Below, piece after piece: positions 1 through 64,000 of a stretch of 64,000 nucleotides of DNA. The notes below the pieces were generated by a model. That model was given only the letters and a program-made list of their open reading frames with translations, searched no databases and was not told the origin of the DNA. The position numbers and the translations under genes are program-made. The stretch covers positions 1 through 64,000 of the forward strand of contig NZ_AUBG01000011.1 of the NCBI RefSeq assembly GCF_000429125.1. The letters are read 5' to 3'. The stretch comes from Aequorivita capsosiphonis DSM 23843. Its GTDB lineage: Bacteria; Bacteroidota; Bacteroidia; Flavobacteriales; Flavobacteriaceae. How positions within the stretch are numbered: position 1 is the stretch's first letter; each line of letters starts with the position of its first letter.

Positions 1-2204
1 CGCGTGGTAAGATCAAAGGTGCTTATCTGGTCATCGACCGTACTGCCGTTCAGGGTATCGTCGCACAGGTGATAGTCCGCGGGCTCTACCACCAAGGGAA
101 TGGGGTCCACGATCAGCTCCAGCTCCACAATATCATAACAGCCCTGGGCGCCGTTGTTCGGGCTGGTGTTGGTATCGGTACCAACCCCGAGCACATAAAG
201 GGTCTGGGTGTTCTGGACCTGGTTCTGGTAGGCCGTTATGTTCTGTATGGCACCTGAAAAATCAGGGTTCTCCAGCGCGGCATTCCCCGCATCGATGGCG
301 TCCTGCTCCAGCCTATAATAATAAAGATCGTTCTCCAACGGATCCAGCCCGCCAAGGATCTCGTCCGCCTTGGTGGTCAGGTCAAAGATGGCAAAGCCAT
401 CGGCGTCGTCATCGCAGAGACGGTACGGCGTGGGCTCGGTAAGTACCGGGCTGTCGCGCACCTGCAGCTCCAGCACCGCGATGGCATAGCAGCCCGTGTT
501 CGCGCTCGAAACCCTTGCGTAGACTACATCGTTATAAGGGATAATATTTTCAAAGGGCTCTGGCAGGATACCCTCGTTGGTCTGGGCATCCAGTTCCGTG
601 TAATGATAAGTGACAGTCAACGTGGGATCGCCCATCGTGATGTCCCCATCGGCACTGTGGAGGAAAAAATCCGTGAAACCGTTGCTGTCAGAGTCGCAGG
701 TGACCAAGGGCTCCGGGGTATCGTTGATGGTGGGGGGAGGAGTAAAAGTAATCGTAAATACAGGTGATTCCTCTACAACGCAAGATCCTAAACTTCCACT
801 TACTGAATAATCTCCCGATTGTGTTACCTGAATACTTGGTGTATTTCCACCAAAAGGGTTTCCATTGAGAAACCAATTATATTCATCTAGATCGGGAAAA
901 TTTGCAGTTAGGGTTTCGGTTTGCCCCTCACAACTTTCTTCAGCTCCGGAAATCAACAAGCCTTGTTGGGAAAGATCTACAACTTGTTCAAATTCATTAT
1001 TGCCCTCGTTGGTTTCTAAGACAGTACTATTTCCATTGCCATCATCATCCACGACAGCTTTTAATGTAAATACTTGAGGTGTTCCTACAGGAATATTTAA
1101 ATTGATAGTGCCACTTTCAGTAGCGCCAATCGGGATGTCATTGAGCGTCTGTGTCTGTCCCAATAGTACCGCATCGGCATAAAAGGCAATAGGAACGTTT
1201 GCTGGTAAAAGAGCAGTACTATTGGCATTCGAAACCGTGTAATTAACCTCTATATTTCGATCTTCACAAAGAACCCCAAGATTATCAATCGTTATGGTCG
1301 CATCAGGTAATTCAGAGTTCACACTAACAACAATATTATTTACCATTATAAAATCCTGACCCGAACTTAATTGGATATCGATTTGATCATCTCCTGGCTC
1401 TATAATATCTAACCCTTGAAGGTCATAGTAATCCAAGTCCATATTGTAAAGGTCATAGGAATTGGTATAACTATTAGTCCCATTAAATGCATTATTACCG
1501 GGATTTAGCGGAGGATTGTCTATCAATATATTATTAAGCCTAAGACTTTCGTTAACAGCAATACCTGAATCTCCCTCCCAAGCCAAGAAACCAATTTTAG
1601 CTGCTACATCTGTTGCTGCACTTATGTTTTCTAGACTAATATTTATATTATTGTGGTTTAAGCCTACATAATCCAAACCATCGAATAGTGTTATTTGGTT
1701 TAGCAGCAAGCTAGGGTCTTCATAAATAATAATAATGGCCCAACCTCCAAAGTTAGTTCCCCCAGCACAGTATGGACCTATAACCCCTGTTAAATCCAGA
1801 TCTGAAAATGTATATGCGCCTTCTCCATTCTGAGCAACAATATTTGTAACATCTGCGTATGCTGAAAAGTAATTCAAACCCGATGTTGCAGTTAGTGCAA
1901 ATGTACGGTCAGCGGTTATACTGGTTCCATTAAGTTTTACATCAAAATCTCCACTCCCAGAGCCGGCCCAATACAACTGTGCGGAAACAAAGGTTTGCCC
2001 GGGATCTAACTGAAAATCAGCTGAACTTTCTGTTAAAATAGTACAACCACCGAAACCGCCATTCTCCTCAATATTTAAGGTATTCCCAAAGGCGGTAAAA
2101 TCAAAACGACCATTAAACTGCAAATACTCTTCAATAGGAACTACTTGCTGCGAAAACAAAAAAATTGGAATGAATAAAAGAAATGCAAGTATTAGTTTTT
2201 TCAT
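1..2204 (-). CDS. Large secreted repeat protein with CARDB-like and Ig-like domains (3' end outside window)
   Basis: Reading from an ATG at 2204 the frame stays open to base 1, so about 734 residues are visible and the C-terminus is missing. It opens with a clear signal peptide (MKKLILAFLLFIPIFLFSQQ). Residues about 20-295 form an N-terminal region seen in flavobacterial surface proteins. Residues about 298-405 look like a CARDB adhesion domain and about 406-490 like an Ig-like domain. From about residue 491 acidic modules of roughly 90-120 residues repeat, each opening with a Cys-Asp box (VTCDSDSNG, RLCDDDADG, HLCDDTLNG) and closing with a GCY...LEL strand. Such proteins usually end in a gliding-motility or T9SS C-terminal domain, which would lie beyond the window. 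The modules are GC-rich (sampled lines about 53-72%), whereas the N-terminal two thirds are near 35%. Function is probably adhesion; the ligand is unknown. Confidence 0.85.
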   Translation of the reverse strand, partial: MKKLILAFLLFIPIFLFSQQVVPIEEYLQFNGRFDFTAFGNTLNIEENGGFGGCTILTESSADFQLDPGQTFVSAQLYWAGSGSGDFDVKLNGTSITADRTFALTATSGLNYFSAYADVTNIVAQNGEGAYTFSDLDLTGVIGPYCAGGTNFGGWAIIIIYEDPSLLLNQITLFDGLDYVGLNHNNINISLENISAATDVAAKIGFLAWEGDSGIAVNESLRLNNILIDNPPLNPGNNAFNGTNSYTNSYDLYNMDLDYYDLQGLDIIEPGDDQIDIQLSSGQDFIMVNNIVVSVNSELPDATITIDNLGVLCEDRNIEVNYTVSNANSTALLPANVPIAFYADAVLLGQTQTLNDIPIGATESGTINLNIPVGTPQVFTLKAVVDDDGNGNSTVLETNEGNNEFEQVVDLSQQGLLISGAEESCEGQTETLTANFPDLDEYNWFLNGNPFGGNTPSIQVTQSGDYSVSGSLGSCVVEESPVFTITFTPPPTINDTPEPLVTCDSDSNGFTDFFLHSADGDITMGDPTLTVTYHYTELDAQTNEGILPEPFENIIPYNDVVYARVSSANTGCYAIAVLELQVRDSPVLTEPTPYRLCDDDADGFAIFDLTTKADEILGGLDPLENDLYYYRLEQDAIDAGNAALENPDFSGAIQNITAYQNQVQNTQTLYVLGVGTDTNTSPNNGAQGCYDIVELELIVDPIPLVVEPADYHLCDDTLNGSTVDDQISTFDLTT

Positions 2205-2222
2205 AATATGCTGTTAAAACGT

Positions 2223-2230
2223 CAAATATA
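2223..2230 (-). promoter_or_regulatory. -7 box of the repeat-protein gene
   Basis: TATATTTG on the minus strand matches the Bacteroidota -7 consensus TAnnTTTG and lies 18 bases before the ATG at 2204. No TTG at the expected -33 distance is visible, so this rests on one box. Confidence 0.4.
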
Positions 2231-2312
2231 TCGAATACATTGTTTTTCCTTTTATTATTTCAATAAAAAACACCCAAAAAAATACATTATTAGTTCATTT
2301 TTCTTATATAAA

Positions 2313-2344
2313 GTAGGTGAATCAACCTACGATTCATAAATTTG
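2313..2344 (+). promoter_or_regulatory. Candidate gcdH promoter with upstream palindromic operator
   Basis: TAAATTTG at 2337-2344 fits the TAnnTTTG -7 box. Six bases before it lies a perfect 6-6-6 inverted repeat, GTAGGT-gaatca-ACCTAC (2313-2330), where RNA polymerase would contact the spacer. The gcdH start is at 2367. Operators of this size and place are common for TetR/GntR-type regulators of acyl-CoA metabolism, but no regulator is encoded nearby, so the regulator is unknown. No TTG -33 box is visible. Confidence 0.45.
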
Positions 2345-2366
2345 CATTCCTTTAATTTTAAGAAAC

Positions 2367-3545
2367 ATGAAACCAGATTTATTTGAAGCTCCAGATTACT
2401 ACAATCTTGACGAATTACTTTCAGACGAACATAAGTTGGTACGCCAAGCCGCCCGCGATTGGGTAAAGCGTGACGTATCACCAATTATAGAGGAATATGC
2501 CCAAAAAGCGGAATTCCCAGAACAAATTATCAAAGGTCTAGCCGAGATCGGTGCTTTTGGCCCATACATTCCAGAAGAATACGGCGGCGCTGGCCTAGAC
2601 CAGATTTCTTACGGTTTGATTATGCAAGAAATTGAACGCGGCGATAGTGGCGTTCGCAGCACAGCATCAGTACAATCTTCTTTGGTGATGTACCCTATTT
2701 ATAAATACGGAAACGAAGAACAACGCAAAAAATATTTACCAAAACTGGCTTCTGGCGAATGGATGGGCTGTTTCGGTTTAACCGAACCAGACCATGGAAG
2801 TGATCCAGGTGGCATGACCACCCATTATAAAGATATGGGCGACCATTTTCTTTTGAATGGTGCTAAAATGTGGATCAGCAATGCTCCATTTGCACAAATA
2901 GCAGTGGTTTGGGCAAAGAATGAAGAAGGACGAATTCACGGATTAATCGTTGAACGTGGTATGGAAGGCTTTTCAACACCAGAAACACACAACAAATGGT
3001 CGCTTCGTGCTTCGGCAACTGGAGAACTTATTTTTGACAATGTAAAAGTTCCAAAGGAAAATCTATTACCAAATAAATCAGGATTGGGCGCGCCACTTGG
3101 CTGTCTAGATTCTGCACGTTACGGAATTGCTTGGGGTGCAATAGGTGCTGCTATGGATTGTTATGACACCGCACTTCGTTATTCAAAAGAAAGAATGCAA
3201 TTTGGGAAGCCGATTGGCCAGTTCCAACTTCAGCAGAAAAAACTTGCTGAGATGATTACCGAAATCACCAAAGCACAGTTATTGGCTTGGCGTGTAGGCG
3301 TAATGCGCAATGCAGGAACCGCAACCAGCGCTCAGATTTCTATGGCAAAACGAAACAATGTGGATATGGCAATTAATATCGCTAGAGAAGCAAGACAAAT
3401 GCTCGGGGGAATGGGAATTACTGGTGAATACAGTATTATGCGCCACTCTATGAACCTAGAAAGTGTGATTACTTATGAAGGAACGCACGATATCCACCTA
3501 TTAATTACAGGCTTGGATATTACCGGACTGAACGCTTTCTCATAG
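2367..3545 (+). CDS. gcdH: Glutaryl-CoA dehydrogenase
   Basis: This 392-residue FAD flavoprotein of the acyl-CoA dehydrogenase family is predicted to oxidise and decarboxylate glutaryl-CoA to crotonyl-CoA in lysine and tryptophan breakdown. The glutaryl-CoA branch is indicated by the block GVRSTASVQSSLVMYPI, which carries the substrate-binding Arg-Ser, by the FAD/acyl-CoA motif CFGLTEPDHGSDP, and by YEGTHDIH with the catalytic Glu near residue 371. Length equals the usual mature enzyme. It stands alone on the plus strand, divergent from the repeat protein, with a hairpin terminator behind it. No other lysine-catabolic gene is adjacent; a saccharopine dehydrogenase family gene lies 26 kb downstream. 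Confidence 0.93.
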   Translation: MKPDLFEAPDYYNLDELLSDEHKLVRQAARDWVKRDVSPIIEEYAQKAEFPEQIIKGLAEIGAFGPYIPEEYGGAGLDQISYGLIMQEIERGDSGVRSTASVQSSLVMYPIYKYGNEEQRKKYLPKLASGEWMGCFGLTEPDHGSDPGGMTTHYKDMGDHFLLNGAKMWISNAPFAQIAVVWAKNEEGRIHGLIVERGMEGFSTPETHNKWSLRASATGELIFDNVKVPKENLLPNKSGLGAPLGCLDSARYGIAWGAIGAAMDCYDTALRYSKERMQFGKPIGQFQLQQKKLAEMITEITKAQLLAWRVGVMRNAGTATSAQISMAKRNNVDMAINIAREARQMLGGMGITGEYSIMRHSMNLESVITYEGTHDIHLLITGLDITGLNAFS

Positions 3546-3565
3546 ACGAGAACAAAATTTTTATT

Positions 3566-3616
3566 AAAGCCACGAATACACGAATTATAAAATATTCATG
3601 TATTCGTGGCTTTTGA
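3566..3616. terminator. Hairpin behind gcdH
   Basis: A perfect 15-bp inverted repeat, AAAGCCACGAATACA (3566-3580) and TGTATTCGTGGCTTT (3599-3613), with an 18-base loop and a short T run. It fits an intrinsic terminator for gcdH. The sequence style also resembles dispersed intergenic repeats of Bacteroidota. Confidence 0.6.
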
Positions 3617-3718
3617 ATTTTAACCAATGTATTTCTTTCAAATGATTCCCAAAGCATTAAAATCCACCTGTTTTGTCTATTTTCAATATCGAAACGATTT
3701 TTTTCGTATTTTTAAAGT

Positions 3719-3976
3719 ATGCCAGAAATCAGTAGATTTTATGGAATAATAATTCGAATGTTTTTCAACGACCATAATCCACCGCATTTCCATGCAGAAT
3801 ATGGAGATTACAGAGCAATCGTAAATTTGGAGCATGAAGGCGTTAAAGGAAATATGCCGAAAAGAGCTCTGAAATTGTTACGTGAATGGACAGAATTACA
3901 CAGAGAGCAATTGATGGAAAATTGGAACGCTTGTCAAAACAATGAGCTTCCTAAAAAAGTTGAACCTTTAAAATAA
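3719..3976 (+). CDS. DUF4160 domain protein
   Basis: An 85-residue protein matching the DUF4160 family: ISRFYGIIIRMFF near the start, then NPPHFHAEYG, a His-rich signature, and a C-terminal helix with RALKLLREW. Biochemical function is not established. It is followed after 4 bases by a DUF2442 gene. This pairing recurs widely in bacterial genomes and has been proposed as a toxin-antitoxin-like module. No membrane segment or signal peptide is present, so it is probably cytoplasmic. Confidence 0.8.
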   Translation: MPEISRFYGIIIRMFFNDHNPPHFHAEYGDYRAIVNLEHEGVKGNMPKRALKLLREWTELHREQLMENWNACQNNELPKKVEPLK

Positions 3977-3980
3977 AGAG

Positions 3981-4238
3981 ATGGACATAGTTTGGATAGT
4001 AAAAGCTAAATATATAGAAGATTACCAAATTGAATTGACGTTTAATGAAGGCACCAAGAACATAGTTAATCTGAAAAATTATTTAACGGGGAAGGTTTTC
4101 GAACCTCTAAAAGACATAGATTATTTTAAAACCTTTAAAAAAAACAGTTGGACTATTGAATGGGATTGTGGAGCTGATTTTGCACCAGAATTTCTATATG
4201 AATTGGCCATGGAAAATAAAAACTTAAAAGTTCACTAA
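3981..4238 (+). CDS. DUF2442 domain protein
   Basis: An 85-residue protein of the DUF2442 family, recognised from the opening (I.V..AKYIEDYQIELTFNEGTK), the central LKNYLTGKVFEPLKD and the terminal WDCGADFAPEFLYELA. Family members are small cytoplasmic proteins usually encoded directly after DUF4160. Here the gap is 4 bases, so the two are surely cotranscribed. Which member would be toxic, if either is, cannot be read from the sequence. Confidence 0.8.
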   Translation: MDIVWIVKAKYIEDYQIELTFNEGTKNIVNLKNYLTGKVFEPLKDIDYFKTFKKNSWTIEWDCGADFAPEFLYELAMENKNLKVH

Positions 4239-4416
4239 CGCTCCATTTAAAACCGACTAGCATATTTCATCGTATATCTTAAAGTCAAGAATATCTTCCA
4301 ACGCTATTAGAATCCCTAATTTGCTACAGCGTCAGAATACTAACAAAAGAATTTTAGAAAAATTAATTATGGATGCAATTTCTAAACGCTGATTGGAAAT
4401 TAAAATTGATAAAAAG

Positions 4417-5109
4417 ATGAATCACTATAAAATACTTTTCATACTTCTCATCATAATTCCATTTTCTTGTGGGATTTCAAAAAAGAGCGATTCTTCAGAA
4501 AAAACCACTTATAAATATTTGGCCCTCGGCGACAGTTATACTATTGGAGAGAGCGTTTGTAGCGATTGCAATTATCCAAAGCAATTGAGCGATAGAATGA
4601 ACAAAGTTTCACTTGAAAAAACTTCAGTAAAAATAATTGCAAAAACAGGTTGGACCACTACCGATTTGCTTTCTGCTATCACTACTGAAAAGCCCTCAAA
4701 AGATTATGATCTGGTTACTTTACTGATTGGCGTGAACAACCAATATCAAGGAAAACCCTTTGCACTTTATGAAGAAGAATTCCCCAAACTACTCGATATA
4801 GCAATAGATTTTGCCAAAGGAAAAGCGGAAAACGTACTTGTGCTTTCCATTCCAGATTATGCATTTACGCCCTTTGGACAAAAATCTGGAAAAGCGGAAA
4901 AAATTACCCAGGAACTGAAAAAATACGATGCTTTCGCAGCAAAAATTTCAAAAGAAAAAGGAGTACGTTTTGAAAACATCACTCCAATAACCCAATTGGG
5001 ATTGGAAAACCCAGCATTGGTAGCTTCAGATGGATTGCATCCTTCAGAAGTAGCTTATAAAAAGTTTATTGATCAGATAATTTCGATTGTTCAAAATATA
5101 TTGAAATAA
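4417..5109 (+). CDS. SGNH/GDSL hydrolase lipoprotein
   Basis: A predicted esterase/acylhydrolase of the SGNH family, exported and lipid-anchored. The ATG at 4417 gives a compact lipoprotein signal peptide ending in PFSC (Cys18); a TTG eight codons upstream would spoil it. Catalytic blocks are the GDS nucleophile motif LALGDSYTIG (Ser40), the block III Asn in LIGVNNQYQG, and SDGLHPSE carrying the Asp-His pair (about 205 and 208). Length 230 fits the family. Substrate unknown. The gene converges on the di-heme oxidoreductase gene with 12 bases between. Confidence 0.87.
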   Translation: MNHYKILFILLIIIPFSCGISKKSDSSEKTTYKYLALGDSYTIGESVCSDCNYPKQLSDRMNKVSLEKTSVKIIAKTGWTTTDLLSAITTEKPSKDYDLVTLLIGVNNQYQGKPFALYEEEFPKLLDIAIDFAKGKAENVLVLSIPDYAFTPFGQKSGKAEKITQELKKYDAFAAKISKEKGVRFENITPITQLGLENPALVASDGLHPSEVAYKKFIDQIISIVQNILK

Positions 5110-5121
5110 TTCAGAAAAAAT

Positions 5122-6504
5122 TTACAGTGAGTTTATAAACTTCAACAAATCACCTCTTTCCGAAGTAGAAAGATTTTTGAATTTATTTTTTGCATTTTCT
5201 GCTTCTCCACCGTGCCAAAGAATAGCTTCCGTAATATTTTTAGCTCTTCCGTCGTGAAGGAAATTAGTATGCCCATTTACAACTTGGGTAAGTCCTATCC
5301 CCCAAAGTGCTTTCGTTCGCCACTCTTTTCCATTAGCTAAAAAATCAGCTCGATTGTCCGCCAAGCCATCACCCATATCGTGTAGTAACATATCAGTGTA
5401 AGGATAAAAAGTTTGGTTGGCCACTGCCGCCACTGAGAAATCACCTGATATCATTTTAGGAATATGGCATTTTGCACATTGAAGCTGGTCAAAAAGCGCA
5501 GAACCTCGCTTAACCGAATCATCGTCCAAATTTCGAGGCGCAGGAACGCCCAAGGTTTGGCAGTAAAAAGTTATTTCATCTAATAAAGCCTGTGAAATTT
5601 CGGCATCGTCATTAAGTCCATCATCGCCATTGGATTGCCCATAACCAGTTTCAAACGGGAAAACAGGATTAGTTACGCCCATATCATGAACATAAGCTCC
5701 AGCACATTGCTCCATCACCGTTGCCGTATTTGCTTTCCAACCAAAACGACCCAATCTAACTTGCCCAGTAACATTATCGTAAACGTAATTTGCTTTGCCA
5801 GAAATTCCGTCGCCATCTGCATCATTTACATCTTCATTGCTCAAAATATAGTATTCTGGAATTGCTTCCAATAAGCCCAATCCAAACACAGGCGATGCCA
5901 AACGTGGTGAAAGTTGCGCTTCGGCAGGAAATGGAATATAAGTATCTACTAAGGAATAAGTTGGCTTTTGAAGTGTTACTTGCGTGCCGTCCGCAAGTGT
6001 TTCTACCATGGGAGAAAAACTTACTTGAAACTTAGCTTCGGGTTCAAAACCGAAAATAGCCTGATTTTGTATTTGTTCTCCGAATCCCGGAACTGGAATG
6101 GGGGCATTATTATCACCTATACCTGGCATACTTGCTCTTAAAAAGAAACCACTAAGTGCATTTATATTTGTAGGAAAAGCGCTGCGTCCATCTTTAGGGT
6201 GGCAGCCAATGCAAGAAGAGTTGTTGAAAATAGGTCCCACACCGTTATTTACAGGGGCAGGAGCTGTTACAAAAACGGTCTCGAACTGAAAATCACCATC
6301 TAAATGAAAATCTAATTTAGAGCCTGAAAGATTTGCCGCCGGTGTACTATATGCGTTACTAGAGGCCAGAAAAACTGTAGTTTCACCACCCGCCATCAAG
6401 CGCTCTTGCAATTCTGGTGCAGGTTCATACACTGAATCGTTATCCTTATTACAGGATGCGAATAGAAGAACGAAAAATAAAAGACCAAAATAATAAGGCT
6501 TCAT
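5122..6504 (-). CDS. Di-heme oxidoreductase (DUF1111 family) lipoprotein
   Basis: A 460-residue putative c-type cytochrome of the di-heme oxidoreductase/thiol oxidoreductase family. The lipoprotein signal ends in FASC (Cys18), placing it on the periplasmic side or outer membrane. Two haem-attachment motifs are visible, CIGCH (residues 98-102) and CAKCH (about 345). It is the last gene of a minus-strand run behind a porin and an imelysin, a grouping repeatedly seen with iron or metal acquisition. A hairpin in the 57-base gap before it may modulate expression relative to imelysin. Exact redox partner unknown. Confidence 0.85.
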   Translation of the reverse strand: MKPYYFGLLFFVLLFASCNKDNDSVYEPAPELQERLMAGGETTVFLASSNAYSTPAANLSGSKLDFHLDGDFQFETVFVTAPAPVNNGVGPIFNNSSCIGCHPKDGRSAFPTNINALSGFFLRASMPGIGDNNAPIPVPGFGEQIQNQAIFGFEPEAKFQVSFSPMVETLADGTQVTLQKPTYSLVDTYIPFPAEAQLSPRLASPVFGLGLLEAIPEYYILSNEDVNDADGDGISGKANYVYDNVTGQVRLGRFGWKANTATVMEQCAGAYVHDMGVTNPVFPFETGYGQSNGDDGLNDDAEISQALLDEITFYCQTLGVPAPRNLDDDSVKRGSALFDQLQCAKCHIPKMISGDFSVAAVANQTFYPYTDMLLHDMGDGLADNRADFLANGKEWRTKALWGIGLTQVVNGHTNFLHDGRAKNITEAILWHGGEAENAKNKFKNLSTSERGDLLKFINSL

Positions 6505-6520
6505 TTCAAAATATTTAATG

Positions 6521-6550
6521 AACGGGCCACCAAAAAGCTAGCAGCCCGTT
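6521..6550 (-). other. Intercistronic hairpin between imelysin and oxidoreductase genes
   Basis: AACGGGC (6521-6527) pairs perfectly with GCCCGTT (6544-6550). No T run follows on the minus strand, so it is not a canonical terminator; it could stabilise or process the mRNA. Confidence 0.4.
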
Positions 6551-6561
6551 TTGATTACTTG

Positions 6562-7644
6562 TTAATCCAAATTCGATATAAGTGGTTCCAATTGCGATTG
6601 CAACTTAATTAGAAGCGCCAACACCTTTGTTTGGGCAAATTCTACTTCGGCACGGTTATTTACAATTGCTTGAGTGAAAGTACCAGGAATTGCTTCAATA
6701 GCATCGATAGCCTCAGAAATAGCTGATTTAATTTCGCCATCAAGACTTGAGTTTTCAACATTCACTATATTACTGAGCCCACTACCCTGAACACCATTAA
6801 AATCTCCTAAATAAATATGCTGTATACTGCGAATATTGTTTGCAAAATCTAATTTAGAGTTGTTGCTAAAACGAGATTCTTCAGCTGCAGGTTTTGGTCC
6901 ACCACTGTTTCCATTAAGCGGCTCCTCAATTTTTCCATTGGCAACTTCGTCTGCAATTATTGTAACTCCTTCTGCAATTTCTGAAAGTGCATTGGTCTTT
7001 GAAGTATATACAGATCCGCTTTCACCCGCATTAACAAAATTATTGGCAAAATTACCTTCAGAAGGCAACCATCCAAAGTACAATTGTTCTGTGTTTGAGC
7101 GTAAATCTGAAGCGGCTGCTTTTATGTATTCTATTTCGCGAGCGGTAAGTTGCGCTGCTGTTTTATCGCCATTCAAGCCCCAGAAGAAATATTCCAAAGT
7201 GTGAAAACCCCGTGCCTCGTTGTTGCTTTCAAGTAATGCCTGTGTTATAGCATTACTACTATTTAAAACATTATTGATAGCATTTACATCCACAGGCCAA
7301 GAATCTATTGCGGGGTCAATTCCTTCGGTATCTACAGGTCCGTATAAAAAACCTTCTGATTCTTCCCAAGGCGCACGCGTATCTTGCCATTTGCTTTTTG
7401 CATCTTCCAAAGCAGCTTCGTCACCAACACTCATTGCGTTAGCAGCTTCTTCCAATGCAATCGAATTGATATAAAGCTGGTTATATGTGGAAGTTATAAC
7501 ATCTAGCGAAAGATCTTTTAAAACTTCATTATAAAGTTCATTATTGTTATTTGGAGTTTCCTCTGGCGCATCGTTGTCGCTGCAACTGGTAAATCCAAAA
7601 GCTACTATTGTAGATAAAGTAAAGACTAATATTGATTTTTTCAT
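6562..7644 (-). CDS. Imelysin family lipoprotein
   Basis: A 360-residue member of the imelysin/insulin-cleaving-protease fold, today regarded mainly as periplasmic iron-related proteins (EfeO/IrpA relatives) rather than proteases. The lipoprotein signal ends in FTSC (Cys21). The family motif GxHxxE is present as GFHTLE (residues 146-151). The mature protein is acidic and helical. It lies between a porin (upstream) and a DUF1111 di-heme protein (downstream), all on the minus strand with short gaps, which supports a shared role in metal handling at the outer membrane. Confidence 0.87.
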   Translation of the reverse strand: MKKSILVFTLSTIVAFGFTSCSDNDAPEETPNNNNELYNEVLKDLSLDVITSTYNQLYINSIALEEAANAMSVGDEAALEDAKSKWQDTRAPWEESEGFLYGPVDTEGIDPAIDSWPVDVNAINNVLNSSNAITQALLESNNEARGFHTLEYFFWGLNGDKTAAQLTAREIEYIKAAASDLRSNTEQLYFGWLPSEGNFANNFVNAGESGSVYTSKTNALSEIAEGVTIIADEVANGKIEEPLNGNSGGPKPAAEESRFSNNSKLDFANNIRSIQHIYLGDFNGVQGSGLSNIVNVENSSLDGEIKSAISEAIDAIEAIPGTFTQAIVNNRAEVEFAQTKVLALLIKLQSQLEPLISNLD

Positions 7645-7677
7645 GTTGATTTATTTATTGGTTTATTTTGAAAGGTT

Positions 7678-9021
7678 CTAAAATTTAAAGCCAATTCCGG
7701 CCGAAAATGTTTTTTCGTGTTGTTTCTTTCCAGTGAATTCAAGCGTGGAAGGATTGTAATTTTCTGATCCCAATCTGCGATCAGAATAATGTGCCTTTAA
7801 CACAATCTGCGGATGGACAAACCAGTTTATTCCACCTGTAAAGGCGGTGCGTTGCCAACGTGGATTTTTCACAATCGCACCTTCCACATTTTGCATAGTA
7901 TCGTAATAATCATAACGAAGAAAAGGGTAAAGCATCTGCTCCGTATTGGTGACAAACAAGGGCAATATGTTGTAACCTACTTCGGCAGAAACCCCAAAGG
8001 CATTTTTACCTACGGGCGTACGTTTCACTCCCAAATTATTGGAAAGATTTGCATTTTTTCTTGAGACAATATCAGAATTTTCGAGGTTACCGTATAAAGC
8101 AACTGCATTAAAACGAAGATTTTTCTCGTTATAACTTACATGGCCCTCCACCAAAGTTACATACGCACTTTTGTCCATATCCTTTTTGGGACGGTTGGCA
8201 GCGGCATCATTTATATATCCAGCCACACCAAAAAATGTATCGTCGTGCGTGCCAAAATGGTAATCTAAACGTCCTGCAAAAGCAAAAGATTCAGCCGTTG
8301 ACATTTCGAAGCGTTGTTGGTATCCATTTTTTATCCAGCCACGTGACGAAAAACCAGAAGCATCTAAACCACTTACAATAGAAGCTTCATAAGAAAATCG
8401 TTTTGCGAAGCTTCCATAAAACTGAACACCATTTTCATACCAGCCCAAGGGTAGAATTTCATTTTCCATTTCTGGACGATATGAAGTAAAATAGGCCGTT
8501 GGCTCATCCAGAGTTTGACTAAGTCCAAAATGCACTTTCATTCTTCCCGCACGAACATTAAAATAAGGTGCAATTTTAAAATCTATATATATTTGCTCCA
8601 GTTTTACCGAGCCTCCTTTTTCTATTTCCTGATCGAATTCACCGAATTCTTCTTGAGTATCAAAACCAATAGAAGCTCCAGTTCCGCCGTGTTCAAATTC
8701 AACTTCAGTCTTTAAACTGATCTTGTCGGAAAACGAATAGCCTAAATATAAATTCAAGCGCTCAACATCTATCTTGTCTTTTAATGAGGGATCGGTATCA
8801 AAATCGTAATGATAATAGTTGACTGCCCCGAAACCTTTTAGCGTAAAATTCTTAAAACTGAATGCAGGAGTTTTCTGTAGATTGGAATCGGCTTTAAGCT
8901 CTTCCCTCAATTCCTGCTTTATTTCTTTCTTTAATTGTGCAACCGAAACAGAGTCCGGTGCGGTTTGTGAGAATAAACTCCCACCCACTAGGACCGTGAG
9001 CGTCAATATCAATCCCTTCAT
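7678..9021 (-). CDS. Porin of the phosphate-selective O/P type
   Basis: A 447-residue outer-membrane beta-barrel. It has a signal peptide (MKGLILTLTVLVGGSLFSQ), then a short coiled coil (QLKKEIKQELREELKAD), as usual in OprO/OprP-like porins, then alternating amphipathic strands ending in a terminal Phe (SAGIGFKF), the outer-membrane insertion signal. True selectivity is not readable from the sequence; phosphate is only the family label. It is the first gene of the operon with imelysin and the di-heme oxidoreductase, behind a promoter with an embedded palindrome, so the solute may be a metal complex rather than phosphate. Confidence 0.83.
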   Translation of the reverse strand: MKGLILTLTVLVGGSLFSQTAPDSVSVAQLKKEIKQELREELKADSNLQKTPAFSFKNFTLKGFGAVNYYHYDFDTDPSLKDKIDVERLNLYLGYSFSDKISLKTEVEFEHGGTGASIGFDTQEEFGEFDQEIEKGGSVKLEQIYIDFKIAPYFNVRAGRMKVHFGLSQTLDEPTAYFTSYRPEMENEILPLGWYENGVQFYGSFAKRFSYEASIVSGLDASGFSSRGWIKNGYQQRFEMSTAESFAFAGRLDYHFGTHDDTFFGVAGYINDAAANRPKKDMDKSAYVTLVEGHVSYNEKNLRFNAVALYGNLENSDIVSRKNANLSNNLGVKRTPVGKNAFGVSAEVGYNILPLFVTNTEQMLYPFLRYDYYDTMQNVEGAIVKNPRWQRTAFTGGINWFVHPQIVLKAHYSDRRLGSENYNPSTLEFTGKKQHEKTFSAGIGFKF

Positions 9022-9038
9022 TTTTTTTATTTAGGGGA

Positions 9039-9067
9039 CAAAAGTAGTTTATTTAGACTAAATACAA
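9039..9067 (-). promoter_or_regulatory. Promoter with palindromic operator for the porin-imelysin operon
   Basis: On the minus strand TTG (9067-9065) and TACTTTTG (9046-9039) are separated by exactly 18 bases, a full match to the Bacteroidota promoter TTG-N17-23-TAnnTTTG. Inside the spacer lies a perfect 7-1-7 palindrome TATTTAG-A-CTAAATA (9050-9064), the geometry of Fur or DtxR/MntR-family operators. A repressor bound there would block the polymerase. The ATG is at 9021. Confidence 0.7.
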
Positions 9068-9112
9068 ATAAAACGAAGTATTTTTTTTAAGAAAAATTTA
9101 AGTGCAACAATC

Positions 9113-9442
9113 TTAAACTTCGGGAGCTAATTCAATTTGGAGATCATTGAGTTCTTCTTTTATAAAAATTTGACAGCTTAGCCGGCTATTGTCTTTCACA
9201 TGGAAAGCTTCGGCAAGCATTAAATCTTCATCATAACTCATTTCTGGAAGTTCGTGATTGCTCTGAACATAGCATTGGCAAGAAGCACACATCGCCATTC
9301 CGCCGCAAATGCCTATAGTTCCTTCTGGTGCTAGTTCATAAGAACGAACCAACTCCATAATATTCATATTCATATCGGTTGGAGCGTCAACTTGATGTTT
9401 TACCCCTTGACGATCTATGATAGTGATTTTGATATCTTTCAT
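9113..9442 (-). CDS. Adrenodoxin-type 2Fe-2S ferredoxin
   Basis: A 109-residue electron carrier with the vertebrate/bacterial adrenodoxin spacing C-x5-C-x2-C...C: Cys46, Cys52, Cys55 (CGGMAMCASC) and Cys90 (RLSCQ). It sits 102 bases behind a ferredoxin-NADP reductase gene on the same strand, so the two probably form a redox pair in the cytoplasm. The associated Mrp and Nfu genes further upstream suggest a role linked to Fe-S biogenesis or to a monooxygenase elsewhere. Confidence 0.9.
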   Translation of the reverse strand: MKDIKITIIDRQGVKHQVDAPTDMNMNIMELVRSYELAPEGTIGICGGMAMCASCQCYVQSNHELPEMSYDEDLMLAEAFHVKDNSRLSCQIFIKEELNDLQIELAPEV

Positions 9443-9544
9443 TTGAAGATGATGAGTTTAGACCTACAAGGAGATTGCTTTGTGTCACGCGATGACAACC
9501 TGCAGGAAAAAGAAAAGGTGGTTTCCCTTTTGGATTTTCGGGAA

Positions 9545-10597
9545 TTAATCAATCGATTTTACAATAGCTTTTGGTGCTTCTTTTTTACTTCCATCGAAAC
9601 CTTCTACGCCGCCAACAGTGGTGTATTTCATCACATATCGTTTATCTGGGAAAATACGCTGATAGGCACTTTGGCACATTAACGTAGCTTCGTGAAAACC
9701 GCAGAGTATCAGTTTTAATTTTCCAGGATAGGTATTTACGTCACCTATGGCATAGATACCCGGAATATTGGTTTGATAATCTAGGGAGTTATCAACCTTA
9801 ATGGCATTTTTTTCAATCTCCAAGCCCCAATCTGCTATAGGACCCAATTTCGGAGAAAGTCCGAAAAGAGGAATAAAGTGATCACACTCACGGTTAAAGA
9901 CCTCAGCCCCTCGTTTGATGACTACTTCTTCTAATTTATTAGTTCCCACTAAGCCAACAACTTCAGCTGGAGTTATCAACTCAATTTTACCCAGATTTTT
10001 AAGTTCCTGTACTTTTTCAACACTGTCTAATGCTCCACGGAATTCATTTCTACGATGAATAAGAGTGACGCTTTTTGCAACATCAGTCAAGAATATACTC
10101 CAATCCAAGGCAGAATCTCCTCCGCCAGAAATGACTACATTTTTATCACGGTATAATTCAGGATCGCGAATAATGTATTCCACGCCTTTGTCTTCAAAAT
10201 TGGAAAGGTTGGTTATAGGGGGTTTGCGAGGTTCAAAACTACCCAAGCCACCAGCAATGGCAACAATAGGTGCGTGATGTTTTGTACCTTTCTCTGTAGT
10301 AACTATAAAGGAACCATCGTCTAATTTTTCAATAGTATCTGCACGTTCACCCAGCGTAAAACCTGGCTGAAACGGCTCAATCTGCCTCATTAAATTTTTT
10401 ACCAAATCACCAGCCAATACTTCTGGAAAACCTGGAATATCATAAATAGGCTTCTTGGGATATATTTCTGTGCACTGACCACCTGATTGTGGAAGTGCGT
10501 CAATTAAATGACATTTCAATTTAAGCAATCCTGCCTCAAAAACGGTGAAAAGACCAGTAGGTCCTGCCCCAATTATGAGAATATCTGTTTCTATCAT
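9545..10597 (-). CDS. Ferredoxin--NADP(+) reductase, thioredoxin-reductase-like type
   Basis: A 350-residue FAD/NAD(P) two-domain flavoprotein. The FAD site GAGPTGL begins near residue 9, the NADPH site SGGGDSALDW is near residue 156, and the second FAD block YAIGDVNTYPG is near residue 285. It lacks the redox CxxC of thioredoxin reductase, which places it with the YumC-type ferredoxin reductases; length also fits. Its likely partner is the ferredoxin encoded next. A -7 box TAATTTTG lies upstream at 10630-10623, so it may have its own promoter within the Fe-S gene run. Confidence 0.88.
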   Translation of the reverse strand: MIETDILIIGAGPTGLFTVFEAGLLKLKCHLIDALPQSGGQCTEIYPKKPIYDIPGFPEVLAGDLVKNLMRQIEPFQPGFTLGERADTIEKLDDGSFIVTTEKGTKHHAPIVAIAGGLGSFEPRKPPITNLSNFEDKGVEYIIRDPELYRDKNVVISGGGDSALDWSIFLTDVAKSVTLIHRRNEFRGALDSVEKVQELKNLGKIELITPAEVVGLVGTNKLEEVVIKRGAEVFNRECDHFIPLFGLSPKLGPIADWGLEIEKNAIKVDNSLDYQTNIPGIYAIGDVNTYPGKLKLILCGFHEATLMCQSAYQRIFPDKRYVMKYTTVGGVEGFDGSKKEAPKAIVKSID

Positions 10598-10668
10598 GGA
10601 AGACTCTCTCTTAATTTTCGTTCAAAATTAATGGTAAAAATATTTTGAATAAATGACGATTGTCATCA

Positions 10669-10908
10669 TTACGAAACATTCACCACTCTTTCTATTTGTG
10701 GGGCATATTTCTTTATGGTCATTTCCACCCCACTTTTTAAAGTCATTTGGTTAACCGAACATCCTACGCAGGCACCCAATAATTGGACGTTAACCACTTT
10801 ATCATCATCAATTGACACTAGTGATATATCGCCTCCGTCATTTTGCAAAAACGGACGAATTTCGTCCAAAGCTTGCTCTACTTTTATTGTTAGTTCCTGC
10901 GTTGTCAT
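10669..10908 (-). CDS. NifU C-terminal domain Fe-S scaffold/carrier protein
   Basis: A 79-residue stand-alone Nfu domain with the cluster-binding CxxC at Cys47 and Cys50 (LGACVGCSVNQ). Such proteins carry 4Fe-4S clusters to target enzymes. It starts 1 base after the stop of the Mrp ATPase gene, so the two are translationally close and probably act together. No N-terminal A-type domain is present, unlike E. coli NfuA. Confidence 0.9.
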   Translation of the reverse strand: MTTQELTIKVEQALDEIRPFLQNDGGDISLVSIDDDKVVNVQLLGACVGCSVNQMTLKSGVEMTIKKYAPQIERVVNVS

Positions 10909-10909
10909 A

Positions 10910-12049
10910 TTATTTTTTTACGGCGCTGCAACCTGCCATTGTAGTAATTTTTATAGCTTCAGTAGGCGGAAGGTTTTCATTTCGACGAACCGTTTCCTGA
11001 ACTACATTCCTTGTAATCTCTTCAAAAGATGTTTCAATCTGTGTGGCGGTCTGTAAAGCTGCTGGCCTACCAACATCACCTGCTTCCCGAATACTTTGTA
11101 CCAATGGAACTTCTCCTAAAAATGGTACATCCAGATCTTGGGCCAAATTTTTAGCACCTTCCTTTCCAAAGATATAATATTTATTCTCTGGAAGTTCCGC
11201 AGGTGTGAAAAAGGACATATTTTCAATAATTCCCAAAACGGGAACATCTATATTTTCTTGTCGGAACATCGCTACTCCTTTTCTAGCATCTGCCAAAGCA
11301 ACGTTTTGTGGTGTACTTACCACAACCGCACCCGTGATAGGCAAGGATTGCATGATACTAAGATGAATATCACCCGTTCCAGGAGGTAAGTCTATCAACA
11401 TAAAATCAAGTTCGCCCCAATCCGCATCAAAAATAAGTTGGTTTAAAGCCTTTGCTGCCATTGGACCACGCCAAATTACTGCTTGATCGGGCTGAGTGAA
11501 AAAGCCTATGGAAAGTATTTTTATACCATAATTTTCCACTGGCTTCATTTTGCTTTTTCCTTCAACATTAACGGAAAGTGGTTTTTCCATAGCAACATCA
11601 AACATAATCGGTATGGAGGGACCATAGATATCTGCGTCTAATATCCCTACCTTAAATCCCATTTTTGAAAGTGAGACTGCTAAGTTTGCTGTAACGGTAG
11701 ATTTACCTACGCCTCCTTTTCCAGAGGCTACTGCAACAATATTCTGAATTCCCTTAATGGGTTTCCCTTTTATTAAATTAGGGTTTTGTGGTTTTGCTGG
11801 TGCTTCTATTTTTATATTTACTTGGACTTTGGCATTGCCATCCACATTTTCGTGAATAGCCTTTTTAACATCTGCCTCGGCACGTTTTTTTATATGAAGC
11901 GCTGGTGTAGAAAGTTTTAGATCAACAATTACTTCGTCGGCAAAAGTTACAACATTCTGAACTGCACCACTATCTACCATATTTTTTCCTTCTCCCGAAA
12001 CTGTAATTGTTTCTAAGGCGTTTAGGACATCTTGTTTTGAAATACTCAT
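10910..12049 (-). CDS. Mrp/NBP35 family P-loop ATPase, Fe-S cluster carrier
   Basis: A 379-residue protein with an N-terminal MIP18/DUF59 domain (residues about 5-85) fused to a ParA/MinD-like ATPase. The deviant Walker A GKGGVGKST is at residues 110-118, and DLPPGTGDIHL is the switch region. ApbC/Mrp proteins bind and transfer Fe-S clusters in an ATP-dependent way. It is first in the run Mrp-Nfu-(FNR)-ferredoxin. A -7 box TATATTTG lies at 12091-12084. Confidence 0.9.
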   Translation of the reverse strand: MSISKQDVLNALETITVSGEGKNMVDSGAVQNVVTFADEVIVDLKLSTPALHIKKRAEADVKKAIHENVDGNAKVQVNIKIEAPAKPQNPNLIKGKPIKGIQNIVAVASGKGGVGKSTVTANLAVSLSKMGFKVGILDADIYGPSIPIMFDVAMEKPLSVNVEGKSKMKPVENYGIKILSIGFFTQPDQAVIWRGPMAAKALNQLIFDADWGELDFMLIDLPPGTGDIHLSIMQSLPITGAVVVSTPQNVALADARKGVAMFRQENIDVPVLGIIENMSFFTPAELPENKYYIFGKEGAKNLAQDLDVPFLGEVPLVQSIREAGDVGRPAALQTATQIETSFEEITRNVVQETVRRNENLPPTEAIKITTMAGCSAVKK

Positions 12050-12359
12050 TTTTATATACGATATTTAGATTCATTCTAAAGTGCAAATATACTCTTTATG
12101 ATTTGTATTTTAAAGAGATAAGTGGCAATAAATTATATCGCGATAATTATAAGAATTAATTTCCAAAGACAAAGTAATTGGCGAATTCCATAAACCCAAA
12201 TTGTCCATAGATCAATTGTGAATTCTCGCAACACTCTATTACTACTATTGGTGAATTTTATAAAAATTAGGGTATTATAATTCGGATTGTCAACATATAA
12301 AGATTTCAAAGTCTTGATAAAAGATTAAAATTTCAGCTATTTTGACTGGAGAATTCCCT
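12050..12359. other. 310-base gene-free stretch
   Basis: Contains the minus-strand -7 box TATATTTG (12091-12084) for the Mrp gene. The rest is AT-rich; I see no tRNA, coding frame, strong hairpin or repeat. Confidence 0.5.
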
Positions 12360-12683
12360 TTATAGTTCCTTCATCGGATCCCAATAGAGTTTATCAAAAT
12401 CCTGCACTTGATTATCCACAACTTCTACTCCTTCGCTCTCCAAAAGTTGCTGCATTAGGTTTGTACCTTGAAAGTGGTGCTTGCCCGTAAGCAAACCCTT
12501 TCTGTTTACAACTCTATGAGCAGGAACGTTTTCTTTGTCGCTTCCATTCAATGCCCAACCAACCATGCGGGCACTACCAGAGGCGCCCAAATAGTTCGCG
12601 ATGGCACCATAAGAAGTAATCCTTCCATACGGAATAAGCTTTGCGACTTCATAGACTTTTTGAAAAAAACCTTCATTAGCCAT
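12360..12683 (-). CDS. Alkyltransferase-like protein (ATL), MGMT family
   Basis: A 107-residue protein homologous to the DNA-binding domain of O6-alkylguanine-DNA alkyltransferase. The active-site PCHR is PAHR here (Ala55), so it cannot accept alkyl groups. ATL proteins instead bind O6-alkylguanine, bend the DNA and hand it to nucleotide excision repair. The DNA-binding parts (GRITSYGAIANYLG, ARMVGWAL, NRKGLL) are intact. It starts 1 base after the stop of a LysE-family gene, in a minus-strand run with trmB. Confidence 0.9.
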   Translation of the reverse strand: MANEGFFQKVYEVAKLIPYGRITSYGAIANYLGASGSARMVGWALNGSDKENVPAHRVVNRKGLLTGKHHFQGTNLMQQLLESEGVEVVDNQVQDFDKLYWDPMKEL

Positions 12684-12684
12684 C

Positions 12685-13311
12685 TTACATTTGCTTTAAG
12701 ATTTTCAAAAAAGTAATTACAGAAATAATGGCCGTAATTATTCCTATAACATAATTCATATTCAACTTTAGTTTTTTGGAATGTTCTTTTGGCCTAAAAA
12801 ACTGGACGTATAAAGCCAGGCTTGCATAAGTTCCCAATCCAGAAGCAATAACAGCAACCAAAAGTTCAGGTTGCGAAAAAGAAAACATGCCAAAAGTTGA
12901 AAAAGTAATGCTCAAATACATCCAATATGGAAGTGGCAAAAGATTTAATAAGGCTATAAAAATGCCCAAAAAGAAACGGTTCTTTTTTGAATGTTGATCA
13001 CGATCCTTAAGCTCTCTACGCGTATCCTTAGCTATAAATATAAAATAGATGGTAAGACTGATAAATATTCCCAGAGCAACCTTTTGAAGCATACTCACTA
13101 TTTCCGGATGCTTGCCAATATATTCTGCAAGAAGTAGCGCAACATAGGTTTGGACCATTACCGTCATACAAACCCCAACAGAAAAAAGAAAAGCGCGTTT
13201 TCTGCCTTCTTTCATGCTTATTTTAGCGGCATACATATTTATCAAACCTGGCGGTAGTACTCCTATAAAAGATCCAAAAAGACCTATTAGGAAGTTGTAA
13301 AGTATTGCCAT
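12685..13311 (-). CDS. LysE family transporter
   Basis: A 208-residue inner-membrane protein with about six hydrophobic segments and the LysE/RhtB N-terminal signature (FIGVLPPGLINMYAAK). Family members export amino acids or related small molecules; the substrate cannot be told from the sequence. A short basic loop (DTRRELKDRDQHSKKNR) separates the two halves. The gene lies between trmB and the ATL gene on the same strand, with short gaps. Confidence 0.82.
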   Translation of the reverse strand: MAILYNFLIGLFGSFIGVLPPGLINMYAAKISMKEGRKRAFLFSVGVCMTVMVQTYVALLLAEYIGKHPEIVSMLQKVALGIFISLTIYFIFIAKDTRRELKDRDQHSKKNRFFLGIFIALLNLLPLPYWMYLSITFSTFGMFSFSQPELLVAVIASGLGTYASLALYVQFFRPKEHSKKLKLNMNYVIGIITAIISVITFLKILKQM

Positions 13312-13349
13312 TCGGGCGGATTGTTTTTGTGAATATACTGAAATTAATC

Positions 13350-14024
13350 CTAACGGAACTTAAAGCGGATATAAGTGATTTTTTTACCCACTTCTAAATA
13401 CTGCTGTTCATAATAGGTCTGGATATTGGTGACCGCAGCTGGTGCCCCGTCACTTCCATAAACATCATGGTGTGCATACTCTATTTTTTCACCTAAACCG
13501 TGTAATAGACCAAGCGTATAGCCATGCATAAACTCACTATCAGTTTTAAGGTGAACAAAACCTCCTGGCTTTAAGATTTTTCTGTATTTATCTAGAAATT
13601 CCGAGTTGGTCAATCTGTGTTTGGTTCGTTTATATTTTATCTGCGGATCTGGGAAGGTTATCCAAATTTCATCTACTTCATTCTCCTCAAAAAGCTCGTC
13701 AACCAACTCGATTTGTGTACGCAAAAAACCAACGTTATTTAGATCTTCCTCTAATGCGGTTTTTGCACCTCGCCAGAACCTGGCGCCTTTAATGTCTATT
13801 CCCAAGAAGTTAACTTCAGGATATGCTTTTGAGAGGTTTACAGAATATTCTCCTTTACCACAGCCCAATTCCAGCACTAATGGGTTTTCATTTTTGAAGA
13901 ATTTTTTACGCCAATTCCCCTTCAGCTTTAGTGAATCGTTCATTACTTCCTCACGCGAAGGCTGTACCACATTGGCGAAGGTTTCGTTTTCTTTAAAGCG
14001 TCTTAGTTTATTTTTACTTCCCAC
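13350..14024 (-). CDS. trmB: tRNA (guanine-N7-)-methyltransferase
   Basis: SAM-dependent enzyme forming m7G46 in tRNA. The SAM site is LELGCGKGEYSVNLS and the family motif WITFPDPQIKYKRTKHRL is complete, followed by KPGGFVHLKTDSE. I chose the GTG at 14024 because family members usually begin with MGSKNKL. An ATG at 14066 in the same frame would add 14 residues not typical of the family. It is first in the minus-strand run trmB-lysE-ATL. Confidence 0.92.
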   Translation of the reverse strand: MGSKNKLRRFKENETFANVVQPSREEVMNDSLKLKGNWRKKFFKNENPLVLELGCGKGEYSVNLSKAYPEVNFLGIDIKGARFWRGAKTALEEDLNNVGFLRTQIELVDELFEENEVDEIWITFPDPQIKYKRTKHRLTNSEFLDKYRKILKPGGFVHLKTDSEFMHGYTLGLLHGLGEKIEYAHHDVYGSDGAPAAVTNIQTYYEQQYLEVGKKITYIRFKFR

Positions 14025-14128
14025 AGATTTAAATTCAAGGTTTAAAATTCGAAATAATGAAATCATATTTCACATTTCGTATTTGAGTCTGTAAAATTAA
14101 GGAAATATACTTCGGCAGCAATTATTGC

Positions 14129-14136
14129 TACCTTTG
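14129..14136 (+). promoter_or_regulatory. -7 box upstream of the glycosyltransferase gene
   Basis: TACCTTTG fits TAnnTTTG. Transcription would start within a few bases of the ATG at 14141, which implies either a leaderless message or use of the in-frame ATG at 14162. No TTG -33 box is visible. Confidence 0.35.
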
Positions 14137-14140
14137 TTTT

Positions 14141-15217
14141 ATGCCGAAGAGTAAAACAATAATGGTTGCGCCTCTCCATTGGGGTTTAGGCCACGCTACA
14201 CGATGCATTCCCATTATCCGGGCATTACTGGATCATAACTATCATGTTTTGTTGGCTTCAGATGGTGCGGCGCTTATGCTTCTTCAAAAAGAATTTCCAC
14301 AGTTGGAAGCAATAGAACTTCCTTCATACAATATTAGTTATCCTAAAATTAGAATTCTTTTCAAGTGGAAAATGCTCCTACAAATTCCAAAAGTGAAGAA
14401 AATAATTGCTTCTGAAAAGAGGATTGTGGCGCAGCTTGTTTCCGAAGATAAAATCCAAGGAATAATCAGCGACAATAGATTTGGCGTTCGAAACAACAAG
14501 ATCCCCTCGGTTTTTATTACACACCAATTAAATGTTTTAAGCGGAAACACTTCATTTTTTAGTAGTAAAGTGCACCAACGAATTATCAAAAAATTTAATA
14601 TTTGTTGGGTGCCAGATACAAATGAAGTTATTAAGAATCTGAGCGGGAAGCTTGGCCACCCAACAAAGAATGATTTAGCAGTAAATTACATTGGTGTTTT
14701 AAGCCGAATGAAAAAACAAGAAGTATCAAAAACGATTGATATTTTGATTTTGATTTCGGGCCCAGAACCACAACGTACTGCTTTGGAAGAAATGTTGAAG
14801 CCTTTATTTGAAAAAAGTAAAAAAAGAGTTATAATGATCCGCGGCGTCGTTGAAGAAAATCAAAAATGGGAAACTTTAGGAAGTATAGAACTAGTTAACT
14901 ATATGACGAGTTCTGAACTTGAAGAAACAATAAATAAAAGTGAAATAGTAATTTGTCGCTCAGGATATACCACGATAATGGATTTAACGGTACTTGAGAA
15001 GAAAGTCTTTTTCATCCCAACACCCGGACAGTACGAACAAGAATATCTAGCCAAGCATCTTAAAAAACTGGGAGTTGCTCCTTTCTGTAAGCAGAACAAT
15101 TTCAAATTAGAAGAACTCGATAAAGTTGCGGTTTACAAGGGTTTGAGTACCTTAACCTCATCAGAAGTTAATTACTCCGAATTATTCGCTCCTTTCAAGA
15201 GTGAACGAAAACTCTGA
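14141..15217 (+). CDS. MurG-like glycosyltransferase (GT-B fold)
   Basis: A 358-residue cytoplasmic or membrane-associated GT-B protein. The N-terminal signature VAPLHWGLGHATRC resembles MurG/UGT nucleotide-sugar transferases. The C-terminal block ICRSGYTTIMDL...FIPTPGQYEQEYLAKHL is the donor-binding region. The acceptor is unknown. The start could also be the ATG at 14162 (MVAPLHWG), since the only -7 box visible lies just before 14141. Its 3' end overlaps the convergent histidine kinase gene by 36 bases. Confidence 0.78.
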   Translation: MPKSKTIMVAPLHWGLGHATRCIPIIRALLDHNYHVLLASDGAALMLLQKEFPQLEAIELPSYNISYPKIRILFKWKMLLQIPKVKKIIASEKRIVAQLVSEDKIQGIISDNRFGVRNNKIPSVFITHQLNVLSGNTSFFSSKVHQRIIKKFNICWVPDTNEVIKNLSGKLGHPTKNDLAVNYIGVLSRMKKQEVSKTIDILILISGPEPQRTALEEMLKPLFEKSKKRVIMIRGVVEENQKWETLGSIELVNYMTSSELEETINKSEIVICRSGYTTIMDLTVLEKKVFFIPTPGQYEQEYLAKHLKKLGVAPFCKQNNFKLEELDKVAVYKGLSTLTSSEVNYSELFAPFKSERKL

Positions 15218-16219
15218 ACCAATGCCGAACTGACTTTCAACATATATTTTTTCTTGGTGGGCTTCCACAATATGTTTCACTATGGAAAGCCCCAAGCCGC
15301 TTCCGCCCTCTTTTCGGGAACCACTTTTATCTATTCTGTAAAACCGTTCAAAAATTCGAGATAGATTTTCTTTTAAGATACCTTCACCATTATCGGTAAC
15401 CCGTACTAAGACTTTATTTTTAACTATATTTTCAATGCTCACCTCTGTGGTGCCATCCTGTTTTCCGTATTTTACAGAGTTGACCAATAAATTAGTTATT
15501 ACTTGTTCAATCCGCTCACGATCGGCATTTACAAAAATATCTTCTGCATATTCCTTATCAAAAACGAGCGAAATATTCTTCTTTGCTGCTTTCATTTCCA
15601 GCAAATCAAAAATATTCTGAATCAAGGCTATTATATTAAAACGTTCCTTATTAAGAACCAGACCTCCAACTTCAAGTTTGGCAATCATGTCTAACTCATT
15701 CACAATATATATCAGCCTTTCTACGCCTTTACTGGCCCGCCTAAGATATTCCTTTCTAACAGTTTTATCTTTCATTGCACCATCCAACAGTGTCAAAACA
15801 TAGCTTTGAACGGTAAAAAGAGGCGTTTTTAGTTCGTGTGAAATATTCCCCATAAATTCCTTCCGATAGTTTTCGCGAACGTTTAAAGTTTCAATCTCGA
15901 GCTTTTTTACATTTACATAGCGCTCCACTTCACGCGTTAGCACCTCCATATCGGTAGTTACCGCAGGTTTTGGAAAATCTTTTTCATTTAAGATCCGAAC
16001 GTCTTTGTAAATCTTTTTTATTCTGAAATAAATAAATTTTTCCACTCGATATTGAAGAATAAAGAATGTGATAAAAAATAAAACAATAAAGAAGCTCAGC
16101 AACCACCAGGAAGTAATTTGGAAAAGAAAATACAAAAAAACGCCAATTGCCAATGTTGAAGCAAAGGCAATCAACAAGGAAGTAGAAGCCGCGAATTTAT
16201 ATTTTTTCGAAAATTTCAT
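15182..16219 (-). CDS. Sensor histidine kinase, partner of the adjacent response regulator
   Basis: A 345-residue membrane kinase. Two hydrophobic segments sit at residues about 11-60 with almost no periplasmic loop, suggesting intramembrane or cytoplasmic sensing. HisKA follows with the phospho-His in GNISHELKTPLFT, then the ATPase with N box (QVITNLLVNSVKYG), G1 DNGEGI, F box and G2 GGSGLGLSIVKHI. It lies 6 bases behind the response regulator and is cotranscribed from the promoter at 16934-16961. Its signal is unknown. The last codons overlap the opposing glycosyltransferase gene. Confidence 0.9.
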   Translation of the reverse strand: MKFSKKYKFAASTSLLIAFASTLAIGVFLYFLFQITSWWLLSFFIVLFFITFFILQYRVEKFIYFRIKKIYKDVRILNEKDFPKPAVTTDMEVLTREVERYVNVKKLEIETLNVRENYRKEFMGNISHELKTPLFTVQSYVLTLLDGAMKDKTVRKEYLRRASKGVERLIYIVNELDMIAKLEVGGLVLNKERFNIIALIQNIFDLLEMKAAKKNISLVFDKEYAEDIFVNADRERIEQVITNLLVNSVKYGKQDGTTEVSIENIVKNKVLVRVTDNGEGILKENLSRIFERFYRIDKSGSRKEGGSGLGLSIVKHIVEAHQEKIYVESQFGIGSEFSFTLERSE

Positions 16220-16225
16220 GATTTA

Positions 16226-16906
16226 TTAAACTACAAACTTATAGCCAACACCTTTCACGGTCTTAAACTTATCATCGCCTATTTTTTCCCGGAGTTTCCT
16301 AATGTGGACGTCTATGGTTCTGCCACCTACGATTACTTCATTGCCCCAAACAATATCTAAAATATCTTCACGCTTAAACACCTTTCCTGGTTTTGAAGCT
16401 AATAGCGCGAGTAATTCGAATTCTTTCCGCGGCAAGATCATTTCTTCGGTATCCAGCAAGATTTTATATTCTTCACGATTTATGGTAAGATTGCCATGTT
16501 TTAGATTATCCACTTCGCCGTTGTTCTTAAATCTTCTAAGCAACGCCTTTACCTTACTTACCAAGACTTTCGGCCTAATTGGTTTGGTTATATAATCATC
16601 TGCTCCGGCTTCAAAACCTGCCATTTGAGAGAAATCTTCTCCGCGAGCGGTTAAGAAGGTAATAATGGTTTCCGAAAGCTCTGGGAGTTTTCTGATTTTT
16701 TCACAAGCCTCTATCCCGTCCATTTTTGGCATCATCACATCCATGATAATGAGTTGCGGAATACTTTTTTTTGCTTGTGCTATAGCCTCAACTCCATTTT
16801 CGGCTGTTTCAACCTTATATCCTTCAGAAGCCAAATTGTATCGGACAATTTCAAGAATATCCGGTTCGTCATCTACCAATAAAATCGTGATTTCTCTTTT
16901 TTTCAT
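16226..16906 (-). CDS. OmpR/PhoB-type response regulator
   Basis: A 226-residue transcription factor. The receiver domain spans residues 1-120, with the acidic pair in VDDEPD and the phospho-Asp in LIIMDVMMPKMDG. The winged helix spans about 130-226, with the recognition region GGRTIDVHIRKLREKIG and terminal VKGVGYKF. It forms a two-gene operon with the following kinase. Regulon unknown. Confidence 0.92.
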   Translation of the reverse strand: MKKREITILLVDDEPDILEIVRYNLASEGYKVETAENGVEAIAQAKKSIPQLIIMDVMMPKMDGIEACEKIRKLPELSETIITFLTARGEDFSQMAGFEAGADDYITKPIRPKVLVSKVKALLRRFKNNGEVDNLKHGNLTINREEYKILLDTEEMILPRKEFELLALLASKPGKVFKREDILDIVWGNEVIVGGRTIDVHIRKLREKIGDDKFKTVKGVGYKFVV

Positions 16907-16933
16907 ATTTTAGAGTAAAGCATTTTTGCATTT

Positions 16934-16961
16934 CAAAGATACTATTATTTCACGGCAGCAA
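16934..16961 (-). promoter_or_regulatory. Promoter of the response regulator-kinase operon
   Basis: TTG (16961-16959) and TATCTTTG (16941-16934) on the minus strand are 17 bases apart, a full match to TTG-N17-23-TAnnTTTG. The ATG is at 16906, giving a leader of about 20 bases. Confidence 0.6.
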
Positions 16962-17133
16962 ATGTGTAGCACGCTTATTGTTAACCATAACATAACCTTT
17001 TAGTAACAAAGCTTTTCAGTAATCATATAAAAATTAACAATTACAGCAATAACTTGTAATTTATTCATAGTCAAGCTTTTAAATAACAATTTAATTTCAT
17101 ATATTTACTTAACTAACCTTAAAAAAGAACGCT

Positions 17134-18111
17134 ATGAGAACCATTACCTTAGTTACAGCGCTTTTGATAAGTGCAGCTTCTTTTTCCCAGATTGCAGGCA
17201 CCAGTTTTGAGGACCCAGAGCTATTTTCTGGTAAATATACCGACACTGGAGATCCAAATGTGGCTCATAATCTTATCAATAATCCCGAAGAACCACGCGT
17301 TAACCACACAAAAGATGGTGAAGAATTGGGCTTTAAAGCATCCTACGTTCCTTATGACACTCCAGGTGTTGGTTCCACCGACGCTGATTATGTTGGCGTT
17401 ACTAAAACCAAACCTTCTTCTACTGTATTTTATACGGATGGTGCAAATGGATACCGAATGAACGATACCGATGGAAACTATATTTTGGAATTTGATCCAG
17501 TAGATTTATCTGGCGTTCCAACTCCCGCAGTTTCGTTGGATTTTCTTTTATCTATAAATAGCAACCCTGCAAATGGAAACTATGAAGGCGATGGAACCAT
17601 TAATGAAGCAGGATCTGACAGATTGCGAATCTATGCCAAAGACCTTACCAATAATGTTGAAATCGACCTTTTCAATTCAACAGGAAGCGATCTTGACGAT
17701 TTTGTGCCTTATGATCCAGGAGAGGGTAAATACAAGCTCGAATGGCAACATGTAATTGCTAATCTTTCGTCCAACACTACTGTTCAATTAATAATTGAAG
17801 GACGCAATAATGCAACTTCAGAGTCTTTTTGGTTTGACAATATTGAGTTTCTTGGAGCCATTGGAGTAGGAAATTTAGCCGCGGGTCAATTTGGTATATA
17901 TCCTAATCCCGCAACGAATGGCTATATAAACATCATCTCAAAAATGAATGGGGTAAAAAATGTTTCAATTTACGATGTGCTGGGAACACAAGTTTTAAAT
18001 ACCAAATTGAATGGGGAACGACTTGATATTTCAGATTTAAACAGCGGGGTTTATATTCTAAAAATAGAACAAGGAAAAGCTTCTACCACCAAAAAGTTGG
18101 TTATGAAGTAA
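17134..18111 (+). CDS. Secreted protein with T9SS type A sorting domain
   Basis: A 325-residue exported protein. Signal peptide MRTITLVTALLISAASFSQ; a beta-rich central region of about 230 residues with many Asp/Asn/Gly (possible carbohydrate- or calcium-binding jelly roll, not assignable); then a C-terminal T9SS type A signal from about residue 255 (FGIYPNPATNGYINI...VYILKIEQGK) ending in KKLVMK. It would be moved through the outer membrane by PorSS/T9SS and either released or anchored. It stands alone with its own terminator. Confidence 0.82.
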   Translation: MRTITLVTALLISAASFSQIAGTSFEDPELFSGKYTDTGDPNVAHNLINNPEEPRVNHTKDGEELGFKASYVPYDTPGVGSTDADYVGVTKTKPSSTVFYTDGANGYRMNDTDGNYILEFDPVDLSGVPTPAVSLDFLLSINSNPANGNYEGDGTINEAGSDRLRIYAKDLTNNVEIDLFNSTGSDLDDFVPYDPGEGKYKLEWQHVIANLSSNTTVQLIIEGRNNATSESFWFDNIEFLGAIGVGNLAAGQFGIYPNPATNGYINIISKMNGVKNVSIYDVLGTQVLNTKLNGERLDISDLNSGVYILKIEQGKASTTKKLVMK

Positions 18112-18132
18112 ACTGCCATAAAATTCTATTTT

Positions 18133-18162
18133 AAAGCTCCTGTTTCGGCCGGAGCTTTTTTA
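18133..18162 (+). terminator. Intrinsic terminator of the T9SS cargo gene
   Basis: AAAGCTCC (18133-18140) pairs with GGAGCTTT (18151-18158), followed by a T run. It is 22 bases behind the stop codon. Confidence 0.75.
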
Positions 18163-18200
18163 TTTAAGTATTTTTGAAGTGAAATTGCAGATCCCTAAAT

Positions 18201-19175
18201 ATGTTAGAAAAGGAAATATTCAATATTAATTCTGATAAAGATTTTGAACGTCTTGCACTCCAAATATTCCGTTTTCAGTATGAAAATGTTTCGGTCTATC
18301 GAAACTTTTGCAATCTCTTAAACACGAATCCTTCCCAAGTAAATAAAATCGCACAAATTCCGTTTTTGCCCATTCAATTTTTTAAAAGCCAGAAAATAAT
18401 AGCAGATAATCATTCTAAAAAATTAATCTTCACCAGCAGCGGCACCACAGGAAGCCATACAAGCAAACACTATGTAGCCGATGCTTCTATTTATGAAGAG
18501 AGTTTCCAGATTGCATTTAAAAAGCAATATGGCGACGTTAGCGATTATACTATACTGGCTTTGCTCCCCTCCTATTTAGAACGGGAAGGTTCTTCACTAA
18601 TTTATATGGTTGAAAGTTTAATTGAAAAGAGCGACAACCCGAACAGTGGGTTTTATTTATACGAAACGGAGGCATTGATAGAAAAGCTTATCGCTTTAGA
18701 AGAAAAAAATAAAAAAGTTCTGCTCATAGGGGTGTCCTATGCCTTGTTGGATTTGATTGAAAAAAGAACTTTCAAGCTTCGAAATACGATTGTCATGGAA
18801 ACCGGTGGAATGAAAGGCCGCAGAAAAGAAATGATAAAAGAAGAACTTCACGAGATTTTAAAAAAGGGTTTCGGCGTGCAAAAAATTCACAGTGAATACG
18901 GAATGACGGAACTGCTCTCCCAAGCTTATTCTGTGGGCGATGGAGTTTTTTCTTGTCCTCCGTGGATGAAAATTCTAACCCGCGACACCGAAGACGCACT
19001 TACCTATATTACAGGAAAAACTGGTGGAATAAATGTAATAGATTTGGCCAACCTCTACTCCTGCTCTTTTATAGCCACGCAAGACTTAGGAAAGACTCTT
19101 GAAGATGGAACTTTTGAAATTCTGGGACGTTTTGATTCCAGTGATGTTCGCGGCTGTAATTTGATGGTTTTATAG
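18201..19175 (+). CDS. LuxE-like acyl-protein synthetase domain protein
   Basis: A 324-residue protein of the LuxE/acyl-protein synthetase branch of the adenylate-forming superfamily. The ATP-binding P-loop-like block LIFTSSGTTGSHTSKH is near residue 80. HSEYGMTELLSQAY near residue 230 is the adenylate-binding motif, and LGRFDSSDVRGCNL closes the domain. No luciferase or reductase genes accompany it, so it is not bioluminescence. Stand-alone copies are common in Bacteroidota and are thought to activate carboxylic acids, perhaps for lipid or cell-surface chemistry. Substrate unknown. Confidence 0.8.
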   Translation: MLEKEIFNINSDKDFERLALQIFRFQYENVSVYRNFCNLLNTNPSQVNKIAQIPFLPIQFFKSQKIIADNHSKKLIFTSSGTTGSHTSKHYVADASIYEESFQIAFKKQYGDVSDYTILALLPSYLEREGSSLIYMVESLIEKSDNPNSGFYLYETEALIEKLIALEEKNKKVLLIGVSYALLDLIEKRTFKLRNTIVMETGGMKGRRKEMIKEELHEILKKGFGVQKIHSEYGMTELLSQAYSVGDGVFSCPPWMKILTRDTEDALTYITGKTGGINVIDLANLYSCSFIATQDLGKTLEDGTFEILGRFDSSDVRGCNLMVL

Positions 19176-19230
19176 GGAAATGTTTAACACAAAACGCTGA
19201 AAATCAACGTAAGTTATTGAATAGCACTAC

Positions 19231-19273
19231 GACCAAATAACAGTGAAAAAGTGATGATTTTTCATAATTTGGT
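19231..19273. other. Structured 3' region (possible small RNA or 3' UTR element)
   Basis: ACCAAAT (19231-19237) pairs with ATTTGGT (19267-19273), and inside it TGAAAAA (19243-19249) pairs with TTTTTCA (19258-19264). A two-part hairpin results, with small internal loops. It lies between the LuxE-like stop codon and a strong terminator at 19288, more than 110 bases from the gene. No separate promoter was recognised. Confidence 0.35.
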
Positions 19274-19287
19274 TGGTTAGTTACCTG

Positions 19288-19322
19288 GAAATCCCCGCGC
19301 ATTCGTGCCGGGGATTTTCTTG
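19288..19322 (+). terminator. Intrinsic terminator behind the LuxE-like gene
   Basis: AAATCCCCG (19289-19297) pairs with CGGGGATTT (19309-19317), with a GC-rich core and a T-rich tail. It is 113 bases behind the LuxE-like stop. Confidence 0.7.
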
Positions 19323-19429
19323 TTTTACTGTAAGCCTTAATATCAATTTTGCATTTGCTTATCCAAATCTGCTAATGAAATGAATTCTCCTTTATTCACA
19401 GAAGCATCACATCAGCGGTATTAATGCTT

Positions 19430-19738
19430 TTATATCTCTTTCAGAAATTTTTGAAATTCCTGAGGGTTTTTTTTATTGTTCCAAAATAATAACAAATCTA
19501 TTCTTCCTTCCTTTTCAAAAACTTTATATACCAAAGTAGTTTGCTTTGAAATAACAGAAACACGAACATTATCGAATTTATAAGCCTTGCCTATCAACAC
19601 TCCTGTTTTTAGGGTTAAAATATAATCTTCCACTAAATCAATAAATTGAATTACTTGTTCTTCATTCCATTTTTTTAAAATGAAATCAATCTCTGCTGCA
19701 TAAGTGATTTCCGACGTTGGAGTTCAAAAAACCTCCAT
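19430..19738 (-). pseudogene. ParE/RelE-like toxin gene interrupted by UGA at codon 5
   Basis: The frame starts with an ATG at 19738, directly after the antitoxin stop, and would encode 102 residues. Codon 5 (19726-19724) is TGA. Family members of this type begin with a V-x-W-T-P-T pattern, and here the frame reads M-E-V-F-stop-T-P-T-S, so the TGA falls where Trp is expected. The rest is intact (IDFILKKWNEEQVIQF, VRVSVISKQTTLVYKV, IDLLLFWNNKKNP). The only in-frame restart with a usual start codon is a GTG at 19633, which would leave 67 residues lacking the N-terminal helices. Most likely a recent nonsense mutation silencing the toxin. Confidence 0.75.
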
Positions 19739-19972
19739 TTATTTGGAAATATATCTATTTTTAAAATCAGCAATAACCTCGTTATGAAGCCTTACTAATC
19801 CTTGATCACTCTCCTCCATCGCCTGCTGAATCAATTTTTCTGCAACTTCAGGAAGTTCATATTCATTTGTGTCCTCATAATTCTCAAAAACAGCATATAC
19901 AACCCGCAATGCCCTTTCGTCGGCTAGGTTTGCAAAGGCTATCACCTTTTTTCGAAGTTCTGTGGTTTCCAT
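19739..19972 (-). CDS. Antitoxin of a ParE/RelE-type toxin-antitoxin pair
   Basis: A 77-residue, acidic, helical protein (RVVYAVFENYEDTNEYELPEV..) of a type commonly encoded directly before RelE/ParE-like toxins in Flavobacteriia. Its stop codon TAA is immediately followed by the ATG of the toxin frame, giving tight coupling. The toxin is interrupted by a UGA, so this antitoxin may now be an orphan. No DNA-binding domain is obvious. Confidence 0.7.
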   Translation of the reverse strand: METTELRKKVIAFANLADERALRVVYAVFENYEDTNEYELPEVAEKLIQQAMEESDQGLVRLHNEVIADFKNRYISK

Positions 19973-20003
19973 AATTCAAATAATTTAACCTAAAGATAAG
20001 CAA

Positions 20004-21302
20004 TTATACCGCTTTGATAATAAAATAATTTTTCTTTCCGCGCTGTAATAGCACAAACTGACCATTTATTAAATCGTTTTCGGAAACTTTAAAGTCTTCA
20101 GTAACTTTCTCTTTATTTACTGAGATAGAGTTTTCTTTTAAGGCGCGACGGGCTTCACTATTCGATTTTAAAAAGCCTGTTTTTTCAGCCAAAGCGGCAA
20201 TAATATCAATTCCGTTATTTACTTCTTCTTTTGAAATCTCAGCTTGTGGAACACCGTCAAAAACATCTAGAAAGGTTTTTTCATCGAGTGTTTTAAGATC
20301 TTCGGAAGTAGAGTTTCCGAATAAAATCTCGGAAGCTTTTACCGCCTTTTCATATTCCTCAGCACTGTGAACGGTAGTTGTTACTTCTTCCGCCAAACGC
20401 TTTTGAAGCAAACGCATATGCGGTGCTTCTTGATGTTCTGCTATTAAACCCTCAATAGTTTCCTTATCGAGAAATGTAAAAATCTTGATATATTTTTCTG
20501 CGTCTTCGTCAGCGCTATTTAACCAATATTGGTAGAATTTGTAAGGTGAAGTGCGGTCTGCATCCAGCCAGATGTTACCACCTTCACTTTTACCAAATTT
20601 GCTGCCGTCGCTTTTGGTAATAAGTGGACAGGTTAATGCATAACCTTTTCCAGCATCCATTCTTCGTATTAGTTCAGTACCAGTGGTTATATTTCCCCAT
20701 TGGTCGCTACCGCCCATTTGTAATGTACAATCGAGATTTCTGTATAAATGAACAAAATCGTATCCTTGAATTAATTGATAGGTGAATTCAGTAAAAGAAA
20801 GACCTTCTGCACTTTCGCCGCTCAATCTGGTTTTTACAGAATCTTTCGCCATCATATAATTGACGGTAATGTGTTTTCCTACGTTTCTTATAAAATCAAG
20901 AAACGAAAATTCTTTCATCCAATCGTAATTATTGACCAGAGTTGCAGGGTTTTCAAGATTTTCCGAAAAATCGAGGAATTGAGAAAGTTGGTTTCTTACA
21001 CCTTCCTGATTTTTTTTCAACGTGGCCTCATCAAGTAAATTGCGCTCGCTGTTTTTCATGGATGGATCACCAATCATTCCTGTGGCACCACCAACCAAGG
21101 CAACCGGTTTATGACCGCAGCGCTGATAGAACGACAAAAGCATGATTGGAACCAGGTTACCAATGTGCAAGGAGTCTGCAGTTGGATCAAAACCTACGTA
21201 TGCAGAACGCATTTTTTCCATTAGGTGTGCTTCAGTTTCAGGCATTACATCGTGTATCATGCCACGCCATTGTAGTTCTTCAACGAAATTTTTTAGCTTC
21301 AT
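20004..21302 (-). CDS. tyrS: Tyrosyl-tRNA synthetase
   Basis: A 432-residue class I aminoacyl-tRNA synthetase that charges tRNA-Tyr. The HIGH motif is HIGN (residues 46-49), the KMSKS motif is KFGKS (about 231), and substrate pocket blocks [17 protein letters not shown] and YQLIQGYDF are present. A C-terminal S4 RNA-binding domain ([20 protein letters not shown]) follows. Length matches the bacterial enzyme. It is transcribed from a full-consensus promoter at 21349-21378. Confidence 0.95.
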
Positions 21303-21348
21303 TTTTATAATTTTTACTCCATCGCTCAGGCTATGGAATTTGAGGATG

Positions 21349-21378
21349 CAAAGATACGTTTCTCAATTAAAGATTCAA
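21349..21378 (-). promoter_or_regulatory. Promoter of tyrS
   Basis: TTG (21378-21376) and TATCTTTG (21356-21349) on the minus strand are 19 bases apart, a full match to the Bacteroidota consensus. The ATG is at 21302. Confidence 0.6.
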
Positions 21379-21494
21379 GGTTCAAAGTCCAAGTTTCGCA
21401 TTTTAGGTTCCATCAATAATCTAGATCTAATGAAAAGCACATTCGGTTTACATTTCAGTTTCATTTATGATTTCATTTTCAGTATTTTCGCTAT

Positions 21495-22508
21495 ATGATT
21501 TTAGTAACAGGTGGCACAGGAATGGTGGGATCTCATCTCTTATACCTTCTTTTAAAAGAGGGCACAGGAAAGGTGCGCGCAATTCATAGAAGAAACAGCG
21601 ATATTGCATCGGTGAAAAAAGTCTTTGCACTTTACACGCCTAATGTAGATTTACTTTTCAATAAAATAGAATGGGTAGAAGCAAATATCACCGACATTCC
21701 CGAACTAACGATTGCTTTTAAAAACATTACCAAGGTTTACCATTGTGCGGCATTTATCAATTTTAACCCTTCAAAATATAAAGTGCTCAAAAAAGCGAAT
21801 GTTGAAGGAACAGCAAATATTGTGAATCTCTGTCTTGCGAACAAAGTTGAAAAAATATGCTATGTAAGTTCGGTCTCTACTTTAGGAACGGCCCTAAACC
21901 AAAATCTAATTACCGAAGAGACCCATTACAACCCTGATGATAAAAACAGCGTGTATGCCATTACAAAATACGGAGCTGAAATGGAGGTTTGGCGCGGTAC
22001 GCAAGAAGGTTTGGATGCAGTAATCGTCAATCCTGGTATCATTTTGGGAACCTCATTAAGTGAAGGTGGAAGTGGAATGATAGTCCCTCTAGGTTCTAGC
22101 GGAATCCCCTTTTACCCCTCTGGTTCTATGGGAATAGTAGATGTTCAAGATGTTGTAAAAGCAATGCTATTGTTGATGGAGTCCGATACAAAAAATGAAC
22201 GCTTTATTTTGGTGAGCGAAAACATTTCGTATAAAGAAATACTCTCGAGACTAGCACCACTCTTTGGAAAAAAGCCACCCAAAAGAAAACTTTCAAAAGG
22301 GTTTATGATCTTTTTAAGCACCATTGACGGGTTGCTAAACAAACTTTTTGGAATAAAGCGAAGAGTGGTAAAGGCAACAGTTCGATCTATGTTTACGACC
22401 TCACTTTACGATGCGTCAAAAATTAAGAAACGTTTCGGATTTCAATTTACCACAACAGAAGAAACGCTTAAACGGATAGCAAAAGAAAGCGGAAAGGTGT
22501 TACAATAA
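21495..22508 (+). CDS. NAD(P)-dependent epimerase/dehydratase, extended SDR
   Basis: A 337-residue extended short-chain dehydrogenase. The nucleotide site VTGGTGMVGSHL is at residues 4-15, the catalytic YAITKYGAE (Tyr-x3-Lys) lies near residue 155, and NPGIILG follows. Family members act on nucleotide sugars, steroid-like or dihydroflavonol-like substrates; this one cannot be placed further. The 3' end overlaps the convergent DUF4296 gene by 9 bases. Confidence 0.83.
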   Translation: MILVTGGTGMVGSHLLYLLLKEGTGKVRAIHRRNSDIASVKKVFALYTPNVDLLFNKIEWVEANITDIPELTIAFKNITKVYHCAAFINFNPSKYKVLKKANVEGTANIVNLCLANKVEKICYVSSVSTLGTALNQNLITEETHYNPDDKNSVYAITKYGAEMEVWRGTQEGLDAVIVNPGIILGTSLSEGGSGMIVPLGSSGIPFYPSGSMGIVDVQDVVKAMLLLMESDTKNERFILVSENISYKEILSRLAPLFGKKPPKRKLSKGFMIFLSTIDGLLNKLFGIKRRVVKATVRSMFTTSLYDASKIKKRFGFQFTTTEETLKRIAKESGKVLQ

Positions 22509-22931
22509 ACTATCTTTCTTTGCGCTAGATATATCAATTTTCGATCTTTGTAAATTGTTAATGCTATCTTTAACATCACGCTCCTTTTCTACCAGACTGT
22601 CCATTTTTATCCGCATCACACCCAATCGGGTCTCTACATCCTGAAAAATACCCATGTAAGCATTTATATCGGCAGCATAAAATGCATTACTTCTTGCAAA
22701 CTGTACACTATCCACTCCAAAATTTTGATAGATAAGCGAATCCATTTTTACACCCTTGGCTATTATGGATTTGTTATCCACACTTCTGGCCGCATTAGAT
22801 AAATAGGTCTCTGTAAGGATATCAACCATTTTATTCTTCGGAATAAGATTTTTAGGCTTTTCAGGCTGGTCAACATTTTGGCAACCAAAAAAGCTTAAAA
22901 TGGATATAAAAAGAATTGCAAACTGTTTCAT
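22500..22931 (-). CDS. DUF4296 lipoprotein
   Basis: A 143-residue lipoprotein with signal MKQFAILFISILSFFGC (lipobox Cys17). It has the DUF4296 signature: IPKNKMVDILTETYLSNAAR, then a Tyr/Phe-rich segment (LIYQNFGVDSVQFARSNAFY) and a Lys/Asp-rich helical tail. Function unknown; the family is restricted to Bacteroidota. It follows dihydroorotase with a 1-base start/stop overlap, so the two are cotranscribed. Confidence 0.82.
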   Translation of the reverse strand: MKQFAILFISILSFFGCQNVDQPEKPKNLIPKNKMVDILTETYLSNAARSVDNKSIIAKGVKMDSLIYQNFGVDSVQFARSNAFYAADINAYMGIFQDVETRLGVMRIKMDSLVEKERDVKDSINNLQRSKIDISSAKKDSLL

Positions 22932-24271
22932 TATCTATTAAAAGTAAGTCTTTCTGGATTGCTTTTATTGGGGAATTTTGAATTTTCATAAACTACCACC
23001 CCATTCACTAAAGTATGCGTAACACGCGATTTGAAAATGGTTCCTTCAAAAGGTGACCATTCGCATTTATACAAAATATTTTCTTTTTTCACGGTCCAGG
23101 GCGAATTGATATCTACCAAAACCAAATCTGCCTTATAACCTTCTCGAATATAACCTCGCTCCTTTATTTGGAACAAAATAGCCGGATTATGCGCCGTTTT
23201 TTCGACAATTTTTTCCAAAGAAATTTTTCCTTTATGATACATTTCCAAAAGCGCTACCAAAGCGTGCTGCACCAAAGGTCCACCTGATGGAGCGTTCAAA
23301 TATTTGTTGTTCTTCTCTTCAAGGGTATGTGGGGCGTGATCTGAAGCGATTACATCTATACGATCATCGAGTAATGCCTTAAGCAGACCATCTCTGTCTT
23401 TTTGCGTTTTTACTGCAGGATTCCATTTTATTTTAGTGCCTTTAGCTTTGTAATCTTCGTCCGTAAACCATAAATGATGAATACAAACCTCAGCGGTAAT
23501 TTTCTTTTGTGAAAGCGGCTTCTTATTGCTGAATAGATGGGTTTCCTTTTCAGTCGAAACATGAAAAACATGAAGTCTCGCTCCGGTTTTTTCTGCAAGT
23601 TTTATCGCTCGTGAAGAAGAAATATAACAAGCTTCTTCACTTCTTATTTTTGGATGGCATTCCATTGGAATGTCTTCGCCATATTCTGCCTTATACTTTT
23701 CCAGATTTTCTTTTATGGTAGCTTCATCTTCACAATGGGCAGAAATAAGCAATTTAGTTTTGCTGAAAATTTCTTCTATGGTTTTTGGATCATCAACTAG
23801 CATATTTCCTGTGGAAGATCCCAAAAATAATTTTAAGCCCGCTACTTTCTGTGGATCAACTTTTAAAATTTCGTCTAAATTATCGTTAGTGCCGCCAAAC
23901 ATAAATGAATAATTGGCCCAAGAGGTTTTTGCGGCAATATCAAACTTTTCTTCTAGAAGTTCGATGGTCGTTGCTTGGGGAACAGTGTTAGGCATTTCGA
24001 TAAAAGAAGTAATCCCTCCTGCCACTGCAGCTTTAGATTCGGTTTCGATTGTTGCCTTATGCGTTAAACCAGGTTCGCGAAAATGCACTTGATCATCAAT
24101 CATTCCCGGCAATAGATAGCAACCATCAGCATCAATTATCTTGGTTTCACCAGATTTCATGCTAATGCTATGGGCAATTTCTGCAATTTTACCATCTTGA
24201 ACTAAGACATCACCCTTAATAATTTCTCCTTCGTTAACAATATTCGCATTCTTAATTAAAACTGATTTCAT
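22931..24271 (-). CDS. Dihydroorotase-type amidohydrolase
   Basis: A 446-residue class I cyclic amidohydrolase, assigned to dihydroorotase of the pyrimidine pathway. The metal-binding DDQVHFREPG (a DxHxH variant: Asp-Asp-Gln-Val-His) is near residue 58. AGLKLFLGSSTG carries the bridging Lys, HCEDE and HVST supply His ligands, and ASDHAPHTLEEK carries the catalytic Asp. Allantoinase is the closest alternative. It lies between a polyprenol-phosphate mannosyltransferase-like gene and DUF4296 on the minus strand, an arrangement common in the family. Confidence 0.86.
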   Translation of the reverse strand: MKSVLIKNANIVNEGEIIKGDVLVQDGKIAEIAHSISMKSGETKIIDADGCYLLPGMIDDQVHFREPGLTHKATIETESKAAVAGGITSFIEMPNTVPQATTIELLEEKFDIAAKTSWANYSFMFGGTNDNLDEILKVDPQKVAGLKLFLGSSTGNMLVDDPKTIEEIFSKTKLLISAHCEDEATIKENLEKYKAEYGEDIPMECHPKIRSEEACYISSSRAIKLAEKTGARLHVFHVSTEKETHLFSNKKPLSQKKITAEVCIHHLWFTDEDYKAKGTKIKWNPAVKTQKDRDGLLKALLDDRIDVIASDHAPHTLEEKNNKYLNAPSGGPLVQHALVALLEMYHKGKISLEKIVEKTAHNPAILFQIKERGYIREGYKADLVLVDINSPWTVKKENILYKCEWSPFEGTIFKSRVTHTLVNGVVVYENSKFPNKSNPERLTFNR

Positions 24272-24332
24272 TTACCTAATATTTATTTATGTTTAAGAAA
24301 CAATTTGAGACGTGCTCTCCTTTGGATATACA

Positions 24333-25082
24333 TTAATGAAAGGATGTTTTATTGAATCTTTTGCGGTTAAATACACTTTTTATTTTCATTCCGATAACTC
24401 CAAAAATAGCTTCAGATATTATTCCAGAACTCATTTTGGATTCTCCTTTGGTGCGGTCTGTAAAAATTACCGGCACTTCAATGATTTTAAATTTGCTTAA
24501 ATGTGCCTTGAATTTCATTTCAATTTGAAAAGCATAGCCCACAAAACGAATATTGTCAAGATTTATTCTTTCCAAAACTGATCTTTTGTAACAGATAAAA
24601 CCAGCCGTGGTATCATAGATATCCATTCCCATCACAAACCGAACATATTTGGAAGCTAGCCAAGACAATAAAACTCTACTCATTGGCCAATTTACCACAT
24701 TTACTCCTGTTACATACCTAGAACCTATGGCAACATCATTACCTTCCTTATGGCATGCGTTAAACAATCTAACTAGATCATTTGGATTGTGCGAAAAATC
24801 GGCATCCATCTCAAAAATGTACTCGTACTCTTTTTCAAGAGCCCATTTAAAGCCAGCGATGTATGCGTTTCCCAAGCCATTTTTGACTGGACGTTTAAGT
24901 ATAAATAACTTCTCGGGATATTTTATAAAATTGTCTTCAACTAACTGGGCTGTGCCATCGGGAGAATTATCATCAACCACCAAAACGTGAAACTCTCGCT
25001 GCAATGAGAAAACAGTGCGCAACAAGCGCTCTATGTTTTCAATTTCATTGTAAGTGGGAACCACCACCAGCGCCTTGAACAT
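24333..25082 (-). CDS. Polyprenol monophosphomannose synthase-like glycosyltransferase (GT2)
   Basis: A 249-residue GT-A enzyme. The N-terminal VVPTYNEIENIERLL and VVDDNSPDGTA are the GT2 donor site, and DADFSHNPNDL contains the DxD metal site. The family signature YDTTAGFICYKRSVL and C-terminal FTDRTKGESKMS match Dpm1-like dolichyl/polyprenyl phosphate mannosyltransferases. It would place a sugar on a lipid carrier for use in the periplasm. A -7 box TACATTTG lies at 25105-25098. Confidence 0.86.
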   Translation of the reverse strand: MFKALVVVPTYNEIENIERLLRTVFSLQREFHVLVVDDNSPDGTAQLVEDNFIKYPEKLFILKRPVKNGLGNAYIAGFKWALEKEYEYIFEMDADFSHNPNDLVRLFNACHKEGNDVAIGSRYVTGVNVVNWPMSRVLLSWLASKYVRFVMGMDIYDTTAGFICYKRSVLERINLDNIRFVGYAFQIEMKFKAHLSKFKIIEVPVIFTDRTKGESKMSSGIISEAIFGVIGMKIKSVFNRKRFNKTSFH

Positions 25083-25191
25083 ACTCCTCTTTTACCGCAA
25101 ATGTACCGTTTTTTGAACAAATAAATGTGAAGTAAAATCTAATTGATACTGATAACAGGAAATTTAATTTACAGTACCTTTACCGCAAAAA

Positions 25192-25851
25192 TTGAAGGTG
25201 GATTTCAGTGAAAGACTTATCGAATCGCACGATTGGGCTACCTATCTACTTGTTGGGTGTTTTATTATTCTGGCGCTATCCAAATACTTTTATCCTAGAA
25301 GGTTCCACCAGTTTTCATTATTACCCATCAACAATCAATACTTTTTCGCCTACGGCAAAAATGACGAATTGAATCACCCTTTCAATATGATGCTTTTCGT
25401 TGGGCAGATTATTTGCGTTTCGATTTTTATTTTCCTGCTTTTCGAAGTTTTTAATCCTACTGAAGCTCAAAATAATAAATGGCTGTTTATACAAATTTGT
25501 ACAGGATATAGTGTATTTGTATTAATAAAACTATCTCTTGAGAAAATCATTGGTAGTATTTTCTCTATAGATGGAATTATCAACGAATATTTATATCAAA
25601 AGTTGAGTTATCGCAATTTTTTTGGTATATTATTCTTTATAGGCAACCTTTTTTTTCTTTATGCAGTCACTCCCTCCGCTATCGCATTGGTCGCTTTTGG
25701 TAGCGTGATCGTACTTATAAACGCTATATCACTGCTATACAGTTACAAAAAAAAGGGAAAATTAATTTTGGATAATTTCTTCTATTTTATTGTGTACCTT
25801 TGCGCTTTTGAAATCGCTCCCTATATTATCCTTTATAAAAGTCTTTTTTAA
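25192..25851 (+). CDS. DUF4271 integral membrane protein
   Basis: A 219-residue inner-membrane protein with about six hydrophobic segments. It is recognised as DUF4271 by its topology and its place directly before uroporphyrinogen-III synthase, a conserved Bacteroidota arrangement. The start is uncertain: a TTG at 25192 is used here, and a GTG at 25198 is equally possible; no ATG is available nearby. Function unknown. It is divergent from the mannosyltransferase gene. Confidence 0.75.
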   Translation: MKVDFSERLIESHDWATYLLVGCFIILALSKYFYPRRFHQFSLLPINNQYFFAYGKNDELNHPFNMMLFVGQIICVSIFIFLLFEVFNPTEAQNNKWLFIQICTGYSVFVLIKLSLEKIIGSIFSIDGIINEYLYQKLSYRNFFGILFFIGNLFFLYAVTPSAIALVAFGSVIVLINAISLLYSYKKKGKLILDNFFYFIVYLCAFEIAPYIILYKSLF

Positions 25852-25880
25852 ACTTTAATACCAAAAAAAACAAGCTATTT

Positions 25881-26630
25881 ATGAAAGTGAAAACTATTTT
25901 AGTATCCCAGCCAGAGCCTAAAATTGAGAATTCGCCATATTTTGATTTAATAGAAAGACAAAAGGTGAAAATAGATTTTATACCTTTTATTCACGTTGAG
26001 GGTGTGTCTGGGAAAGACGTTCGCACGCAAAAAGTTGATCTAACAAAATATACCGCGATTATTCTTACCAGCAGGAACTCTGTGGATCATTTTTTCAGAA
26101 TCGCGGAGGAACTTCGTTTTAAAGTTCCTGACACCATGAAATATTTTTGTTTAAGTGAAGCTGTGGCCTATTACCTTCAAAAGTATGTAGTTTATAGAAA
26201 AAGAAAGATTTATGTGGGCAAAAGGACATTTCCTGAATTGGCACCATTAATCAAAAAATATAAAAGCGAGAAGTTTCTACTTCCCACTTCCGATAAACTA
26301 AAGCCTGAAGTTCCTTTAGTTCTAAACGAATTAAAAGTCGATTGGAAAGAAGCCACTTTTTACAGAACTGTAATTAGTGATCTTTCAGACCTACGTGATG
26401 TCTATTATGATATCCTGGTATTTTTCAGTCCTAGTGGAATTGAATCATTATTTGAGAACTTCCCTGACTTCGATCAAAAAGATACACGCATAGCCGTTTT
26501 TGGGAACACAACCGTAAAAGCAGCCAATGAGATGGGCCTTCGCGTGGACATTCAGGCGCCAACCCCTGAAACACCTTCTATGACCATGGCGTTGGAGAAA
26601 TATATTAAAGAAATGAACGGCAAAAAATAA
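25881..26630 (+). CDS. hemD: Uroporphyrinogen-III synthase
   Basis: A 249-residue two-domain enzyme that closes hydroxymethylbilane to uroporphyrinogen III in haem and sirohaem synthesis. Family traits are the opening TILVSQPEPK, the conserved ILTSRNSVDHFF, and in the second half YDILVFFSPSGIESLFENFP and FGNTTVKAANEMG. The family is poorly conserved overall, so the call rests on these blocks and on its neighbour DUF4271. It ends before a strong bidirectional terminator. Confidence 0.87.
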   Translation: MKVKTILVSQPEPKIENSPYFDLIERQKVKIDFIPFIHVEGVSGKDVRTQKVDLTKYTAIILTSRNSVDHFFRIAEELRFKVPDTMKYFCLSEAVAYYLQKYVVYRKRKIYVGKRTFPELAPLIKKYKSEKFLLPTSDKLKPEVPLVLNELKVDWKEATFYRTVISDLSDLRDVYYDILVFFSPSGIESLFENFPDFDQKDTRIAVFGNTTVKAANEMGLRVDIQAPTPETPSMTMALEKYIKEMNGKK

Positions 26631-26695
26631 TACCCATTATATTTTTAAATGTCTCATTAAAAATTTAAAGGTTTAAGTGCAATTACATAGAATTA

Positions 26696-26727
26696 AAAAA
26701 AGGCTTGCCAATTGGCAAGCCTTTTTT
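26696..26727. terminator. Bidirectional terminator between hemD and pckA
   Basis: A perfect 16-bp palindrome: six A, then GGCTTGCCAA|TTGGCAAGCC, then six T. It serves both converging genes (stops at 26630 and 26748). Confidence 0.9.
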
Positions 26728-26747
26728 AATATTATGGTATCACGAAA

Positions 26748-28349
26748 TTATTCAACAGCCGGAGCTCCTGCAAGAATCTCGTCATTAGCGTATGCTTCAA
26801 ATTTCTTAAAGTTTTCCTTGAAGGAATTTGAAAGCTCGTGTGCTTGAATGTCATAAGCGCTTTTATTCTTCCAAGTTTGTTTCGGATTTAAAACCTCAGA
26901 AGGAACGTTTGGACAAGAAGTTGGCATCATTAAGTTGAAAATTGGATGTTTCACAAATTCAACATCTTGCATTTTACCTTCTAACACCGCAGCTATCATG
27001 GCACGCGTATATTTCAACTTCATTCTGTTACCAACACCGTAAGGACCACCGGTCCAACCTGTGTTAATCAACCAAACATTAACGCCAGCATCTTTCATCT
27101 TTTTACTTAGCATTTCTGCATATCTAGTGGGGTGAAGTGGCATAAATGGCGCCCCAAAACAAGCTGAAAAACTCGGAGTAGGCTCGTTGATTCCTTCTTC
27201 CGTACCAGCAACTTTAGCCGTGTAACCACTAATAAAATGGTAGGCCGCTTGCCCTGGAGTCAATTTTGAAATAGGAGGCAAAACGCCAAAAGCATCAGCA
27301 GTTAAAAAGAAAATATTTTTTGGATTCTGGCCAATTGATGGCTTCTGAATGTTGTTTATATGGTAAATAGGGTAGCTTACACGAGTATTCTGGGTAATGA
27401 AAGTATCTGCAAAATCTACATTTCCATCTGCGTCCATCCCCACATTTTCAAGAAGTGCCCCTGGTTTTATAGCATTAAAAATGTCTGGCTCATTTTCTTC
27501 AGAAAGGTTTATAACCTTCGCATAACATCCACCTTCAAAGTTAAATATTGTGTTATCTGGTGTCCAGCCGTGCTCATCATCTCCTATCAATTTACGTTCT
27601 GGATCTGCAGAAAGTGTAGTTTTCCCTGTACCTGAAAGACCAAAGAAAATGGCTGTTTCACCATTATCGCCAACATTTGCTGAACAGTGCATTGGCAAGG
27701 TGTTTTTATCCACCGGCATAATAAAGTTAAGTGCAGAAAAAATACCTTTTTTAATTTCACCCGTATAACCAGTTCCTCCAATCAAGGCAATTTTGCGAGT
27801 AAAGTTTAGGATAGCAAAGTTGTGCTGCCGCGTTCCGTCCACCTCTGGATCTGCAATAAATCCAGGTGCATTTATAATAAGCCAATCAGGGTCAAACGAT
27901 GCCAATTCTTCTTCGGTTGGACGAAGAAACATATTGTGGGCAAATAAATTGGACCATGGGGTTTCGTTAATCACCCTAATATTGAGCTTGTAATCTTTAT
28001 CTGCGCAAGCATAGCTATCACGCACATAAATTTCTTTCTCCGAAAGATAATCAGTGACTTTGTTATATAACGCATCAAACATCTTTGGCGGAAATGGAAT
28101 GTTTATGTTTCCCCACCATACTTCGTCACGCGTAACATCGTCTTTTACAATAAACCTGTCCTTGGGAGATCTACCTGTAAATTCACCAGTGTGCACCGCT
28201 AGTGCGCCACTACTGGCTTCTTTCCCTTGACCCTTTTGTAATGTTTCGTCGTGAAGTTCTTCAGAAGAAAGTTGATACTTAACTTTTGCATTTTTGATTC
28301 CGTATTTATCAACAGAAATCGTTTCCGTAGCTTGGTTTTTATCGACCAT
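26748..28349 (-). CDS. pckA: Phosphoenolpyruvate carboxykinase (ATP)
   Basis: A 533-residue gluconeogenic enzyme converting oxaloacetate and ATP to PEP, CO2 and ADP. The kinase-1a P-loop GLSGTGKTTLSADP and kinase-2 LIGDDEHGW identify the ATP-using form. TGEFTGRSPKDRFIV (oxaloacetate site, Arg) and GGTGYTGEIKKGIFS (Lys) are also present. It is monocistronic with the palindromic terminator behind it and a -7 box TACTTTTG at 28382-28375. Confidence 0.96.
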   Translation of the reverse strand: MVDKNQATETISVDKYGIKNAKVKYQLSSEELHDETLQKGQGKEASSGALAVHTGEFTGRSPKDRFIVKDDVTRDEVWWGNINIPFPPKMFDALYNKVTDYLSEKEIYVRDSYACADKDYKLNIRVINETPWSNLFAHNMFLRPTEEELASFDPDWLIINAPGFIADPEVDGTRQHNFAILNFTRKIALIGGTGYTGEIKKGIFSALNFIMPVDKNTLPMHCSANVGDNGETAIFFGLSGTGKTTLSADPERKLIGDDEHGWTPDNTIFNFEGGCYAKVINLSEENEPDIFNAIKPGALLENVGMDADGNVDFADTFITQNTRVSYPIYHINNIQKPSIGQNPKNIFFLTADAFGVLPPISKLTPGQAAYHFISGYTAKVAGTEEGINEPTPSFSACFGAPFMPLHPTRYAEMLSKKMKDAGVNVWLINTGWTGGPYGVGNRMKLKYTRAMIAAVLEGKMQDVEFVKHPIFNLMMPTSCPNVPSEVLNPKQTWKNKSAYDIQAHELSNSFKENFKKFEAYANDEILAGAPAVE

Positions 28350-28374
28350 ACCTTTTTTAATAATTAGTAGGTTA

Positions 28375-28382
28375 CAAAAGTA
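28375..28382 (-). promoter_or_regulatory. -7 box of pckA
   Basis: TACTTTTG on the minus strand lies 26 bases before the ATG. No TTG at the right distance is visible. Confidence 0.4.
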
Positions 28383-28420
28383 GCAAATCTAAAAGAGATT
28401 GGGGAAAATATAAAAAACAT

Positions 28421-28819
28421 TTATCGCTTCTTTAACGAAAGCAATGAAAATGCCAACCAAAACCAACCTACAATAAATAGCAAACCGCCTATAGGCGTTA
28501 TAAATCCAATCTTTGCCGAATTAAAGGGCAAAACCTCGTTCAGCGCTAGTAAATATATAGAGCCGGAGAAGAAAAGCATACCAACAATAAATAACCAAAA
28601 AACGGTCTTTTTTATCTTTTCTGAAATAGCTGGTGTTAGTCCTAAAATCAAAATTGCAATACAATGGTACATTTGGTAGCGAACGCCAGTTTCAAATGTA
28701 TTGATCGCGGAAGCATCCACAATACTCTTTAATCCATGTGCGCCAAAAGCACCCAAAGCAATAGTAACTGCAGCAAGAAAAGAAGCCGTTACAGCCATAT
28801 TTTTATCAAAATTCGTCAT
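28421..28819 (-). CDS. DUF423 small membrane protein
   Basis: A 132-residue inner-membrane protein with four hydrophobic segments and the DUF423 signature (ALGAFGAHGLK near residue 22; TPIGGLLFIVGW near the end). Function unknown; members occur in most bacteria as small single genes. It lies upstream of pckA on the same strand with a 71-base gap and is divergent from the saccharopine dehydrogenase family gene. Confidence 0.88.
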   Translation of the reverse strand: MTNFDKNMAVTASFLAAVTIALGAFGAHGLKSIVDASAINTFETGVRYQMYHCIAILILGLTPAISEKIKKTVFWLFIVGMLFFSGSIYLLALNEVLPFNSAKIGFITPIGGLLFIVGWFWLAFSLLSLKKR

Positions 28820-28890
28820 TTTTGAAATTTGGAATTAGTAATTTCGCCCTTCATTTAATTAAGCTTCAAAGATAACAAAAACTCCCCCCA

Positions 28891-30264
28891 ATGAGAAACA
28901 TTTTAATTATAGGTGCAGGTAGATCAGCAACAAGTTTAATTCGTTATTTACTGGACAAAAGCGAGGAAGAAAAACTTTTTATCACCATTGGCGATATCTC
29001 ACTAGAATCTGCTCAGAAATTGATTCAAGGCCACCCAAATGCCAAAGGAATCATGCTCGATGTTTTTAAAGATGAGCAAAGAAAAGAAGCTGTTAAAAAC
29101 AGTGACTTGGTAATATCTATGTTGCCTGCCCGGTTTCATATTGAGGTTGCAAGAGAATGTATTGAGCTTGGAAAACCTATGGTTACAGCATCATACGTAA
29201 GTGATGAAATGCAAGCCTTGGACGAACAGGCCAAAGCTAAGGGACTAGTTATGATGAACGAAATAGGTCTCGATCCCGGTGTAGACCATATGAGCGCTAT
29301 GCAAATAATTGATAGAATACGGGAAAAAGGTGGAAAAATGCTGCTTTTCGAATCGTTTTGCGGAGGTTTAATCGCACCAGAAAGCGATGACAACCTTTGG
29401 AATTATAAATTTACATGGAATCCGCGTAACGTGGTTTTAGCCGGTCAAGGTGGAGCAGCAGAATTTATCCAAGAAGGAAAATTTAAATACATTCCTTATC
29501 ACAGACTTTTCCGAAGAACAGAATTCATCAATATTGAAGGTTATGGGAAGTTTGAGGTATTAGCCAATAGAAACTCTCTACAGTACCAATCGGTTTACGG
29601 ACTTGACAATATTCTCACATTATATCGTGGAACAATAAGAAGAGTAGGGTTTAGCAAGGCTTGGAATATGTTTGTTCAATTGGGAATGACCGATGATACT
29701 TACACCATTCCAGATTCTGAAAATTTGACCTACCGTGAATTTGTAAACTTATTTTTGGCATATTCGCCGTCAGATAGCGTTGAACTTAAACTACGTTATG
29801 CACTGAAAATCGATCAAGATGATTTGATGTGGGAAAAGTTAGAGGAATTAGACCTTTTCAACAAAGAAAAAACCATTGGCATTAAGGATGCAACTCCGGC
29901 CATGGCACTTCAGAAAATATTGGAGGAAAAATGGACATTGGCGCCAGAAGATAAGGATATGATAGTGATGTACCACAAATTCGGTTATGAATTAGATGGA
30001 AAAAAACATCAGATTGACAGCCATATGGCTTTAATAGGTGAAGACCAAACACACACGGCTATGGCAAAAACCGTAGGACTTCCCGTTGGAATTGCTGCAA
30101 TAAAAATTCTCAATGGCAAAATCACAACTCCTGGAGTACAACGCCCAATCGCCAAAGAGGTTTATGAACCCATTTTAAAAGAGCTTGAAGAAAACGGAGT
30201 AATTTTTAGGGAAGAGGAAGTGGAATACTTGGGGTATAATCCAGAGAATCTTAATATTGGGTAG
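28891..30264 (+). CDS. Saccharopine dehydrogenase family protein
   Basis: A 457-residue two-domain oxidoreductase. The N-terminal NAD(P) site ILIIGAGRSATSLIRYL is followed by VISMLPARFH and the conserved MNEIGLDPGVDHM and FCGGLIAPES of the saccharopine dehydrogenase C-terminal domain. In the reverse-direction lysine pathway it would cleave saccharopine to glutamate and aminoadipate semialdehyde. Related homospermidine or carboxynorspermidine enzymes cannot be excluded. It stands alone. The distant glutaryl-CoA dehydrogenase gene makes lysine breakdown plausible. Confidence 0.82.
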   Translation: MRNILIIGAGRSATSLIRYLLDKSEEEKLFITIGDISLESAQKLIQGHPNAKGIMLDVFKDEQRKEAVKNSDLVISMLPARFHIEVARECIELGKPMVTASYVSDEMQALDEQAKAKGLVMMNEIGLDPGVDHMSAMQIIDRIREKGGKMLLFESFCGGLIAPESDDNLWNYKFTWNPRNVVLAGQGGAAEFIQEGKFKYIPYHRLFRRTEFINIEGYGKFEVLANRNSLQYQSVYGLDNILTLYRGTIRRVGFSKAWNMFVQLGMTDDTYTIPDSENLTYREFVNLFLAYSPSDSVELKLRYALKIDQDDLMWEKLEELDLFNKEKTIGIKDATPAMALQKILEEKWTLAPEDKDMIVMYHKFGYELDGKKHQIDSHMALIGEDQTHTAMAKTVGLPVGIAAIKILNGKITTPGVQRPIAKEVYEPILKELEENGVIFREEEVEYLGYNPENLNIG

Positions 30265-30373
30265 ACAGCAGTAGTATGCAGTAAAGTAACGGCTTAACAA
30301 ATCTTAAACTTTGCCAAAATTTGGAATATCATTGACACCAGATAAATAAGAAAAATTAAAAGCATCATATAAA

Positions 30374-31465
30374 ATGAAGAAAATAACACTCCTATTCTTT
30401 ATAATACTGATGGCGCATTTTAGTTTTTCTCAGACAAATGGAGCTACAAAAAAAGTTGTTTTAGAACAGTTCAATGGAGCTTGGAATGGTTATTGTCCAG
30501 ATTCGGATTTTATAATGGAAAATATTCTTACGCAATATCCTGATAATGTAATTGGTATTTCCATACATAGTCTTGATGGAATGGCATACGATAATGGGAT
30601 TGAACCTGAATTCTCAAATGGAGTCACCCCAGTTGGAATGGTAGATAGGAAAAAATTTACAGGTGAATCTAATGAGATTTTAAATCGTAATGATTGGGGA
30701 AACTATGTAGTAGAACAATTAACTCGTTATACGCCCGCAGAAGTTGACCTTACCATTAATTATGATTCCGCTACACGAACTATTACAGGTACAATAACAG
30801 CAGAATTCATTGATTCTGCTAGTGGAGATATGCGTTTTGTGATGAGTGTAGTAGAAGATGAGGTTACTGAGACTGGATCTGATTTCGATCAAACAAATTA
30901 TTATGACGGTGCTTCAGGACATCCGTTTGAAGGGGCCGGAAATCCGATTATTGGATACACTCATAGACATGTTTTACGTGCAAATTTGCCAGGTGTCTAT
31001 GGAAATGCAGGAATCATTCCACCATCCGTTAGTGCTGGATCAATATATTCTGAAACCTTTATATATACGCTTCCGGCTAACTATGATGAAACGAAAATTT
31101 CAGTAATTGGATTTTTAGCTTTCAGTGTTCCTGAAATTGGACAGCGTGAAATTTTAAATGCAGATCAGAAGCCGTTGTCTGAAGTATTATCAATAGAAAA
31201 AGAAAGCTTATTTGGCTCACTTTCCATTTCACCGAACCCAACAAATAATCACTTTACTCTAAATTTAAACTTAAAAGAAACTATAACGGCCGATATTATA
31301 ATGTATAACATATTTGGTCAGGAGATAAAAAGAATAGCTTCGGGTACTTTTGATATAGGAGATCAGGCAATACAAGTTTCCGTAGAAAACGTATTAAAAG
31401 AAGTATATTTCGTTACAATTCGAACGGCTACTGATTCATTAACAAAGAAATTGGTGGTTAAATAA
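30374..31465 (+). CDS. Omp28-like secreted protein with T9SS sorting domain
   Basis: A 363-residue exported protein. Signal peptide (MKKITLLFFIILMAHFSFSQ), then an Omp28-like thioredoxin-fold region, then a T9SS type A tail (ISPNPTNNHFTLNL...) ending in KKLVVK. Relatives carry a redox CxxC in the block TGTWCGWCP. Here that block reads FNGAWNGYCPD, so the first Cys is Asn38 and only Cys41 remains. A disulfide oxidoreductase role is therefore unlikely, and a binding or structural role more likely. It has its own terminator. Confidence 0.8.
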   Translation: MKKITLLFFIILMAHFSFSQTNGATKKVVLEQFNGAWNGYCPDSDFIMENILTQYPDNVIGISIHSLDGMAYDNGIEPEFSNGVTPVGMVDRKKFTGESNEILNRNDWGNYVVEQLTRYTPAEVDLTINYDSATRTITGTITAEFIDSASGDMRFVMSVVEDEVTETGSDFDQTNYYDGASGHPFEGAGNPIIGYTHRHVLRANLPGVYGNAGIIPPSVSAGSIYSETFIYTLPANYDETKISVIGFLAFSVPEIGQREILNADQKPLSEVLSIEKESLFGSLSISPNPTNNHFTLNLNLKETITADIIMYNIFGQEIKRIASGTFDIGDQAIQVSVENVLKEVYFVTIRTATDSLTKKLVVK

Positions 31466-31495
31466 AAAACCCACGAAAATTCGCGGGTTTTGTTT
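31466..31495. terminator. Terminator between the Omp28-like gene and the metallopeptidase gene
   Basis: AAAACCCACGA pairs with TCGCGGGTTTT with one mismatch, then a T-rich tail. Located between converging genes. Confidence 0.75.
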
Positions 31496-31525
31496 TACAT
31501 CTGAAATCAAAAATCGTCAATACTT

Positions 31526-32221
31526 CTACCTTCTTCCCATAAAAATAGAGATAAAATAGAGTAAGGTGGCCAATGACCCAATGGCTGCAACTACATACGT
31601 TCTAGCGGCCCATTTTAGCGCGTCTTTGGCTCCAGCATGTTCTTGCGGTGTGAGCATTTGGCTACTTTCCAACCAAGCTAAAGCACGATTACTGGCATCG
31701 TATTCTACGGGTAAGGTGATAAAAGCGAAAACAGTAGTTGCCGCAAAAAGAATGATTCCCACTAAAAATAGGGTTGTACCTAAAGCACCCATAAAATTCA
31801 TCGCTGTCATTATAAGACCGGCCATAATAACAAAATTAGACAGCTTACTGGCAACTCCCACTGCCGGTACAATAGCCGAACGAAATTTCAACCAACCATA
31901 GGCGGTGGCATGCTGCACCGCGTGTCCGCATTCGTGTGCGGCAACGGCAGCGGCGGCGGCGTTGCGCTGCATATAAACCGGTTCGCTTAAGTTTATTGTT
32001 TTGTCTCCTGGGTTGTAGTGATCTGTCAATTTACCCGCTACTGAAACCACTTTTACATCTGTAATTCCGTTGTCGGCAAGCATTTTTTCGGCGATTTCCT
32101 TTCCGCTCATTCCATTTTGAAGATGGATTTTACTGTATTTCTCGAATTTACTTTTCAGTTGGTTGCTTACTAACCAACTAACCAAAAAGATGACGCCCGC
32201 AATTATATAATATCCGTACAT
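31526..32221 (-). CDS. Membrane zinc metallopeptidase, YugP family
   Basis: A 231-residue inner-membrane protein with an N-terminal membrane segment and two or three more after residue 125. The zinc motif HExxH reads HECGHAVQH near residue 115, and a downstream EYDAS supplies a likely third ligand. Substrate unknown; the family (DUF neutral zinc metallopeptidase) is widespread and thought to act in membrane protein quality control. It is monocistronic and faces the Omp28-like gene. Confidence 0.86.
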   Translation of the reverse strand: MYGYYIIAGVIFLVSWLVSNQLKSKFEKYSKIHLQNGMSGKEIAEKMLADNGITDVKVVSVAGKLTDHYNPGDKTINLSEPVYMQRNAAAAAVAAHECGHAVQHATAYGWLKFRSAIVPAVGVASKLSNFVIMAGLIMTAMNFMGALGTTLFLVGIILFAATTVFAFITLPVEYDASNRALAWLESSQMLTPQEHAGAKDALKWAARTYVVAAIGSLATLLYFISIFMGRR

Positions 32222-32254
32222 AGGTTTTATTATTATTAAGTTTTTTGTTTTCTC

Positions 32255-32279
32255 TCTGTGCTCTCTGTGCCTTTGTGGT
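32255..32279. repeat. Dispersed repeat copy (CTCTGTGCCTTTGTGGT core)
   Basis: This 25-base stretch matches 58087-58111 at 24 of 25 positions, with the common core CTCTGTGCCTTTGTGGT. It lies just upstream of the metallopeptidase gene. Confidence 0.65.
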
Positions 32280-32353
32280 AAACTTTACTCACCAAAAAGA
32301 CAAACAGATCAAGAAGGTTTTCAGTAACAATATAGCAAATAACGTGCAAATTT

Positions 32354-35300
32354 TTATCCCACGATATTTACGATTTTCCCAGGGACAATAATCACCTTTT
32401 TAGGCGTGCGACCCTCTAAATACTCCGCTGTTTTCTCGTGTGCCATTACGGCAGATTCAATTTCATCTTTACTTAAGTCTAACGGCAATTCTAGTGTAAA
32501 TCGCATTTTCCCGTTGAAAGAGATTGGATATTCTTTGCTACTTTCTACCAAATACTTTTCTTCAAATTTTGGAAATGGCGCCGTGGAAACACTTTCTGAA
32601 TGCCCTAACTTATTCCAAAGCTCTTCGGCAATATGAGGCGCATATGGCGAAATAAGAATTGCCAACGGCTCCAAAACTTCACGTGCATTACATTTTTCTG
32701 CAGAAAGCTCATTCACAGCAATCATAAATGACGAAACAGAAGTATTAAAACTAAACTCTTCAATATCTTCCTGAACTTTCTTTATGGTTTTATGAAGCGT
32801 TTTTAGCCCGCCAGCGCCCGAAGGGGGAGTATCGCTCATGTAAAAACTTTCGTTTTCTCCGGAATGATATAATTTCCAAAGTTTTTTAAGGAATCCGTGC
32901 ACTCCCGTAATCCCTGCAGTATTCCAAGGTTTTGCTTGTTCAAGCGGCCCAAGAAACATTTCGTACAGTCGTAAAGTATCTGCACCGTATTGCTCACAAA
33001 TATCATCGGGGTTTACCACGTTGTATTTGGATTTGGACATTTTTTCTACTTCTCTCCCTACAATGTATTTTTCATTATTATTATCTATTACTATTCCGTT
33101 TTCTGAAATGAAAATTGCGTTTTTATATTCTTCTCTTGAATTCCTAAAAGTTTTAATATTCAACTCATTGTGAATATCTACCAAAGAAACATCTACGTGT
33201 AAAGGAATTATCGTGAAGCCAACAATTTTATCAATTATACTTTGCCCAATTAATCTAGATTTTAAATTCCCCTTGACTATATTTAGAAAATCATCATTCT
33301 TCCATTCCTTATTGTGAACAATATGATTTCTTAATGTTTTTGAAACAAAAATATTTGTATTATGAATAAAATTAGGATAATTAGCATTTAAGCCAACAAG
33401 CTTATAGGCAAACGCACTCTCCCCCAAAATCATCCCCTGATTAATCAGCTTTTTAAATGGTTCTTCAACAGGAACCAAACCGCGATCGTGCATAAACTTC
33501 ACCCAAAAACGACTGTATAATAAATGGCCGGTTGCGTGTTCGCTTCCACCTATATATAAATCTACGTTTTGCCAATAGTCCAAGGCTTCCTTTGAAGCAA
33601 ATACCTCATCGCGTTTTTCACTCTCCATATATCTAAAAAAATACCACGAACTTCCAGCCCAACCCGGCATTGTATTTAGTTCAAGAGGAAACACATTTTC
33701 TTGGTCTGCAAACTGATTACTGACTACTGAACATTTTTTCGTATCCCAGTGCCATTTTGTGGCGCGACCTAAGGGCGGCTCTCCAGTTTCCGTGGGAAGG
33801 TATTTTTCAACCTCAGGAAGTCGTAATGGCAAATATTCTGTTGGGATTGCATGCGGCATTCCATCTTTATAATAAATTGGGAAGGGTTCACCCCAATATC
33901 TTTGTCGGCTAAAAACTGCATCGCGTAAGCGGTAATTTATCTTCCCTTCACCGATGCCCTTTTCTTCTAAAGCAGTGGTTATTTTTTCAGTAGCTTGCTG
34001 ATAGGTTAGGTCATTTAGGAAATCACTGTTAGTGATTGTTATATTTTCCTTACCAGAATATGCTTCTTCAGAAATATCCACATCTTTAAATATGTTGGGA
34101 ATAGGAATATTAAAATGTTTCGCGAAATCATGATCACGTTGATCGCCGCAGGGAACACTCATAACAGCTCCGGTTCCATAACCAGCCAATACGTAATCGC
34201 CAATCCAAATTGGAAGTTTTTCTCCTGAAAATGGATGTTCAGCATAGGCACCTGTAAAAACACCTGAGATGGTTTTTACATCCGCCATTCGTTCGCGTTC
34301 GCTTCGTTTGGCCGTTGCTTCCACATAGTTTTCTACTGCTTCCTTTTGTTCCGCAGTAGTTATTTTTGAAACCAAATCGTGTTCCGGCGCCAAAACCATA
34401 AAACTTACGCCGAAGATGGTGTCGGGACGGGTGGTGAAAACTTCTATGGAAAATTTTTCATCCAATTCATCCTTAGGAAAGTCCCAACCTAAATCCTCCC
34501 CCGAGGGGAGGACTTGTAATATCGCTTCAATTTTCGATATTACAGTTTGAAGATTATTGAGAACGTCAAGATTATTAAATCTGATAACTTTATAGCCTTT
34601 TTTCTCTTTTAGCAATAACTCTCTCTCATCGTCTTTTTCCAACTGATATTGATGGACTTCTCCATCTACTTCAATTATCAATTTTTTCTCAAGACATACA
34701 AAATCAACTATATAATTATCAATAGGATGTTGTTGTCTGAACTTATAACCAAGTTTCTTACCCCTCAGTTCTCCCCAAAGTTTAGCCTCTGCTTGGGTGG
34801 GGGTTGGGGGGAGGACTTTAAACTTTACAGTGGCTCCTTTACTTCTACCAATCCAGTTGGTCTGTGAATCTTTTAATGGCTGCGGCCAATCGATTTCATT
34901 AAGTCCGTCCAGCAATCGTTGGGCGTATGCTGTGATACGCATACTCCACTGTTTCATTTTTTTGCGGACAACAGGGTATCCTCCTCGTTCAGAAACGCCG
35001 TTTACGATTTCGTCATTTGCCAAAACGGTTCCTAGTTGTGGACACCAGTTTACTTCAGTTTCGGCCAAATAGGTCAATCTATATTTAAGTAGAATCTCTT
35101 GTTTCTTGGTTTCTGAAAAGTCTATCCATTCTGAAGCGATAAAACGTTCAATTCCTTCATCACAAACAGCATTTATTTTTACATTTCCTTCCGAAGAAAA
35201 AATAATACGCAATTCTTCAATGGAACGCGCTTTATCTAAATCCTTATCGTACCAACTATCAAAAAGTTGCAAAAAGATCCATTGTGTCCATTTGTAGTAT

Positions 35301-35725
35301 TCCGGATTTGAAGTACGTACTTCACGGCTCCAATCGAATGAAAAACCAATTCTATCCAATTGTTTGCGATAGCCCTCAATTTCATTTCCGTTCTTGTCAA
35401 CGCCTCCCTCAATATTCACTTTGGTTGTTTCGGCTGGATGCTGCCCCGTTTGGATTGCATATTGTTCCGCTGGAAGTCCGAAGGAATCATAACCCATAGG
35501 ATGCAAAACATTGAAACCTTGATGGCGTTTAAACCTTGCATAAACATCGCTGGCAATATAACCAAGTGGATGCCCCACGTGCAAACCAGCTCCTGATGGA
35601 TAAGGAAACATATCCAAAACGTAGTATTTTGGCTTGTCGCTTAGATTCTCAGCTTTAAATGTTTGGTTTTTGGCCCAATATTCTTGCCATTTGGCTTCTA
35701 TTTCGTTGAAGTGATATTTGCTCAT
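32354..35725 (-). CDS. leuS: Leucyl-tRNA synthetase with inserted DUF559 nuclease-like domain
   Basis: Class I synthetase, 1123 residues against about 900-950 usual in this family. HIGH is HVGH (49-52), the CP1 editing domain has TTRPDTIFG (about 430), and KMSKS is near 895. Three additions are visible. Residues about 304-404 are a complete DUF559 domain (KLWGELRGKKLGYKFRQQHP, YIVDFVCLEKKLIIEVDGEV, GYKVIRF) placed in the linker into CP1. Residues about 775-890 carry an enlarged version of a Bacteroidota-specific insert before KMSKS. Residues about 966-974 (TPPSGAGGL) come from a GC-rich repeat. The frame and all catalytic motifs are intact, so the enzyme is probably active. Confidence 0.93.
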   Translation of the reverse strand: MSKYHFNEIEAKWQEYWAKNQTFKAENLSDKPKYYVLDMFPYPSGAGLHVGHPLGYIASDVYARFKRHQGFNVLHPMGYDSFGLPAEQYAIQTGQHPAETTKVNIEGGVDKNGNEIEGYRKQLDRIGFSFDWSREVRTSNPEYYKWTQWIFLQLFDSWYDKDLDKARSIEELRIIFSSEGNVKINAVCDEGIERFIASEWIDFSETKKQEILLKYRLTYLAETEVNWCPQLGTVLANDEIVNGVSERGGYPVVRKKMKQWSMRITAYAQRLLDGLNEIDWPQPLKDSQTNWIGRSKGATVKFKVLPPTPTQAEAKLWGELRGKKLGYKFRQQHPIDNYIVDFVCLEKKLIIEVDGEVHQYQLEKDDERELLLKEKKGYKVIRFNNLDVLNNLQTVISKIEAILQVLPSGEDLGWDFPKDELDEKFSIEVFTTRPDTIFGVSFMVLAPEHDLVSKITTAEQKEAVENYVEATAKRSERERMADVKTISGVFTGAYAEHPFSGEKLPIWIGDYVLAGYGTGAVMSVPCGDQRDHDFAKHFNIPIPNIFKDVDISEEAYSGKENITITNSDFLNDLTYQQATEKITTALEEKGIGEGKINYRLRDAVFSRQRYWGEPFPIYYKDGMPHAIPTEYLPLRLPEVEKYLPTETGEPPLGRATKWHWDTKKCSVVSNQFADQENVFPLELNTMPGWAGSSWYFFRYMESEKRDEVFASKEALDYWQNVDLYIGGSEHATGHLLYSRFWVKFMHDRGLVPVEEPFKKLINQGMILGESAFAYKLVGLNANYPNFIHNTNIFVSKTLRNHIVHNKEWKNDDFLNIVKGNLKSRLIGQSIIDKIVGFTIIPLHVDVSLVDIHNELNIKTFRNSREEYKNAIFISENGIVIDNNNEKYIVGREVEKMSKSKYNVVNPDDICEQYGADTLRLYEMFLGPLEQAKPWNTAGITGVHGFLKKLWKLYHSGENESFYMSDTPPSGAGGLKTLHKTIKKVQEDIEEFSFNTSVSSFMIAVNELSAEKCNAREVLEPLAILISPYAPHIAEELWNKLGHSESVSTAPFPKFEEKYLVESSKEYPISFNGKMRFTLELPLDLSKDEIESAVMAHEKTAEYLEGRTPKKVIIVPGKIVNIVG
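32805..32830 (-). repeat. GC-rich palindromic repeat inside leuS (C-terminal copy)
   Basis: On the minus strand it begins ACTCCCCCTTCGGG and ends GGCGGGCT, in an otherwise AT-rich gene. It encodes the stretch TPPSGAGG within the anticodon-domain linker. It resembles the copy at 43943-43967. Confidence 0.55.
34505..34818 (-). mobile_element. DUF559-coding insertion in leuS flanked by direct repeats
   Basis: The 11-mer AAGTCCTCCCC occurs at 34818-34808 and again at 34515-34505, exactly 303 bases (101 codons) apart and in the same frame. Between them lies the DUF559 domain. The right copy continues into a perfect hairpin CCTCCCC-TCG-GGGGAGG; the left continues as C-rich sequence. This has the form of an in-frame inserted repeat unit, comparable in principle to the Rickettsia palindromic elements. 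Mobility is inferred. Confidence 0.6.
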
Positions 35726-35742
35726 TGATAGTTATTTCAGAT

Positions 35743-35777
35743 AAAAAAAGTAACTCCTTCGCAAAAGTTTCGGAGTT
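35743..35777 (-). promoter_or_regulatory. Terminator-like hairpin in the leuS leader
   Basis: On the minus strand AACTCC pairs with GGAGTT across a 14-base loop, followed within two bases by seven T. It lies between the -7 box at 35791-35784 and the leuS ATG at 35725, so it could attenuate leuS. The stem is only six base pairs. Confidence 0.3.
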
Positions 35778-35783
35778 TGCGGA

Positions 35784-35818
35784 CAAATTTAATGCTATTG
35801 TACGAAATGCCGTAACAA
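35784..35818 (-). promoter_or_regulatory. Candidate leuS promoter
   Basis: TTG (35818-35816) and TAAATTTG (35791-35784) on the minus strand; the 24-base spacer is one longer than the usual maximum. The distance to the ATG is 58 bases. Confidence 0.4.
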
Positions 35819-35964
35819 TTTTAGAAAGTATGCAAAATTGCTTTTGGGTAATTACGATTTGTATGAAAAAAATATTCAATAAAGACTAAATTTGAAACTT
35901 TCAACGTTGTTTAACACAAGATGCAAAATTACTTGTATTTTTACCGCAAAATTCAGCAACCCTT

Positions 35965-36843
35965 ATGAGTTCTTCTTTTGAAAAATATCAAAAACGCAGG
36001 TTAATCTCCTCTTACTTTTCCGTAGTTATCAGTATTTCACTGGTTCTGTTTCTCTTGGGATTGTTGGGCTTGCTGGTTTTAAACTCAAAAAAAGTAGCCG
36101 ATTATTTTAAGGAGCAAATTGCTATAACCGTATTTCTAAAAGATAGTGCGAAAGAAGTAGAAATCACCCAGTTAAAACAAAGTTTAGCCTTGGCGGAATA
36201 CACCAAAAGCGCAGCATTTGTCTCAAAAGAGGATGCAGCAAAGGAACACCAGGAAACTTTGGGTGAGAATTTTATAGAATATTTGGGCGAAAATCCATTG
36301 CAAAATAGCATTGATGTTTACATTTTAGCGGATTATGTTACACCGCAAAAAATGGAGGAAATTACCAGTGAGTTGAAAAGCAAAGGCTTTGTGGACGATG
36401 TAATTTACGACAAACCATTAATCGCACAGCTTACAGAAAACGTGAAACGAATCAGCTTTTGGATTTTGGTAATCAGCGGAATTTTTACATTTATTGCCGT
36501 ATTGCTTATAAATAGTAGTATCCGACTTTCAATTTACGCCAAAAGATTTACAATAAAAACAATGCAAATGGTGGGTGCCACTAAAAAGTTTATTCGCAAA
36601 CCTTTTGTTTGGAAAAGCGTTCGTTTTGGGATAATTGGCGCTTTAGTAGCAATGATCGGAATGGGCGTGGTGCTTTATTACCTCAACGATAGTTTCCCAC
36701 AATTACAATTATTGAGCGATCCTATCCTGTTGACCGTTCTTTTTGTGTTTATATTTTTAATGGGAATAATCATAACCTGGATCAGCACATTTATTGCCAC
36801 TCAACGATTTTTAAATTTACGCACGGACGATTTGTATTATTAG
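35965..36843 (+). CDS. ftsX: Cell division protein FtsX, permease-like
   Basis: A 292-residue inner-membrane protein with four membrane segments: one after a short cytoplasmic N-terminus, then an extracytoplasmic domain of about 110 residues, then three more from residue about 165. With FtsE it activates peptidoglycan hydrolases at the septum. Conserved MQMVGATKKFIRKPFVWKS identifies the FtsX permease domain. No ftsE lies next to it, which is normal in Bacteroidota. It begins the run ftsX-DUF3098-uppP-truB. Confidence 0.9.
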   Translation: MSSSFEKYQKRRLISSYFSVVISISLVLFLLGLLGLLVLNSKKVADYFKEQIAITVFLKDSAKEVEITQLKQSLALAEYTKSAAFVSKEDAAKEHQETLGENFIEYLGENPLQNSIDVYILADYVTPQKMEEITSELKSKGFVDDVIYDKPLIAQLTENVKRISFWILVISGIFTFIAVLLINSSIRLSIYAKRFTIKTMQMVGATKKFIRKPFVWKSVRFGIIGALVAMIGMGVVLYYLNDSFPQLQLLSDPILLTVLFVFIFLMGIIITWISTFIATQRFLNLRTDDLYY

Positions 36844-36910
36844 ATCTGAGATGTAAGATTTAAGACTTGAGATTTTAGACCTGAAACTTTGAACCTGAAA
36901 CCTTTTTAAT

Positions 36911-37174
36911 ATGGGAGAGAAAAAACGAAAAGAAGATTATATGCCGGAATTTATTTTTGGCAGAAAAAACTACAAGTTTATGTTGATCGGCATTGCTTTT
37001 ATTGTGCTTGGCTTTATCCTAATGTCAGGCGGTGGAAGTGACGATCCAAACGTTTTTAATCCGGAAATTTACAACTGGCGTCGCATTCGTTTAGCCCCAG
37101 CATTAGTATTGATAGGATTTGCCATTGAAGTTTACGCCATATTATTAAAACCAGAAAGTAAAGAAGAAAATTAG
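36911..37174 (+). CDS. DUF3098 two-helix membrane protein
   Basis: An 87-residue protein with two membrane segments joined by a loop containing [20 protein letters not shown], the DUF3098 signature. Function unknown. The gene is conserved between ftsX and uppP in Bacteroidota, which suggests a cell-envelope role. Its stop overlaps the GTG start of uppP by one base. Confidence 0.88.
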
Positions 37175-37965
37175 TGAATACATTACAAGCAATAGTCCTG
37201 GCCATTATTGAAGGACTTACCGAATTTTTACCCGTTTCATCTACAGGACATTTAATCATAGGATCCTCATTTTTTGGGATTGCCGGAGATGATTTTACCA
37301 AACTCTTTACCATTGTTATCCAGCTGGGAACTATTCTTTCTGTGGTGGTGCTCTATTTTAAACGATTTTTCCAGAGCATGGATTTCTATTACAAACTGTT
37401 CGTCGCTTTCCTTCCCGCTGTTTTTTTAGGATTATTGTTTAATGATGTTATCGACAGCCTTCTTGAAAGCCCACTGACCGTTGCTATTTCTTTAATAATT
37501 GGTGGTTTTATTCTCATCAAAGTTGACGATTGGTTTGGAGATGGAGAAGGTGAAGAAGCAGAAATCACTTATTTAACGGCTCTTAAAATTGGATTTTTTC
37601 AATGTCTCGCTATGATTCCCGGTGTTTCACGAAGTGGCGCCAGTATTGTAGGAGGTATGACGCAAAAGCTTTCCAGAAAAACCGCTGCTGAATTTTCCTT
37701 CTTCCTTGCGGTACCAACCATGTTGGGAGCAACCGTCAAGAAAAGTTATGATTATTACCAAGCCGGTTTTGAACTGACTTCTGATCAGGTAAACTACCTT
37801 ATTATAGGAAACGTAGTTGGCTTTATCGTGGCATTGATTGCTATTAAATTTTTTATCGACTATTTGAGTAAAAACGGTTTTAAAATCTTTGGTTACTACC
37901 GTATTTTCGCTGGAGTTTCGATATTGCTGATCCACTTTTTTGTAATGAAACTTACGGTGGTATAG
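37174..37965 (+). CDS. uppP: Undecaprenyl-diphosphatase
   Basis: A 263-residue integral membrane phosphatase that recycles undecaprenyl pyrophosphate for peptidoglycan and other glycans. Both BacA motifs are present: [17 protein letters not shown] near residue 12 and [14 protein letters not shown] near residue 149, with catalytic Glu and Arg. About eight membrane segments. The start is GTG at 37174, overlapping the DUF3098 stop. Confidence 0.95.
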
Positions 37966-38047
37966 AGGGGAGTAAGACAGAAGGAGATAGGACGTAAGAC
38001 ACATTATTATATACTTCTACAGGTCTTTTCACTATCTTTGTTTTACT

Positions 38048-38335
38048 ATGAATCCAGAAATCAACAAAATAATCATTGAGACACTCTTGCCTTTCGATCC
38101 AATACAAATTAGTGTATTCGGAAGTTATGCACGTGGTGAAATGAACGATGACAGTGATATTGATATTCTTTTGGATGTTGATTATAACTTATCCCTGCTA
38201 GATTTGGGAGGCGCATATATGGATTTAAAAGAAAAACTTAATCGAAAAATCGATTTGGTCCTAAAATGTGGAATCCGCACAAGCTTTGGCCGATATATAG
38301 AAAAAGATCTTATTGAAATTTATCCCAATGATTAA
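38048..38335 (+). CDS. MntA-type nucleotidyltransferase antitoxin
   Basis: A 95-residue minimal nucleotidyltransferase with the exact MntA signature GSx10DxD: GSYARGEMNDDSDIDIL. In the characterised MntA/HepT systems this enzyme adenylylates HepT on a Tyr and so neutralises it. The partner gene follows with an 8-base overlap. The pair sits inside the otherwise conserved uppP-truB interval, suggesting insertion. Confidence 0.88.
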   Translation: MNPEINKIIIETLLPFDPIQISVFGSYARGEMNDDSDIDILLDVDYNLSLLDLGGAYMDLKEKLNRKIDLVLKCGIRTSFGRYIEKDLIEIYPND

Positions 38336-38669
38336 AACCGATCGCGTCTTGCTCGACTTAATAATAAAGTACTCCGAGCGAATTATAAAATATTCAAAGG
38401 ATCTGAGGCCTGAAGAATTCACTCACAGCGAAATGGTATATGACGCTTGTGTATTGAATTTTATAAATATTGGGGAAGTATCAAAGGAAATCTCAAAGGA
38501 ATTGAAATCAAAATATTCTGTAATTCCTTTTAGGAAAATAATTGGTCTTAGAAATATTGCAGCCCATAACTATGAAGGGATTGAAGCAATCAGACTTTAT
38601 CAAATTGCGACAGAAATAATCCCTCCCTTTAAAGACCAAATTACAGAAATCCTCAAAAATGAATACTAA
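38328..38669 (+). CDS. HepT-like toxin (DUF86 family)
   Basis: A 113-residue helical protein with the HEPN signature Rx4HxY: RNIAAHNY, where Arg and His are the RNase residues and Tyr is the site modified by MntA. I chose the ATG at 38328, overlapping the antitoxin stop (ATGATTAA); a TTG at 38313 is a less likely start. Known HepT proteins cleave or inactivate RNA when not adenylylated. Its 3' end overlaps the truB start by 11 bases, so truB translation is coupled to this module. Confidence 0.88.
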   Translation: MIKTDRVLLDLIIKYSERIIKYSKDLRPEEFTHSEMVYDACVLNFINIGEVSKEISKELKSKYSVIPFRKIIGLRNIAAHNYEGIEAIRLYQIATEIIPPFKDQITEILKNEY

Positions 38670-39363
38670 AACCCTACAAGCCGAGGATTACAAAGAAGGC
38701 CAAGTAATCCTAATCGACAAACCATTGGAATGGACTTCCTTCCAGGCGGTGAACAAGGTTCGCTGGCTGATAAAAAAATCCTTCGGAATAAAGAAAATTA
38801 AAGTTGGACACGCCGGAACTTTAGATCCTTTGGCCACAGGACTTTTGATAATCTGCAGCGGGAAATTCACGAAGAGAATAGACACTTTCCAAGCTCAGGA
38901 AAAGGAATATACCGGAACTTTCACCTTAGGCGCAACAACACCGAGCTACGATTTAGAAACTGAAATTGATCAAACTTTTGATATTTCAGAGATTACTTCG
39001 GAAGAAATCAAGAAAGCAACAAAGCAATTTATAGGCGAAATTCAGCAGCAACCTCCCGTATTTTCAGCATTGAAAAAAGAGGGAAAACGCTTGTATGAAT
39101 ATGCCAGAAATGGAGAAGAAGTTGAAATTCCTTTTAGAACTGTTACTGTTTCAGAATTTGAAATAACGAAGATCGATCTTCCTAAAGTAGATTTTAGAAT
39201 AGTTTGTAGCAAAGGAACTTATATTCGCTCCTTGGCTAATGATTTTGGAAAAGCTTTAAACAATGGCGCTCACCTTTCAGCGCTTCGAAGAACTAAAATT
39301 GGTGATTTTTCAGTTAAAAATGCTGTTGGCATCGAAGCTTTTGAAACATCCTTACCACGTTAA
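38659..39363 (+). CDS. truB: tRNA pseudouridine(55) synthase
   Basis: A 234-residue enzyme making pseudouridine 55 in the T-loop of tRNA. The catalytic Asp is in GHAGTLDPLATGLL (near residue 56). IDKPLEWTSFQAVNKVR, YTGTFTLGATTPSYD and CSKGTYIRSLANDFG are family blocks. The C-terminal PUA-like extension is short, as in many Bacteroidota. The ATG lies inside the last codons of hepT. Confidence 0.95.
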   Translation: MNTKTLQAEDYKEGQVILIDKPLEWTSFQAVNKVRWLIKKSFGIKKIKVGHAGTLDPLATGLLIICSGKFTKRIDTFQAQEKEYTGTFTLGATTPSYDLETEIDQTFDISEITSEEIKKATKQFIGEIQQQPPVFSALKKEGKRLYEYARNGEEVEIPFRTVTVSEFEITKIDLPKVDFRIVCSKGTYIRSLANDFGKALNNGAHLSALRRTKIGDFSVKNAVGIEAFETSLPR

Positions 39364-39435
39364 AATATCACTAATAACGTCTTAATTTTCAGCTGTTTTT
39401 GTGCAATTTTGCTGAAAATTTCGGTACTTGCAGTA

Positions 39436-40161
39436 ATGAATTTCAATTATTCATATAGAGCTTTTCTTATAACCTCCCTACTTACGGGGTGTTTGGTATT
39501 ATTTCTTTTTAGCGTAAAAATTTCTAAACAACAGGAAGAAAACAAGGAAGATGTCTATGACGTACTTATTGCCCCTGAAGATCTTTTACCGGAAGACTTG
39601 GAATTAGCCGCACTCACTCCTGAAAAAGTGAAGGTTGAAACGAATCGAGCTTATAATGAGGCAGAGAAATATATTTCTTCCGTTGAAAACGAAAACCAAG
39701 AAATCACAGAGACCACAGAGGGAAAGCTCCAAGAAATGAGTGAAGCTATGGAAGAATCGCAAAATTCGGATAATGGTAACGAAAAATCGATTACTAAAAA
39801 ACCTGAAAAGAAAAAGAAATCAGATTTTTCTAATAGTGAAAGCGAAAAAGAAGGTCAAGCTGTAGTTAAGGGCGGAAATAGAAACACGACGATAAGCTAT
39901 CAATTGGTAAACCGAAGAGATATTGACCTACCCAATCCAGTTTATACTTGTTATGGATCGGGAAAAGTGGTTATAAATGTGGAAGTAAATAATTTGGGGA
40001 AAGTGATAAAGAACTCGTACAATAAAACCGCTTCTACAACTTCCAACCAATGTTTGATTGATGCTGCCTCAGAATATTCTCAACAAGCTCGTTTTAATAC
40101 GGATGCATCAAGAGAAAAACAATTGGGAACCATTACATTTAATTTTCCAGGGCAGCAATAG
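39436..40161 (+). CDS. TonB-like envelope protein
   Basis: About 241 residues from the ATG at 39436; an upstream start at 39409 is possible but less natural. It has one N-terminal membrane anchor (FLITSLLTGCLVLFLFSV), a long charged Glu/Lys/Ser-rich linker (residues about 30-145), and a C-terminal domain (GKVVINVEVNNLGKVIKN...LGTITFNF) resembling the TonB/TolA C-terminal fold. It may transduce energy to the outer membrane or be a structural periplasmic protein. No ExbBD genes are adjacent. Confidence 0.68.
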   Translation: MNFNYSYRAFLITSLLTGCLVLFLFSVKISKQQEENKEDVYDVLIAPEDLLPEDLELAALTPEKVKVETNRAYNEAEKYISSVENENQEITETTEGKLQEMSEAMEESQNSDNGNEKSITKKPEKKKKSDFSNSESEKEGQAVVKGGNRNTTISYQLVNRRDIDLPNPVYTCYGSGKVVINVEVNNLGKVIKNSYNKTASTTSNQCLIDAASEYSQQARFNTDASREKQLGTITFNFPGQQ

Positions 40162-40186
40162 CAGTGGTCAGTAAAAAATAAAAACT

Positions 40187-40756
40187 ATGAATTCAGAAAA
40201 AGTGCGTTGTGGCTGGTGTGGTACTGATCCGCTTTATGTGAAATATCACGATGAAGAATGGGGCGTTCCTGTAAAAGATGATAAAACATTATTCGAATTT
40301 CTGCTTTTGGAAACTTTTCAAGCGGGTTTGAGCTGGATCACCATTCTTCGTAAAAGAGAAAATTTTAGAAAAGCTTTTGATAATTTCAATTATAAAAAAA
40401 TAGCAAAATACGATCAATCAAAAATTGACGAATTGCTTCAAAATGAAGGAATAATTCGGAATAAACTGAAAGTTCATTCTGCTGTTTCAAACGCACGGGC
40501 TTTTATGGAAGTTCAAAAAGAGTTTGGAAGTTTTAGCAATTATATTTGGGGTTTTGTAAACCATAAACCTATAAAGAATATTTGGAAAGATCATACTAAT
40601 GCTCCTGCAAATACGCCAGAAAGTGACGCATTGAGCAAGGACTTAAAAAAACGCGGTTTTAAATTTGTAGGAAGCACTGTTATTTATGCTACCATGCAGG
40701 CCACAGGGATGGTAAATGATCATATTGAAGATTGTTTTCGATTTAGCGAAGTGTGA
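40187..40756 (+). CDS. tag: DNA-3-methyladenine glycosylase I
   Basis: A 189-residue base-excision repair enzyme removing 3-methyladenine. The N-terminal RCGWCGTDPLYVKYHDEEWG contains Cys and His zinc ligands (completed by His and Cys in NDHIEDCFRF at the C-terminus). ETFQAGLSWITILRKRENFR is the base-recognition helix region. Length matches the family. It follows the TonB-like gene by 25 bases. Confidence 0.95.
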   Translation: MNSEKVRCGWCGTDPLYVKYHDEEWGVPVKDDKTLFEFLLLETFQAGLSWITILRKRENFRKAFDNFNYKKIAKYDQSKIDELLQNEGIIRNKLKVHSAVSNARAFMEVQKEFGSFSNYIWGFVNHKPIKNIWKDHTNAPANTPESDALSKDLKKRGFKFVGSTVIYATMQATGMVNDHIEDCFRFSEV

Positions 40757-40837
40757 TTCATTGTTAAAAATAGACCTAGAACTATAGGACTTAGGACTTA
40801 GGACTAAAAATCTTCATTCAAATTTCTTCAAAAAAAA

Positions 40838-42586
40838 TCATAGTTTAATTATCTTTTTGTGGATTTTTCCGAAGTCACCTTCAAAGGTTACAAGCAATGT
40901 TCCCTGCCAATTTTGATTTAAATCTAATGTTATCTTCCCGTTGCCACTTTCAACATTTGCTTCGTATAACTTTTGCCCAAATAGGTTATGGATTTCTACT
41001 TTCACAGGGCCTTGAATAGCATTCATATTAAAAAAAACTTTACCAGTTGTTGGATTTGGATAGGCTGCTGAAATATGATTTTGCGCCCACGCATCTGCCG
41101 AAAGGTTTTCCACTTGAATGGTCCAATATCCTGCTGGGGCTACAATGGGACGAGTTAATTCCTTTCCGTTCATAGCTTTTGCCCAAATATAATATTGAAT
41201 GTTCCCAGAAATGTTAGGAATGGTAAAATCTGCCATCCAATAATCGCTATTGCTTGGCACCATTTCAAGTTCATTATAATCACTTTCTCCTTCTTCACGC
41301 CAGAAGACCTTTGCCTGTGCTATTAAGGATTTATGTCTAATATATGCTTCAATAGCTATAGTGCTTCCCGCATTTGCTTCATCACTAGGTTGATGCACAA
41401 TCCAAAGTGGATCTGCAACTCCAATGGTATGTGTAATACAGTGAATAGCACCTTTGGAGACAATCAAATTTTCACCAGGATTATCTACATCTATCCCTAC
41501 AACAGTATATCCCGGAAGCATTTCCTCGTATTTTGCAAGTGCGGGCGCATCGACTTCTGGACGATATGTGGGCACCATAATAGTTTTATTTACAAAAACA
41601 GCATTGCTGTACGTATTGTAAGAACCACCAGTATCTGGATAGTTTCCATTTGTGCTTGGAGGGGAATCTATCCACTCAATGTTATAGGGTGCACCAAAAG
41701 GTGATTGAAAGTTGTCTAAAACATATTGAATATTTGCTTCTATCTGCGGACCATCAGCTACTCCAGGAGGATATTTGCTAACAAGAATAGTTTCTTCGTC
41801 CAACAACTTCATATGCATGTCAATGTGATGAATGTCGTCATAGGGCAGCGTCGTCATCTTTACAAATCGGTTAATACCCATATATTCTTGCATAATGCCG
41901 TCTATTTGAGCTTCGGTTTTTACGCTTACTCCGTAAGGGTTTCCAGGACCGTTTTCATTTAAAATCAATTTTGAAGCAAATGCATTCCCCATTCCATCGC
42001 TCATATAATTTCCACCAGTATTCACCAAATCGTTGGTTCCTGAATTGGTAGTATATAATGGTATTCCAGCTTGTGCGGCGTGTGCGATGGGCATTACATC
42101 ATCATTAGGACGAGGACGGTTGTAAATCCAATCGGTTAAGGCAAGATCGCCTACTTCGTTTGAATAGATTGTATTTCCCGCGTAATCACGAATCCAGATG
42201 CTATCCCAAGGAACATTTAAAAAAATTACATTCGTAATATCTACACCGTTTGTGGTCAAGTAATTTGAAACTGAAGCTTCGTTCTGAGTGGTAATAACAA
42301 CCTTACATTCATGCAGGCCTGCTTCCACGATTTGCCGAAGAATATTTGGGTATGAAGGATTCCAAGTAACCAAAAGATATTCTACTTCCTCCCATTCCGC
42401 GGCGGCTCGCACGGGACCTGAAGGCGGTGCGGAAAGTCGCGTACTTGTAAATTGATATTCCGTGATCAGACCTTTCTCCGTTTCGGTAAGGTTGTGAGGA
42501 AGATTAGGTTTTTCCTGTGAAATAGCGAATGCAGATTGCAACGCCATCAACAACACCAATAGGTATTTTGCGTATCTAGTATTCAT
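40838..42586 (-). CDS. Secreted PPAD-like peptidylarginine/agmatine deiminase with T9SS signal
   Basis: A 582-residue exported enzyme of the agmatine deiminase/PAD_porph family. Signal peptide up to about residue 23; catalytic domain about 40-390; an Ig-like domain about 395-490; a T9SS C-terminal domain from about 505 (AYPNPTTGKVFF) ending in HKKIIKL. The catalytic set is complete: Asp134 (WIRDY), His254 and Asp256 (HHIDMH), Asn328 (YSNAVF) and nucleophile Cys383 (GAIHC). This is the domain order of Porphyromonas PPAD, which citrullinates C-terminal arginines. Substrate here could instead be free agmatine or arginine. Confidence 0.85.
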   Translation of the reverse strand: MNTRYAKYLLVLLMALQSAFAISQEKPNLPHNLTETEKGLITEYQFTSTRLSAPPSGPVRAAAEWEEVEYLLVTWNPSYPNILRQIVEAGLHECKVVITTQNEASVSNYLTTNGVDITNVIFLNVPWDSIWIRDYAGNTIYSNEVGDLALTDWIYNRPRPNDDVMPIAHAAQAGIPLYTTNSGTNDLVNTGGNYMSDGMGNAFASKLILNENGPGNPYGVSVKTEAQIDGIMQEYMGINRFVKMTTLPYDDIHHIDMHMKLLDEETILVSKYPPGVADGPQIEANIQYVLDNFQSPFGAPYNIEWIDSPPSTNGNYPDTGGSYNTYSNAVFVNKTIMVPTYRPEVDAPALAKYEEMLPGYTVVGIDVDNPGENLIVSKGAIHCITHTIGVADPLWIVHQPSDEANAGSTIAIEAYIRHKSLIAQAKVFWREEGESDYNELEMVPSNSDYWMADFTIPNISGNIQYYIWAKAMNGKELTRPIVAPAGYWTIQVENLSADAWAQNHISAAYPNPTTGKVFFNMNAIQGPVKVEIHNLFGQKLYEANVESGNGKITLDLNQNWQGTLLVTFEGDFGKIHKKIIKL

Positions 42587-42703
42587 AAAGTTAGCGGGTT
42601 ATGGAATACGAAGATAGGTTATTAAATTATTTCATCTGAAAAAAAACTAAAAGAGTTTAATCTTCAATCAATAAAATAATCTCCTTTCTAAATAATGGAT
42701 ACA

Positions 42704-43342
42704 TCAAGAAAGAAATTGCAAAAATTCTTTTCTATCAATCTCTTCCGCCCCCAAACTTTCCAAATGTGAATTGTAAATCTGACAATCGATAAATTTATAA
42801 TTCTTGCTTTTTACATATTCCGAAAGATGATAAAACGCCACTTTTGAAGCATCACTTACCAAGCTGAACATACTTTCACCGCAAAACGTTCTTTTCTGGG
42901 GAAGATCTATTCCATAAAGACCGCCAACGAGTTTATCATTTTCCCAAACCTCAATCGACACCGCATGGCCCGTATTGTGAAGTTTTAAATAGGCTTCCTG
43001 CATTTCTTTGGTTATCCAAGTTCCGGCTTGTCCATTTCGTATCACATTTGCGCAATTAAAAATTACTGCTTCAAAATTTTGATTAAAAGTGATTTTGAAT
43101 TTCTCACTTCTAATTGTTTTCCGAAGACTTTTGGATACCTTAAATTTTTCAGGAAACAAAACCATTCTCGGATCTGGGCTCCACCACAAAACAGGTTGCC
43201 CATCTTCAAACCAAGGAAAAATACCCGAATTATATGCAAGAAGCAATTGCTCGGTTGAAAGATTACCACCAATAGCCAACAGACCATCAGCGGTTGCTTG
43301 CTCAGGATTTGGAAACCAAAGTTCGTTAGTGAGGTAGTGCAT
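42704..43342 (-). CDS. aat: Leucyl/phenylalanyl-tRNA--protein transferase
   Basis: A 212-residue N-end-rule enzyme that adds Leu or Phe from tRNA to N-terminal Lys or Arg of proteins marked for ClpAP(S). Conserved blocks are FPNPEQATADGLLAIGGNL, AYNSGIFPWFEDGQPVLWWSPDPR, SIEVWENDKLVGGLYGI and GESMFS. Length is normal. Upstream lies DUF3127 with a strong terminator between, so aat is transcribed separately. Confidence 0.95.
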   Translation of the reverse strand: MHYLTNELWFPNPEQATADGLLAIGGNLSTEQLLLAYNSGIFPWFEDGQPVLWWSPDPRMVLFPEKFKVSKSLRKTIRSEKFKITFNQNFEAVIFNCANVIRNGQAGTWITKEMQEAYLKLHNTGHAVSIEVWENDKLVGGLYGIDLPQKRTFCGESMFSLVSDASKVAFYHLSEYVKSKNYKFIDCQIYNSHLESLGAEEIDRKEFLQFLS

Positions 43343-43368
43343 CCTTCAAAATTGCTGATTTTTATTCA

Positions 43369-43407
43369 TAAAAAACCCTCGAAGCATTTAATTACGCTTC
43401 GAGGGTT
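43369..43407 (-). terminator. Terminator of the DUF3127 gene
   Basis: A perfect 12-bp stem AACCCTCGAAGC / GCTTCGAGGGTT (43374-43385 and 43396-43407) followed on the minus strand by a T run, 38 bases behind the DUF3127 stop. Confidence 0.88.
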
Positions 43408-43444
43408 CCAATTATCCATAGAATTATGGTTGTAACAATCTAAA

Positions 43445-43825
43445 TTAAAACGGAAGATCGTCGTGTTCCTCTTCGTTAAAGTCTTTTGCAGGTTCAAATG
43501 CTTCTGCTGGAGGCATTGGAGGCATATTTCCTCCTGAAGGCACATCCTGTGATACGTTTTCAACACGCCATCCTTGAATGCTGTTAAAGTACTTTGTTTC
43601 GCCTTGTGGGTTTACCCACTCACGACCGCGAACATTGATACTAACTTTTACATCCTGCCCTACTTTATAGCTGTTCAACAAATCGGTTTTATCCTGCACA
43701 AACTCAATCATTATGTGCTGTGGATATTGCTCTTCGGTAGTAATTACCATCTCTCGCTTTCTAAAACCGTTATTGCCATAGGTTTTAGTTTCGTCTATCA
43801 TTTTGATTTTTCCTTGTAATTCCAT
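43445..43825 (-). CDS. DUF3127 single-stranded-DNA-binding-like protein
   Basis: A 126-residue cytoplasmic protein with an OB-like beta-rich core (LQGKIKMIDETKTYGNNGFRKREMVI, QDVKVSINVRGREW, YFNSIQGWRVENV) and a disordered acidic tail ending in DDLPF. That tail resembles SSB C-termini, which recruit partners. Members are annotated DUF3127; an SSB-like role is inferred from fold pattern and tail only. Confidence 0.85.
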   Translation of the reverse strand: MELQGKIKMIDETKTYGNNGFRKREMVITTEEQYPQHIMIEFVQDKTDLLNSYKVGQDVKVSINVRGREWVNPQGETKYFNSIQGWRVENVSQDVPSGGNMPPMPPAEAFEPAKDFNEEEHDDLPF

Positions 43826-43942
43826 TGTTTTATTATTTATTCTTTATTGCTATTCTCTATTTTATATTGTTATTTTTTATTGAAATGGCACGCGATAAAT
43901 CGCGAGAATACGGCAACTGTGAATGCAATTCCGTATGTCACT

Positions 43943-43967
43943 TCTCCCCCTTTAGGGGTCGGGGGTG
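43943..43967 (+). repeat. GC-rich palindromic repeat at the flavin reductase 3' end
   Basis: CTCCCCCTTTAGGGG followed by TCGGGGGT. It supplies the last codons and the TAA stop (43952) of the flavin reductase gene on the opposite strand. It resembles the two repeat sites in leuS. Confidence 0.55.
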
Positions 43968-44845
43968 AATCCAGAATTTGCCAGCAACATCTTCCAAGCT
44001 TCCGACACTTTTCCTTCACAAAGAAACTCTTGAGCTCTTTTATGAATTACTTCAGAATTATTAGAATTCAAAATTCCTTTTAATTCTTCGGAAGCGTTTA
44101 TAAAGGTAATAATTTCTTCTGAATTAGGGAAACTTTCTACATTCCCCAACATCCCTAAATCATTACCGGTTAACACTTTACTATTACGAATTTCTTCAGA
44201 CAGCTTATCAATACCAACTCCCAAGGTTGTTAAAGGTTTTGGTACTTCAAAAAGGCCTGATTTCGCCCGGCTGTACCAACCCCCTCCAAGTCTTGAAACC
44301 GTGTCGATTTTATAGGGATCAATCGATCCATTTTCATCTAGAATTTCTTCTTTTATATGAAGTTTTACCACTTCACAAATAACCAAATTACCCGCGCCAC
44401 CTTCTTTTCCAAGGCTAATAACATCGTTCACTTTACATTCCAATTGCACAGGAGCTTCCGCTACGCGTGGTGGTTTTATATGCTCTGAATCCAATTCAGT
44501 AAAACCAGCTTTTGTAAATTCATTTATACCTTTTGCATATTCCGTAGAAGAAAGTGAAACTTGCTGAACCATTGCATAGTTTACAATGTTTATAACAACC
44601 TCTGGCACCTCAAGAATATTCTCATAAGTGTGTTTGGTCGTATTATCGCGCCCACGTCTTGCCGGCGAAAACACCAAAATTGGTGGATTTGCACTAAAAA
44701 CATTAAAAAAACTAAATGGGGAAAGATTGACGTTTCCTTCAGCATCCACAGTACTTGCAAAGCAGATAGGTCTTGGCGATACCGCACCTAAAAGATAGCC
44801 GTGCAACTTTCCAGTGGATAATTCGTTTGGTTCAATTGATATCAT
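43952..44845 (-). CDS. Flavin reductase family protein
   Basis: About 297 residues from the ATG at 44845 (MISIEPNEL); an upstream start at 44863 is possible but would overlap the -7 box TACATTTG (44859-44852). The FMN-binding split-barrel domain fills residues about 1-200 (GYLLGAVSPRPICFASTVDAEGNVNLSPFSFFN, SPARRGRDNTTKHT). The C-terminal 90 residues are a family extension. Such proteins supply reduced flavin or act as stand-alone FMN oxidoreductases. The extreme C-terminus (GFTPDP) is coded by a GC-rich repeat. Confidence 0.85.
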   Translation of the reverse strand: MISIEPNELSTGKLHGYLLGAVSPRPICFASTVDAEGNVNLSPFSFFNVFSANPPILVFSPARRGRDNTTKHTYENILEVPEVVINIVNYAMVQQVSLSSTEYAKGINEFTKAGFTELDSEHIKPPRVAEAPVQLECKVNDVISLGKEGGAGNLVICEVVKLHIKEEILDENGSIDPYKIDTVSRLGGGWYSRAKSGLFEVPKPLTTLGVGIDKLSEEIRNSKVLTGNDLGMLGNVESFPNSEEIITFINASEELKGILNSNNSEVIHKRAQEFLCEGKVSEAWKMLLANSGFTPDP

Positions 44846-44964
44846 AACCTGCAAATGTACCAAAGATTATAGCTTGTAAAAACTCCATTGTACAATAATA
44901 TCAACATATTTGCTTTATATTTAAACCTGCCTTCGGCAAACCAAGAGGATAACAATTATTTTAT

Positions 44965-46119
44965 ATGTTTCGCAACAAATCACTCTCCCGTTGGGGTTTT
45001 ATTTTAGCTTCAATTTTTGTAGTCTGCCTGATTTTATGGAATACTTATATTTTCTTTAATCAATTAAAGGAAAATGAGCGTAGAAAAATGGAGATTTGGG
45101 CAGTTGCACAAGAGGAACTTGAACAAAGCCAGGTTGGAGATGGCGTGAGCCTGAGTGAGACTGCGCTAACTATTATTCAAAGTAATAGTTCCACGCCCAT
45201 GATTTTACATTCTTTAAAAGAAGACAGTTACACTGGAAGGAATATAGATGAGAAAGTACTCAACAATGAAAAAGCTTTAAAAAAGAAAATCGATCAATTT
45301 ATTTCAGAGTATAAACCTTTGGAAGTAAAATACAACGATCAAGTTCTTTCTGTAATTTATTTCGGGAATTCACCATTAATAAACAAACTGAAATATTACC
45401 CCGCGGCGCTTATATTGATAATATTCCTTTTCATCTTAGCTGTATATCTATTTTATAAAACCTCAAAATCTTCGGAACAAAATAGACTTTGGGCAGGAAT
45501 GGCAAAAGAAACCGCCCATCAAATTGGCACGCCTCTTTCCTCCTTGGTTGGTTGGACCGAAATATTAAAGGATGAAAATGTAAATCCGGAATATATTGTA
45601 GAAATGGAGAAAGACATTAGCCGCTTGGAAATGATAACGGATCGTTTTTCAAAAATTGGCTCTATTCCAAAATTGGAGCGTTGTGATTTAGTTGAAGAAA
45701 CAAAAACTACTTTTTACTACCTTCAGAAACGCACTTCTAAGATGATTAATTTTCAACTGAATATTCCTGAAGAACCTATCTATATTGAAATGAATCCACA
45801 ACTTTTAAGTTGGACGATTGAGAATTTAGTAAAAAATGGCATTGACGCAATGAAAGGAAAAGGAGCTATCACTATTTCCATAAGCAAAAACTCAAAATAT
45901 GCGTTGGTTCATATAACAGATACTGGAAAAGGTTTGACCAAAAGTGAATTCAGAAGAATATTTACACCGGGCCATACCACAAAAAAACGTGGGTGGGGAC
46001 TTGGACTCTCACTTGCAAAGCGTATTATTGAGGAATACCATAAAGGGAAAATACGCGTTTTAAAAAGTGTTCCAAATCAGGGAACAACCATGGAGATTGC
46101 ATTAAAGATTGAAAATTAA
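44965..46119 (+). CDS. Membrane sensor histidine kinase
   Basis: A 384-residue kinase. Two membrane segments (about 9-30 and 145-168) enclose a periplasmic domain of about 115 residues. HisKA carries the phospho-His in AKETAHQIGTPLSSLVGW; the ATPase has ENLVKNGIDAM (N box), DTGKGL (G1) and RGWGLGLSLAKRI (G2). No response regulator is adjacent, so it is an orphan kinase. The next gene, a small zinc-ribbon protein, starts 3 bases after its stop. Confidence 0.9.
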   Translation: MFRNKSLSRWGFILASIFVVCLILWNTYIFFNQLKENERRKMEIWAVAQEELEQSQVGDGVSLSETALTIIQSNSSTPMILHSLKEDSYTGRNIDEKVLNNEKALKKKIDQFISEYKPLEVKYNDQVLSVIYFGNSPLINKLKYYPAALILIIFLFILAVYLFYKTSKSSEQNRLWAGMAKETAHQIGTPLSSLVGWTEILKDENVNPEYIVEMEKDISRLEMITDRFSKIGSIPKLERCDLVEETKTTFYYLQKRTSKMINFQLNIPEEPIYIEMNPQLLSWTIENLVKNGIDAMKGKGAITISISKNSKYALVHITDTGKGLTKSEFRRIFTPGHTTKKRGWGLGLSLAKRIIEEYHKGKIRVLKSVPNQGTTMEIALKIEN

Positions 46120-46122
46120 AAG

Positions 46123-46467
46123 ATGAGCAAAAAAACCCATAGCTTGCATACTGCAAGACTTCACAACAATTGTCCAACTTGTTTCGGAACAGATGGCTTG
46201 GAATTTACTTTTACCCAAGACGAAAAAGAAACCCCGTTTTTCCACAAACCCGAAAAGCAGGTTGACGAAAAATTGTATTGCCATAAGTGCAAAAGTCAGA
46301 TACACCCAGTAAACTGGACAGAAGATATTGAAAGAGTTTATGATTATAACAGAAAAATAGCGGAAACCAATAAACAATATTTACAGGTAAAACCGCTATT
46401 TTATATATTGATTGTGGTGGCAATTATTTTGGTTGCCGCAGGAATTTACTTCTTGATAGCTTCATAA
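46123..46467 (+). CDS. Small membrane protein with paired Cys motifs
   Basis: A 114-residue protein I do not recognise as a named family. It has two CxxC pairs (NNCPTCFG near residue 17 and LYCHKCKS near residue 53) that could form one zinc ribbon. A single membrane segment lies at the C-terminus (FYILIVVAIILVAAGIYFLIAS), giving a tail-anchored topology. It begins 3 bases after the histidine kinase stop, so it is cotranscribed. It ends 2 bases from the convergent HIT gene. Confidence 0.7.
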   Translation: MSKKTHSLHTARLHNNCPTCFGTDGLEFTFTQDEKETPFFHKPEKQVDEKLYCHKCKSQIHPVNWTEDIERVYDYNRKIAETNKQYLQVKPLFYILIVVAIILVAAGIYFLIAS

Positions 46468-46469
46468 GG

Positions 46470-46859
46470 CTAGAATTTTTCGTTAATGGCAAGCGCCAAA
46501 GCTTCAAACTCTTCGGAAGTCATTTTCACTTTTTTGGTGAAACGCATATCATCCATTTCATTTAACGGAATAAGATGCACATGCACGTGAGGTACTTCCA
46601 GCCCTACAACTGCCATCCCTACGCGTTTGCAAGGAACGGTTTTTTCAATGGCCTGGGCAACTCTTCGGGAAAATTGCATCAACTGTAGATACAGATGTTC
46701 CCCCATATCAAAAACTTTGTCAATTTCTTCTTTTGGAACACATAAGGTATGTCCTTTTGAATTCGGGTTTATATCTAAAAAGGCGATGAAATTATCATCT
46801 TCTGCTACTTTGTAACAGGGTATTTCGCCTTCAATGATTTTTGTGAAAATTGACGCCAT
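46470..46859 (-). CDS. HIT family nucleotide hydrolase
   Basis: A 129-residue protein of the histidine triad family with the triad HVHVHLIPL near residue 98 and FLDINPNSKGHTLCVPK near residue 28. HIT proteins hydrolyse nucleotide phosphoramidates such as aminoacyl adenylates or Ap4A. It follows greA with a 2-base gap, forming a greA-hit operon. Confidence 0.92.
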   Translation of the reverse strand: MASIFTKIIEGEIPCYKVAEDDNFIAFLDINPNSKGHTLCVPKEEIDKVFDMGEHLYLQLMQFSRRVAQAIEKTVPCKRVGMAVVGLEVPHVHVHLIPLNEMDDMRFTKKVKMTSEEFEALALAINEKF

Positions 46860-46861
46860 AA

Positions 46862-47338
46862 TTAATCTCTAGATATTTCTAATATATCAAATTTAAGAAT
46901 TCCATTTGGAACTTGAATTTCAGCAACATCTCCCTTTTGTTTGCCTAATAATCCTCTCCCAATAGGTGAATCTACGGAAATTTTTCCATTTTTTAGGTCG
47001 GCTTCGCTTTGGGCAACAAGTTTATACTTCATTTCCATGCCATTCGCCTGGTTTTTTAACTTCACTGTAGAGTGAACTAAAATTTTGCTCAAATCCAATT
47101 TCGATTCGTCAATTAATCTGGCGTTTGCAAGAACTTCTTCCAATTTTGATATCCTCATTTCGAGCATTCCTTGGGCTTCCTTGGCGGCATCGTATTCAGC
47201 ATTTTCACTCAAATCTCCCTTGTCTCGGGCTTCACCAATAGCATTAGACGCTTTTGGGCGTTCAACATCGCGAAGATGATCTAACTCCTCTCTTAATTTT
47301 TTTAATCCCTCTGGGCTATAATATGATACTTTACTCAT
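46862..47338 (-). CDS. greA: Transcription elongation factor GreA
   Basis: A 158-residue factor that enters the secondary channel of RNA polymerase and stimulates cleavage of backtracked RNA. The N-terminal coiled coil (residues about 8-75, with GDLSENAEYDAAKEAQG at its tip, the acidic Asp/Glu essential for cleavage) is followed by an FKBP-like domain ending at ILKFDILEI. Its leader contains two hairpins with T runs and a -7 box (47465-47458). Confidence 0.95.
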   Translation of the reverse strand: MSKVSYYSPEGLKKLREELDHLRDVERPKASNAIGEARDKGDLSENAEYDAAKEAQGMLEMRISKLEEVLANARLIDESKLDLSKILVHSTVKLKNQANGMEMKYKLVAQSEADLKNGKISVDSPIGRGLLGKQKGDVAEIQVPNGILKFDILEISRD

Positions 47339-47384
47339 AATTTCATCGTTTGTGTATGTAGAACATACCTATTCTTTAATATAC

Positions 47385-47449
47385 AAAATCCCGACTAGTG
47401 GCGGGACTCACTTAAATAAACTGAAAAAATCCCATGCGATGACGGGATT
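47385..47449 (-). promoter_or_regulatory. Tandem terminator-like hairpins in the greA leader
   Basis: On the minus strand AATCCC...GGGATT followed by TTTT (47449-47424) is the first hairpin. The second is TCCCG...CGGGA followed by TTTT (47406-47385). No gene on the minus strand ends upstream, so these lie in the greA leader rather than behind another gene. They could attenuate greA, as is known for the E. coli greA leader. Confidence 0.5.
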
Positions 47450-47457
47450 GTATTAAA

Positions 47458-47465
47458 CAAATATA
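47458..47465 (-). promoter_or_regulatory. -7 box of greA
   Basis: TATATTTG on the minus strand fits TAnnTTTG. Transcription would begin near 47452, immediately before the first leader hairpin. No TTG -33 box is visible. Confidence 0.45.
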
Positions 47466-47565
47466 CTAAAAATTTCCTTGCTTTGTTATTTATTGTAATT
47501 TCGGCCTCAAATTTTAATTCTCTCAATAACAGATTATAATAATATAGCAGCTAAAAAAAATTAGT

Positions 47566-47597
47566 TTGGCATTACAGTCAAAACTTTCTTACTTTAT
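47566..47597 (+). promoter_or_regulatory. Candidate promoter of the 147-residue lipoprotein gene
   Basis: TTG (47566-47568), a 21-base spacer, then TACTTTAT (47590-47597), six of the eight -7 consensus positions counting the free n positions. The ATG is only 13 bases downstream. Confidence 0.3.
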
Positions 47598-47609
47598 ACC
47601 TACATACAA

Positions 47610-48053
47610 ATGAAAAACAAACCGCTCTTTCTTTTAATTCTCGTTGGCTTTATCATGCTTTCATGTTCAAAAAGCGATGACAAATTAGATAGAAATCCAT
47701 TTTTGGCAGATCCCTTAGTTAACTTAAGGTTGAATTTAAACTTACCTGAATACAATTCTTTAAAATTTCCTGGAAACTCGGTAATTACCGGACAAGGAAT
47801 TAAAGGCGTTGTGGTTTTTTGTGTAAGTGAAACCCAATATTTGGCTTTTGAACTTTCCGACCCCAACCACGTTCCCAGCCAATGTTCCAGAATGGAGGTA
47901 GATGGGCCCATTGCCACTTGTCCGTGCGAAACTGACACCAACGAATACAACATAGTCAACCTTGGAAGACATACCACAGAACCGGATACAAAATACCCCA
48001 TGTTGCAATATCGTGCCGAGCGCAATGGGAATAATATTATAATTAGTAATTGA
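47610..48053 (+). CDS. Small lipoprotein with Rieske-like Cys pattern
   Basis: A 147-residue lipoprotein (signal ends in MLSC, Cys19). The mature part is beta-rich and has a fold pattern reminiscent of a Rieske domain (QCSRMEVDGPIATCPCETDT), but the His ligands of the CxH...CxxH motif are missing. Cluster binding is therefore doubtful. I recognise similar proteins in Flavobacteriaceae only as hypothetical. It is divergent from greA. Confidence 0.62.
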   Translation: MKNKPLFLLILVGFIMLSCSKSDDKLDRNPFLADPLVNLRLNLNLPEYNSLKFPGNSVITGQGIKGVVVFCVSETQYLAFELSDPNHVPSQCSRMEVDGPIATCPCETDTNEYNIVNLGRHTTEPDTKYPMLQYRAERNGNNIIISN

Positions 48054-48085
48054 TCAATTATATGTAAAGCAGTAAAATTAAAAAT

Positions 48086-48742
48086 ATGAACCTCAAAAAA
48101 TACCTACTAATATTTTCACTTTTCATTTTTGCGAATACGTATGCTCAATTTAATATAAATACAAATCCTTTTTGGAAAGCAGAAATGGAAATGGTTGACG
48201 GAACTATCAAAAATGGTTTTGCTCAAGTTCCAAATGTTTCAAAATTAAAAAATGTAATTTTTAAAACATCGCTGAATGGTGAGAAGGAAAGTTTAAAGCG
48301 AAATCTTATACAAAAATTAAAAGTTGAATCTCCAAATGGTAAAAACTATTTATATGAAAAAGCGGCAATTGTAAATACACTAAAAGGAAATTCTTCTTCA
48401 GGGACAGCTTTAATGTTGGTTGAGGCTAAAAATGACTACGTTACTTTTTATATTCAATCTGCAGCATATAGAGTAAATGAAGAAACAGATGAAATCGTTT
48501 TGTTCTACAGATACCAACAAGGCTCTGATTATCCAACTATCGGAAGATATATTAAAAAAGCAGATGCGGAAAAAGCAAATATGTTTTATATTACCAATGT
48601 TATCGGTGGTTTTAAAAGATGTGCAATGTATCATTTAACTGAAGACCCTGCTTTGTTGGAGAAGATTGAAAATAATACCTTAGGAAAAAATGAAATACCC
48701 CAGATTATTGCAGAATACATAGCAACAACGAATACTAAATAA
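48086..48742 (+). CDS. Exported protein of unknown function
   Basis: A 218-residue protein with a signal peptide (MNLKKYLLIFSLFIFANTYAQ) and no lipobox or membrane segment, so it is periplasmic or secreted. The mature protein begins with a beta-rich stretch (EMEMVDGTIKNGFAQVP, VIFKTSLNGEKESLKR) and ends helically. I do not recognise a family. It follows the lipoprotein gene by 32 bases and may share its transcript. Confidence 0.65.
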   Translation: MNLKKYLLIFSLFIFANTYAQFNINTNPFWKAEMEMVDGTIKNGFAQVPNVSKLKNVIFKTSLNGEKESLKRNLIQKLKVESPNGKNYLYEKAAIVNTLKGNSSSGTALMLVEAKNDYVTFYIQSAAYRVNEETDEIVLFYRYQQGSDYPTIGRYIKKADAEKANMFYITNVIGGFKRCAMYHLTEDPALLEKIENNTLGKNEIPQIIAEYIATTNTK

Positions 48743-48817
48743 AAAGAAATATTTACGCTACCAAAATCTTTATTAAAATTTCTACTAAAAGTTTACCCCT
48801 ACACCAAACTACTTCTA

Positions 48818-48852
48818 CTCCGCTCTACAACCATGTTGTTCATAAAGCGGAG
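48818..48852. other. Nested hairpin between converging genes
   Basis: CTCCGCT (48818-48824) pairs with AGCGGAG (48846-48852), and inside it ACAAC (48827-48831) pairs with GTTGT (48835-48839). No T run follows, so it is not a clear terminator. Confidence 0.35.
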
Positions 48853-48925
48853 CCGAAATCACAAATTTTAAAGTAAAAAATACTTCCTACCAATACTTCG
48901 GCTGCTCTAAGCATCCAGATTAAAT

Positions 48926-51118
48926 TTAAAACTTAACGGTAGCTCCAATAAGAAAATTAATAGTTGCCTGCGGATAATAACCTGCGCCATCAACAGTGGT
49001 AACCGTTCCTGGATCGCTGTAATCATCATCGTAAGTATAAAAATAACCGTTGGATTCATATTTAACGTTAAAGATGTTATTCACCAAAGCTGAAAGAGCT
49101 ATTTCCTTTATCCACGGAAGCCCATCAAAAGTATATACAATATTTAAATCATTAATAAAGTAGCTATCCAATTTTGAAGCTTCGCTATCAATATTTCCCA
49201 TATATTGCTCTCCTACAAACTTTGAAAGAAAACCAAGTTGCAATTTTTTTGTTGGCGTATATTCCAACATATTTCCAGCAACAACAGCTGGTGAAAATGA
49301 AATGTTTGTACTTCCAAGATTCACCAATTCTCCATCGCGAGAAGTAACAAAATCTATATTCTTATTTGTGCTTAATGCTATATTAGGCATGGTTCTCAAA
49401 TTTTTCAAAAGCTGAACTTCAGCATCTACTTCCAATCCGAGGCGATAACTTTTTCCGCTGCTAGTTCTTAAAGCTGAACCTACATCATTCAATTCACCTG
49501 AAAGCACCAATTGATCGGTATAATTCATATAAAACACATTCGTATTCACCTTTGTTTTTGCAGAAGCGAAACGCCATCCCAATTCAAAATCATCCAATTT
49601 TTCTGGGGTAATGATTCCTTGTTCATAATCATTGCGCGAAGGTTCGCGATGTGCTTTTCCGTATGAAAAATAAAATTGATTAGAAGAACTCAATTTATAG
49701 GTCAATCCAGCTTTCGGATTAAAAAATGCATAGCTTTCATCATAAATCATTTCAACCAAATCTGAAGTGATTCCTGTAGTTTTATAGTTTAAAAACCGAC
49801 CTTGTAAATCTCCAAAAACACTCCATTGCGAGTTGATTCTATAAGTAGCTTTTGAAAAAACGGTGAATTCAGTTTTCTTCGCATTGCTATCATAATAAGG
49901 CTCTCGAATTTCAGAATTACTGGCATATCGCGCCCAGATTACTTCGCCATAATGATCGCCAGTGTAGTAGCTATAAAAGGCTCCGCCAGTAAAATCAATT
50001 TTATTATTCTTATAGTTTACGTTGGCATTGGCTGCATAAAAGTGATTATCTAACCAACGACGCCTAATTAAATCGGTTTTATTTATGGTATCACTCCCGT
50101 TCACGATAGGCTCAAATCCGTATGTTTTAAATTTCTGATCCTCTTTGTATTGTTCAAAATAACCTCGGCCTCTGGTATAATTTATTGATAAATTGGTACT
50201 CCAGTGATTATCAAAACGCTGATTCCAAAATAGTTGATAATGGTCCTGGGCATAATTATCTATTTCATTGTCATAAAACTGAATGTTTCCATCTTCATCA
50301 GTGTACATTCCAGCGGTATTATAGGTTCTGTCATTTTTCAGTTTTTCAGGATCTTCCAAACCGTTCCACGATTGATAAGTAATGTTCTTACCTCCAAAAG
50401 CCAAAGCTTTTATCAAGGTGTTGCTATCCACAAAAGCAGCTTGTAGAAAATATGATTTCAAGTCTGAACTGGCTCTGTCTATATAACCATCAGATTTGAT
50501 GGTTGACAACCTTCCTGCTAATTCAAAATGATCTGAAAGTAAGCCAGTGCTGAACTTGACGTTGTGTTTATGTGTGTTATAGCTTCCGAAGGAATTTGAT
50601 ATTTCTCCATTGGCTTCATTGGAAACGGCATCGCTCAATAAATTCAAACTTGCACCAAAAGCACCTGAGCCGTTGGTGGAAGTCCCGACGCCCCGCTGTA
50701 ATTGTAAGCTTTGAACTGATGAAGTAAAGTCGGGTAAATTCACCCAAAACGAACCTTGGCTTTCCGAATCGTTGTACGGAATTCCATTTAAGGTAACATT
50801 TACGCGCGAGGCATCACTACCACGAACGCGAATGGAGGTATAACCCACCCCAGCTCCCGCATCACTTGTGGTAACAACAGAAGGAAGATAGTTGAGCATA
50901 TACGGAACATCTTGACCGAGATTCCTTTTTTCCAATTCTTCTTTGTCAAGATTGGAATGTGTAATTGGTGAATCTGCCTTCACACGGACCGATTGTACCA
51001 AAACCTCATCCAAAGCTTGAACTTTTGAAGTGTCCTGTGATTTTTCATTTGGCGTTTCCTGAGCAGAAATAGAAAGAAACATGGAAGTAAAAACTGCGGA
51101 AATCAATAATTTTTTCAT
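48926..51118 (-). CDS. TonB-dependent outer-membrane receptor, TPP-riboswitch controlled (probable thiamine uptake)
   Basis: About 730 residues from the ATG at 51118, which begins a good signal peptide (MKKLLISAVFTSMFLSISAQ); the frame opens 12 codons earlier. The plug domain (about 45-155) contains VRVRGSDASRVNVTLNGIPYNDSESQG-type blocks. The 22-strand barrel follows and ends in FLIGATVKF with terminal Phe. A TPP riboswitch and terminator lie directly upstream, so expression should fall when thiamine diphosphate is plentiful. That makes thiamine or a precursor the likely ligand, as for the Bacteroidota THI-regulated receptors. Confidence 0.9.
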   Translation of the reverse strand: MKKLLISAVFTSMFLSISAQETPNEKSQDTSKVQALDEVLVQSVRVKADSPITHSNLDKEELEKRNLGQDVPYMLNYLPSVVTTSDAGAGVGYTSIRVRGSDASRVNVTLNGIPYNDSESQGSFWVNLPDFTSSVQSLQLQRGVGTSTNGSGAFGASLNLLSDAVSNEANGEISNSFGSYNTHKHNVKFSTGLLSDHFELAGRLSTIKSDGYIDRASSDLKSYFLQAAFVDSNTLIKALAFGGKNITYQSWNGLEDPEKLKNDRTYNTAGMYTDEDGNIQFYDNEIDNYAQDHYQLFWNQRFDNHWSTNLSINYTRGRGYFEQYKEDQKFKTYGFEPIVNGSDTINKTDLIRRRWLDNHFYAANANVNYKNNKIDFTGGAFYSYYTGDHYGEVIWARYASNSEIREPYYDSNAKKTEFTVFSKATYRINSQWSVFGDLQGRFLNYKTTGITSDLVEMIYDESYAFFNPKAGLTYKLSSSNQFYFSYGKAHREPSRNDYEQGIITPEKLDDFELGWRFASAKTKVNTNVFYMNYTDQLVLSGELNDVGSALRTSSGKSYRLGLEVDAEVQLLKNLRTMPNIALSTNKNIDFVTSRDGELVNLGSTNISFSPAVVAGNMLEYTPTKKLQLGFLSKFVGEQYMGNIDSEASKLDSYFINDLNIVYTFDGLPWIKEIALSALVNNIFNVKYESNGYFYTYDDDYSDPGTVTTVDGAGYYPQATINFLIGATVKF

Positions 51119-51181
51119 TCGTAATAATTTAGATTTTACGAATAAAAGGGGCATTATTCTCTGTTGATTAAATGCTTACAT

Positions 51182-51222
51182 AAAAAAACCCTGATAACAT
51201 TGCGTCGTGCAATATCACAGGG
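51182..51222 (-). terminator. Expression-platform terminator of the TPP riboswitch
   Basis: On the minus strand CCCTGTGATATTGC and GCAATGTTATCAGGG form a long stem around the loop ACGAC, followed by seven T. It sits between the aptamer and the receptor ATG, the arrangement for ligand-dependent transcription attenuation. Confidence 0.82.
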
Positions 51223-51234
51223 GGTTCCTATTAT

Positions 51235-51380
51235 TTTCCCTTGGCAGCATTACCCGCCCAGGTTCTTTGGGTATAATCTCAGCCAGAATGATTTTCGATT
51301 GTAGATTTCGATTAATGATTTCAGAATTACTTCTGCAATCAAAAATCTAGAATCCGAAATCTAAAATCCCTTGGCACCCC
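51235..51380 (-). promoter_or_regulatory. TPP riboswitch (THI element) of the TonB-dependent receptor gene
   Basis: On the minus strand the conserved aptamer pieces occur in order: GGGGTGCC (51380-51373), GCTGAGATTATACCC, GAACCTGGGCGGGTAATGC and the closing AGGGAA ending near 51235. Between the first two pieces the P3 arm is enlarged by about 80 bases that fold into an AT-rich hairpin with the tip CAGAA-GTAA-TTCTG. A -7 box TAATTTTG lies 15 bases upstream. Confidence 0.92.
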
Positions 51381-51394
51381 TTTGAGATGTTCGG

Positions 51395-51402
51395 CAAAAT
51401 TA
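51395..51402 (-). promoter_or_regulatory. -7 box of the riboswitch-receptor transcript
   Basis: TAATTTTG on the minus strand fits TAnnTTTG. The predicted start near 51389 lies a few bases before the aptamer, as expected. No TTG -33 box visible. Confidence 0.45.
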
Positions 51403-51464
51403 CATATCTTTTTTCGATTTCATATTCACTTTTATTTTCGATTTCGATTTCCCTTCCGTTTTCT

Positions 51465-51488
51465 CGGTTACTGAGCGTAGTCAAAGTA
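51465..51488. repeat. ACTGAGCGTAGTC-type dispersed repeat
   Basis: CGGTTACTGAGCGTAGTCAA resembles the short repeat with core ACTGAGCGTAGTCGAAG that is frequent between genes in Bacteroidota genomes. Only one copy is in this window, so the assignment rests on prior familiarity. Confidence 0.4.
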
Positions 51489-51546
51489 TCATTTTTTTAC
51501 CATATCCTTAATACTTCAATTTTAAGATAGTCTTTACATTTGGCCA

Positions 51547-54006
51547 ATGGCCACTTCAAAAAATAGATTTACTTTCAAAATCATTCTTAGTTATTTGTTA
51601 CTAGGCGCTTTATCCGTGCTTGTGGGTGTGTTTTTATTCTCTGAATTTAAAAACTACACCGCTGCAGTCAATGATTCTAAAGGTGAAAAAAAGTTTATTG
51701 AAACAGGAACGCTTATTAATTTACTTTACGAAACAGACGGATTTTCAAGGCTAGCACTTTTAACGGAAAGCGATGAAGATTTTGAGAAGTACACATCAAA
51801 AAATGATTCGCTTTTCAAAAAAATAGAAGAGATAAAGTTGCTCGCTATCAACAGTTTTCAAGCAGTACAGCTGGATAGCGTAAAATTTTTACTTGAAGAT
51901 AAAAATCGAAATATCGAGCAGCTGCGGATTCTGCGGTTAACCAATCAAAAAGATACTTCCCTCGATGACATCATGCGGGAAGTACGTAAATTGGAGTCTT
52001 CAGTAGGATTAAACTCCGTGGAATCCTTAGTCCAGAATCCATCAAAATTAAGCAGTAGAGAGCGTAGAGTGTATCAATCTTATGCAGATTATCTCAATAG
52101 CGATGCAACACGCGACACCTCAACGGTACGGTCAAAAACCGTAGATTCTATGTTGGCAGCTTCCCGCTATATAGTTGCGGAAGCTAAGAAGGAAAGCTCT
52201 CGAATCCGAAAATCCTTAATGCAAAAGGAAAACGAATTGATCCGCAACGATCTTAAAATTTCAGAACGTTTACGGGAAATTATAACAAGTTTCGACAACG
52301 AAATTACTAAGAATAACAACTTGGAAAAAGAGCAAAGAGCGCAATCCATGAATAGAACGGGCGAGGTTTTAAAGTTTGCCGGGATCTTAGGCGGGATTGT
52401 AGTTTTGTTATTTTCATACTTTATCCTATCCGACTTTTTTAGAGCTGAAAAGTTTAAGAAAAATCTGGAAGATTCGAAGGACTATGCCTTAATGCTTTTG
52501 AAAAGTCGCGAACAACTCATTTCCACAGTAAGTCACGATTTAAAGACACCTTTAAATACCATAAGCGGTTATTCAGAATTGTTTGGAAACTCATCACTTA
52601 CGGAAAAACAGAAGTATTATTTAGGGCAGATTACTTCAAGTTCATATTTTATTTCGCATCTGGTAGATGACTTGCTAGATTATTCAAAACTGGAAGCTGG
52701 AAAATTACCGATGGAAAGCATTCCATTTTCATTGGAAAATATTATTGTAGATGCTGGAAACGCAGTAAAACAACAATATCCAGATAAACCGGTAGCATTA
52801 AAAATTTCAATTTCTGATAAGATAAAGAACCAGATTTTTGAAAGTGACCCGTTGCGAATTCGGCAGGTTATCAACAACTTAATAGGCAACGCATTTAAGT
52901 TTACCGAAAATGGAAGTGTCGAAATAAGAGTTGACGAAGTTGAAAAGAAGGACAAAATTTCCACCGTTCAAATCACTGTCATTGATACGGGAATTGGTAT
53001 TTCAAAGGAAAAGCAACAGTTAATTTTTAACGAATTTACACAGGCAGAAACTGAAATTGCCCACAAGTTTGGCGGTAGTGGCCTGGGATTGGCTATCTCA
53101 AAAAAGCTGACAGAACTTTTAGGCGGAACTTTAAAAGTGGCAAGCGTTCTAGACGAAGGAAGCACATTCATATTAAGTCTCCCCTTAAAAAACTCGGAAA
53201 GGATTGCTCCTAAAAATTCTACTGAAACCACCAATTCATTTAGTGGATTAAAAGCAGTTATCATTGATGATGACGATGCCATGCGTTCGCTGTTACAGGA
53301 GATTTTTGAACAAATGGATATTACTTCTGGAGCATTTAACAGTTACGCAAATTTTGCATCTGCGGCAAAAGAGACAGACTTTGATTTTGTATTAACCGAT
53401 ATTCAAATGCCCAATACGGATGGTTTTTTTGTTTTAAAAAGCTTAAAAGAAGGCGCCATAGCTTCTTATAAAAACCAGCCAATTATCGCAATGACCGGAA
53501 GTAGAGAACACAGCCGGGATTTCTATCTGGAAAAAGGATTTTCTGAAATGCTTCCCAAACCTTTTTCAAAACAGGCCTTGGTTAAAGCCTTAGAGCGGAT
53601 TTTTTCAGAACAAAAAGGATTTTCTGAAAATTCAGATTTTGAGGAAATAGCTCAAACAGATTCATCCACTTCCGAAGAATTTGATCTTTCTCTTTTAAAA
53701 TCATTTTTAAACACCCCACAAGCTTTGGAAGAAGTGCTATCAATTTTTGATGTGCAAACAGAAAAAGATTTGCAGCAAATAAAGCAATGTATAGCTGAAA
53801 AAGATTTAGAAACTATCAAGGAAATAGCACACCGGATGTTAACCATGTTTAGACAGATAAATGCTAGAAATGTGATTCCGATTCTTGAAAGGATGGAAGA
53901 ATATGATGAATTTAAAAATGACGCGTATTGGAATAAAGTACAAATAGACCTAGAGAAACTGATATTGAATATAAGGGATTTACAAAAGGCTCTAGAAAAC
54001 AGATAG
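51547..54006 (+). CDS. Hybrid histidine kinase with receiver and HPt domains
   Basis: An 819-residue membrane phosphorelay protein. Two membrane segments (about 10-30 and 275-298) flank a helical periplasmic sensor. HisKA has its His in STVSHDLKTPLN (about 329) and the ATPase has G1 DTGIGI and G2 GGSGLGLAISKKL. The receiver follows (IIDDDDAMR, phospho-Asp about 618 in VLTDIQMPNTDG), then a C-terminal HPt domain with His about 762 in KEIAHRMLTMF. All four relay sites are in one chain. Its stop is 1 base from that of the convergent sigma-54 regulator, its likely output. Confidence 0.93.
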   Translation: MATSKNRFTFKIILSYLLLGALSVLVGVFLFSEFKNYTAAVNDSKGEKKFIETGTLINLLYETDGFSRLALLTESDEDFEKYTSKNDSLFKKIEEIKLLAINSFQAVQLDSVKFLLEDKNRNIEQLRILRLTNQKDTSLDDIMREVRKLESSVGLNSVESLVQNPSKLSSRERRVYQSYADYLNSDATRDTSTVRSKTVDSMLAASRYIVAEAKKESSRIRKSLMQKENELIRNDLKISERLREIITSFDNEITKNNNLEKEQRAQSMNRTGEVLKFAGILGGIVVLLFSYFILSDFFRAEKFKKNLEDSKDYALMLLKSREQLISTVSHDLKTPLNTISGYSELFGNSSLTEKQKYYLGQITSSSYFISHLVDDLLDYSKLEAGKLPMESIPFSLENIIVDAGNAVKQQYPDKPVALKISISDKIKNQIFESDPLRIRQVINNLIGNAFKFTENGSVEIRVDEVEKKDKISTVQITVIDTGIGISKEKQQLIFNEFTQAETEIAHKFGGSGLGLAISKKLTELLGGTLKVASVLDEGSTFILSLPLKNSERIAPKNSTETTNSFSGLKAVIIDDDDAMRSLLQEIFEQMDITSGAFNSYANFASAAKETDFDFVLTDIQMPNTDGFFVLKSLKEGAIASYKNQPIIAMTGSREHSRDFYLEKGFSEMLPKPFSKQALVKALERIFSEQKGFSENSDFEEIAQTDSSTSEEFDLSLLKSFLNTPQALEEVLSIFDVQTEKDLQQIKQCIAEKDLETIKEIAHRMLTMFRQINARNVIPILERMEEYDEFKNDAYWNKVQIDLEKLILNIRDLQKALENR

Positions 54007-54007
54007 C

Positions 54008-55384
54008 TTAAAGCTCTATTTGATAGTGCTCCAACTTGTTATAAAGCGTTTTACGAGTAATATTCAGCAACTTTGCGGCTTTGGTTTTGTTGAACTCGGC
54101 TTCTTTTAAGGCGTTTAGAATTAGTTGCTTTTCATTGCTTTCTTTTGAAAAATCTACTTTTTCTGGTTCCACTTTTTTAGAAAAAAGCACTTCTCTGGGA
54201 ATTACATCCAATGGAACCAAGGAAGCATTCGTTAGTAAAACAGAGCGTTTTATAACATTTTTCAATTCCCGAAGGTTTCCTGGCCAAGCGTAATTTTTAA
54301 AAGCTTCTTCCACTTCTTTTGAAAGTCCCAAAACTTCTTTTCCTAAAGATGCATTTGCTTCAGCCAAAAAGTATTCTATAAAAAGGAATAGATCTTCCTT
54401 TCTTTCTTGTAAAGAGGGAATATGGATGGAGAACTCATTCAACCGATGATATAAATCTTCTCGGAATTTCCCGTCAGCAACAGCTTTTAACAAATCCTCA
54501 TTGGTAGCTGAAAGAATACGGACATCAACTTCAATTTCAGTATTACTTCCAACTGGTTTTATTTTTCGTTCCTGCAAGGCTCGCAGCAATTGTATTTGAT
54601 TTTCATAGGAAAGGTTCCCTACTTCATCTAAAAAAAGAGTTCCACCGTGAGCGGCTTCAAAATGTCCTTTTTTATCATTTATGGCGCCTGTAAAACTTCC
54701 TTTTACGTGACCAAAAAATTCGCTGGCCGCAATCTCCTTCGGAATCGCACCACAATCCACAGCAACAAAACTTTGATTTCTTCTGGAACTAAAATCATGA
54801 ATCGCTTTTGCAGCAACTTCCTTTCCAGTTCCACTTTCACCTTGAATCAAGACGCACATATCTGTAGGTCCAACGAGCTTTATATATTCATTAAACTTCT
54901 TTGAAGACTCACTGATTCCAACAACAAATCTAGGTTGTGATCTTTGTTTAACTGATGAATCTGGCTTCTCTTCTTTTGATTTCGCTTTCAAAAAACCTTT
55001 ATTCTCAACTGTAAATTCATCATTCTGTTTAGAATCCTCTTCAATAATCATCAACAGCTCCTCAGGTCTAAAGGGTTTGGAAATATAATCTAAAGCACCT
55101 TTTTTGATAGCTTTTACCGCAGTATCCACTTCGGCGTAACCCGTCATTAAAATAACTTTTGTTTTTGGAGCAATCTTTTTGGAGTATTCCAACAGCTCAA
55201 GCCCTGAGTCATCCGGTAATTTTAGGTCGGTAATTAGAAGATCAAATTGGTTTTCGTCTAAAGCTTTTCGTCCACCCTCCCCAGTAAGGGAAACGCTAAC
55301 TTCAAAACCCTTCCGTTCAAGGAAAGAGGTGAGCATTTTTCCAAAAGCTGCGTCGTCTTCAATTATGTGTATTTTCTGCGTCAT
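54008..55384 (-). CDS. Sigma-54-dependent response regulator (NtrC family)
   Basis: About 458 residues from the ATG at 55384 (MTQKIHIIEDDAAFG), which begins the receiver correctly; the frame opens 15 codons earlier. Receiver 1-120 with Asp in LLITDLKLPDDSG; AAA+ domain about 155-380 with Walker A GESGTGKE, the sigma-54 loop as GSFTGA (canonical GAFTGA with Ala to Ser) and Walker B LFLDEVG; Fis-type HTH at the end (FNKTKAAKLLNITRKTLYNKL). It should activate sigma-54 promoters when phosphorylated, probably by the facing hybrid kinase. Confidence 0.94.
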   Translation of the reverse strand: MTQKIHIIEDDAAFGKMLTSFLERKGFEVSVSLTGEGGRKALDENQFDLLITDLKLPDDSGLELLEYSKKIAPKTKVILMTGYAEVDTAVKAIKKGALDYISKPFRPEELLMIIEEDSKQNDEFTVENKGFLKAKSKEEKPDSSVKQRSQPRFVVGISESSKKFNEYIKLVGPTDMCVLIQGESGTGKEVAAKAIHDFSSRRNQSFVAVDCGAIPKEIAASEFFGHVKGSFTGAINDKKGHFEAAHGGTLFLDEVGNLSYENQIQLLRALQERKIKPVGSNTEIEVDVRILSATNEDLLKAVADGKFREDLYHRLNEFSIHIPSLQERKEDLFLFIEYFLAEANASLGKEVLGLSKEVEEAFKNYAWPGNLRELKNVIKRSVLLTNASLVPLDVIPREVLFSKKVEPEKVDFSKESNEKQLILNALKEAEFNKTKAAKLLNITRKTLYNKLEHYQIEL

Positions 55385-55445
55385 CACATTTTCTAAAAAG
55401 GTAAAAATAGTGACTATATGAGAGGCCAATCTCTAAAATTATCAC

Positions 55446-55479
55446 AAAAAAAAGGCATCCAATAATAGGACGCCTTTTT
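55446..55479 (-). terminator. Terminator of the PepSY-like protein gene
   Basis: On the minus strand AAAAAGGC-G-TCC pairs with GGA-T-GCCTTTTT around TATTATT and ends in a T run, 31 bases behind the stop at 55510. Confidence 0.8.
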
Positions 55480-55509
55480 CAGAAGTATTGAATCTAAAAT
55501 ACCTGCAGC

Positions 55510-55929
55510 TTACTGCTTCTTTAATTCATTTTTAATCCACTCACCTTTTGCATTTGCATATACTGTTGCTTGTTTAGCATCAGCGGTGGCAAGTTCAATT
55601 TTATAATCTCCCTGGGCATTCACATAAGCCTTAGAAATAGCGGCTCCGTCAAAATCTGCAGCAACTGCATCTTTCACGGCCTGTGGCAAATCAGCAGACT
55701 TTACTTCTTTGTAGTCTTGCACAACATCGGCAGCGGCAACTTCAGTAGCAGCAACTTCTTCTACAGCTGTATTCTCAACATCTTGAGCGGCATCTAAGCG
55801 GCTTTCAACTTGAGCTTCAACCGCTGTTTGTGGCTTCTCGTTCATTGCAGTTACTTCTTTGTCAGTTTGTGCGGTTACGGCAGTTAAACCTCCTAATACG
55901 ATTGCTGCACTTAAAATTAACTTTTTCAT
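55510..55929 (-). CDS. Exported PepSY-like protein with Ala/Val/Glu-rich linker
   Basis: A 139-residue exported protein. Signal peptide MKKLILSAAIVLGGLTAVTAQ; then a low-complexity Ala/Glu/Val stretch (residues about 30-72); then a PepSY/BLIP-like domain (KSADLPQAVKDAVAADFDGAAISKAYVNAQG, YKIELATADAKQATVYANAKGEWIK). Such small domains are periplasmic and are thought to inhibit proteases or bind partners. It is monocistronic with its own terminator. A near-consensus promoter, TTG-N21-TACTTTTT (56023-55992), lies upstream. Confidence 0.75.
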   Translation of the reverse strand: MKKLILSAAIVLGGLTAVTAQTDKEVTAMNEKPQTAVEAQVESRLDAAQDVENTAVEEVAATEVAAADVVQDYKEVKSADLPQAVKDAVAADFDGAAISKAYVNAQGDYKIELATADAKQATVYANAKGEWIKNELKKQ

Positions 55930-55991
55930 AGTTTGTATTTTTTACTAGTTATTATATATGTTTCTAAGTTTGTTTGTTGTCTTGTATATAG

Positions 55992-56023
55992 AAAAAGTAG
56001 TGCCATAGAACAACAATAACCAA
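55992..56023 (-). promoter_or_regulatory. Candidate promoter of the PepSY-like gene
   Basis: TTG (56023-56021), 21-base spacer, TACTTTTT (55999-55992), one mismatch from TAnnTTTG. The leader would be about 60 bases. Confidence 0.35.
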
Positions 56024-56146
56024 AACCAATATTAAAATATTGGTTATCAGTATTTTAGAGAATATATAAGTTTAGTAAACTTTTAAAAAAGTGTGTAAGA
56101 AGAAATGAATTCGTGTAAAATTTATACACTTTCTGTATAAATGCTA

Positions 56147-56548
56147 TTAATATTTGGGAGGTTTGCGATTGGCCTTTTTCATAGCGTTTTCTTTTTTAGA
56201 CTTTAAACGCCGCTCTATGGCACCTTTTGATGGTTTGGTCTTTTTTCGCGGCTTCGCAACTTTTAGGTTTTGTTGAAGAATTTGAATCAATCGCTCAATT
56301 ACAATAGCTTTGTTTCGGTGTTGACTTCTAGTTTCGCCACATTGGAGCGTTATGAATCCCTCTGAAGAGATTTTTGAAGATAGTTTGTGCCTTAGTCGCT
56401 CCTTTTCCCTTTCCGAAAGGGCTTGGGAAGCGTTCAAATTAAACGATACCTCAACTTTTGAAGCCGTTTTATTAACATGCTGCCCGCCAGGACCACTGCT
56501 GCGGATGGCTTTAAAACTGAGTTCTGATATTAAGACTTCTATGTTCAC
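56147..56548 (-). CDS. arfB: Peptidyl-tRNA hydrolase ArfB (stalled-ribosome rescue)
   Basis: A 133-residue class I release-factor-like protein with the catalytic GGQ in SSGPGGQHVNKTASKVE near residue 22 and a basic C-terminal tail (KPRKKTKPSKGAIERRLKSKKENAMKK) that enters the empty mRNA channel. It releases peptides on ribosomes stalled without a stop codon. It starts with GTG at 56548, overlapping the DUF4301 stop (GTGA). Confidence 0.92.
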   Translation of the reverse strand: MNIEVLISELSFKAIRSSGPGGQHVNKTASKVEVSFNLNASQALSEREKERLRHKLSSKISSEGFITLQCGETRSQHRNKAIVIERLIQILQQNLKVAKPRKKTKPSKGAIERRLKSKKENAMKKANRKPPKY

Positions 56549-58068
56549 TTTGGTTGATGTACTTCGTTTAAAAGATCGTTAACTGTTTTTACAGGATTGA
56601 AAGTAATAAGCGGCACTTCTACAAAAATCGTATTCCAGTTTGCCATGGCGCCATTCCACAATCCAGGTAATTCAAGTGCCTTTATAGCTTTTCCCTGATA
56701 AGATTTATTCGAAATAAAACCAGTATCAGGATCTGAAAATTCCAAAAGATTGTATTTCACACCTTTGTAGTCGCGAATACCGCAAACTAAATCTACAGGA
56801 TTAAAATGAGTAGCCATATCAACCAAGGCTTTCTGTTCTGGATTATGAATGTCAATTTGCGACATTTCAACAATTTGATAGGAAAGATTTCCATTTTTGT
56901 CTTCTACCAAGAATGGACCACCGCCAGGCGCGCCCGTGTTTTCCACAACGCCACAAATACGGATGGGACGTTCTAGAATTTTTAGCAGCCTTTCCTTATC
57001 CACTATAATATTTTGAACATTTAACTCTTCGAAAATAAAACTTGTTATTTCTCGTAACGTTTCTTCAGAAACATTTTCAGAGTGAAGTTTTTCTACAAAT
57101 CCGAATATTTTCTGTTGAACCGAAATCAGTTTTCCAGCCAACATTTTTTTCTGAAAAGCAATCGTTTCAACATAACTCTCAGAAACTACATTGTCAATAT
57201 TTTTGATAAAAACGATATCTGCGTCCACATCATTCAAATTCTGAAGCAACGCGCCGTGCCCTGAAGGGCGGAAAAGCAAATCACTATTTTGATCCAAAAA
57301 AATTCCATTTTCTGGCGTTGCAGCAATCGTATCTGTTTCTTTTTTCTGAAAGGAATAGGAAATATCGAAATTCACTCCTGTTTTCTTTTCAACAATATGT
57401 TCTACATCGTCAAAGCGTTTTTTGAACTTTTCTTCGTGATCTTCAGAAACGGTAAAATGCAGGTTTGATGTTCCATTGGAAGTTGCGTAAAAAGCTGCTT
57501 CATATAACTGTTCACCAAAAGCAGTAACGTAGTCTTCTCCATATTTATGAAAAGGAACAAGGCCTTTTGGCGTATTGCTAAAGTTTAAACCAGTCTCTTC
57601 AAGCATTTCTTGAACGAACAAATAGTATCTTTTTCCCTTTTTAAAACTGACATAATCGGGATACTTTTCTTCCAATTTTTCTTTTACCAAACCTGAAAAG
57701 GCAAAAACATCTATTGAATTAAAGAATGTTCTCAGATCTACATTTTCCTCTTTTTGAAGAAATAAGTCAATGTCTTCATCTGTCTTATAGTTTTCCAAAA
57801 ACTGATGTAGAAATTTAAACATTCGCGTGGCTGCACCAGAAGCTGGAACAAACTTTAGCAAATCTAAATTGTCTTTCTCCGTTTCAAAAAGATTAACAAA
57901 ATGCTGTTGCTCTTCTTCCGAAATGAGGTCTATTCCGTTATTTACAGACGCCGCTTCCACTACATTCGCATAAGGAATTCCATCTTTAAATATCTGGAGT
58001 TGGGCTCTAACTTTCGCTTCGGAAAGACCGTGTGCTTTTATCTGCTGTATATTTTTTTCAGTAAACAT
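56545..58068 (-). CDS. DUF4301 family protein
   Basis: About 507 residues from the ATG at 58068 (MFTEKNIQQIKAHGLSEAKV). The frame opens at 58122, but those codons fall inside a dispersed repeat, so the shorter start is preferred. Blocks such as FVPASGAATRMFKFL, LFRPSGHGALLQNLNDVDADIVFIKNIDN and GVVENTGAPGGGPF give it a nucleotidyltransferase look (sugar-1-phosphate-uridylyltransferase-like), but activity is not established. Its gene is adjacent to NadR-like kinase and PnuC genes, and its stop overlaps arfB. Confidence 0.85.
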   Translation of the reverse strand: MFTEKNIQQIKAHGLSEAKVRAQLQIFKDGIPYANVVEAASVNNGIDLISEEEQQHFVNLFETEKDNLDLLKFVPASGAATRMFKFLHQFLENYKTDEDIDLFLQKEENVDLRTFFNSIDVFAFSGLVKEKLEEKYPDYVSFKKGKRYYLFVQEMLEETGLNFSNTPKGLVPFHKYGEDYVTAFGEQLYEAAFYATSNGTSNLHFTVSEDHEEKFKKRFDDVEHIVEKKTGVNFDISYSFQKKETDTIAATPENGIFLDQNSDLLFRPSGHGALLQNLNDVDADIVFIKNIDNVVSESYVETIAFQKKMLAGKLISVQQKIFGFVEKLHSENVSEETLREITSFIFEELNVQNIIVDKERLLKILERPIRICGVVENTGAPGGGPFLVEDKNGNLSYQIVEMSQIDIHNPEQKALVDMATHFNPVDLVCGIRDYKGVKYNLLEFSDPDTGFISNKSYQGKAIKALELPGLWNGAMANWNTIFVEVPLITFNPVKTVNDLLNEVHQPK

Positions 58069-58089
58069 TCTTAATCTAATTTTTGCTCT

Positions 58090-58139
58090 GTGCCCTCTGT
58101 GCCTTTGTGGTGATAATACCACAGAGTCACAGAGGGCAC
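58090..58139. repeat. Inverted repeat with CTCTGTGCCTTTGTGGT core
   Basis: Two 22-base arms (58090-58111 and 58118-58139) are complementary at 20 of 22 positions around a 6-base loop. The left arm plus three bases matches 32255-32279 at 24 of 25 positions. It separates the NadR-like stop from the DUF4301 start. Confidence 0.75.
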
Positions 58140-58147
58140 AAAGGTTT

Positions 58148-58720
58148 CTAATTTTTCAACAGTTGATCAATAATTCCAATCGCTGTATTAAATCGCTCTT
58201 CCTCGTTCCCCTTTAATATTCTATAAGGGAAATCCTGTTTTTTTAATTCGGCTTCGAAAATACGAAACATTTCTTCACGATTCTTGGGTCGGTCTCGCAA
58301 AATATCAGGCTCCCACGTTGTATCGATATACGTTAAAAGGTAGATGCAATTATTATCCTTCGTTGCTTCATTAATTATTTCTTTAGGACAGAATCCGTCG
58401 TAATAATATTCAGAATACACTTTTAGCTCCAACAAGTTCGTATCGCAGATAAGGAGTTTTTCAACCTGTTGTGAAATATCATTTTCCAGTTTTAATTGTC
58501 CTTTTGCTATTGGGAGCAGGTCTTCTCTGGCAACCAATTCTTTCTTTAAATCCCACTTTTCTTCAAGGTAAACCCGCATAAATTCAGGCACCCAAGAGGT
58601 GCTATAATGCGCTGCCAACTGTTTTGCCAAAGTGGTTTTACCTGTAGATTCGGGGCCGTATAAAACTACTTTTATCAATTGAGCAGACTGGTTTCGGGGA
58701 TGTTTAAATTTTTCTTCCAA
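58148..58720 (-). CDS. NadR-like P-loop kinase
   Basis: A 190-residue P-loop kinase resembling the ribosylnicotinamide kinase domain of NadR. Walker A GPESTGKTTLAKQL lies near residue 24; VPEFMRVYLEEKW and CDTNLLELKVYSEYYYDG are family blocks; the lid has RDRPKNREEM. It overlaps the pnuC-type gene by 46 bases and would phosphorylate the incoming nucleoside so that it is trapped. If the transporter carries thiamine rather than nicotinamide riboside, this could be a thiamine kinase instead. Confidence 0.82.
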   Translation of the reverse strand: MEEKFKHPRNQSAQLIKVVLYGPESTGKTTLAKQLAAHYSTSWVPEFMRVYLEEKWDLKKELVAREDLLPIAKGQLKLENDISQQVEKLLICDTNLLELKVYSEYYYDGFCPKEIINEATKDNNCIYLLTYIDTTWEPDILRDRPKNREEMFRIFEAELKKQDFPYRILKGNEEERFNTAIGIIDQLLKN

Positions 58721-59313
58721 GCGCGATATCCGTAAATGGCAATAATAGTAAATAATACGTACTGAAACGAAGTAAATACGAGTCCTTTATAAAGATAAAG
58801 CGGGATAGAGATAACATCTCCAATAATCCAATAAATCCAGTTTTCCACTTTTTTCTTCGCCATTAACCACATTCCCACAAAGAAAATAGCGGTGGTAATT
58901 GTATCTACATAGGCCGTCCAACTATTCCATTTGTCAAAAACTTCATAAACGGCGAAAACGAAGATCAAGGTCGCAATGAAAATATAAATGGAAGTCTTAT
59001 GTTCTTTTTTAGTAGTTCTAGTAATCGGTGTATAATGTGTGTCGTCCACTTTTCGTGTCCATACATACCAACCATAAATACTCATGGAGAAATAATAGGC
59101 GTTTATCATCATATCGCCTAAAAGACCATAGATAGCGAGTATATAAACAAAAATGGCAGTACTGATAATGCCAGTTGGATACACCCAAATGTTATCCTGT
59201 TTGGCGTACAAAACACTCAGAAATCCAAAGAAAACACCAATAATTTCCAAGACTATCAAATAGGTTGGAATATCATTATACTGCGCAAAAAACCAATCAA
59301 AAATAGCGTTCAT
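58675..59313 (-). CDS. pnuC: PnuC-family vitamin transporter
   Basis: A 212-residue inner-membrane protein with seven membrane segments and PnuC signatures (WVYPTGIISTAIFVYILAIYG, YFSMSIYGWYVW, and the late WIYWIIGDVISIPLYLYKG). PnuC carriers move nicotinamide riboside by facilitated diffusion; the PnuT branch moves thiamine and is frequent in Bacteroidota. The coupled NadR-like kinase favours nicotinamide riboside; the thiamine-regulated receptor 7.5 kb away is a reason for caution. A -7 box TAATTTTG is at 59360-59353. Confidence 0.87.
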   Translation of the reverse strand: MNAIFDWFFAQYNDIPTYLIVLEIIGVFFGFLSVLYAKQDNIWVYPTGIISTAIFVYILAIYGLLGDMMINAYYFSMSIYGWYVWTRKVDDTHYTPITRTTKKEHKTSIYIFIATLIFVFAVYEVFDKWNSWTAYVDTITTAIFFVGMWLMAKKKVENWIYWIIGDVISIPLYLYKGLVFTSFQYVLFTIIAIYGYRAWKKNLNIPETSLLN

Positions 59314-59509
59314 CTGAGGTTTGCTAAGGTTTTAATTTTTCTTCAATTTATTCAAAATTACGATTATATAGATATTTCCATCTAAGGCGGTCAGGCGCTT
59401 TACAGTTGCTTGTTTGAAGTTGCACGACACATGTTTCAAGTTGCAAAATTTAGTTATTTGAAATTTAATGAAATTTGAATTTTGTTATTTGGGGCTTGAA
59501 TTTTGGAAT

Positions 59510-60202
59510 TTACTCATAGGCCGTTCCCATTACAACCATATCTGCGCCGGACTTATATGCGTTTTGTTTTTGCGCTTCTGTTTTGATCCCTCCTCCAACA
59601 ATTAAAGGGATTTTTATCGCTCTTCTTACTTCAGAAATAATTTCAGGCTTAACGGGAAACTTAGCACCACTGCCCGCTTCCAGATAAATGAGTTTTGCGC
59701 CCATAAATTGTCCGGCTAGTGCCGTGTGCACAATTTTTTCAATATCTTCTTGCGGAAGCGGTTCGGTCTTCGTCACTTTTGAAACTGCAGAATCATTGCC
59801 GCCATCAATCAAAATATAACCTGTGGGAATAATCTCCAACGCTGAATCTTTCAATTTCGAAATGGATTTTATTTGTTGTCCAATTAAGTATTCCGCATTT
59901 CTTCCAGAGAGCAAGGTTAAAAATAAAAGCGCATCTGCAAGTGGTGTAATATGTGAATGATCACCCGGAAATAGAAAAATGGGAAGCTTTGTTTCTGTCT
60001 TCAATGCTCTTACCGTTTCTTCAGTTTCGTCATTTGCCACAATACTTCCACCAACAAAAAGATGCGTGGTTTCTTTCGGAATTATATTTAAAAATGCTTT
60101 TACTTCAGAAATATCAAACTTATCGGGGTCAATCAAAATGCTAAGTAGCTTCTCCCTTTTGGAAATTAATTTCAGAAAAGAGTTGTAGAAAATTCCTTCC
60201 AT
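59510..60202 (-). CDS. Geranylgeranylglyceryl/heptaprenylglyceryl phosphate synthase
   Basis: A 230-residue TIM-barrel prenyltransferase joining a polyprenyl diphosphate to sn-glycerol-1-phosphate. Visible are SILIDPDKFD, HLFVGGSIVANDETEE, PIFLFPGDHSHI, YLEAGSGAKFPV and the phosphate-binding IVGGGIKTEAQKQ. In Archaea this makes ether lipids; a group-II branch is present in Bacteroidota, where the physiological role is poorly known. It follows the phosphopantetheinyl transferase gene with no gap. Confidence 0.93.
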   Translation of the reverse strand: MEGIFYNSFLKLISKREKLLSILIDPDKFDISEVKAFLNIIPKETTHLFVGGSIVANDETEETVRALKTETKLPIFLFPGDHSHITPLADALLFLTLLSGRNAEYLIGQQIKSISKLKDSALEIIPTGYILIDGGNDSAVSKVTKTEPLPQEDIEKIVHTALAGQFMGAKLIYLEAGSGAKFPVKPEIISEVRRAIKIPLIVGGGIKTEAQKQNAYKSGADMVVMGTAYE

Positions 60203-60841
60203 CTAACTTTTCTCGGCAATAAGAGCATAGGCACAAGTAAAATCTTCAAATTCAAGAAAATCTATATTATACTTTGCTTCTATGTTTCCATAAGTTACAG
60301 TTGCAGTAGTTCTATTGTCTTCCATCGAGAATTCATCAACATCTATATGCTGTAAAAAACTCACGCCTTTTTCAGAAAAACTCTTATAAAGCGACTCCTT
60401 TGCGCACCAAACTATGGTAAGTTTTCGCATCAAGGCATCATCATTTGCCATGGTTCGGTATTCTTCAATGGGGGTGAATTTATGTGCGATTCTAAGAATT
60501 TTATTTCGCTGTTTTTCTATGTCAATCCCCACTTCAAAATCACTGATAATTATAGCCGAAAAGTTAAAGGAATGTGTAATAGATATATGTTTATCGCCGG
60601 TTAGATGCGGCTTTCCATTTTCATCATAATACAAATCATGATCTGTAAACCCTTCCAAAGCCATCAAATGCCGGATACTCATAAACCCGCGACGGTGTAA
60701 GTCGCTTTTCATATTTTCAACTCTTCTAGAACATTTTTTAGTGAGGAAAATTCCTTCCGAAAGTGCTTCGAAAGATTCTTCAATCTTCCAAATGAAGACT
60801 TTAGTGCTTGGGTTGATTGTTATAGTTTTGTAAAGTGGCAT
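60203..60841 (-). CDS. 4'-phosphopantetheinyl transferase superfamily protein
   Basis: A 212-residue Sfp-type enzyme that loads 4'-phosphopantetheine from CoA onto carrier proteins. The metal and CoA motifs are FEVGIDIEKQR (near residue 108) and VWCAKESLYKSF (near residue 149). HISITHSFNF precedes them, as expected. It is first in an operon with GGGP synthase and is divergent from ahcY. Whether it serves the fatty-acid ACP or a secondary-metabolite carrier is not evident. Confidence 0.9.
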   Translation of the reverse strand: MPLYKTITINPSTKVFIWKIEESFEALSEGIFLTKKCSRRVENMKSDLHRRGFMSIRHLMALEGFTDHDLYYDENGKPHLTGDKHISITHSFNFSAIIISDFEVGIDIEKQRNKILRIAHKFTPIEEYRTMANDDALMRKLTIVWCAKESLYKSFSEKGVSFLQHIDVDEFSMEDNRTTATVTYGNIEAKYNIDFLEFEDFTCAYALIAEKS

Positions 60842-60862
60842 AAATTCTTAAAGGATATTTTG

Positions 60863-60870
60863 TACTTTTG
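60863..60870 (+). promoter_or_regulatory. -7 box of ahcY
   Basis: TACTTTTG on the plus strand, 76 bases before the ahcY ATG. No TTG -33 box at the right distance. Confidence 0.4.
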
Positions 60871-60912
60871 CAGACTTAAAATATAATTCAAAATTAGTTA
60901 ATAACAACGAGT

Positions 60913-60930
60913 TTCCCGCCCTCGCGGGAA
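60913..60930 (+). other. Hairpin in the ahcY leader
   Basis: TTCCCGC (60913-60919) pairs with GCGGGAA (60924-60930) around CCTC, 15 bases before the ATG. It does not match the SAH riboswitch pattern as I know it; function unknown. Confidence 0.35.
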
Positions 60931-60945
60931 TAAAAATAAATTTTT

Positions 60946-62262
60946 ATGTCAACTAAAACTGTGCCTTATACGGCTTTTAAAGTAAAAGATATTTCTCTGT
61001 CAGACTGGGGAAGAAAAGAAATTGAGCTTGCCGAGGCAGAGATGCCAGGGCTTATGAGTCTTCGTGAAGAATACGGAAAAGAGCAACCTTTGAAAGGCGC
61101 GCGCATTGCTGGATGTCTTCATATGACAATCCAAACCGCTGTTTTAATTGAAACATTGCAAGCTTTGGGAGCCGAAGTTACTTGGAGTTCTTGTAATATA
61201 TTTTCAACGCAAGATCAGGCAGCTGCGGCTATCGCAGCAACAGGAACTGCTGTTTATGCTTGGAAAGGTTTGAGTGAAGAAGAATTTGAATGGTGTATTG
61301 AACAAACTCTTTTCTTTGGCGAAGACCGCAAGCCATTAAACATGATTCTTGACGACGGAGGCGATTTAACCAATATGGTTTTGGACAAATATCCAGAGCT
61401 TGCCGCTGGCGTAAAAGGTATTTCTGAGGAAACTACCACTGGCGTTCACAGATTATACGAACGTGTGAAAAAAGGAACTTTGCCAATGCCTGCTATTAAT
61501 ATTAACGATAGCGTTACCAAAAGTAAATTCGATAATAAATACGGATGTCGCGAAAGTGCCGTGGATGCAATCCGCCGCGCAACGGACGTGATGCTTGCAG
61601 GAAAACGTGTTGTAGTTTGCGGTTATGGTGATGTTGGTAAAGGAACTGCAGCTTCATTTAAAGGTGCGGGAAGTATCGTTACAGTTACTGAAATTGATCC
61701 AATCTGTGCTTTACAGGCTGCAATGGACGGTTTTGAAGTGAAAAAATTAGAAACTGTTGTTAAAACAGCGGATATCGTTATTACTACTACTGGAAATAAA
61801 GATATTATCCGTCCCGAGCATTTTGAAGCGATGAAAGACAAAACCATTGTTTGTAATATTGGGCATTTTGACAATGAAATTGCGGTTGCTTGGCTGAACA
61901 ATACCCACGGAAACACAAAAGTGGAAATAAAGCCTCAGGTTGATAAATATACTATTGACGGGAAAGATATCATCCTTCTTGCTGAAGGACGTTTGGTAAA
62001 CCTTGGTTGCGCCACTGGCCACCCAAGTTTTGTAATGAGTAACTCGTTCACAAACCAAACGCTAGCTCAAATTGAACTTTGGAAAAATAGTGACAACTAT
62101 GAAAACGAAGTTTATATGCTTCCAAAACATTTAGATGAAAAAGTTGCAAAACTTCACCTCGAAAAAATTGGAGTTGAGCTTACTGAGCTTTCAAAAGAAC
62201 AAGCCGATTATATTGGTGTAACTGTTGAAGGGCCATTTAAGCCTGAATATTACAGATATTAG
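60946..62262 (+). CDS. ahcY: Adenosylhomocysteinase
   Basis: A 438-residue NAD-dependent enzyme splitting S-adenosylhomocysteine to homocysteine and adenosine, which relieves product inhibition of methyltransferases. [19 protein letters not shown], the catalytic region [26 protein letters not shown] and the NAD site [17 protein letters not shown] are present, with the C-terminal KPEYYRY. It is monocistronic, with a leader hairpin in front and a terminator behind. Confidence 0.97.
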
Positions 62263-62286
62263 ACTTGAGACATTAGATTTAAGACT

Positions 62287-62317
62287 AAAACCCTTGCAGT
62301 GATGTGAGGGTTTTTTT
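62287..62317 (+). terminator. Intrinsic terminator of ahcY
   Basis: AAAACCCT (62287-62294) pairs with AGGGTTTT (62307-62314), followed by more T, 24 bases behind the stop. Confidence 0.82.
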
Positions 62318-62395
62318 GTTGATGACATTTAATTTTCACAACGCAATAATTATTATTACTTTAAGGGAATGAATTTTTCATAAACACTGTATCGA

Positions 62396-63538
62396 ATGAT
62401 TAAAAATTCCAAACTACCGAACATCCCAACCTCCATCTTTGCCAAAATGAGCAAAATGGCGGCAAACCATAATGCCCTAAACCTCTCACAAGGTTTTCCA
62501 AACTTCCCCAGTGATCCTGCTTTAAATGCCTTAGTGGATCAAGCTATGCGCGATGGATTTAATCAATACGCCCCGATGGCTGGCGATTTTGAACTGCGCA
62601 TGGAGATTTCAGAAAAGATTGAAAACCTTCATAATCATTTCTACAATCCTGACACCGAAATCACAATTACCGCAGGAGCAACACAGGCAATTTATACGAT
62701 AATCGCAGCAACAATTTCCAAAGGGGATGAAGTAATCATCTTCACTCCAGCTTACGACTGCTATGCGCCAACTGTGGAATTATTCGGCGGAAAAATTGTT
62801 CCTATTCAATTGAAGCCACCTTTTTATGGCGTGGATTGGCAGGAAGTTGCCGATAAGATTAGTTCAAAAACCAAAATGATAATCATCAATTCTCCGCACA
62901 ACCCAAGCGGAACCCTTCTTACCAAAGATGATATGTTGGAATTACAAGACTTGGCAGAAAAAAATGATTTGTTGGTTTTGAGTGATGAAGTTTATGAACA
63001 TATTATTTTTGATGGAAATATACATCAAAGCGTTTCAAGATTTAAAGCCTTGGCAGAACGCAGTTTTATAACCGCCTCCTTTGGTAAAACCTTTCACAAT
63101 ACCGGTTGGAAAATGGGCTATTGCGCCGCACCGAAATATTTGATGAAAGAGTTTCAGAAAGTCCATCAATTCGTGGTTTTCTGTGTAAATTATCCTTTTC
63201 AAAAAGGCTTTGCGACTTATTTGAAAGATGCCAATCACTATTTAAAACTTTCGGATTTCTATCAACAGAAGCGGGATTTCTTTCTACACTTAATGAAAGG
63301 TTCTAATTTCAAAATAATTCCTTCCAAAGGCACTTATTTTCAAATGCTGGATTTTTCTGAAATTTCAAATGAAAGTGATATCACTTTTGCGGAACGACTT
63401 ACGAAAGCGCATAAAATAGCGACTATTCCAACTTCTGTTTTTAATGAAGGGAAAAGGGATTTTAAACAAATAAGAGTATGTTTTGCGAAAACGGATGAAA
63501 CATTGGCGGAAGCGGCAAAAATATTAAAGGAACTATAA
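62396..63538 (+). CDS. Methionine aminotransferase (KAT/YbdL-like, PLP enzyme)
   Basis: A 380-residue class I aminotransferase. SQGFPNFPSDPAL near the start, TAGATQAIYTIIAATI, NSPHNPSGTLL and LSDEVYEHIIFD form the PLP pocket. SFGKTFHNTGWKMGY holds the Schiff-base Lys. The branch matches glutamine- or methionine-preferring transaminases that use 4-methylthio-2-oxobutanoate, as in YbdL and KAT. The following gene is an omega-amidase, which hydrolyses the alpha-ketoglutaramate left when glutamine is the donor. Confidence 0.9.
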   Translation: MIKNSKLPNIPTSIFAKMSKMAANHNALNLSQGFPNFPSDPALNALVDQAMRDGFNQYAPMAGDFELRMEISEKIENLHNHFYNPDTEITITAGATQAIYTIIAATISKGDEVIIFTPAYDCYAPTVELFGGKIVPIQLKPPFYGVDWQEVADKISSKTKMIIINSPHNPSGTLLTKDDMLELQDLAEKNDLLVLSDEVYEHIIFDGNIHQSVSRFKALAERSFITASFGKTFHNTGWKMGYCAAPKYLMKEFQKVHQFVVFCVNYPFQKGFATYLKDANHYLKLSDFYQQKRDFFLHLMKGSNFKIIPSKGTYFQMLDFSEISNESDITFAERLTKAHKIATIPTSVFNEGKRDFKQIRVCFAKTDETLAEAAKILKEL

Positions 63539-63578
63539 ATTTTTTTAATCTATTGAAACTGTAATTTTAAAAGAAAAG

Positions 63579-64000
63579 ATGGAAGAGAATTTAAAAGTAA
63601 CAATCATTCAAAGTGAATTGCACTGGGAAGATGCAGCAGCCAATAGGCAGCTATTTTCGAAGAAATTCCAAAAGATTGAAGGGGAAACAGATTTGATAAT
63701 TCTACCCGAAATGTTTTCAACAGGATTTTCAATGAATGCTGAAAATCTTGCGGAATCGAATAATGGGGAAACATTACATTGGCTTATTTCCGAAGCAAAA
63801 AAACATCAAACTGCCATTACAGGAAGTGTGATTATTTCCGAAGATAATCAGTTTTACAATCGGCTTTATTTTGTTTTTCCTGACGGAAGTTATGAGAAAT
63901 ATGATAAAAAGCACACTTTCACGCTCGCCAGAGAAAACGAGACATATACCTCAGGAAAGGAACGTATCATCGTAAATTATAAAGGCTGGAAAATTTGTCC
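63579..64000 (+). CDS. Omega-amidase/nitrilase family hydrolase (5' part only)
   Basis: Starts with ATG at 63579 behind an AAGAAAAG ribosome-binding region and runs open past base 64000, so 140 residues are visible. The nitrilase Glu is in LIILPEMFSTGFSMNAENLAES, and the Lys block is in YEKYDKKHTFTLARENETY. The sequence resembles YafV-type omega-amidases that cleave alpha-ketoglutaramate. The nucleophile Cys would lie just beyond the edge. It is cotranscribed with the aminotransferase. Confidence 0.88.
   Translation, partial: MEENLKVTIIQSELHWEDAAANRQLFSKKFQKIEGETDLIILPEMFSTGFSMNAENLAESNNGETLHWLISEAKKHQTAITGSVIISEDNQFYNRLYFVFPDGSYEKYDKKHTFTLARENETYTSGKERIIVNYKGWKIC

Follow-up and report, generated by a model that had tools for sequence, protein, structure and literature searches.

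The leuS gene of Aequorivita capsosiphonis, which encodes leucyl-tRNA synthetase (LeuRS), carries a DUF559 nuclease domain within its reading frame, and it is certain that the insert is an in-frame element bounded by repeats. In our preferred reading, to which we assign a probability of about 60 %, it is a mobile nuclease element that spreads like a homing endonuclease but without an intron or an intein. Sequence comparisons support that fixed points are occupied patchily, that the spread is horizontal, that the ends are rich in hairpins and that the insert is under purifying selection with conserved putative catalytic residues, and movement between species is strongly indicated. That the spread is driven by the element's own nuclease is plausible; we infer that the empty allele is cut, that the fusion protein is tolerated and in which direction scars arise.

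The leuS gene and its insert

The window, i.e. the whole stretch of 64,000 nucleotides that was analysed, contains leuS on the minus strand (32354..35725) as a single open frame of 1123 amino acids with the insert inside it. A Pfam scan of LeuRS found the synthetase, editing and anticodon-binding domains as well as DUF559 (PF04480), which sits just ahead of the editing domain and comprises residues 308-403 (34517..34804, minus strand; E value 6.9e-29, 100.3 bits at a curated cut-off of 20.6). The NWIGRS motif (residues 290-295, 34841..34858, minus strand) is located immediately upstream of the insertion point, and the FTTRPDT motif (residues 430-436, 34418..34438, minus strand), at which the editing domain starts, immediately downstream. 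An earlier note on this DNA had described a complete DUF559 domain with a PD-(D/E)xK-like core that looks intact. The Asp/Glu core, conserved in embedded copies, is borne out, and the candidate catalytic residues are present here despite a short N terminus. The domain is complete only in part, since the match covers profile positions 13-108 of 109, so that the start is missing; the N-terminal extension of its relatives is lacking, with about 30 N-terminal residues missing in comparison to the congeners. Likewise, the position given for the insert was right, but the stretch that is absent or swapped for short unrelated linkers in the empty alleles of other Aequorivita species is slightly wider (34460..34819, minus strand, about residues 303-422).

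No splicing (Hint) domain is among the seven Pfam families matched in LeuRS at E <= 0.01, in agreement with the earlier observation that none is visible. The insert itself matches only DUF559 and, below the cut-off, MTES_1575; a Y1 tyrosine transposase, as known from REP/RAYT, was not matched in it. The predicted structure of the whole LeuRS (pLDDT 53) is too poor for placing the DUF559 domain. A second stretch of LeuRS, residues 773-894 between NQGMILGESAF and KMSKS (about 33044-33409 of the window), varies greatly in length and sequence among congeners; it belongs to the catalytic part and contains repeat-like SSPSGRPGG linkers in some of the loci L008-L035.

Flanking repeats

The 5' flanking repeat reads AAGTCCTCCCCCCAACCCCC in gene sense (34799..34818, minus strand), and congeners with the same insert subtype encode KVLPPAPSxGxG-like peptides. 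The 3' flanking repeat (34476..34515, minus strand) consists of a hairpin, AAGTCCTCCCC TCG GGGGAGGA, which continues into TTTAGGTTGGGACTTTCC and encodes VLPSGEDLGWDFP. Of the 11-mer AAGTCCTCCCC, which had been noticed at both ends, the minus strand has one copy at 34808-34818 and one at 34505-34515, 303 bp or 101 codons apart. Both copies are thus located; however, the bare 11-mer is only mildly unusual, with three matches in the window at one mismatch or fewer versus 0.57 expected, a number reached by 2 of 100 shuffles. The right copy, at 34505-34515, is an arm of a strong hairpin (CTCCCCTCGGGGGAG) with -22 kcal/mol, equalled by 6 of 200 shuffles. No such fold is seen for the 5' copy in this species (-3.7 kcal/mol, equalled by 48 of 200 shuffles), but the 5' repeats at the leuS insert are palindromic in several congeners, as judged by eye.

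The genome was searched for the flanking repeat and for other DUF559 copies, as the note had proposed. The 11-mer was rejected as a genome-wide repeat: its only further exact copy, in an unrelated ORF, looks accidental; palindromic repeats do occur around a standalone DUF559 gene. This gene, the only other DUF559 match of the genome (L002:1000-1940, G000 contig 3), is an ORF amid a run of palindromic repeats of about 90 bp, at a locus whose sequence reads N in part. The pattern CTCCCCN{2,8}GGGGAG is present at five places of the genome versus one for the control. In a hydroxylase-like ORF (L253:250-2103, G000 contig 6) two nuclease-free in-frame linkers resemble lone palindromic repeats by eye.

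Occupancy in Aequorivita

LeuRS was searched in 59 genomes; among 28 congeners, all except G003 and G026 were read at the insertion site. Just eight of these 26 possess DUF559 at this point; the other 18 have short linkers, and therefore DUF559 as a fixed domain of LeuRS was rejected. Several of the DUF559-free linkers resemble other simple or palindromic repeats. The repeat-like DNA at these sites (L014-L035) comprises GAATTCAGAATTC runs, GAGTTATGAGTT...CATAACTC palindromes and TCCCTTCGAGCGCAGTCGAGAAG, and could be repair filler at a break hot spot. Even close relatives differ: the sister species G013 and G021 (support 100/99) carry different insert subtypes, and G012 has an insert that its sister G023 (100/95) lacks.

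In the 28 congeneric genomes the long frames found with DUF559 are leuS, recG and metH, each with the domain in frame. The recG gene was found in 27 congeners (none in G007); the site is occupied in six, short and clean in 16, reading SKLWHKN[ED]YPPH[VI]LVMTATP, and extended by short extra linkers in five. As judged by eye, G022 and G023 have a solitary 3' flanking palindrome as their linker, the linker in the genome of the window resembles a decayed palindrome of this kind and that of G020 a remnant of the 5' end; the linker of G008 is not assignable. No target-site duplication was seen on reading occupied against empty recG junctions. A search with the Pfam model, which counts occupied copies only, found metH with DUF559 in two of the 28 genomes.

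The claim that a repeat-borne nuclease domain had come into an essential gene and left the frame intact is supported by these empty sites and by the presence of the subfamily, with similar repeat-encoded linkers, in many genes. Immobility, with the insert in all relatives, a vertical phylogeny and no repeats elsewhere, does not describe what the genomes contain.

Distribution in Bacteroidia

Among 299 genomes of Flavobacteriaceae, 108 have a DUF559 match at E <= 1e-15, and at least 36 domains, in at least 31 genomes, lie in frames of 700 amino acids or more. The best 30 of these loci are leuS (14), recG (8), metH (7) and hisD (1, recognised by eye). In 395 genomes of Bacteroidia there are 133 with a match at E <= 1e-25 and at least 72 domains in frames of 700 amino acids or more. 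In a scan of named genomes the best 80 loci were taken as Bacteroidota from their record titles, one doubtful name being checked.

From the Bacteroidia and named-genome scans 108 domain-bearing ORFs were clustered, and 28 representatives were named by NCBIfam. Host profiles on both sides of DUF559 identify ileS, valS, leuS, metH, acs, recJ, mazG and mutS and, in addition, a CoA-transferase, hutU, paaZ, wecB, an ABC-F protein, a GH31 alpha-xylosidase, rdgB and uvrA. Counting recG, at least 17 host gene families have host sequence on either side of the domain. DUF559 is near one end of the host in an RluA-family protein, gmk, a LegC-type aminotransferase, WbcJ and hisD. One protein, L231, gave no named host, and ten of the 108 ORFs look standalone. 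Further hosts, tsaB, tsaD and PP2C-like genes, were recognised by eye; the names tsaB, tsaD, SpoIIE/PP2C, hisD, hemD, dehydratase and hydroxylase derive from motifs and not from profiles, and are what we take these genes to be.

Occupied loci exist also in genomes listed as one contig (G002, G016, G174, G264 and G297). A search of viral contigs gave 80 loci, and the one that was read, L276 (52 % identity), is valS with an insert, on a contig whose viral label seems doubtful. The plasmid search gave 37 records, each with less than 60 % identity. In six genomes (L096-L099, L101 and L113) a gene that is hemD-like by eye has a different DUF559 subfamily fused in frame on its N-terminal side, in some with a repeat-like linker between DUF559 and the hemD part.

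Anatomy of the element

The linkers at either end of DUF559 encode peptides such as SPSPKGEG or PPLGGRGG, as seen by eye. Over 138 unique embedded domains, the best fold of 60 nt has a median of -18.9 kcal/mol on the 5' side and -22.9 kcal/mol on the 3' side, compared to -12.4 kcal/mol in host controls and -9.7 kcal/mol inside the domain (flank versus host, Wilcoxon p 7e-21 and 5e-22). All 12 controls were beaten by 95 of the 138 3' flanks and by 68 of the 5' flanks; the 43 3' flanks and 70 5' flanks that did not beat every control count against the element reading. Seventeen standalone copies are hairpin-rich downstream (p 1.5e-5) and weakly so upstream (p 0.011).

A single MetH of G264 contains two inserts which are sisters in the domain tree (100/87). 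They have 418 nt in common at 82.5 % identity, namely the domain with 27 nt upstream and 18 nt downstream. Since the shared part includes stretches of the repeats, the pair suggests that the moving unit is repeat, nuclease and repeat. In the best reading the element measures roughly 420-500 bp, ends in palindromes and is probably open in the host frame throughout. Nine genomes were checked for a recent burst of copies; they gave one close pair, two paralogues of G353, and the G264 MetH pair. The remaining same-genome pairs were diverged or had no or short matches, and where one genome has copies in different host genes, these have mostly diverged. The paralogues of G353 (L257 and L258) are two PP2C/SpoIIE-like genes, by eye, whose inserts occupy the same point and are near-identical (93.6 % over 471 nt).

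Phylogeny and horizontal movement

In a domain tree of 71 rows the recG inserts form one clade (99/93), the metH inserts form one clade (100/100) and leuS requires two changes. Altogether the host labels change seven times, the minimum possible, which none of 200 shuffles reached. The two insert groups of leuS raised the possibility that its site had been invaded twice; a single clade was not rejected (AU p 0.23, on a domain tree leaving out L007, L103 and L102), and the idea was dropped. A quick class-wide tree of 186 rows, labelled by coarse motif patterns and leaving out L007 and L103, has 43 label changes versus a minimum of 17 and a shuffled mean of 124.9 (0 of 200 as low); its 42 rows labelled 'other' include leuS and ileS loci missed by the patterns.

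Host trees of 26 to 28 rows require at least seven changes of leuS occupancy (eight occupied rows) with the joined leuS and recG cores, eight with the recG cores and six with the leuS cores; recG occupancy (seven occupied rows) needs six, seven and seven on the same trees. The joint tree of 26 rows gives eight changes if subtypes are counted, and the shuffled mean of the empty group is 7.1, so that leuS occupancy on this tree is at the level of shuffling (7 versus 7.1).

Identity at synonymous third positions peaks over the insert in five pairs, which were chosen after viewing the data and whose counts are rebuilt from rounded percentages: 139/146 in the insert versus 342/456 in the flanks for recG of G005 and G012 (p 6e-9), 119/142 versus 264/436 for metH of G026 and G020 (p 1e-7), 88/118 versus 246/457 for leuS of G013 and G002 (p 4e-5), 121/148 versus 300/444 for recG of G016 and G012 (p 8e-4) and 99/135 versus 282/478 for leuS of G019 and G016 (p 0.003). 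Many other pairs have no such excess. Over 23 within-site pairs, which are not independent, dS of the insert is below that of the flanks in 17 and above in six. There is thus strong evidence from these alignments that the insert moves horizontally relative to its host gene, though not in every pair. The host sequence to the left and right of the insertion lies at conservation percentiles of 97/96 in metH, 85/91 in recG and 60/89 in leuS, the low value on the left of leuS counting against homing; acs and ileS had too few rows.

Selection and structure of the nuclease

The same 23 pairs, which draw on six of the eight congeneric leuS inserts (L006 and L012 being left out) and never cross subtypes, give an insert dN/dS of 0.06-0.17 for 22; the remaining pair, at 0.39, has a dS of 0.07. 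Such low values argue that the insert is translated and under purifying selection. Among 149 embedded copies, a set found by profile and hence favouring intact ones, each of five candidate active-site positions is retained by 147-149. In the leuS inserts L007 and L103 core residues are changed, as would be predicted for a cycle of invasion and decay.

The structure model of the insert domain has a pLDDT of 83. Foldseek returned three matches at E <= 0.001, the DUF559 protein 3hrl and two chains of 3r3p, the homing endonuclease I-Bth0305I (E 1e-4, TM 0.67-0.74); a sequence profile agrees on these top two in the same order and matches 3r3p with an E value of 3e-7. Vsr itself (1cw0) is found at rank 13 (E 0.034), below AbaSI, PvuRts1I and chains of the mitoribosome. 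The model agrees with a predicted Vsr/PD-(D/E)xK-type fold with conserved, putatively catalytic acidic residues.

A possible mechanism and its alternatives

According to the homing-like reading, the element would occupy tolerant stretches of core enzymes, often beside conserved motifs. The translated nuclease would remain part of its host enzyme and break an empty allele close to the tolerant loop; the element would then be copied in by repair on the template of an occupied allele. Spread would run between alleles of one gene, across strains and species; a new site, in the same or another gene, would be founded more rarely, and loss would leave in-frame scars, at times a lone palindrome. Because the frame stays uninterrupted and the added domain would be tolerated by the host enzyme, neither an intron nor an intein would be needed. 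The element encodes little beyond the catalytic domain, and as regards the choice of target this counts against the reading. In its broadest form, for which the chances are about even, the proposal is an undescribed class of selfish elements homing without splicing: a palindrome-bounded nuclease would be copied in frame beside active-site motifs of essential enzymes and stay there as a live extra domain, many core enzymes of Bacteroidota would carry or have carried a DNA nuclease, and lone palindromes would be scars or non-autonomous kin.

The hairpin-rich flanks of the 138 embedded domains and the sequence downstream of the 17 standalone copies could also mean that the repeats are the mobile part, as in Rickettsia palindromic elements or REP/RAYT pairs, and that DUF559 acts on, or rides between, their ends with no homing at all. 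Lone in-frame palindromes at two recG sites and in the hydroxylase-like ORF (by eye) fit such an insertion, as does the repeat that travelled with the domain in the MetH pair of G264. However, these scars may be remains instead of arrivals, the CTCCCCN{2,8}GGGGAG pattern has just five places in the window's genome (control one), and insert lineages tied to one gene, if less cleanly so class-wide, are unexpected for a repeat-driven transposon; we regard this explanation as rather unlikely. Without any drive, too, the insert might travel between species, carried along with occupied alleles by ordinary homologous recombination. The six of 23 pairs without an insert excess fit such passive spread, and leuS occupancy changes less often on the leuS-core tree (six) than on the recG-core tree (eight). 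Patchiness at several sites in many genera, retained catalytic residues and low dN/dS suggest that the nuclease is selected for something, so that passive spread appears improbable.

Purifying selection on DUF559 and identical sites across different genera would be expected, too, of a useful accessory domain that was gained anciently and lost frequently. But the same domain is found in enzymes without a common task, linkers at both ends are encoded by repeats, sister species differ, and 16 of the 27 recG sites are short and clean, all of which makes such a domain very improbable. Some loci come from fragmented genomes, where an artefact of assembly or gene models might arise; the occurrence in the one-contig genomes mentioned above and in records of named isolates reduces this chance to almost nothing.

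Relation to known systems

The insert nuclease is related in sequence and fold to I-Bth0305I, a homing endonuclease of the EDxHD/Vsr-like type. Like homing endonucleases, the insert patchily occupies fixed points in conserved genes and is, in several pairs, more alike than its flanks. I-Bth0305I is described as a long multi-domain protein with a target of nearly 60 bp (PMC3943268). The insert has in contrast no intron or intein and no long DNA-binding part, possesses palindromic ends and would keep the nuclease inside the host enzyme. With inteins it shares site-tied lineages and the in-frame placement in core enzymes, often near conserved motifs (compare PMC2814812). In contrast to inteins, no splicing domain was found in it, its linkers are repeat-encoded and the product presumably stays fused.

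Standalone DUF559 proteins (PDB 3hrl; PRK09767) belong to the same family and are the best match in sequence and fold. Standalone copies score lower with a profile of the embedded type and mostly match from further in. We know of no report on mobility of standalone DUF559 proteins. Rickettsia palindromic elements carry, to our knowledge, no nuclease. They have in common with the present element that palindromic repeats lie in frame in unrelated genes, with a length of about 150 bp and 44 insertions in genes of R. conorii (PMC10969869). The present element differs by a conserved nuclease between two repeats and a unit of about 420 nt (418 nt in the G264 pair). A homing endonuclease frame fused to a host protein is reported for the fungal mitochondrial rps3 (PMC7902536), there in one mitochondrial gene which is itself intronic; here the insertions are internal and affect many bacterial genes. 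In the open-licence library searched, as opposed to subscription journals and preprints, no account of such an in-frame DUF559 element was found.

Here a related nuclease seems to dispense with removal altogether, in aminoacyl-tRNA synthetases, methionine synthase, repair enzymes and others. If true, this would account for extra domains in many annotated enzymes of Bacteroidota and suggest a role for one DUF559 subfamily. It would also show one way in which old enzymes acquire new domains, and homing without splicing would become directly testable.
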